32,252 nucleotides of DNA, from contig JAMOQJ010000101.1 of the NCBI GenBank assembly GCA_027064065.1, positions 1-32,252 on the forward strand, written 5' to 3'. The position numbers and the translations under genes are program-made. Positions 1-32,252 of the stretch are shown piece by piece; the first letter of the stretch is position 1, and each line of letters starts with the position of its first letter. Under the pieces are notes generated by a model that worked only from the letters and a program-made list of their open reading frames with translations, was not told the origin of the DNA and did no database searches. This stretch comes from Desulfurellales bacterium (GTDB taxonomy: Bacteria; Campylobacterota_A; Desulfurellia; Desulfurellales; Hippeaceae).

Positions 1-881
1 CTGTAGAAGATACTATTGCGGCCGGTATGAAGGTTAAGGGTAAGAAGGTTGTTGTAAATGGTGATGTTGGACCAAAAGCCGTTATAGAAGCTGAAGAGGT
101 AGACATAAAAGGCAGTGTCCATCAAGACGCCAAAGTAATAGCAAAGAAAGTTAAAATAGCTATATGTAGGGGAACAGTGGAAGCCGAAGAGGTGGACATA
201 GACTTAGCCGAGCACGCTAAAATAATATCAAAAAAGAGTGCAACAATAAAAAAGGCTATAGCTTCAAAGCTGTTTTGCCCAAAGATAGAGATAACCGATA
301 CAATGATGTCTTCTAACATTACCACATCATCGGAATCTGTCGTGATAAACAATGTGGAAGGAGACGATAACCTAATAGCTATACAACCCTTAAATTTACC
401 GTGGATTAAAGAAAAGTATAACGAGCTTGGCGTAAAGAGAGAGTATGCAAAGGTTTTGGTTAATACATATAAAAAAAAGTATCAAGAAGCCCTTTCATCT
501 TTTGAGAAGGAAAAGAGAAAATATGATGATGTTGCCGGTGCGATTCAGGATTTAAAGAAAAGCGGCAAAGATGTGCCCAAGCCTCTTTTGATTGTTATAA
601 AAAAATACAAAGAGAGTATGGAAAAACTAAGGGTTGCAGAAGAAGAGTATGAAAGTGCAAAAAAAGAACTGGAACTTATAGAAAAAGAGATGAGCGAAAT
701 AGAAAATGCCTACAAAAAAGGACATGTTATTATAAAAGGCAGGATAAACAGTAATAATAGAATACTGTTTGATGGTAATCTTAAAAGAGTGTTATCTAAT
801 ACGCAGGAAAACGTAAAGATATATGTAAGGGAGATTCAAGGCAAAGAAAGTATTGTTATAGAGCCAAACAATGCAGACTGA
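1..881 (+). CDS. FapA/DUF342 family protein, 5' end missing
   Basis: The reading frame is open from codon position 3 to the stop at 879-881, so the ATG at position 27 is probably internal and the N-terminal part lies outside the window. The visible protein begins with a run of short beta-strand repeats rich in Val, Ile, Lys and Gly (GDVGPKAVIEAEEVDIKGSV), typical of the right-handed beta-helix of the DUF342 family. A long charged coiled coil follows at about residues 130-235 counted from Met27, then a second short beta segment (KGHVIIKGRINSNNRILFDG). FapA-type proteins are usually 450-650 residues, so about half is present. FapA was named in Vibrio for a role in flagellar pole/assembly control; the molecular function here is not established. 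It overlaps the next gene by 11 bp. Confidence 0.75.
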   Translation, partial: VEDTIAAGMKVKGKKVVVNGDVGPKAVIEAEEVDIKGSVHQDAKVIAKKVKIAICRGTVEAEEVDIDLAEHAKIISKKSATIKKAIASKLFCPKIEITDTMMSSNITTSSESVVINNVEGDDNLIAIQPLNLPWIKEKYNELGVKREYAKVLVNTYKKKYQEALSSFEKEKRKYDDVAGAIQDLKKSGKDVPKPLLIVIKKYKESMEKLRVAEEEYESAKKELELIEKEMSEIENAYKKGHVIIKGRINSNNRILFDGNLKRVLSNTQENVKIYVREIQGKESIVIEPNNAD

Positions 882-1647
882 CCTTTATAATTATCTTTCA
901 ACATTAGAGAGATTGAAAAATGACAACGTGTCATCTTCAGCTTCGATAGCAAATGAGATGATTAACTGCTCTTTGGCGTTGTTTAAGGATGACAGATTAA
1001 AAAATAAAATTTTGGATATAATAGAAGCTCAGTCTTCAATGGCCATGGTCATAAACGTAGGTTTTAGAATTTTAGAAGCTGTCGATTCAAATTCCTTTGA
1101 AACGCTCAAATCTTTAAAAGAAGAGATATTGGAATTTTCCAATAAAGCAATAAAGGATGCAGCAAATTTTTTAAAGGGTGTAAAAAATATAGCTACAATT
1201 TCATATTCCAAAACCGTTTACGATACGCTTTTATTGATTAAGCCCGAGCGTGTTTATTTATCCGTAGCCCACCCGGCAAAAGAAGGAGAAATGTTGGCTA
1301 ATAGACTGTGTAAAGATAATATTGATGCCGTTCTGTTTGAAGATAGTTCATACTCACTTGTAATGAAAGATGTAGATTGTGTTTTGGTTGGAGCCGATGC
1401 TATCTTTGATAACACTTTTGTAAATAAAACCGGGACGTTTTCTTTGGCTTTGTTAGCAAGAGAATTTCAAGTGCCTTTTTATGTTGTAAGCTGTGCTTGT
1501 AAGTATTTAGATAGCAAAAAAAGAGCACTGTTTAAAATAAAAGATGCGCCAAAGACAGAAGTATCCGATAGCTCTTGTTTTGTTATAAATAGATATTTTG
1601 AAGAAGTGCCTATTAAATTTGTGAATAAAATGTTTTTAGGGAGATAG
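871..1647 (+). CDS. eIF2B alpha/beta/delta-like protein (IF-2B family)
   Basis: This 258-residue protein shows the C-terminal Rossmann-like core of the IF-2B family, which includes eukaryotic eIF2B alpha, archaeal homologues, ribose-1,5-bisphosphate isomerase and MtnA. Visible signatures are IATISYSKTV near residue 108, AHPAKEGEMLANRL near 132, VGADAIFDN with Asp176, and NKTGTFSLALLAREFQVPFY. The order and spacing resemble eIF2B alpha more than MtnA, which is longer (about 350) and carries a catalytic Cys loop I do not see. The N-terminal 100 residues are helical, as in eIF2B alpha. Bacterial members have no agreed function; a sugar-phosphate isomerase or nucleotide-binding role is possible. 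The start ATG lies inside the preceding DUF342 gene, so translation is probably coupled. Confidence 0.75.
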   Translation: MQTDLYNYLSTLERLKNDNVSSSASIANEMINCSLALFKDDRLKNKILDIIEAQSSMAMVINVGFRILEAVDSNSFETLKSLKEEILEFSNKAIKDAANFLKGVKNIATISYSKTVYDTLLLIKPERVYLSVAHPAKEGEMLANRLCKDNIDAVLFEDSSYSLVMKDVDCVLVGADAIFDNTFVNKTGTFSLALLAREFQVPFYVVSCACKYLDSKKRALFKIKDAPKTEVSDSSCFVINRYFEEVPIKFVNKMFLGR

Positions 1648-1649
1648 AT

Positions 1650-2600
1650 ATGTCTATGGGATTTATTTTTGGCCCTGTTCCGTCAAGGAGATTGGGTTTG
1701 AGTTTGGGTATAAATATCATACCCTTTAAAACATGCAGTTTTAACTGTATCTATTGCGAAGTTGGAAAGACGACTAATCTCACAATTGAAAGAAAGAGTT
1801 TTTTTGATGTTGAAGAGATTAAGCGTGAATTTTTGGAGACTGTCGAAAAGGTCGGTAAAATTGATTTTGTTACCTTTTCAGGGAGTGGAGAGCCTACGCT
1901 AAACAAAGATTTGGGTGAGTTGATAAGATTCGTTAAATCTTTTAAAAAATACAAGGTCGCCATTTTAACAAACTCAAGTCTGTTTTTTAGAAAAGACGTT
2001 CGTGAAGAACTTGCCGAGTGCGATGTTGTCGTTCCAAGTCTCGATGCCGTTTTAGAAGAATCCTTCAAAAAGATAAATATGCCGCATAAAAATTTAAGCA
2101 TAGATGCTATAGTCGATGGGTTGATAGAGTTTTCTTCATCTTTTAGTGGTGAGATTTGGCTTGAAGTGCTATTTGTTAAGGATATAAATGATTCTAAAGA
2201 CGACTTGGATGCTTTATGCAACGCCATAAATCAGATAAATCCTACAAGGGTTCAAATTGGAACAGTTGATAGACCGCCTGCTTACACAAGCGCAAAAAAA
2301 TTAAGCCCAAAAGAAATGATGGATATATATACCTATATGAGTGCTAAAGTTGGAAAGATAGACATTATCGGTTCTTTTAATAAAGAAAACGATGCGTTTT
2401 ACGAAGATATCGAACGCTCTATTGTGAAAATGATAAACATCAGGCCTTGTTCAAAGGAAGAGTTAAAAGAAACCTTCAATGCCGACGATGAAAAGATTGA
2501 TGGTATATTGAATAAACTTTTTGAAGAATCTAAAGCCTTTGTGCAAGACTTTGAAGGTAAAAAATTTATAGTCGGCAACAGGTCTTCGGCAAATATATAA
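1650..2600 (+). CDS. Radical SAM protein, COG0731-type
   Basis: A 316-residue radical SAM enzyme with the 4Fe-4S cluster motif C29-x3-C33-x2-C36 (TCSFNCIYCEVG) after a conserved start GPVPSRRLGLSLG. VTFSGSGEPTLN near residue 73 is the SAM-binding GGE-like motif of this group. The region from about 265 onward (RPCSKEELKETFNADDEKI) looks like a small winged helix. The family is related to wyosine synthase TYW1 and is annotated only as Fe-S oxidoreductase in bacteria; the substrate is unknown. The ATG at 1650 follows the upstream stop by two bases and has GGGAG seven bases before it; an alternative ATG lies two codons downstream. Confidence 0.85.
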   Translation: MSMGFIFGPVPSRRLGLSLGINIIPFKTCSFNCIYCEVGKTTNLTIERKSFFDVEEIKREFLETVEKVGKIDFVTFSGSGEPTLNKDLGELIRFVKSFKKYKVAILTNSSLFFRKDVREELAECDVVVPSLDAVLEESFKKINMPHKNLSIDAIVDGLIEFSSSFSGEIWLEVLFVKDINDSKDDLDALCNAINQINPTRVQIGTVDRPPAYTSAKKLSPKEMMDIYTYMSAKVGKIDIIGSFNKENDAFYEDIERSIVKMINIRPCSKEELKETFNADDEKIDGILNKLFEESKAFVQDFEGKKFIVGNRSSANI

Positions 2601-2605
2601 AAAAA

Positions 2606-2634
2606 TAGAAAACGTCCGTTATATTTGTTATAAA
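2606..2634 (+). promoter_or_regulatory. Candidate sigma70-type promoter before rpiB
   Basis: In the 66-bp gap between the radical SAM gene and rpiB, TAGAAA (2606-2611) and TATAAA (2629-2634) are separated by 17 bp. A start near 2641 would leave a leader of about 25 nt carrying the AAGGGG ribosome binding site at 2655-2660. The region is very AT-rich, so chance matches are likely. Confidence 0.35.
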
Positions 2635-2666
2635 TTGTGTGAAATTATATAAAAAAGGGGTGGTTT

Positions 2667-3104
2667 GTGGTGATTATTATAGGTTCAGACCACGGCGGAT
2701 ATCAGATGAAAGAAGCCGTAAAACTGTTTTTAAAAGAAGAAGGTATAGAGTTTGATGATGTGGGAACATATTCCGACGAATCCTGCGACTATCCGGACAT
2801 AGCAAAGAATGTGGCACTAAAGGTTGCAAAAAGCGGACAAAAAGGGATTCTTATTTGTGGAAGCGGCATAGGAATGAGTATTTCTGCTAATAAGGTTAAT
2901 GGTGTAAGGTGTGCTTTATGTCATGATGCCTATACTGCCGAATATGCAAGAAGGCATAACGATGCAAATATTATAGCATTCGGCGGAAGAACAACAGGAC
3001 TTGAGATAGCAAAACAGATGGTTAAGATTTTTTTATCTACCGACTTTGACGGCGGAAGACATAAAAGAAGAATTGATAAAATAGCGAGTATGGAGGGGTT
3101 ATGA
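2667..3104 (+). CDS. rpiB: Ribose-5-phosphate isomerase B
   Basis: RpiB interconverts ribose 5-phosphate and ribulose 5-phosphate in the pentose phosphate pathway in the cytoplasm. The 145-residue length is typical. Diagnostic motifs are GSDHGGY near the N-terminus, [15 protein letters not shown] with the catalytic Cys64, and [10 protein letters not shown]. Two GTG codons in tandem (2667 and 2670) can serve as start; the AAGGGGTGG Shine-Dalgarno at 2655-2663 suits either, leaving one residue uncertain. The stop overlaps the glyA start by 4 bp (ATGA), the same rpiB-glyA arrangement found in many bacteria, which couples ribose phosphate supply with one-carbon metabolism. Confidence 0.93.
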
Positions 3105-4336
3105 GCGTATTGAAGGATGTGGATTTTGAAGTATACCAAGCGATAGAAAACGAAAAGAAGAGAGAAAATTACGGAATAGAGCTTATCGCAAGTGAAAATA
3201 TGGTATCCGAAGCGGTGCTTGAAGCTCAAGGTTCCGTTATGACAAATAAATACGCAGAAGGTTATCCGCACAAGAGATATTACGGTGGTTGCGAATATGT
3301 CGATGTTGTGGAAGATTTAGCCATAGAAAGGGCAAAGCAGCTATTTAGCGCAGAGCATGTTAACGTTCAGCCGCACTCGGGCTCTCAAGCTAATATGGCT
3401 GTCTATTTAGCTACTCTTCAGCCGCAGGATAGGATTTTGGGTATGAGTTTAACAAACGGCGGACATCTAACCCACGGTTCGGGCGTTAATTTTTCTGGTA
3501 AATTGTATATAAGTTTCGGATACGGTGTAAATCCAGAAACCGGTATGATAGATTACGATGAAGTTGCCGAGATTGCCCAAGAGTTTAAACCAAGGCTTAT
3601 TGTGTGCGGAGCGAGTGCATATCCAAGGGAGATAGATTTTAAGAAGTTTAGAGAGATAGCAGACAGCGTTGATGCTTATTTGATGGCTGATATTGCCCAT
3701 ATTGCAGGTCTTGTTGCGGCAGGCATTCATCAAAGCCCGATTCCGTATTGCGAGTTTGTTACGACGACGACACATAAGACATTAAGAGGCCCAAGAGGCG
3801 GTATGGTGATGACAAAGGAATTTTTTGCAAAACCGATAGACAAGATGGTGTTTCCGGGTATGCAGGGCGGTCCTTTAATGCACGTAATTGCCGCAAAAGC
3901 CGTTGCATTTAAGGAAGCTTTAAGCGATGATTTTAAAGAATATCAAAAGCAAATCGTAAAAAACGCCAAAACCCTTGCCAAGGTTTTGATGGATAACGGC
4001 TTTAAATTGGTAAGCGGCGGAACAGATAACCATCTAATGCTTGTTGATTTGAGAGATAAAGAGTTTACAGGAAAAGATGCCGAAGAAGCTTTAGGAAGGG
4101 TCGGTATAACCGTTAATAAAAATACCGTTCCTGGCGAAACAAGAAGCCCGTTTGTTACAAGCGGCATAAGAATTGGAACGCCCGCTGTTACAACAAGAGG
4201 TATGAAAGAAAAAGAGATGGAAAAAATAGGTGAGTTTATTGTTGAAACTTTGAATAATATAGGCAATGAGAGCAAATATAAGCAAATAAAGGAAGAGGTG
4301 GAAAAACTCTGCGCAGACTTTATTTTTTATCGCTAA
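3101..4336 (+). CDS. glyA: Serine hydroxymethyltransferase
   Basis: GlyA is the PLP enzyme that converts serine and tetrahydrofolate to glycine and 5,10-methylene-tetrahydrofolate. The 411-residue protein is full length (about 417 in E. coli). The N-terminal [20 protein letters not shown], the stretch around [15 protein letters not shown], and the PLP lysine K226 in [14 protein letters not shown] are all present. The start ATG overlaps the rpiB stop. The last nine codons are also covered, in another frame, by the proposed signal-peptide coding region of the next gene. Confidence 0.97.
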
Positions 4337-6516
4337 TATTAATATTTATAGTTTCTAACTCATACGGCGTTGAGCTGTCCTTTTATAAAAAGGGTGGCTC
4401 TTCATATTTTATTTTGAAGAATATACCTAAAGATGCCAATATATACTCAAACGGTAGATATTTTATAGCTGTATTTAAGTCTCAAAAAGCAAAGAAAGAG
4501 ATTTTTAAAAGCGATTTGGATGATATGTATTTTGATGGCTTTTTGGTTGAGAATTTGAGGCACGGTTCAAGGGTGGTTATAGAAGCTAAAAGCGGATACA
4601 ATACCTTTTTTAGAAAAGAAGCAAAAAATATAGTTGTGAACGTTAAAAAGGTTAAAAAAACTAAACGGCAAAAAATTATTCAGGCTACAGTTCCTAAAGA
4701 TATGATAGCCACTCCATTTTATATATCCGAAAGCGTATTTATAAAAAAGAGAAATCAAACAACACAATCCTATGACGAAACGCTGTTTTTTACGGGCGTT
4801 AAGATGCTTGCAAACAGAAATTACGGTATGGCTATGGAGTTTTTTAAGGAGATTATAAAAAAGCATCCAAACAGCAAATTTTATCTTAGCAGCTATTTCT
4901 TGCTTGGCGATTGCTATAAAAATAAAAAAGAGTATAACAAAGCCATAGAAACCTATAAAAAAGCAATAAGATTATCGCCAAAAAACGATGCTGTAGCTCA
5001 AACGCTGATTAGCATAGCCGATATATGGATATCAAAACAGTATTACTCGAAAGCAAGAGATATTTACAAATCAATCATAAAGGATTATGCAACTACCAAA
5101 TGGGGTAAAATTGCAAAATTTTTAATTGCGAAGACCTATTATGACCAGAAATTGTATAAAAAAGCAGTAGCTCGATTTGTTGAAGTTGATAAAAACAGTG
5201 AATACTATCCGTTAGCTTTGTTGCTTGCAGGCGAATGTTTTATAAAACAAAAAGACGATGCAAGGGCGGTATTGGCATATTATTCTATGTCTAAATATTT
5301 AAATAGGATAGATATTCTGGCTTATCATAAAGAGCTTTTGGATGTTGCCGAAGCTTTGTGCAAGTTTAACGATTATAATGCGGCAAGAACCGTTTTTAGG
5401 TATGTTGAAAGCTCAAAGAATCAGGATATAATAGAGCAGTCATTTATAGGTCGAATGAAATGTGATTTGTTGAGCGGCGATTATGATGATTTAAGTACCA
5501 AAGCCGATTTCATAATTAATGGTTCTAAAGATAAAGATAGAATTAAAGAAGCTAAAAAACTGTTGGATAAGGCAAAACTAAAAAGCGGAAAAGTAGACAA
5601 GAAGACCATTGATGAGATTCTAAATAGATATTCCAAACAGCCTGATATTGTTTCTTTAGCTTTATATGTATATGCCAAAAAGAGTTATAGGAATAAGAGA
5701 TATAAAGAGGCTTTGGACTATCTTTTAAAATTAAAAAAATTATATCCTGCAAGTAAATACAATAAAGAAGCAGAGCCGATAGCAAGTGATAGTATAAATA
5801 AGCTTGTAGATGATTTGTATAAGGACCCGAATAAGCAAAAACTTGAGTTTATATACGATTCAGTAACGGCGTTGAATGCCTACAAAGCCGATATGTGCAG
5901 AATTGCTGTAGCGCTTATAGCGTTTAAGGAGATAGACCGATTGTCTAAAATTTTACCGTATGCCAAAGACCAAAACTGTAAAAAGGTCTTATATGCAAAG
6001 TATTATATAGAAAAAGGGTATGATAAGAACGCTTTAGAAGCCTTGGATGATGTTGATAAGGTTAAGCCCTATATCAACTATGTAAATATGGTTATGGGAG
6101 ACATAAATTATTTTAAGGGTTCTTATGAAGCCGCTTTTGAGTTTTATAAAAAGGCGCTGGATATAAACGAAGAGATGCTTAAAGACTATGTAAGGATAAA
6201 GGTTGCCCAATCTTTGATGCAAGCTAAAAAATATAAATTGTCTTTGAAATATTTAAATATAGAGTCAAGATTATATCCAGATAAAATTTTATACATAAAA
6301 GCACTTGATTATTACAATCTTGGAGAGTATAAAAAGGATATAGTTTTGTTTAAACAGCTTTTGGGTAATTTGGAGTATAAGGAAGAATCGTTATTTTATA
6401 TTACTATTTCTTACTTAAAGCTAAAAGACAAGAAGATGGCATCTGAATATTTGGATAAATTGAAAAAGCAGTATCCAAAGAGTAGATATTTAAAAACTTT
6501 AAAGGTGTTATTTTAA
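4309..6516 (+). CDS. Secreted tetratricopeptide-repeat protein, probable CTG start
   Basis: No ATG, GTG or TTG start with a ribosome binding site exists. TTG 4414 has none at the right distance and would begin inside a domain. The frame is open back to 4282, and a CTG at 4309 follows GAGGTG (4295-4300) by 8 nt. From there the protein starts [20 protein letters not shown], a clear signal peptide, giving 735 residues. About 100 beta-rich residues follow, then an alpha solenoid of TPR units; the clearest is [19 protein letters not shown] with the next unit [16 protein letters not shown]. It should be periplasmic. A beta domain followed by TPR superhelix resembles the Campylobacterota flagellar scaffold protein PflA, but this is only architectural. 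The gene overlaps glyA by 28 bp and the kinase gene by 1 bp. Confidence 0.72.
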
Positions 6517-7613
6517 TGAAAAATACCGAACAACTTGAAGCCATATTTCAAGCTGTATTAAAAACAAGCAAGGATTTGGAAAAATCGTACAACGAACTCA
6601 AAGAAAAATTCAACCTTCTTGAAATAAAGCTTGAGAATAACAGGCGCTATCTTGAAAATATACTAAAAAGCATCAATACGGGTGTATGCTCTGTAGACCT
6701 TGACTGTATGATAACAACATTTAATCGAGAGGCATGCTCTGTTTTTGAAGTTGAAGAAGAAGATGTAAAGTCTAAAAAACTTAATGAACTGTTCAAAATA
6801 GATACAGACAATGTTTATGAATTGATAGAAAAATTCAGCAATCAGACGAAGATGAGCATAGAGATAAACGGCAAGGAAAAAAAGATTAGTATGTCTGCAT
6901 CACCCATTACCGACAATGAAGATATAGTAGGAGCTGTTATAATATTTTCCGATATCACAAGATTAGAAGAGCTTGAAGAAGAAAATAGAAGAAAAGAAAA
7001 ATTAGCGGTAATAGGGCAAATGGCGGCATCTATTGCTCACGATATAAAAAATCCGCTTGCAAGTATAGAGCTTCTTGTATCCTTGCTAGGTGATGACTCA
7101 AAGAAGGATATAGCCGACAATATTATGATAAGCATAAAAAGGATTAACAATATAATAAATAATACCCTGCTATTTACAAAGACGGTAATATATAGGCCCG
7201 AGCATTTTAATACCGGTGCGTTTATGGATGATGTTGAACTTGAAGTTTACGCTCATTTAAAATCCAGAATTGTAAAATTTGAAAAAAGGGTTAAAAGGTT
7301 CGATATAGTTACGGATAAGAATTTATTAAAAAGTGCTGTGGTTAATTTGATAGTAAATGCTTTGGATGCCGCAAGAAGCAGGGTTGTTGTTAGTGTTTAC
7401 AAAAAAAACGATAAAGCCGTGTTTGAAATTGCTGATGATGGATTTGGTATAGATAGCCAAACGGCAAAACATATCTTTGAACCGTTTTATACAAAGAAAA
7501 AAAACGGCACGGGATTAGGGCTTTCAATAGTTAGCAAAGCTGTTAAAATAATAAACGGAAAGGTTGAGTTTGAGACATCAAAAGACGGAACTGTATTTAG
7601 GATATGGGTGTGA
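6516..7613 (+). CDS. Soluble PAS-domain sensor histidine kinase (FlgS/AtoS-like)
   Basis: This 365-residue kinase lacks membrane segments or a signal peptide, so it senses in the cytoplasm. An N-terminal coiled coil (residues 1-45) leads into a PAS domain (about 48-150, ending VGAVIIFSDITRLEELEEEN), a HisKA helix pair with H175 in AASIAHDIKNPLASIELL, and a HATPase domain with N-box LIVNALDAA, G1 IADDGFGID, F-box FEPFYTKK and G2 GTGLGLSIV. This layout fits NtrB/AtoS/FlgS kinases that feed sigma54 response regulators. No receiver-domain partner is encoded in the window; the sigma54 activator at 26069 has a GAF, not a receiver, domain. It starts at TAATG, coupled to the TPR gene. Confidence 0.88.
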   Translation: MKNTEQLEAIFQAVLKTSKDLEKSYNELKEKFNLLEIKLENNRRYLENILKSINTGVCSVDLDCMITTFNREACSVFEVEEEDVKSKKLNELFKIDTDNVYELIEKFSNQTKMSIEINGKEKKISMSASPITDNEDIVGAVIIFSDITRLEELEEENRRKEKLAVIGQMAASIAHDIKNPLASIELLVSLLGDDSKKDIADNIMISIKRINNIINNTLLFTKTVIYRPEHFNTGAFMDDVELEVYAHLKSRIVKFEKRVKRFDIVTDKNLLKSAVVNLIVNALDAARSRVVVSVYKKNDKAVFEIADDGFGIDSQTAKHIFEPFYTKKKNGTGLGLSIVSKAVKIINGKVEFETSKDGTVFRIWV

Positions 7614-8245
7614 AAAGCGTTTTTTTATGGTTAGTTATAGTTTATAAAACAATTATATTTGGGTTAAAATTTTTAAAAAGTGATGATTGGGAAATGCTCA
7701 GAAGATGGGCTAAAGAAATACTCTATATATGCAGGGTCGACGTTGAATGTAATGGTCAATTTCCCGATAAACCGTTTATGATAATGGCAAATCACGAAAG
7801 CTACTTTGATATATTTGCTATGTTTTATTGCTGCGACTTCCGTCTTGTTTGGTTTGCTAAGAAAGAGTTGTTTAGAATACCTATATTTGGTGAAGCATTA
7901 AAAAAGAGTAACGCTATATCTGTCGATAGGAATAACCCAAAGGCAGCTTCTTTTGCTATACTTAAAGCCTTGAAAGAAAGAAGTATGGATGAAGTTATAG
8001 TTATATTCCCTCAAGGGACAAGAAAGAATCCTTCAGAATTTAAAAAGGGCGGATTATTGATAGCAAAAAAGAAAAACATACCAATTGTTCCTGTTAAAAT
8101 AAAGGGGTCTAAGGATGTCTTACCAAGTGATTCATGGAAGATAACATCGGGCAAGATAGTGGTGAATATATTTGACAAGATAAATGTTGAACAATATGCT
8201 ATAGAAGATTTGGAAAGAATGATTAGGGAGAAAGTGTATGATTAA
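7604..8245 (+). CDS. plsC: 1-acyl-glycerol-3-phosphate acyltransferase (PlsC family)
   Basis: PlsC acylates lysophosphatidate at sn-2 to give phosphatidate at the inner face of the cytoplasmic membrane. The 213-residue protein has an N-terminal hydrophobic helix ([19 protein letters not shown]), the catalytic H64-x4-D69 motif (NHESYFD), the second motif around [23 protein letters not shown] for the FPEGTRS motif, and VPVKIKGS. Other acyltransferases of this fold are possible. ATG 7604 has AGGA close upstream; GTG 7610 is two codons in. It overlaps the kinase gene by 10 bp and rlpA by 8 bp. Confidence 0.88.
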
Positions 8246-9029
8246 AAGGGCTGCGATTTTGGCTTTCTTGGGTGTTGTATTTTTAAGTTCTTGTTCTATT
8301 CAAAAAAGCGGTAATCTTGTTGAACGAATAAGGGCAGGGTATTATCCTTATAAGGTTATGAAGCATGTAAGACCTGGTTATACAGAGTTTGGTTCTGCTT
8401 CTTGGTATGGTAAGGATTTTCATGGGAGACTTGCAGCAAGTGGAGAGGTTTACAATATGTATGCAAAGACAGCAGCCCACAAAACTCTTCCTTTTGGTAC
8501 ATACGTTAAGGTTATTAATCTCAACAACCATAGAGAAACCGTAGTCAGAATAAACGATAGAGGCCCTTTTGTAAAAAACAGAATTATAGATTTATCATAT
8601 GCTGCGGCTAAGGATTTGGGAATGATAGGTACAGGGACGGCTCCTGTAGAAATAGTTGTGTTAGATAGAAAAAAGATTCAAAAAACTAAACCGCTTAACA
8701 TTATAAATCAATCCGAGAATATACACGTTTTAAGCAATAACGAGACCGATAAAAACAGTTTAAGCAGCACTATAGATGAAGTAAAGCACTATTCTATGCC
8801 TATATACGCCGTTCAGCTTGCATCGTTTAGGTCTTTGGCTAATGCTCTGAAATTTAGGAGAGAAGCAAGCAAAAAGGTTAAAGGTGTGTATATCAAAAAA
8901 GTTATGTTCTCTGGTATTGTGTTTTATAGGGTTATGGTAGGTTCATTTTCTTCAAAGGAAGAAGCAAATAGATTTGCATATAAAGCAATTGCTCCGATAT
9001 TTAGCAGTTTCTGTATAAGTTTAAGGTGA
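8238..9029 (+). CDS. rlpA: RlpA-like septal lytic transglycosylase lipoprotein
   Basis: RlpA is an outer-membrane lipoprotein that cleaves denuded peptidoglycan at the septum. The 263-residue protein has a lipoprotein signal with lipobox LSSC (Cys19), a double-psi beta barrel (about residues 50-147, [19 protein letters not shown]), and a C-terminal SPOR domain (about 188-260, [14 protein letters not shown] and [11 protein letters not shown]) that binds naked glycan strands. The catalytic pair known from Pseudomonas RlpA is matched by His81 ([10 protein letters not shown]) and Asp107 (RINDRGPF), so activity is expected. Its last bases overlap the mfd start. Confidence 0.93.
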
Positions 9030-12000
9030 TACAAAGCGGTATTTTTGCTTATAATCTACTCAAAAAGCCTACATCAAAGATAATTTTGTTAAAGGATAAT
9101 CTCGAAATAGATGAGCTGTATTATTCCTTAGAATTTTTTAAAGATTTTTTGGGTATTGACTGCTCAATAGAGCGATTTTATTCATATGAAATACCGCCTG
9201 TTTCTTCCATCCCGCCGTCTTCTTGTATTGTTGCCGACAGAATCAAAGCCATACGTTCCTTAATAGATGATAAACTTTCTATTTTTTTGACCAATATTAA
9301 TGCTGTTTTGCAGCCTGTTATATCCGAAGAAGAGTTTTTTGACAAATTTGAGACAATAAATGTCGGTGGCAGTTTTGATGTAATGAAATTTGCCGAAAGA
9401 CTTGTAGAGCTAAGGTATGAAAGAAAAGATTTTGTGGAAGATGTGGGCGATTTTGCAAAAAGAGGTTCGATTTTTGACGTATTTTCTCCGTTTTACGATA
9501 AGCCTTTGAGAATAGAATTTTTTGATGATGAAATAGAGAGCATAAAATTGTTCTATCTTGCAAACAATAAAACATACAAGACATTAAATTCCTGTGAAAT
9601 ATTGCCGGCCAAAGAATACGATTACGAAGAGGATAACTATGGATATGCCAATCTAAAAAATGGCAAACATTATTCTTTTTTGGTCGATTACGATAATGTC
9701 AAAAAGCTCTCTGTTTATAGGGATTTTAAAGATGATTTTGTAGATAGTATATTTGAAGGCCTGGATTTTTATAAAAAAACATACTCTCTTGAGCTTTTTT
9801 TATCAAGGGATAGATTTGATAAATTTTTATCACGTTCAAAGATATATGACGATGAACTGTTGTTGTCTTGTGATGTGTTGTTTGCGGATAATGCTTCTAT
9901 AGATGAAAAGATTGCGAAAATGGAAGAAATATCAAAAAGCAATAAGGTTGTAATTGCGTGTGCTTCAAAGATAAGGCTTGAAAGGGTTGGAAGATATTTA
10001 GGTGAAAAGGGCGTTAAGTTTCTGTATGATTGCAGCAAAGTAAAGAAAGGCATATGTTTATCGGATAAATTTTTAAAAAAAGGTTTTTTTGATAAAGATA
10101 ATCATATTGCCTTTGTAAGTTTTGAAGATTTATTTGGGAAATCCGTTCAAAGAAATCGCAAGATAGGTAGGGCAAAGCAAAAAACATTTATACAAAACAG
10201 CAAGGTTGTACATAAAAAATACGGTATAGGCATATATAAAGGCATAAAAAAGATGGATATAGACGGCGAACTAAATGATTTTATAGAAATAGAATATACC
10301 AACAACGATAGATTGTATGTGCCGGTCTACGGCGTTGATAATGTATTTGAATATCACGGCGATGGAGAATTAAGCAGTCTAAATTCATCCAAATGGAAAA
10401 CTACTCAAGATAATATAAAAAAATCGATAAAAAAGATATTAACAGAGCTTGTCAATACCTACGCAAAACGACAGCTTGCAAAAAGGGAGCCTTTCGTTGT
10501 AGATAGCTTAGAGTATAAGGAATTTGAAGCTACTTTTGAATACGAAGAAACAAGAGACCAAGCCCAAGCTATAGAAGATATAAAAAAAGATATGCAAAGC
10601 AACAGGCCTATGGATAGGCTTGTGTGTGGCGATGTCTCGTTTGGAAAAACAGAAGTAGCAATGAGGGCGTGCGCTATTTCGGTGTTTAATGCAAAACAGG
10701 CGGTATTTATGGCGCCCACCACTGTTTTATCCATTCAGCATTACAATACTTTAGTCGAAAGATTTAAGGAATTTCCCGTAAATATAGCCTTGTTAAACAG
10801 ATTTAGCACAAATAAAGAGCGAGAGGATATCATCAAGGGCTTAAAGAATTCTACTATTGATATACTTGTATCCACGCATTCGGTATATTCGGATAAGATA
10901 GAGTTTGCAAACTTGGGTTTGGTTGTTATAGATGAAGAACAGCGCTTTGGTGTTAAGGTTAAAGAGCATTTAAAAGAAAGATATCCTTCTGTAGATATGT
11001 TGTATTTGAGCGCTACACCCATACCAAGAACGCTCAATATGGCTTTAAACGGTATTTTTGATATTAGCGTTATTAAAACACCGCCACTTGAAAGAAAGCC
11101 TATAGAAACGTTTGTGTTGAAAAGAAAACACTCTGTCATCAGGGATGCCATATTAAAGGAGTTGTCGAGAAACGGTAGCGTATATTTTGTGCATAACAAT
11201 ATAGAAACCATAGAAAATATTAAAAATGAACTGGATTCATTGTTGCCTTTTGCAAAGAAGGCTATAGTGCATGCAAAGATGAAAAAGAAACAGATAAAGG
11301 AAACGTTGGATAATTTCAATAAAGGTATGTTTGATATACTGATAGCAACATCAATAATAGAATCGGGTCTTGATATAAAAAACGTCAATACGATTATAAT
11401 AGATAATGCCGAAAGATTCGGTTTAGCCGATTTATATCAGTTGCGCGGAAGGGTAGGAAGAGGCGACAGGGTTGCCTATGCCTATCTTTTAAGAGGGAAT
11501 AATATTACTGACGATGCTAAAAAAAGGTTATATTTTATGAAAGAGTTTGTTGAAAGAGGTGTAGGATTTAATTTGGCGCTTAAGGATATGGAGATAAGAG
11601 GCGGAGGAAATATTTTAGGAAAAGACCAAGCCGGAAAAATAAAATCCATAGGTTTTGAAACATATTCTTCTTTAATAGAAGAAGCTATAAGTGAAATAAA
11701 AAATGAACCTGTAGAAAGAGATGTTGAGATTAAATGTTCCTTTAGTGCATATATAGATGATGAGTTTGCTAATCAGGACGATAAGTTTGCTATATATAAA
11801 ATGATATATTCAGCAAGAACAAATGAAGAGTTGGAAATGGTTGAATCTGATATAGAAAGTGCATTCGGCACGCTACCGAAAGAAGCAAAGAACCTTCTTT
11901 TTATTGCCTACCTTAAGATAGCGGCAAAAAAGGCTTTTGTTAAGTCATTATCAATATCGCAAAAAGGTGTAATGATGGAATTTTATGTCGATGCAAAAAT

Positions 12001-12142
12001 AGATACAGATAAATTGATAAAGGTTATAGAAGAAAATGGAGGACGATTTGTTTCTGAATTTAGCGTGTTTTTTGATAAGTTGGGAAATGATTTTAAAGAT
12101 ATATACAATAAACTTAAAAATATCTTGCACCGTATAGTATAA
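9026..12142 (+). CDS. mfd: Transcription-repair coupling factor
   Basis: Mfd displaces RNA polymerase stalled at DNA lesions and recruits UvrA. The 1038-residue protein is slightly short of the E. coli 1148. It has an N-terminal UvrB-like module ([20 protein letters not shown]), the RNA-polymerase-interacting domain ([16 protein letters not shown], near 390), a RecG-like motor with Walker A G535-D-V-S-F-G-K-T542, [16 protein letters not shown] and QLRGRVGRG, and the C-terminal TRCF domain. Walker A reads GDVSFGKT where GDVGYGKT is usual; the Lys and Thr that hold ATP are intact. Translation begins at GTG overlapping the rlpA stop (GTGA). Confidence 0.97.
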
Positions 12143-12154
12143 TTTTAGTATAGT
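12125..12154 (+). promoter_or_regulatory. Candidate promoter before the SurA-like gene
   Basis: TTGCAC (12125-12130) and TATAGT (12149-12154) are spaced 18 bp. The -35 lies in the last codons of mfd. A start near 12161 would give a short leader containing the AGGGGG ribosome binding site at 12171-12176. The -10 is good (5 of 6), the -35 is poor (3 of 6). Confidence 0.33.
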
Positions 12155-12183
12155 GTTTAAAGACTTTGTTAGGGGGTCTTGTA

Positions 12184-13047
12184 ATGAAGAAACTTTTTTT
12201 GTTTATCATTTTTTTTAGTGTTTTTGCGATACAGCAAGTTTTTGCACAACAGGTAGTAGACAGGATAGTGGCAACAGTTGAGGATGTTCCTATAACGGCT
12301 TACGAGCTTACGAATATAGCAGGTTTTTATAATGCCAAAACGCCTCAAGAATTATTAAGCTTAGTGGTTGATGATTACGTTATTGTGCACTATGCAAAAA
12401 GCTTGGGTATAAATGTGAGCGATGAAGATGTAGATAAGACTATAGAAGGATTTGCAGAAAAAAACAATATGCCAAAGGATAAGTTTTTGAGCAAGGTTAA
12501 AGAAAGTGGCGTTGATATGGATTACTACTTCAAAGGAGTGAAATTGCAGATTTACAAACAGAAATTTGCAACGAAAATGTTTGCATCAAGTATAAAAATT
12601 TCCGATGAAGATATAGATAGGTATTACGTTTTGCATAAAAATGAGCTAAATCCCGGTGTTGTGCTGATATTGAGCATTATATCTACAAAAGACAAAAAAA
12701 CTGCAAAGATAGTTTATAAGGGATTGTCCAACGGAGCTGATTTTGATAAATTAAAGCAGCAATTTTCTTTGGATAAAGAAAAAGAAAGAGCTATACCTAT
12801 ATCTGCTTTCAATAAAGACATAAAAGATAAACTGCTTCAACTGAAAAAAGGAGAGTATAGCAATATTATAGAAACAAACGGAAAATTTTATATAATAAAA
12901 TTAATAGATAAAAAAGATGCTGCAAGTGATATGGAATTGATACGTAAACATATAAGAAATATTTTATTTGCCAAAAAGATGGAATCTAAATTGGACAGTT
13001 GGTTAAGAATGGTTAAGGCAAGAACAGATATAGAGATTTTTGAATGA
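12184..13047 (+). CDS. SurA/PpiC-like periplasmic chaperone
   Basis: The start is set at ATG 12184 because AGGGGG lies 7 nt before it and it gives a clean signal peptide (MKKLFLFIIFFSVFAIQQ, cleavage after FA); a TTG at 12166 in frame precedes the ribosome binding site. The 287-residue product then reads QVVDRIVATVEDVPITAYEL, the hallmark of SurA N-domains. A helical region and a degenerate parvulin-like domain (about 155-255, ending KGEYSNIIETNGKFYIIKL) follow. SurA-type proteins escort outer-membrane proteins such as LptD, also encoded in this window. Whether the parvulin domain is catalytic is unclear. Its position after mfd and before an rqcP-like gene parallels mfd-PpiC-S4 gene orders in other bacteria. 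Confidence 0.85.
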   Translation: MKKLFLFIIFFSVFAIQQVFAQQVVDRIVATVEDVPITAYELTNIAGFYNAKTPQELLSLVVDDYVIVHYAKSLGINVSDEDVDKTIEGFAEKNNMPKDKFLSKVKESGVDMDYYFKGVKLQIYKQKFATKMFASSIKISDEDIDRYYVLHKNELNPGVVLILSIISTKDKKTAKIVYKGLSNGADFDKLKQQFSLDKEKERAIPISAFNKDIKDKLLQLKKGEYSNIIETNGKFYIIKLIDKKDAASDMELIRKHIRNILFAKKMESKLDSWLRMVKARTDIEIFE

Positions 13048-13307
13048 GATTAGACCAGTATTTAAAGGAATCAAGAATAATAAAAAGAAGAACACAAGCA
13101 AAACAGATGTGTGATGATGGGTTTGTTTATATTGGTAAAAAGAAAGCTAAAGCTTCATATGATGTAAAGGTCGGAGATGAGTTGGAGATATTTTTTAAGC
13201 AAAAAAAGGTTAAATACAGGGTTGTTGATATACCAAAAAAAGGAACCCCTAAAAATATAGCGAATGAGTTTTATGAGGTGTTAGATGAATCCTATTACGA
13301 GCAATAA
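13044..13307 (+). CDS. S4-domain RNA-binding protein, RqcP/Hsp15-like
   Basis: An 87-residue protein made almost entirely of an S4 domain (MRLDQYLKESRIIKRRTQAK, then KAKASYDVKVGDELEI). Length and sequence closely resemble Bacillus RqcP (YabO), which binds the stalled 50S subunit and helps RqcH add alanine tails to nascent chains; E. coli Hsp15 is a longer relative. The resemblance is from memory of the family, so rqcP is a strong suggestion rather than proven. It begins at an ATGA overlap with the SurA-like gene. The C-terminal 23 bp overlap the pdxA start. Confidence 0.85.
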   Translation: MRLDQYLKESRIIKRRTQAKQMCDDGFVYIGKKKAKASYDVKVGDELEIFFKQKKVKYRVVDIPKKGTPKNIANEFYEVLDESYYEQ

Positions 13308-14310
13308 GCCGATAATAGGCGTAAGTATGGGTGATCCGTCGGGTGTAGGTCCTGAGATTATAATAAAGCATATGGTTTACGAAAGCACGACAAAAGACAG
13401 AATAGTTATATTTGGATGTAGAGACGTATTTGAATATTATTTGGATATGTTTAATATAGCTATACCTATAAATAATATAAGCAGTGAAGACAAGATACGC
13501 GAAGAATTTCATGAAGGTGAAATGAATATAATAGAAGTCGGTAAATTTAACGTAAAAGATATTGAGCTTGGCAAGGTTAATAAGCATTCAGGAAAAATTG
13601 CCTTTGAATCGGCTCTACAGACAATAAATGCGGCAATAAACGGCAAGATAGATGCTGTTGTTACTGCACCGTTCAATAAAGAAGCCATAAACTTGGCTGG
13701 TTATAATTATATAGGGCATACGGAGCTTTTGGCTGAAAAAACAAATACAAAAGATTATGTTATGATGCTTGCTGCTAAGCGCTTTAGGGTCGCTTTGGTT
13801 ACTACGCATATTTCTTTAAAAGAAGTTCCTGATATGATAACAAAGGATAGAGTTCTAAAGACTATAAAGATTGTAGATAACGATTTAAGGAAGTGGTTTG
13901 GTATAGAAAAACCAAAGATTGCAGTCAGTGCTTTGAATCCGCATAATTCCGAAGGTGGTCTTATGGGTGATGAAGAACAGCGTGAAATCATACCTGCAAT
14001 AAAAGAGGCAAAAAGGCTTGGTATAGATGTGCATGGAAGCTTTTCGGCGGATACGTTATTTATAAAGGAAAAAAGAGGTAAATACGATTGCTATATAGCT
14101 ATGTATCACGACCAGGGTCTTGTGCCTTTGAAGGCTTTATATTTTGATAGCAGTGTTAATATAACCTTAGGAATTCCTATAATAAGAACATCTCCTGACC
14201 ACGGTACTGCTTTTGATATAGTGGGTCAATTCAAGGCTGACCATAGAAGTCTAACCGAAGCTATAAGGCAGGCTCACAGAATGGCTAGATGGAAGCAAAA
14301 AAATCATTAG
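13285..14310 (+). CDS. pdxA: 4-hydroxythreonine-4-phosphate dehydrogenase
   Basis: PdxA oxidises 4-phosphohydroxy-threonine in pyridoxal 5'-phosphate synthesis, the DXP-dependent route, which supplies the cofactor of GlyA. The 341-residue protein carries MGDPSGVGPEI at the N-terminus, VTAPFNKEA, GHTELLA with metal ligand His145, ALNPHNSEGG and AMYHDQGLVPLK with the other two metal histidines, and TSPDHGTAFDI. The start is ATG 13285, with GAGGTG 7 nt before it, inside the preceding S4 gene. The 3' end overlaps rsmA by 22 bp. Confidence 0.96.
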   Translation: MNPITSNKPIIGVSMGDPSGVGPEIIIKHMVYESTTKDRIVIFGCRDVFEYYLDMFNIAIPINNISSEDKIREEFHEGEMNIIEVGKFNVKDIELGKVNKHSGKIAFESALQTINAAINGKIDAVVTAPFNKEAINLAGYNYIGHTELLAEKTNTKDYVMMLAAKRFRVALVTTHISLKEVPDMITKDRVLKTIKIVDNDLRKWFGIEKPKIAVSALNPHNSEGGLMGDEEQREIIPAIKEAKRLGIDVHGSFSADTLFIKEKRGKYDCYIAMYHDQGLVPLKALYFDSSVNITLGIPIIRTSPDHGTAFDIVGQFKADHRSLTEAIRQAHRMARWKQKNH

Positions 14311-15041
14311 GGCAACATTTTCTTGTAGATGATGGTGTCCTTAATAGAATAAAAAAAGAGCTTGAAGGTTCTGAATTTATAGTAGAAATAGGGGGTGGAA
14401 AAGGAGCGTTAACGAGAAAAATTTTAGAGCTTAATGTTCCGCTCTTGGTTGTAGAGTTAGATAGCAAATTGTGCATGTTTTTAGAGGATACGTTTGGTGG
14501 GCGCGATAATTTTTCTATAGTTAATCAAGATGCTTCTTTTTTTAAATTAGAAAGGCGCTCTACTATTGTAGGGAATTTGCCATATAACGTGTCCAAAAAG
14601 ATAATAAAAAATATGGCTTTTCAAAAAGATAAAATAGAAAAAATGGTTTTTATGGTTCAAAAAGAGGTAGCAAACAGTATTATCGCGGATGTGAATACTA
14701 AGGAGTATTCTAAATTTAGTGTTTTGGTTCAATTGTTTTTTAAGGTTAGAAAGCTTTTTAACGTAGGAAAAGGTGCATTTAGTCCGCCACCAAAAGTGGA
14801 ATCCAGCGTTGTAGAGTTTGTGCCGTATGAAAAAAATATTCTAAATATAGACAAAATAGATAAAACATTTTTCAGTTTTTTAAATGAATTATTTCAATTT
14901 CCGAGAAAAACCGTTAAGAACAACATAAAACACTTAATAAAAAATAATTTAAATAGAACTGAACATTTCTTTTCAAGAAGGCCAAGAGAACTTTCCATAG
15001 AAGAAATGTATCAACTATATAGGGAAGTGTATCATGAATGA
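14289..15041 (+). CDS. rsmA: 16S rRNA dimethyladenosine transferase
   Basis: RsmA (KsgA) dimethylates two adjacent adenosines in helix 45 of 16S rRNA late in 30S assembly. The 250-residue protein starts MEAKKSLGQHFLVDD, has the SAM-binding loop EIGGGKGALT near 33, and the catalytic N96-L-P-Y99 motif in IVGNLPYNVSKKII. FSPPPKVESSVVEF near 160 is typical of the family. It is a little short at the C-terminus (E. coli 273). pdxA-ksgA adjacency is known from E. coli. It overlaps pdxA and the RNase J gene. Confidence 0.95.
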   Translation: MEAKKSLGQHFLVDDGVLNRIKKELEGSEFIVEIGGGKGALTRKILELNVPLLVVELDSKLCMFLEDTFGGRDNFSIVNQDASFFKLERRSTIVGNLPYNVSKKIIKNMAFQKDKIEKMVFMVQKEVANSIIADVNTKEYSKFSVLVQLFFKVRKLFNVGKGAFSPPPKVESSVVEFVPYEKNILNIDKIDKTFFSFLNELFQFPRKTVKNNIKHLIKNNLNRTEHFFSRRPRELSIEEMYQLYREVYHE

Positions 15042-16689
15042 ATATGTAAGGATAGTAGCTTTGGGAGGATTAGGAGAGGTCGGCATCAACTCTACCGTCT
15101 TTGAAACGGAAAACGATATTGTTTTGCTTGATGCAGGCTTAATGTTTCCCGAAGAGGATATGCTCGGAGTAGATATAGTTATTCCAGATTTTAGCTATAT
15201 CTACGATAACGAGGAAAAATTTAGAGCGCTTGTTTTGACTCACGCTCATGAAGACCACGTTGGTGCGATTCCATATCTTTTGCAAAACGTCAACGTTCCT
15301 ATCTATGGAACAAAACTTACTTTAGGGCTTGTAAAGGAAAAGTTGAGGGAATTCAAGCTTGATAATATTGAGATGCACGAAATACATCCGCGTGAAAAGT
15401 TCTCAATAGGGGATTTTGAGTTTGAACCGATAAGGACGACACACTCTATAGTAGACGGTGTCGGTTTTGCCATAAGTAGCAGTGTGGGAACTATTATACA
15501 TACCGGAGATTTTAAGATAGATCAAACGCCTGTAGACGGCAATCCGTTTGATTTGCTTAAGTTTTCCGAATATGGCTCTAAAGGTGTTCGGCTTTTGATG
15601 AGTGATAGCACAAATGCAAATGTTGACGGTTTTACAGGTTCTGAGAAAAATATAAAAGAGGCATTATCATCTATATTTACATCTGCAAAAGGAAGGATTT
15701 TGCTTGTTACCTTTGCATCAAATATCCATAGAATACAGCAGGTAATAAATACGGCTATAGAATCCAAAAGGAAGGTTTGCATAACGGGAAAAAGTATGAT
15801 TCAAAACGCTACAATATCAAGGCAGTTGGGTTTTTTAAATGTAGATGACAGCATATTAATAAACGAAAGTGAGATAGGTAATTATCCTGATAATGAAATT
15901 GTTATTGTAACAACAGGCTCTCAAGGTGAGCCTATGAGCGGTTTATCGAGGATTGCATTGGGTGAGCACAAAAGGATAAAGATTAAATCAACTGATACGG
16001 TCGTAATATCTGCAAAGGCGATACCGGGTAACGAACGCGCAATACTTAAGGTTATTAATTCTTTAACAAAGAAAGGCGCTAATGTCTTTTATGAAGGCAA
16101 CTCAAATGTTCATGTATCGGGACATGCATCGCAGGAAGAGTTAAAACTGATGATTAATATGGTAAGGCCCGAATATTTTGTACCTGTTCACGGTGAATAT
16201 ATGATGAGAAGACAGCATGCAAAGATAGCGGAAATGTTGGGTATAGATTCCAAAAAGATATTCAATATGGATAACGGCGAGGTATTGGAATTAAGAAAAA
16301 AAAGCGCAAAGATTATCGGCTCTGTCAGAACAGGACGCGTTTTTGTCGATGGGAAAGGCGTGGGCGATATAGAAGATTTGGTTTTAAGAGATAGAATGAG
16401 GCTTTCCACTGATGGCTTTGTGGTGATAGTTGTTTTGGTTAATAATACAACGGGCGAACTGATAAGCGACCCTGAGATTATTACAAAAGGCTTGCTGTAT
16501 GAAGAAAAATCTCAAAAACTGTTACACGAAGCAACAATGATGATTAGAAATCTAATTAATCAAAGCGACATTAATATGAAAACAGACGCGTATGAGATAA
16601 AGAAAAAAATCAGGAAGGCTATGAATAAATTCCTATACAAAAAACTTATGAGGAATCCAATGGTTCTTCCCATTATAATGGAAGTATGA
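15034..16689 (+). CDS. rnj: Ribonuclease J
   Basis: RNase J is a metallo-beta-lactamase/beta-CASP nuclease with 5' exonuclease and endonuclease activity on mRNA and rRNA. The 551 residues cover the full family length. It shows GGLGEVGIN at the N-terminus, H70-x-H72-x-D74-H75 (THAHEDHVGA) for two zinc ions, HTGDFKID, SDSTNANVDGFTGSE, the beta-CASP motif FASNIHRIQQ, VHVSGHAS and FVPVHGEYMMR, then a C-terminal domain (from about 450). The long Lys-rich N-terminal extension of Helicobacter RNase J is missing. It overlaps rsmA by 8 bp and ftsK by 4 bp. Confidence 0.95.
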   Translation: MNEYVRIVALGGLGEVGINSTVFETENDIVLLDAGLMFPEEDMLGVDIVIPDFSYIYDNEEKFRALVLTHAHEDHVGAIPYLLQNVNVPIYGTKLTLGLVKEKLREFKLDNIEMHEIHPREKFSIGDFEFEPIRTTHSIVDGVGFAISSSVGTIIHTGDFKIDQTPVDGNPFDLLKFSEYGSKGVRLLMSDSTNANVDGFTGSEKNIKEALSSIFTSAKGRILLVTFASNIHRIQQVINTAIESKRKVCITGKSMIQNATISRQLGFLNVDDSILINESEIGNYPDNEIVIVTTGSQGEPMSGLSRIALGEHKRIKIKSTDTVVISAKAIPGNERAILKVINSLTKKGANVFYEGNSNVHVSGHASQEELKLMINMVRPEYFVPVHGEYMMRRQHAKIAEMLGIDSKKIFNMDNGEVLELRKKSAKIIGSVRTGRVFVDGKGVGDIEDLVLRDRMRLSTDGFVVIVVLVNNTTGELISDPEIITKGLLYEEKSQKLLHEATMMIRNLINQSDINMKTDAYEIKKKIRKAMNKFLYKKLMRNPMVLPIIMEV

Positions 16690-19034
16690 AAAAAATTAAA
16701 GTTTCTGATATTGTATTTATATTTTTATCCGTAATAGTATTTTTATCGCTTGTTTCTTACGATTTTAGGGATGTGTTTTATCCACACCTTCATATCAAAA
16801 ATATTATAGGTCTTTTGGGTGTATATATTTCTGGGTTTAGTTTAAATAGATTCGGACTGCTTGCATACTATATACCTATATTTTTGCTTTTTACACCGTT
16901 TTCCTACAATAAATCCAATGCAAAATTTGCAAGAGGCGTAATATTCGGTATTCTTGTTATGTTTTTTGGTGATATTATTCTATATGCAACATACGGAGCA
17001 AGTAGAGAACATCTTATTATGCATGGATACTTTTTATGCGGTGTGTTTGGATATATATTTGGTGATATGTTTAAGTATTTTTTGGGTAATGTCGGAATTT
17101 ATATAGTAATAGTACCGTTGTGGTTTGTCTCTCTCTATTTTAGCTTAATGGAATTCTTTTCTTTCTTGGTTAAGAAGATAGAAGACTATCAGCCTAAGGA
17201 TAAGAATAATGAGCTGAGAAAGACGGTGGCTTTCATTAAAAAAATTTTCAACAACAGGACAGAAGAAAGAAGCGATTTTAATCAACTTATCAAAGAGGAT
17301 AATGAAGAAAATATAGAAGCTAAACAGGATGATAGCGATGAAGTCCAAGCAAGTTTTAACATAGAGCATAAGGAAGAAGAAACAAAGAAAAACGACGAAC
17401 AAAGTATTGAAGAAAAAGAATTAAAAATTGAGAAAAATGAAGATAGTGGTGTAGAACAAGATGTTGCAGTAAAGGAAGATGTTTCACAATCCATATCTGT
17501 AGATACTACAAAAGAAGATAAAAATGAAAAATCGAACCATTTAGAACCAAAGCCGACTATAGATACAGAATTTATCGATAAGAAAGAAGAAAAAATAGAT
17601 TTAGATAAAAGCAAGATAAGGGAGAAAAACGACGAATATAAATTTCCATCCTTGGATTTATTAAGTGAGCCTATCAATATACAAACAGGTATCAAAGAAG
17701 ATGAGATATACCAAAGTGCAAAAACACTAAAAGAAAAACTTAAAAATTTCGGCGTAGACGGAGATGTTGTAAATGTAAAGCCTGGTCCTGTTGTAACCAT
17801 GTATGAATTTAGACCTAAATCAGGCATAAAGATAAGTAAGATATCCAATCTTTATAACGATTTGGCTATGGCGATGAAGGCAATGTCGGTTAGAATCATT
17901 GCTCCGATACCCGGCAAAGCCGTTGTAGGTATAGAGATATCCAATCAACATAGACAGACAGTATATATGAAGGATATTTTGCAATCCAAGACCTTTATGG
18001 AATCAAAATCAAAACTAACATTGGCTTTGGGTAAAGATATTGTTGGTAATGCCTTTGTTGCCGATTTGTCAAGGATGCCACATCTATTGATTGCTGGTGC
18101 TACAGGCTCTGGAAAGAGCGTTTCGGTTAATACGATGATATTGAGTATTCTTTATAAATCGACACCTAAGGATGTTAGATTTGTTATGATTGACCCTAAG
18201 ATGCTGGAATTATCTATTTATGACGGTATACCGCATATGCTTATGCCTGTTGTTGTCGACCCTAAAGAAGCAAGCGGTTCTTTGGCTGCTTTGGTTAGTG
18301 AGATGGAGACGCGATACAGGATGATGAGTGAAGTGGGAGTCAGGAATATTGATGGCTTCAATGAAAAGGCAAAAAGCGGAGCTATAGAGTATCCTGTTTT
18401 GCCGTATATTGTTGTTGTAATAGATGAGCTTGCCGATTTGATGATGGTTTCAGGCAAAAAGGTTGAAACACATATTGCACGCTTGGCTCAAATGGCGCGT
18501 GCTGCCGGTATTCATATGATTGTTGCAACTCAAAGGCCGAGTGTTGATGTGTTAACCGGTTTGATTAAGGCTAATTTTCCAGCAAGAATTTCGTTTAAGG
18601 TTTCATCAAAAATCGATTCAAGGACAATTCTCGATACTCAAGGTGCAGAAGCGCTATTGGGAAGAGGCGATATGTTATTTATGCAGCCTGGCAGCTCTGC
18701 TTTGGTTAGGATACATGGAGCATTTGTGAGTGATGATGAAATTAAAAATGTTACAGATTTTGTAAAATCTCAAGGTAGCCCGGAATACAACGAAGAGCTT
18801 ATTAACGCAACAAAAGAAGCAAGCGGCATTAGCGAAGATGACGATTTTGAGACAGATGAACTATTTGATGAAGCACTAAAGATAATAAAGGAAGGCGGAA
18901 ATCCGACAATTTCCTATATTCAAAGAAGGTTAAAAATAGGTTATAATAGGGCTGCAAGAATTATTGAACAAATGGAGAAAAAAGGTATACTATCAAAGCC
19001 TGACGAGAGAAACAAAAGAGAAATCCTAATTTAA
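16686..19034 (+). CDS. ftsK: DNA translocase FtsK
   Basis: FtsK pumps chromosome ends through the septum during division. The 782-residue protein has four to five N-terminal membrane helices (about 8-165), then a Glu/Lys/Asp-rich low-complexity linker (about 175-315), an alpha domain (KTLKEKLKNFGVDGDVVNVK), the RecA-like motor with Walker A GATGSGKS near 471 and Walker B VVVIDELADLMM near 577, and a C-terminal gamma winged helix (SYIQRRLKIGYNRAARIIE) that reads polarity sequences such as KOPS. The linker is shorter than in E. coli (1329 aa total). The start forms an ATGA overlap with the RNase J gene. Confidence 0.96.
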   Translation: MKKIKVSDIVFIFLSVIVFLSLVSYDFRDVFYPHLHIKNIIGLLGVYISGFSLNRFGLLAYYIPIFLLFTPFSYNKSNAKFARGVIFGILVMFFGDIILYATYGASREHLIMHGYFLCGVFGYIFGDMFKYFLGNVGIYIVIVPLWFVSLYFSLMEFFSFLVKKIEDYQPKDKNNELRKTVAFIKKIFNNRTEERSDFNQLIKEDNEENIEAKQDDSDEVQASFNIEHKEEETKKNDEQSIEEKELKIEKNEDSGVEQDVAVKEDVSQSISVDTTKEDKNEKSNHLEPKPTIDTEFIDKKEEKIDLDKSKIREKNDEYKFPSLDLLSEPINIQTGIKEDEIYQSAKTLKEKLKNFGVDGDVVNVKPGPVVTMYEFRPKSGIKISKISNLYNDLAMAMKAMSVRIIAPIPGKAVVGIEISNQHRQTVYMKDILQSKTFMESKSKLTLALGKDIVGNAFVADLSRMPHLLIAGATGSGKSVSVNTMILSILYKSTPKDVRFVMIDPKMLELSIYDGIPHMLMPVVVDPKEASGSLAALVSEMETRYRMMSEVGVRNIDGFNEKAKSGAIEYPVLPYIVVVIDELADLMMVSGKKVETHIARLAQMARAAGIHMIVATQRPSVDVLTGLIKANFPARISFKVSSKIDSRTILDTQGAEALLGRGDMLFMQPGSSALVRIHGAFVSDDEIKNVTDFVKSQGSPEYNEELINATKEASGISEDDDFETDELFDEALKIIKEGGNPTISYIQRRLKIGYNRAARIIEQMEKKGILSKPDERNKREILI

Positions 19035-19052
19035 GTGTCGGAGGTAGAATTT

Positions 19053-20276
19053 ATGGCTCTTATTGTTCAGAAGTACGGTGGTACCTCGGTAGGAAGCGTT
19101 GAGCGTATAGAAATAGTAGCTCAACATATAAAGGAAACTAAAGAAAAAGGCAATAAGGTTGTGGCTATAGTATCAGCTATGGCTGGAGAAACAGATAAAT
19201 TGATAAATCTTGCAAAAGAGTTGTCAAAAAATCCAAGCGAAAGAGAGATGGATTTGTTGTTGTCCAGCGGAGAAAGAATATCCAGCGCTCTTGTTGCCAT
19301 ACGATTAAACGAACTTGGCGTAAAAGCCGTTGCTATGACGGGAAGACAGTGTGGAATAGTAACGGATGATATCCACACAAAGGCAAGGATTAAAACTATT
19401 GATGCCAAAGGTATAATGGAGTATGTAGATGATGATTATATCGTAATCGTCGCTGGTTTTCAGGGTATAGGTGAAATGTCAGGAGACGTTACTACGCTTG
19501 GAAGGGGCGGTTCAGATACAACCGCTGTTGCTATTGCAGCAGCACTAAAAGCCGATGTTTGTGAGATATATACAGACGTTGACGGTATTTATACGGCAGA
19601 CCCGCGTATTGTTAAAAATGCAAGAAAGCTTGATAGGATAAGTTATAGTGAGATGATGGAGCTTGCAAGTTTGGGAGCTAAAGTTTTACAGATAAGGTCT
19701 GTTGAGTTTGGTATGAAGTATAATGTTCCTATAATGGTTTTATCAAGTTTTACGTTCAATAAAGGTACTTTAGTTACTAAGGAGGATGAAAATATGGAAA
19801 AAATTTTAGTATCTGGAGTTGCTCAAGATAAAAATCAAGCAAGATTGAAGATTAATAATGTCAAAGATGAGCCGGGAATAGCTGCAATGATTTTTAACAC
19901 CATAGCTGAAAACAATATAAATGTTGATGTTATAGTGCAAAACGTTAGCGATGATGGCCGCTTTACCGATATATCGTTTACAACTCCAAAGGATGACGCT
20001 GATAAGGCTTTTGATTTATTGAAACAATTAGCATCAAAGATTGGAGCTGGAGATGTATCGATAAATAGGGATGTAGCAAAGGTTTCTATTGTTGGTGTCG
20101 GTATGAGGTCTCATCCGGGTGTTGCAGCAAAAATGTTTGACGCTTTGGCGAAGGAAGGTATTAATATCAGAGCCATTTCCACGTCGGAGATTAAGGTTTC
20201 CTGTATCATAGATGAAAAATATACGGAGTTGGCTGTTAGAACATTGCATGAGGCGTTTGAACTTGATAAGGAGTAA
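19053..20276 (+). CDS. lysC: Aspartate kinase with internal beta-subunit start
   Basis: Aspartokinase phosphorylates aspartate as the first step to lysine, threonine, methionine and diaminopimelate. ATG 19053 is chosen because GGAGG (19040-19044) precedes it by 8 nt and the protein then opens [11 protein letters not shown] as the family does; a GTG at 19035 lies upstream of the ribosome binding site. The kinase domain (1-245) has Lys7 of [20 protein letters not shown] and [15 protein letters not shown]. Two ACT domains fill the rest. A second, stronger ribosome binding site before Met248 should give a separate 160-residue beta subunit, as in Bacillus and Corynebacterium alpha2beta2 enzymes. 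Feedback inhibition by lysine and/or threonine is likely. Confidence 0.96.
19778..19796 (+). promoter_or_regulatory. Internal ribosome binding site and start for the LysC beta subunit
   Basis: TAAGGAGG (19778-19785) is a near-perfect Shine-Dalgarno. Eight nt later lies ATG 19794, in frame with lysC (codon 248). Translation from it gives 160 residues holding both ACT regulatory domains. This matches the known in-frame nested beta subunit of alpha2beta2 aspartokinases. Confidence 0.75.
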
Positions 20277-20303
20277 TGCGGCTTAAATAATAAGGAGTAT
20301 GCC

Positions 20304-21254
20304 ATGTTGGTATTGGATTTTGAAAAGCCATTATACGAGATAGAAGAAAGAATTAATAACTTGAAAGAGATGGCAAGTAGCAAGGGTATTGATGTTTTAA
20401 AAGAGATAGAAGCTTTGGAAAAGAAGAAAAATGAAATAATAAAATCAGAATTTGAGAATTTGACAGTCGATAAGATAATAAAAATAGCACGCCATCCAAA
20501 TAGACCGTACACGCTTGATTATGTAAATCAGATAGTGCAGGATTTTACGGAAGTTCACGGCGACAGGCTGTTTGCGGATGATAAAGCCATAGTTTGTGGA
20601 TTTGGCTATATCGACAATCAAAAGGTAGCCGTAATTGGTCATCAAAAAGGTAAAAATACAAAGGATAATCTTTACAGAAATTTCGGCATGGCAAATCCTG
20701 AAGGATACAGAAAAACTCAACGCGTAATGAAATTGGCAGAAAAGTTTAATATACCTATAATAACCTTTGTCGATACGCCTGGCGCATATCCCGGTATTGG
20801 AGCTGAAGAGCGTGGACAGTCCGAAGCAATAGCGAGAAATTTATACGTTATGTTTGAAACTGAAGTGCCAATAATCGTAGTCGTAACAGGTGAAGGCGGA
20901 AGCGGCGGAGCGCTTGCTATAGCAAGCGGAGATAGAATAGGTATGCTTGAATTTTCCATCTACGGCGTTATATCTCCTGAAGGGTGTTCATCTATTCTTT
21001 GGAGAGATACAGAGCATTCAGTTGACGCTGCCGAAGCTATGCATGTAACATCTAAGGATTTGTATGAGCTTGGTATTATCGACGAAATAATACAAGAGCC
21101 GCTTGGCGGAGCTCATAGAGATTACAAACAGGCAGCAAATAACGTAAAAGACTTTATTGTAAGGAATCTAAAAGAGTTAAAATCCTTAAATAAGAAAAAA
21201 TTAATTGAAAAGAGATGGAAAAAATGGAGAGAGATGACAACACAATTTCTATAG
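20304..21254 (+). CDS. accA: Acetyl-CoA carboxylase carboxyltransferase subunit alpha
   Basis: AccA with AccD transfers the carboxyl group from carboxybiotin to acetyl-CoA, giving malonyl-CoA for fatty acid synthesis. The 316-residue protein has the N-terminal helix (PLYEIEERINNLKEMASSKG), ARHPNRPYTLDYV, FGMANPEGYRKTQRVM, FVDTPGAYPGIGAEERGQSE and TGEGGSGGALAI for the acyl-CoA and biotin pockets, and GVISPEGCSSILWRD. AccD is not in the window. TAAGGAG lies 7 nt before ATG 20304, and 27 bp separate it from lysC, one of few gaps in this chain. Confidence 0.97.
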   Translation: MLVLDFEKPLYEIEERINNLKEMASSKGIDVLKEIEALEKKKNEIIKSEFENLTVDKIIKIARHPNRPYTLDYVNQIVQDFTEVHGDRLFADDKAIVCGFGYIDNQKVAVIGHQKGKNTKDNLYRNFGMANPEGYRKTQRVMKLAEKFNIPIITFVDTPGAYPGIGAEERGQSEAIARNLYVMFETEVPIIVVVTGEGGSGGALAIASGDRIGMLEFSIYGVISPEGCSSILWRDTEHSVDAAEAMHVTSKDLYELGIIDEIIQEPLGGAHRDYKQAANNVKDFIVRNLKELKSLNKKKLIEKRWKKWREMTTQFL

Positions 21255-22324
21255 AAGAACTTGATGAGTTAAGGAAAAAGATAAGCGATATAGATGTCAA
21301 AATAATAAAACTCCTTGAAGATAGAGCCGAGCTTGTAAAAAAAGTGGGCAGATTTAAAAGAGACAACAAAATACCGTTTTATTCACCTGATAGGGAAACA
21401 AAGGTCTATCAAATGATAGAAGAAAACGCAAGTGGCAGCTATCCGATAAAGAGCCTAAAAACAATCTTTAGAGAGATAATGAGTGCATCAATTAGACTTG
21501 AAGAGCCGCTTACAATTAGCTATTTAGGACCTGAAGCTACATTTACTCATCAAGCGGCTATAGAACGTTTCGGTTTATCTCTTCATTACACGCCGGAAGA
21601 ATCCATAGAAGATGTATTTATGGATGTAGAGCAAGATAGGGCTGATTTCGGTGTTGTGCCAATAGAAAATTCCATAGAGGGTGTAGTTAACTACACCCTT
21701 GATATGTTTGTCAACTCTTCTGTTAAGATTGTTTCTGAGATTATAATAGACATAAAACACAATCTACTATCAAAAGCTGACAGGCTGGAGAATATTAAAT
21801 CAATATATTCTCACCCCAACGCTTTAGGCCAATGTAAGGGTTGGATAAAGAAGCATTTACCCAATGTTCTTTTGTTTGAAACTACATCTACGGCAAAGGC
21901 GGCTAAAATTGCTGAAAAAGACGAAACTGCAGCCGCTATAGCGTCATTGGCTGCAAGCGATATCTACTCTTTGAATATCTTAGCAAGCGGAATTGAAGAC
22001 AAAACGAACAATATAACAAGATTTTTGGTTATAGGAAGAGAGATACCAAAAAAGAGCGGAAGCGATAAAACATCCTTTATGTTTACTATTAAGGATAGGG
22101 TTGGTGCTCTATACCAGATACTTGAGCCGTTTTATAAAAACTCTATAAATTTAACAAGAATAGAGTCCAGGCCATCAAAACAAAAGAATTGGTCGTATAT
22201 TTTTTATGTTGATATAGACGGACATATAGAAGATGAAAAAATACAAAGCTCGCTTAAAGAGATAGAGAAATTTACCGTATTCTTAAAAATTTTAGGCTCA
22301 TACCCTAAAAGTCCGAGAGGTTAA
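21215..22324 (+). CDS. pheA: Bifunctional chorismate mutase/prephenate dehydratase
   Basis: PheA converts chorismate to prephenate and then phenylpyruvate for phenylalanine synthesis. The 369-residue protein has an AroQ chorismate mutase domain (about 10-95, LRKKISDIDVKIIKLLEDRA), a prephenate dehydratase domain (about 100-280; SYLGPEATFTHQAA, VPIENSIEGVVNYTLDMF, TRFLVIGRE) and a C-terminal ACT domain with GALYQIL and ESRPSKQ, the phenylalanine-binding motifs, so feedback inhibition is expected. ATG 21215 and ATG 21224 are both possible starts; neither has a strong ribosome binding site. The gene overlaps accA by 40 bp from the first. It ends 2 bp from a convergent gene. Confidence 0.96.
   Translation: MEKMERDDNTISIEELDELRKKISDIDVKIIKLLEDRAELVKKVGRFKRDNKIPFYSPDRETKVYQMIEENASGSYPIKSLKTIFREIMSASIRLEEPLTISYLGPEATFTHQAAIERFGLSLHYTPEESIEDVFMDVEQDRADFGVVPIENSIEGVVNYTLDMFVNSSVKIVSEIIIDIKHNLLSKADRLENIKSIYSHPNALGQCKGWIKKHLPNVLLFETTSTAKAAKIAEKDETAAAIASLAASDIYSLNILASGIEDKTNNITRFLVIGREIPKKSGSDKTSFMFTIKDRVGALYQILEPFYKNSINLTRIESRPSKQKNWSYIFYVDIDGHIEDEKIQSSLKEIEKFTVFLKILGSYPKSPRG
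21678..21699. repeat. Perfect 22-bp palindrome within pheA
   Basis: An uninterrupted inverted repeat with arm AGGGTGTAGTT on both strands. In RNA it forms a 9-bp stem closed by UUAA. It lies over the codons for the conserved EGVVNYTL segment of the dehydratase domain. It is not followed by a T-run, so it does not look like a terminator. Confidence 0.85.
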
Positions 22325-22326
22325 TT

Positions 22327-23403
22327 TTATTTATTTGAATATTTTTCTATTTTTGATTTAAACCAATCCAAATCGTTTTTATTTATCGTTATTCTTTTAA
22401 TTTCATACAAAGAATCTCCATATGAATTTGTTCCTTCTTTTGTTGTAAATATATATTCAAACCCAACTTCTTTGGCTATCTTTAATGATGTATTGTTGTA
22501 TGCCCCCCAGGGCCAAGCGAAGGCTTTACAAATCTTTTTTGTTTCCCAACCAATTTCTCCTTTGGAAACCTCTAATTCCTTTTTTATTCTTTTTTCTAAC
22601 ATTTCATCCGTTTCCCATTCGCCTATTGTTTCTAAATTTTTTTCTTGTTTATATTTTTCAACTAATGCGTACAGTTCTTTTTCCCAATTCGGTTTTTCGA
22701 AAAATTTAAGGTAGCCGTTGTCTACAACATATTGAGCCAACATATCTCTTAAATCCTGATAAGCAGTAAACTCTTTTGATGCAAATTCCGGTTTTCTTTC
22801 AAAATCCGGTGTACCCAAGCGCTCATCGCCTCTTACCATGCTCCAAGCCGTCATAATTTGCTTAGGACTGTTGAATCCTATTATTTTATCTGAGCCATAT
22901 ACTTTTCTATGAAATTTGCTGTTTGGCTCAATATCTATTATACCACTTTTTTCCATTTCCCGCACTTCTCTCCAACACAGTCTTCTTTCAAGCTTCTTTT
23001 TTATGCCGTTTTCTGTGATAAAATTAGAATTACAGTTGGGCAATCTTTCTCTTTCTATTTTTCCATTATAATAATCGTCTAAGTTTAGACCTAAAAACTC
23101 ATCTTCTTCTACATTCCACGAAACTATAAACGATATTGCATTGAATCCATATTTTTTTAATAAAGGGTAGGCGTAGACCCAAGTGTCTAAATATCCACCA
23201 TCAAGCGTAATAACAATAGCTTTATCAACATTCTTTTTTCCTGTTTGCATAAATTCACCAAGCTCTTCCTTTGTGATTGTTTTATACCCTTTTTCTTTTA
23301 AATATTGCAGCTGCTGTTCAAATGCTTCTGGGGTTATAGAAAATTCGCTATTATCGTAATTAATGTGATAGTAGAGTAGAACTGGTACACTATTATTGCT
23401 CAT
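22327..23403 (-). CDS. Polysaccharide deacetylase-fold protein with altered metal site
   Basis: A 358-residue member of carbohydrate esterase family 4 (NodB fold). The start is ATG 23403, preceded by AAAGGAG; an upstream ATG at 23433 lies before this site. The fold is shown by VLLYYHI, ITLDGGYLDTWVYAYPLLKKYGF, CWREVREMEKSGIIDIEPN and FAWPWGAYNNTSLKIAKEVGF. In active enzymes the first motif is TFDDG and the second is H-[ST]-x-x-H. Here the base Asp68 is kept, but the metal-binding Asp is Gly69 and the first metal His is Asn161, leaving only His165. A long insertion (about 185-285) sits between motifs. No signal peptide is visible, so it may act in the cytoplasm. It overlaps the glycosyltransferase gene by 11 bp. 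Confidence 0.8.
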   Translation of the reverse strand: MSNNSVPVLLYYHINYDNSEFSITPEAFEQQLQYLKEKGYKTITKEELGEFMQTGKKNVDKAIVITLDGGYLDTWVYAYPLLKKYGFNAISFIVSWNVEEDEFLGLNLDDYYNGKIERERLPNCNSNFITENGIKKKLERRLCWREVREMEKSGIIDIEPNSKFHRKVYGSDKIIGFNSPKQIMTAWSMVRGDERLGTPDFERKPEFASKEFTAYQDLRDMLAQYVVDNGYLKFFEKPNWEKELYALVEKYKQEKNLETIGEWETDEMLEKRIKKELEVSKGEIGWETKKICKAFAWPWGAYNNTSLKIAKEVGFEYIFTTKEGTNSYGDSLYEIKRITINKNDLDWFKSKIEKYSNK

Positions 23404-24427
23404 CTTTTTCTCCTTTAATTTGAAGTAATTCATAAACTGCCCTTAATACGATGTTGGGCTTTATGTCCATCATACACTTAAAATGCCCCTTATGGCAAGA
23501 TATATTTCCATTTTTACTACACGGTCTACAATCCAAGTTTTCTATTTCTATTATTTTATGTTTTGTGCTAAGTGGATAAAACCCAAAAGACGGTAGGGTT
23601 GGTCCATAGATATCTATCGTCGGTGTATTATATGCACTTGCTATCTGAACGTAGATAGAGTCGTTGCTTATTAGTAAATTTATTTTTGATATTAAATAAA
23701 ACAGATCACCAGTCTCTGTTCGTCCGGCTAAGTTGATTATTTTTTCATTATTCCCTTTGATAAAATTTGTTATTTGAGTATCTTTGTGATTGCCCATAAG
23801 GACAACATAATACCCTTTTCTTGTTAGAGTGTTAGCGACTTTTTTATAGTATTCTTTAGGCCATCTTTTTGTGGGCCAAACAGAAGCTGGAGCTATGCCT
23901 ATTATCTTATCATCTTCTTTGATGCTGTATGCTTCAAAGATGCCTTCTATTAGTTTTTTGCTGTCATCGGGATAGTATAGGTGTATCTTTCTGATTATTT
24001 GAAAATTTAGTGGTTTAGCCAGCTGTAAATTTTTATCCATTTCATGGGATAGTTCTTTTTTGCTTACCGTATCGGTATAAACAAAGTTTAGATTTGATTC
24101 CTTAAATCCAATCTTTCTTTTTGCTTTTGAAAACATAGATATGATAGATGTTCTTATGCTGCAGTGAGCCGATATCAATATATCAAATCCAAATCCTCTT
24201 ATTATTTTCAATATTCTCAACAATCCAGATATTCCGCTGTCCTTTCCATGTTTGTCATATTGTATGATATGGTCAATATTTGGGTTTAGTGTAAATATAT
24301 TTTTTGTATGCGGAGCAATAAGTAATACGATAAATGAATCTTTATCGTTGTATTTGATTGTCTCTATCAAGGGTTCTATTAGTATTGCGCTATCCGAGAA
24401 AGCCGTTTGAATAATTAAGTAACGCAC
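23393..24427 (-). CDS. Glycosyltransferase family 9 (heptosyltransferase-like)
   Basis: A 344-residue GT-B enzyme of the ADP-heptose:LPS heptosyltransferase family, expected to add a heptose or related sugar to LPS core or another surface glycan on the cytoplasmic side. It has the N-terminal MRYLIIQTAFSDSAIL (Asp12 near the usual GD base), GIAPASVWPTKRWPKEYY starting the second domain, and NDSIYVQIASAYNTPTIDIY as the donor-binding motif. The C-terminal cysteine set CRPC...C....C is common in GT9. The start is GTG 24427 with no Shine-Dalgarno but a TATTAT box 7 nt before it. It is co-transcribed with the deacetylase-fold gene. The exact acceptor cannot be told. Confidence 0.86.
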   Translation of the reverse strand: MRYLIIQTAFSDSAILIEPLIETIKYNDKDSFIVLLIAPHTKNIFTLNPNIDHIIQYDKHGKDSGISGLLRILKIIRGFGFDILISAHCSIRTSIISMFSKAKRKIGFKESNLNFVYTDTVSKKELSHEMDKNLQLAKPLNFQIIRKIHLYYPDDSKKLIEGIFEAYSIKEDDKIIGIAPASVWPTKRWPKEYYKKVANTLTRKGYYVVLMGNHKDTQITNFIKGNNEKIINLAGRTETGDLFYLISKINLLISNDSIYVQIASAYNTPTIDIYGPTLPSFGFYPLSTKHKIIEIENLDCRPCSKNGNISCHKGHFKCMMDIKPNIVLRAVYELLQIKGEKDEQ

Positions 24428-24434
24428 ATCGCAT

Positions 24435-24440
24435 ATAATA
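24435..24440 (-). promoter_or_regulatory. Candidate -10 box for a leaderless GT9 transcript
   Basis: On the minus strand TATTAT lies exactly 7 nt before the GTG start of the glycosyltransferase, with TTG directly before it. No good -35 is seen at 17 bp (TTTTAA). A transcript start at the GTG would explain the absence of a ribosome binding site. Confidence 0.3.
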
Positions 24441-24480
24441 CAAAAAAATGGAATTTTTTAAAAGGGTTAAAATAGTTAAG

Positions 24481-24503
24481 GGCGAGTCTTTAAAAGGCTC
24501 GCC
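24481..24503 (-). terminator. Hairpin downstream of glnA
   Basis: GGCGAGTC (24481-24488) and GGCTCGCC (24496-24503) form an 8-bp stem with one G-U pair and a 7-nt loop, 15 bp past the glnA stop. On the minus strand it is followed by CTTAACTATTTTAACCC, a broken U-rich stretch. It is a plausible but not classical intrinsic terminator. It may instead protect the glnA mRNA end. Confidence 0.6.
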
Positions 24504-24518
24504 ATAAAGAATGGGTAA

Positions 24519-25931
24519 TTAAATATCCCAATAAAGTTGAAATTCTGCAGGGTTTGGTATGGAGTTTATGTATTTAATTTCGTTTTCTCTTTTGTAATCT
24601 ATCCAAGCTTTAATTATATCTTCTGTAAATACATCGCCTCTTAACAAGAATTCATAATCGTTTTCCAAAGCTTTTAATGCTTCTTCAAGGCTGCTTGGAG
24701 CTTTTTCAATCTTTGCGAGTTCTTCGGGTGGTAAATCGTAGATGTTTTTATCCATAGGCTCACCCGGATCTATCTTGTTTATTATTCCGTCAAGACCTGC
24801 CATTAACATTGCCGGGAATGCTAAGTATGGATTTGCTGTCGGGTCTGGGAATCTTACCTCTATTCTTTTTGCTTTTGGTGACGGTGAATACATAGGTATT
24901 CTTATTGCGGCGCTTCTATTGCTTGAAGAGTAAGCTAAATTTATTGGTGCTTCAAATCCCGGAATGAGTCTTTTATATGAGTTAACCGTAGGATTTGCAA
25001 ATGCTGCTAAAGCCTTTCCGTGCTTTATGATGCCGCCGATGTAGTAAAGACCGAGTTCGCTCAATCCTGCATATCCGTTTCCGGCGAATAACGGTTTTCC
25101 GTCTTTCCATAAACTTTGATGTGTGTGCATACCTGTTCCGTTGTCGCCCGATAACGGCTTGGGCATAAATGTTACAGTTTTTCCATACATTAAGGCAACA
25201 TTTTTAATGATGTATTTATACTTTAGTACATTATCAGCTTCAACGGTTAGTGGGGCAAATTTTATATCGATTTCGGCTTGACCTGCTGTTGCAACTTCGT
25301 GGTGTTGGGCTTCGACTTCTATATTTGCTCTTTCTAATTCCAATACCATTTCTGTTCTTAGGTCTTGCAAGCTGTCTGTTGGTGGAACAGGGAAGTAGCC
25401 TTCTTTGTATCTTATCTTATGTCCCAAGTTAGGCTCTTCTTCTTTTGCTGTATTCCAGATTCCTTCCATTGAATCTACTTTGTAGAATGCCGTATTGGGA
25501 GCAACTTCGTATCTTACGTCGTCAAAAATAAAGAATTCAAGCTCAGGTCCAAAATATGCCGTATCGGCAATGCCTGTGGATTTTAAATATTCTTCAGCCT
25601 TTTTTGCCACGCTTCTTGGGTGTCTTTGATAACTTTCTTTTGTTACAGGGTCAACTACATCACAAATTATGTTTAGAGTTCTTTCTTCAGTGAATGGGTC
25701 CATGAATGCTGTTGAAGCATCTGGAATAACCAACATGTCGCTTTCATCTATCGATTTCCAACCTCTAATAGATGAACCATCGAATCCTAAGCCATCTTCA
25801 AAGATGTCTTCTTCAAATACATGAGCCGGAACGCTGAAGTGTTGCCACGTTCCTATTAGGTCTACAAACCTAATGTCTACGATTTTAATGTCTTCTTCTT
25901 CAATTTTTTTAAGGATATCTTTTGGTGTCAT
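24519..25931 (-). CDS. glnA: Glutamine synthetase type I
   Basis: GlnA makes glutamine from glutamate, ammonia and ATP as a cytoplasmic dodecamer. The 470-residue protein matches GSI (469 in E. coli) with [57 protein letters not shown] and [20 protein letters not shown]. Tyr398 in NIYDLPPEE corresponds to the adenylylated Tyr397 of E. coli, so GlnE-type control is possible (GSI-beta). GGGAGGT at 25938-25944 lies 6 nt before ATG 25931. A sigma54-type element sits immediately upstream, the divergent gene encodes a sigma54 activator, and a hairpin follows the gene. Confidence 0.97.
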
Positions 25932-25964
25932 TTAAATACCTCCCAATTTTTTTATTTAATTGAA

Positions 25965-25979
25965 GCAATGAATGTTCCG
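25965..25979 (-). promoter_or_regulatory. Sigma54-type -24/-12 promoter of glnA
   Basis: Read on the minus strand this is CGGAACATTCATTGC, with GG and GC separated by exactly 10 bp and 8 of the 11 defined positions of TGGCACG-N4-TTGC. The predicted transcript start, about 12 nt beyond the GC, falls near 25953, leaving a leader of about 20 nt with the ribosome binding site. Nitrogen-regulated glnA promoters of this type are well known. Confidence 0.65.
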
Positions 25980-26032
25980 TTGTTGAGTTGACAAGGAAAA
26001 GTCTTTGTTAATGTGATTTTTTTGCCTTGTAT

Positions 26033-26061
26033 TTGCAAAAATGGTTACAATTTTGTATACT
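26033..26061 (+). promoter_or_regulatory. Sigma70-type promoter of the NifA-like gene
   Basis: TTGCAA (26033-26038) and TATACT (26056-26061) are spaced 17 bp. Seven nt after the -10 comes ATG 26069, so the predicted +1 falls on or one base before the start codon, implying a leaderless or nearly leaderless mRNA. Confidence 0.5.
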
Positions 26062-26068
26062 TTTTAAC

Positions 26069-27613
26069 ATGTTAAGGAGTCAAATAAACATAAAAGAAGG
26101 GTATTTAAGTATAATACACGAAGCAAGCAAGTTATTAAGCAAAAAAAATACATTAAAAGAATCGTTGAGAGAAATATTGAAGATACTATATTCGTATTGG
26201 GATACGCCTATATCGTTTGTTGCTTTGTTCGATAAGGAAACATCACAAATAAAGATAGTAGAAAGCTTTGGTTTGACAAAACGCGAGATGACAAAAGGTA
26301 TATTTAAAAAAGGTGAAGGTGTTGTAGGTAGCATTTTTAAAAACGAAATACCTGCCATAATTACCGACATAAAGACAAACCCGAGATATCTTAACAGGAT
26401 AAATTTATTGAAACGTTTCAGGGAAGATATGATTTTTGTTGGTGTTCCAATTAAAGTTGGCGGAGAGAAATTTGGTGTGCTGGGTGTTTATAAGGAAAAA
26501 AGTAAAAATTTTTCAAACGATGATGCTTTGAAGATGCTATCGACGCTTGCAACATTAATAGGTTTAACAAAAAAAATGTATGAGAGAATGGAAGAGGAAC
26601 GCAGGTTTTGGCAAGAAGAAAAGCAGCTTTTGCTTAGTAATATTAATAAAGATACATCTGCTTTGAAGGATATAATTGGTATATCGGAAGAGATAACAAA
26701 TATAAAAAAGACCGTAATGAGAATAGCTACCACCGATTCGACAGTTTTGATAACAGGAGAAAGTGGGACTGGAAAGACGCTGATTGCAAAAGCTATACAT
26801 AATCTAAGCACAAGAAAAGAAAAACCCTTTGCTACAATAAACTGTGCTGCAATTCCCGAAAATCTTTTGGAAAGCGAGCTTTTTGGTTATGAAAAGGGAG
26901 CCTTTACAGGTGCTTTGTCGGCAAAAAAAGGTAAGTTTGAGCTTGCAAACGGCGGGACTCTGTTTTTGGATGAAATCGGTGATATGCCACTATCCTTGCA
27001 GGCAAAATTATTAAACGTTATTCAGGATAGAGAGATAACAAGACTTGGAAGCGAAGATGTTATACCTATTAATGTTAGGATTATAACAGCAACCAATAAA
27101 AATTTAGAAAAATTAATCAGGTTAGGGCATTTTAGGGAGGATTTATACTATAGAATCAATGTTTTGCCCATACATATAAAACCGTTAAGACAAAGAAGAG
27201 ATGATATACCGGTTTTGGTAGATTATTTTTTAAAAAAGATGAATAAAATACACGGCAAAAATTTGGCGATAACAAACACAGCACTTAAACAGATGGTAAA
27301 CTACAAATGGCCGGGTAATGTCAGAGAGCTTGAAAATACGATAGAAAGATTGATTGTTATGAATGATGTCAATATTAAGGATAGTGATTTGCCGGATTAT
27401 ATGAAAGAGTCTTCTATTGATGATATGGTTATAGATGAGTTGCCGTACAGAGATATTCCTTCAGCCATAGAAACAATTGAAAAGGAAAAGATACAAAATG
27501 CTCTTAAACAGACAGGTTATGTAAAATCAAAGGCAGCCAGGCTTTTAGGGTTTACCATAAGGCAGCTTGATTACAGAATAAAAAAATACAATATATACAT
27601 AAAAAAGATTTAA
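26069..27613 (+). CDS. NifA-type sigma54-dependent transcriptional activator
   Basis: An enhancer-binding protein of 514 residues from ATG 26069. It has an N-terminal GAF domain (about 20-165, [20 protein letters not shown]), a AAA+ domain with Walker A G230-ESGTGK-T237, the sigma54-contacting loop G277-AFTGA282 and Walker [12 protein letters not shown], and a C-terminal Fis-type helix-turn-helix (about 475-510) ending [19 protein letters not shown], strongly NifA-like. GAF in NifA proteins often receives PII or 2-oxoglutarate signals. No nif genes are nearby; glnA is divergent and glnB is 2.4 kb off, so general nitrogen control is likely. An open frame runs upstream to TTG 26027 but crosses the promoter. 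The 3' end overlaps a convergent gene by 4 bp. Confidence 0.88.
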
Positions 27614-27861
27614 AGATTATAGATAAAAACCAATATTTTTGCTATTGCTTCATAGAGTTCTTCGGGAATCTCATCGTTAATTTTTAGTTTGTATAACGTA
27701 TTTGCCAAATTCTTATTTTTTTCTATATAGATGTTGTGTTCTTGTGCGATATCCTTAATTTTTTGCGCTATTAGATTTTGACCTTTTGCTACAACCTTTG
27801 GAGCCTTGTCCTTTTCTTTATCATATTTTATGGCTATGGCTTTATCTACTGTTTCATCCAT
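27610..27861 (-). CDS. FlhX-like protein (FlhB C-terminal domain homologue)
   Basis: This 83-residue protein corresponds to the cytoplasmic FlhB/YscU C-terminal domain after the autocleavage site: AIAIKYDKEKDKAPKVVAKG, then LIAQKIKDIAQEH, NKNLANTLYKLKINDEIPEE and LYEAIAKILVFIY. It has no membrane segments, and the NPTH cleavage motif is absent since the protein starts just after its equivalent. Helicobacter FlhX and Bacillus YlqH are like this; FlhX can replace the cleaved FlhB fragment in flagellar export switching. The full-length FlhB must be elsewhere. It is last in a minus-strand operon, overlapping lptD by 16 bp, and meets the NifA-like gene tail to tail. Confidence 0.85.
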   Translation of the reverse strand: MDETVDKAIAIKYDKEKDKAPKVVAKGQNLIAQKIKDIAQEHNIYIEKNKNLANTLYKLKINDEIPEELYEAIAKILVFIYNL

Positions 27862-29981
27862 TGCTTGTTCTGGGTTTTTATTTTTCCCAACCCTTTAAAA
27901 GTAATTGTTATCCAAAATCCTGTGTCGCTTCTTCTTGTGTATATACCATTTTCGTTTTCTTTTGGTGTTTGGTTTCGATATGCATCTATGCCTAAACCCC
28001 AACAGTCTTCGGTATACATAAATCCGAATCTTTTTTGTGGATAGTAGTGGTTGTGTATATTTTTTTCAAGATATGCGTATAGATATAGATTTTTTATTGG
28101 ATATGCGTATATGTTTAATTTCATATTCTTATCGGTAATTTTGTAGTTTTCGTCTTTTTTTAATAAGTACCCTAAAGATGCTCCCGTATATTTGGTTGTA
28201 ATGTTTATTGAATTATCCATATCTGAAAATTCAAATTTTTTTGTTGAAAAATGTGCTTTAGATGAAAAACTTAAAAATTCAAAGGGTGATATTCTCGTCT
28301 CTTCGTAAAGTTTTCCAAAATGGCTGTCTTGACTGTCTTCTTTATAAAAATCATATTCTTGCGATAATTTGTTATAGAATATCTCTCTATATTTTATACC
28401 GTCTTTATCTATAAATTTTGCAATTACTCTATTTTCCAAGGCTGTAACAATAGCATTTCTATTTTTATACGATAATATAAAATCCGGTAGACCACTCCAA
28501 TCCTTTTTTGGGATATATTGGTATTCTATGTAAGGCGTTATGGTATGTTTTAGACCTAAGAGATTGGAATTGCCTTCGTAGAAATAGTATCCATTTAAAA
28601 TGGTTTTTACCTTAACCGAGTATGAATGCAAAAGTATATTTTTTGATTTGTGTTGTGATGTTAGTGTGTCTTTCCAATTAGCATAGGTATTATATATGCC
28701 GATTTTTGGTAAAATGCTGAAATGTGAAATCTTAAACGGATAAGATATTAATATAGATGTATAATTTGATATACCCTTTGTTCCTTTTTCTCTATAGTTG
28801 TTTTTTAGTATATTTTGTAGGTCTAATGTAAGATTATGCCATAGCTTCTTATTTGTTACATTAAAATTTATCTCCGGTAGGTTTTGCAGTGTGTTTTGAT
28901 TGTTTTTGGACACCAGGTCTTGATAGAAATAGGTGTTTATTCCTAAAGAATACTCATTTTTTTGTACGAAATAGAATGCTGTTGACTTCGTATATCTTTT
29001 GGAGCTTATATCCATATTATCTTTATTGATAACCCTAAAATCGTTTTTTCTGCTTACTAAATCCAAATCGTATTTAAAAATTCCGTATTGTTCAAGATTT
29101 GTTGCGCCTTTTGCTTTTATTGTCATCCTGAGTTTTTTGCTTTTTGATGTACCGTAGGGCTGCTTTTCTTTATATAGCGTAACAAACCATTCCCCTTTTG
29201 AATTTTTTGTTAAATAGAATCTGGAATCAAGGTATGTTCCATATCCGGAATTGGAATATAAGAATGGTGTAATTGTTATATCTTTTGATTTATCTATAGC
29301 CCAGAAAAACGGTTGGGCATATTTAAATCCATCTTTACTGGAATGCCCAAAAGACGGAAATAAAAATCCGCTCTTTCGTTTTTTGTTTAAATTTCTATAC
29401 ATTAAAGGAGAGAAGAATGCAGGTATTTGCCTAATCTTGAATGTAGCCGGGTATGCAAGCATATAATCGTCTTTAACTATATAAATATGTTTTGTTTTTA
29501 TAGACCATTTAGGATGGTATTTTTTTGAGTTTAGTAAATATTTATCACATTTACACCCTGTTGCCATTGCATTGTTTATGTAGTATCTGTCTTTAGAGTC
29601 AATAATTACTTTTCTTGCTTTTATATACAGATGAGCGCTTTTAATAAACATAACCGCATTATTGATAAAGCCTTTATATTCGGAGACATTAAATACTGCT
29701 TTTGAGCCTCTAATCCAATCTCCGTTTTTATTTTTAAACAGTATATTGCCGTCTAATGTTACTAAGGACCTGTTTTTTTCAAAATAGGCTTTATCGCTTT
29801 TTAGGCTGTATTTATCTGTGTAAACCTCACACTTGCCTTGAGCAAAATATGAATTCGACTGTTTGTTATATATTACATTATCGGCTTTTATATGGACTAC
29901 ATTTATATTTTCTATTTTTGGTTTTGCGTATGCTAATGATGATAGTAGTACGAATATTATAGCGGCTATCTGTTTTTTCAT
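27846..29981 (-). CDS. lptD: LPS-assembly protein LptD
   Basis: LptD is the outer-membrane barrel that with LptE inserts LPS into the outer leaflet. The 711-residue protein has a signal peptide (MKKQIAAIIFVLLSSLAYA), an N-terminal OstA/LptA-like jellyroll (about 28-150; ADNVIYNKQSNSYFAQGKCE, KARKVIIDSKDRYYINN), the typical IPAFFSPLMYRN and KSGFLFPSFGHSSKDGFKYA at the barrel entry, and many alternating beta strands to the end. Cysteines at 51, 143 and 145 and one near the end (EDCWGLG) could form the disulfides known in LptD. It starts 2 bp after the glnB stop with no ribosome binding site, so translation must be coupled. Confidence 0.93.
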   Translation of the reverse strand: MKKQIAAIIFVLLSSLAYAKPKIENINVVHIKADNVIYNKQSNSYFAQGKCEVYTDKYSLKSDKAYFEKNRSLVTLDGNILFKNKNGDWIRGSKAVFNVSEYKGFINNAVMFIKSAHLYIKARKVIIDSKDRYYINNAMATGCKCDKYLLNSKKYHPKWSIKTKHIYIVKDDYMLAYPATFKIRQIPAFFSPLMYRNLNKKRKSGFLFPSFGHSSKDGFKYAQPFFWAIDKSKDITITPFLYSNSGYGTYLDSRFYLTKNSKGEWFVTLYKEKQPYGTSKSKKLRMTIKAKGATNLEQYGIFKYDLDLVSRKNDFRVINKDNMDISSKRYTKSTAFYFVQKNEYSLGINTYFYQDLVSKNNQNTLQNLPEINFNVTNKKLWHNLTLDLQNILKNNYREKGTKGISNYTSILISYPFKISHFSILPKIGIYNTYANWKDTLTSQHKSKNILLHSYSVKVKTILNGYYFYEGNSNLLGLKHTITPYIEYQYIPKKDWSGLPDFILSYKNRNAIVTALENRVIAKFIDKDGIKYREIFYNKLSQEYDFYKEDSQDSHFGKLYEETRISPFEFLSFSSKAHFSTKKFEFSDMDNSINITTKYTGASLGYLLKKDENYKITDKNMKLNIYAYPIKNLYLYAYLEKNIHNHYYPQKRFGFMYTEDCWGLGIDAYRNQTPKENENGIYTRRSDTGFWITITFKGLGKIKTQNKQWMKQ

Positions 29982-29983
29982 TG

Positions 29984-30725
<742 letters not shown>

Positions 30726-30729
<4 letters not shown>

Positions 30730-31289
30730 AGTTCAAACCCCTTTTCCTTTAACATTTTTCTTTCTACAAAAAGCATATAGTGTATGATTAGTTCCGTATC
30801 TGTTTTTTTAATATCTTTAAAATTGCATTCATAGCAAAATTTATCATTTTTGCTTTCTTTTTTTATTATGTTGCAAATGGCTTTTATTTCATAATGGGTT
30901 GCTATGGGCAAAATAAATCTTAAAAACAGAAGGTCTTGTTCTTTAAAATCATCGTCTGCAATAAACGATAGCTTATCCCTAAAAAGTGTGCAACTATAGG
31001 TTTTTTTATAAGATGATAGTTTATTTTGATACTCCTTATCCCTTAAAATATCTATGATGTAATTGAGTTTTGCATCCATCTCTTTCATCATTAAAACAAA
31101 TGCCTTATTTAAGTCGCCAAAAGAAGAATCTAATTGCTCTAAAGACATAAAGAAACTAAAAGAATCGGAAGGGTCGATTGTGTTGTATACTTCTTCCTTG
31201 TAATATTCTTTTTCGTCATCTGAAATTTTTTTCACGTATACGATAAACTTGTTTTGTATTCTTAATGATGATTGCGTATTGTTATCCAT
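30726..31289 (-). CDS. Atypical PilZ-like protein, function unknown
   Basis: A 187-residue soluble protein. A long amphipathic helix (EMDAKLNYIIDILRDKEYQ, about 70-88) precedes a beta-rich part (about 95-160; KLSFIADDDFKEQDLLFLRF, THYEIKAICNIIKKE) and a closing helix (DTELIIHYMLFVERKMLKEK). This order, a helix with KLNxII before a barrel and a final helix ending in a QR/ER-type motif, matches tetrameric atypical PilZ proteins such as those of Xanthomonas. The c-di-GMP RxxxR and D/NxSxxG motifs are not seen, so it may not bind the dinucleotide. With the coiled-coil neighbour it may be a motility or adhesion regulator. The assignment is tentative. Confidence 0.5.
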
Positions 31290-32133
31290 AGTATTTACCT
31301 ACCAAAAAAGTAAAAAAAAGTACGACACTAATATAACTGTTGATATTAAAAAAGGCAAGGTTTATTTTCTTTTCATCATCCGGCTCGATGAGTATATGTT
31401 CGATAAATAATAGTATAGCAACAACAAGCGCTCCAATGTAGCCAGCCAAGTTTAACCTAAATAGATGGATGCTCAAGATTAAAAATATAAAACCTGTAAG
31501 GTGGAATAATTTAGCAATGTGTAAGGCATTATTTACACCGAAGTTTGCAGGAATGGAGTAGAGTTTGTGCTCTTTATCGAATGTTGCATCCTGAATCGAG
31601 TACAGTATATCAAATCCAGCTATCCAAAATGTAACAAATAAAGCCAGCATCCAAATTGGTTTAGATAAAGAATTAGCCGATGCAACATATCCGCCAAGCG
31701 GCGCTATAGCGTCGGTTGCACCAAGATAAAGATGACAAAGCCATGTAAATCTTTTTGTGTATGAGTATGTTAGAATGAAAAAGAGTGCTATGGGTGATAA
31801 TTTAAATGCTAAATCATTAATAAAATAGGTCGAAATCTCAAATATAAATATGGATAAAGCGGTAAATATATAAGCTTCTTGCAATTTAACCTTTCCGCTT
31901 ATAAGTTCTCGATTTTTTGTTCTTTCATTGAGTGCGTCAAATTTTCTGTCTACTATCCTGTTTAGTGCCATAGCTGCAGCCCTTGCACTTGCCATAGCTA
32001 TCGTAACAAGGATAATCGTTTTTATTGACGGTATGCCAATTGAGCCCATAATCATACCGACATAGGCAAACGGCAGGGCAAAAATGGTATGCTCGAACTT
32101 TATCATAGATAAAAATTTTGTTAGAGAGTTCAT
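31282..32133 (-). CDS. UbiA-family prenyltransferase (MqnP/UbiA-like)
   Basis: A 283-residue integral membrane enzyme with about eight or nine helices that attaches a polyprenyl chain to an aromatic ring for quinone synthesis. The two Asp-rich motifs that hold the Mg-diphosphate are present: NRIVDRKFDALNERTKNREL near 58 and SIQDATFDKEHKLYSIP near 180. The first motif resembles MqnP of the futalosine menaquinone route as well as UbiA. The pathway decides: if futalosine genes (mqnA-D) exist elsewhere the substrate is probably the MqnP one. The start ATG overlaps the upstream stop by 4 bp. Confidence 0.9.
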   Translation of the reverse strand: MNSLTKFLSMIKFEHTIFALPFAYVGMIMGSIGIPSIKTIILVTIAMASARAAAMALNRIVDRKFDALNERTKNRELISGKVKLQEAYIFTALSIFIFEISTYFINDLAFKLSPIALFFILTYSYTKRFTWLCHLYLGATDAIAPLGGYVASANSLSKPIWMLALFVTFWIAGFDILYSIQDATFDKEHKLYSIPANFGVNNALHIAKLFHLTGFIFLILSIHLFRLNLAGYIGALVVAILLFIEHILIEPDDEKKINLAFFNINSYISVVLFFTFLVGKYYG

Positions 32134-32252
32134 TTTGTAGCCTTAAAGTAATTATAAAAATATGTATAGCCCGAAATTATCGTAAAAATAACAGCCAGAA
32201 GCAAAAGGTATATGCCTATTGTCTTAAGATTTAGCATCAAGGCTGATATAGC
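32130..32252 (-). CDS. pgsA: Probable PgsA C-terminus, partial
   Basis: The minus-strand frame entering from the right edge encodes 40 residues and stops at 32130, overlapping the ubiA start (ATGA). It is a hydrophobic helix followed by AVIFTIISGYTYFYNYFK, which matches the end of CDP-diacylglycerol-glycerol-3-phosphate phosphatidyltransferase (TxxSGxxYF). That enzyme makes phosphatidylglycerol phosphate. Its catalytic CDP-alcohol motif lies outside the window, so the call rests on the tail alone. Confidence 0.6.
   Translation of the reverse strand, partial: AISALMLNLKTIGIYLLLLAVIFTIISGYTYFYNYFKATK

Follow-up and report, generated by a model that had tools for sequence, protein, structure and literature searches.

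A NodB-Fold Deacetylase Relative Without Three Catalytic Residues Is Probably Maintained as a Pseudoenzyme in a Lipopolysaccharide-Core Operon of Desulfurellales

Gene Arrangement and Fold Assignment

The window, i.e., the whole stretch of 32,252 nucleotides that was analyzed, is part of a 1.53 Mb draft genome in 129 contigs (G000), which belongs to a phylum-level group of 25 genomes. The named relatives in this group are MAGs labelled Desulfurellales or Desulfurellaceae. The gene under study encodes a CE4/NodB2-like protein of 358 amino acids at 22327..23403; these coordinates agreed with the original prediction, and the strand was corrected to minus. The start was set at the ATG at 23403, which is preceded by GGAG, and all residues were numbered from this codon. 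A longer start at 23433, given by the ORF finder, was rejected because the 10 additional amino acids were absent from the closest orthologues.

The genes on both sides were assigned. GT9-1, a heptosyltransferase-like glycosyltransferase (PF01075, 118 bits), lies at 23393..24427 on the minus strand, and its end overlaps the start of the pseudo-deacetylase by 11 bases (23393-23403). This overlap bore out the predicted coupling to a GT9 gene. Upstream of GT9-1 is glnA (24519..25931, minus strand), a syntenic anchor that holds the same place in G001 and G008. On the other side, a junction of 2 bases (22325..22326) separates the pseudo-deacetylase from the convergent pheA (21215..22324, plus strand), which encodes chorismate mutase/prephenate dehydratase and served as another syntenic anchor. 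A GT4 gene is found at this junction in G006, G003, and G008. Elsewhere in the window's genome, a GT4 glycosyltransferase frame with one in-frame TAG was noted (L099, G000:C59:9185-10171).

The protein belongs to the NodB/CE4 fold, with 50.8 bits against Pfam PF01522 (Polysacc_deac_1; cut-off 23.1). PgaB was the nearest curated family, and the TIGR03938 score of 110.5 bits was far under the cut-off of 321.9, which places the protein outside that family. Compared with its Pfam and PDB relatives, the protein does carry the roughly 100 additional residues noted earlier, divided over two stretches, but this is nothing special to the window, because the same stretches occur in intact orthologues and paralogues of 340-370 amino acids. 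The N-terminus, MSNNSVPVLLYYHINY, was judged by reading the sequence to be without a signal peptide, which would place the protein in the cytoplasm. The earlier proposal that it works on a cytoplasmic sugar intermediate with the coupled GT9 enzyme was retained, and this intermediate is probably a glycolipid.

Loss of Catalytic Residues

Sixteen columns were invariant across 28 intact CE4 proteins, and the window protein departed from them at exactly three, namely, 12, 69, and 161. Codons 68-70 (23194..23202, minus strand) encode Asp-Gly-Gly in place of the Asp-Asp-Gly of intact orthologues; the catalytic base is kept and the metal-binding Asp is lost. Codons 161-165 (22909..22923, minus strand) encode NSKFH, where most intact orthologues have HSKxH; the first metal-binding His is lost and the second is kept. 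The motifs LDGG (D68, G69) and NSKFH (N161, H165) were exactly as previously read. Both replacements of metal ligands, Asp69 to Gly and His161 to Asn, were real; H165 is the sole ligand left, and the Asp-His-His metal triad of CE4 is broken in the window protein. Asp68 (catalytic base), His165, Pro298 of motif 3, and Arg337, which holds the base, were all retained.

A third catalytic loss had been missed. Codon 12 (23368..23370, minus strand, computed from the ATG) is TAT and encodes Tyr, whereas 18 intact orthologues have His at this catalytic-acid position, i.e., the general-acid His of the PgaB/BA0330-type NodB fold. In a profile of 28 intact relatives, this column aligned with the N-terminal 'YH' His of the PgaB/IcaB-like PDB chains 6dq3, 4u10, 3vus, 4f9d, and 4wcj, and position 12 also aligned with approximately residue 150 of 4hd5/4v33. 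His150 is given as the catalytic acid of BA0330 in the accessible part of PMC4505593, and the N-terminal location of the catalytic-acid His in NodB2 (the PgaB/BA0330 class) is described in the portions available of PMC10967932 and PMC4505593. This His (MT5; N-terminal in NodB2) was found in 28 of 28 intact rows and in the aligned PDB chains, and it is missing from the window protein. A phmmer local alignment to 4wcj that paired H13 with the conserved His was rejected, as the profile and all orthologues put the His at 12 with identical flanks. AlphaFold models of the window protein and the intact G006 orthologue, built from six sequences each, had mean pLDDT values of 48 and 53. Residues could not be located in models of this quality; hence, the catalytic positions rest on the sequence and profile alignment to the PDB chains.

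According to the available text of PMC11713874, CE4 proteins without the MT5 His are inactive even with an intact triad. Judged from its residues, the window protein would be expected to lack deacetylase activity. The original prediction had offered a non-catalytic protein or an enzyme with another metal geometry. The former was favored; the latter was disfavored, since the window protein is missing the Asp, the general-acid His, and one of the metal-binding His residues, unlike the dyad enzymes BoPDA and CtAxeA.

Orthologues and Independent Losses Within the Phylum

A family member was present in all 25 genomes. The G011 orthologue was truncated where its contig stops and showed the two His residues of motif 2; it was kept outside the 24 full-length members and the tree. 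H12, D68, D69, H161, and H165 were all intact in 18 of these 24 members, which indicates that the loss in the window lineage was secondary. Orthologues with an intact triad, which the original prediction had counted as evidence against itself, were thus found; they show that the loss was secondary, and the observation on the window protein stands. The pattern of Gly, Asn, and His did not define a broad subfamily, as it was carried by two of the 24 members, both in one genus.

These two members are the window genome and its congener G001 (genus g1), which had the same three substitutions, H12Y, D69G, and H161N. The codons differed at Tyr12 (TAT and TAC) and Gly69 (GGT and GGC), and Asn161 was AAC in both. 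The draft state of the window genome raises the question of whether the unusual residues stem from errors in sequencing or assembly, and the D69G of G003 does rest on one draft genome. However, a triple change common to two genomes with different codons at two of three sites and 75% identity elsewhere is not an assembly error; this explanation was refuted for the window and deserves almost no credence overall. In G003 (L039:5001-6092), D69G occurred alone with the Gly codon GGC, and the genus-mates G006 and G008 (g3) were intact. G003 is possibly a half-way form, or it may be a sequencing or strain variant. In family f4 (G020, G022, and G024), position 12, Asp68, both metal-binding His residues, and Arg337 were all changed, and the Asp69 column held Asp in two genomes and Ser in one.

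The tree was built from 49 rows with the catalytic columns removed, and L058 (a G016 paralogue with a masked stretch) was omitted. The window protein clustered with that of G001 at 100/99, as sister to g3. Family f4 was at the base of the family with a branch length of 1.55, and the whole family was supported at 100/97. The tree and the residue pattern together indicate that the triple loss occurred once in the window genus, that D69G arose again in G003, and that the loss in f4 was independent.

The C-terminus of the family carries a conserved basic tail, SKAYGAVYRKI, which is missing in g1 and g3, separately from the catalytic losses. Loss of a C-terminal membrane helix was considered as the cause of inactivity and was rejected: the tail is missing in G006 and G008 (g3), yet both are intact, so that tail loss does not track inactivity. 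The hydrophobic moment of the short tail of the window protein was no lower than that of long tails.

A CE4 protein without metal ligands could in principle perform other chemistry. The window protein might still be an enzyme, i.e., a metal-independent hydrolase or lyase that uses Asp68, Arg337, His165, and perhaps Tyr12 or Asn161, or one with other metal ligands. In favor of this, the protein keeps its catalytic base, the Arg, the motif-3 Pro, and a single His, and Asp69 changed to Gly twice (in the window genus and in G003). There is also a precedent in 3CL6, a NodB-like protein that lacks both the Asp pair and the second His, which the accessible portion of PMC10967932 calls a non-metal-dependent enzyme. 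On the other hand, three residues of the CE4 mechanism are gone, the general acid included, and the G000/G001 alignment showed no invariant polar residue as a replacement. Moreover, f4 lost the base and the Arg too. Altered chemistry has a small probability.

An inactive subunit of an active CE4 paralogue, rather than of a glycosyltransferase, was also considered, as two intact CE4 paralogues are encoded in the same genome (L001 and L002; the C47 and C50 proteins). These paralogues were distant (29-34% identity over approximately 100 residues) and unlinked, and this search recovered only a single one of them in G001. Such a partnership is quite improbable. A second glycan cluster in the window's genome (L097, G000:C47:8723-13656) contains an intact CE4 gene, two GT4-like genes, one GT9 gene, and a match to PF07388 (polysialyltransferase family).

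Operon Structure and the GT9-2 Partner

Synteny was mapped for 22 loci, with G014 and G015 outside the mapping. The order GT9-1, GT9-2, deacetylase was found in 11 of these loci, and that of the window genus was GT9-1, deacetylase, pheA. The order in G008 was NtrC-like, glnA, GT9-1, GT9-2, deacetylase, GT4 gene, pheA, accA, lysC, ftsK. The window is collinear with this order except for GT9-2 and the GT4 gene, which are missing from its version. In seven mapped g5 loci (two shortened by contig ends), no GT9 gene adjoined the deacetylase, and GT9-1 and GT9-2 were located elsewhere in the genome. Outside the phylum, an intact deacetylase relative followed by three GT9 genes was observed in G046 (L073, 7536-13153), which suggests that the GT9-deacetylase association is wider.

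A genome-wide search (at least 40% identity, E 1e-66 or better) identified a GT9-2 orthologue in 20 of the 25 genomes. GT9-2 was absent from G000, G001, G020, G022, and G024, in which the best other GT9 had an E of 1e-22 to 1e-35. These five genomes are exactly the five with multi-residue catalytic loss. GT9-1 was present in 22 genomes and absent from f4. The tie between the loss of GT9-2 and the loss of catalysis is suggestive, with two independent co-losses behind it. G003 has D69G yet keeps GT9-2, and thus the first step needs no GT9-2 loss. The degenerate f4 relatives (L065:6795-7787, L066:7135-8127, and L067:3788-4780) are in the order LpxB-LpxK-CE4like-UvrB. LpxK and UvrB flank the CE4-like gene with ends that overlap, and LpxB comes before them; the G020 contig stops short of LpxK.

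Selection on the Gene

For the G000-G001 pair, dN was 0.180 and pS was 0.75 (saturated), and neither gene had a stop or frameshift. As dS was saturated, no dN/dS figure was given for this pair, and dN, pS, and a comparison with LysC, AccA, and PheA were used instead. The ratio of CE4 dN to that of the three housekeeping proteins was 2.21 (95% 1.69-2.86) for G000-G001 and 1.74 (1.32-2.30) for the intact pair G006-G008. The first value is 1.26 times the second (0.87-1.84), which is no significant relaxation of selection. Neutral lineages simulated to a total divergence of 0.5 had approximately 10 stops or more on average and at most 34% identity.

The 18 intact orthologues share 108 invariant positions, of which the window protein keeps 103 and that of G001 keeps 102. 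The changes were H12Y, E38K, D69G, H161N, and W341N in the former and H12Y, D69G, H161N, V248I, W341N, and D344G in the latter. Each intact orthologue, when held out against the rest, had 0 to 5 changes, and G003 had one, D69G. Catalytic positions account for three of the four changes common to the window and G001 (nominal hypergeometric P 3.8e-4 for at least three on six catalytic positions, which were named after the changes had been seen). The f4 CE4-like gene had an omega of 0.10-0.16, compared with 0.04-0.05 for UvrB, 0.18 for LpxK, and 0.12 for LpxB.

The gene might be a decaying leftover, on its way out after a change in the pathway made catalysis unnecessary. The pathway neighbors GT9-2 and GT4 are gone, the basic C-terminal tail is lost as well in g1 and g3, and the rate is slightly, though not significantly, above that of the intact pair. 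However, both congeners kept open frames despite saturated synonymous divergence, with low dN and nearly all invariant positions retained, whereas neutral lineages would already have accumulated stops. The f4 gene persists as well. Decay is rather improbable as an overall account, and the window gene itself is not decaying but is kept under strong purifying selection. Catalytic residues are lost and the rest of the protein is conserved by selection, as in a pseudoenzyme, which points to a second, non-catalytic job.

Proposed Origin and Role

The window protein is probably a WabN-like LPS-core deacetylase that became a maintained pseudoenzyme after the loss of its partner glycosyltransferase and now acts as a non-catalytic partner in core assembly. 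Working LPS-core deacetylases are known (WabN). The most parsimonious view is that this was the function of the ancestral gene and that the sugar on which it acted disappeared from the window genus; selection would then preserve the fold and most of the pocket residues, minus the chemistry. Encoded in an operon of GT9-1, GT9-2, deacetylase, and GT4, the ancestor would have been an active NodB2-type (PgaB/WabN-like) deacetylase, and its substrate would have been an N-acetylated sugar on the LPS core as this grew at the cytoplasmic face. GT9-2 and the GT4 gene would then have been lost from the operon in the window genus. With the substrate gone, the deacetylase could have lost the general acid His12, the metal-binding Asp69, and the metal-binding His161. 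The retained protein most likely serves as a scaffold or a regulatory subunit by binding GT9-1, the nascent core glycolipid, or both. We infer a role at GT9-1 because the genes are coupled, the pseudo-deacetylase being translated from the end of GT9-1. The protein probably serves a non-enzymatic role in the building of the outer-membrane lipopolysaccharide.

A broader reading was considered, which is possible but carries considerable doubt. An LPS-core deacetylase may have been converted to a pseudoenzyme at least twice in one phylum, each time without GT9-2, to become a subunit or regulator that has no catalytic activity but is obligatory for core assembly in the window genus or for lipid A assembly in f4 (the LpxB-LpxK operon). 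G003 would be a further case at its beginning.

The phylum offers a bracketed case with intact sisters, a possible half-way form in G003, an end state in two congeners, and an independent full loss in f4, together with a likely cause in the loss of a partner glycosyltransferase. It opens a clear test of whether the deacetylase protein is needed for LPS-core assembly even without its chemistry. It also calls for caution, as an annotation by fold only would name the window protein a deacetylase. Inactive NodB proteins are already known, and those described in the available parts of PMC10967932 and PMC4505593 are non-LPS proteins. No report of an inactive NodB protein in an LPS operon was found in the literature search.

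Comparison With Known Systems

The window locus encodes its deacetylase relative with LPS-core glycosyltransferases, as is the case for WabN. We take waaQ to be a GT9-type (heptosyltransferase-type) gene. In Edwardsiella, wabN is tabulated beside waaQ in the accessible portion of PMC5485987. The available text of PMC8552709 describes WabN as the deacetylase of LPS GlcNAc in Klebsiella, on which the glucosamine of the outer core depends. In Acinetobacter baumannii, core GlcN requires a predicted deacetylase and a glycosyltransferase, according to PMC10936431. The likeness to WabN is one of gene context and description, a deacetylase gene inside an LPS-core glycosyltransferase cluster. In these sources WabN is a working deacetylase, whereas the window protein lacks three catalytic residues.

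The best solved relatives by profile were the PgaB/IcaB NodB2 de-N-acetylases (4f9d, 3vus, 4u10, 5bu6, 4wcj, and 6dq3). Enzymes of this type act outside the cytoplasm. They have the general-acid His at the N-terminus and an Arg on the last strand, and the window family matches this layout. Unlike the window protein, they keep the triad. BoPDA and CtAxeA also have an incomplete triad; in the accessible text of PMC11713874, they use a dyad of Asp and one His, and the catalytic His is kept. The window protein resembles them, as described there, in its incomplete metal triad but differs in that the acid His is missing together with the Asp and one metal-binding His.

Inactive CE4 proteins on record, in the available portions of PMC4505593 and PMC10967932, include BA0330/BA0331, EcCDA (2VYO), and Ba0150 (4M1B). 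As far as these portions describe them, they resemble the window protein in retaining the NodB fold for a non-enzymatic function. BA0330/BA0331 had no activity, and base-mutated versions complemented fully (PMC4505593, in the part available). By this description their metal site is preserved and they function in the cell wall, whereas the window protein has lost the metal site and the acid and is encoded in an LPS operon. By analogy with BA0330/BA0331, a non-catalytic role for the NodB fold is credible in the window protein.
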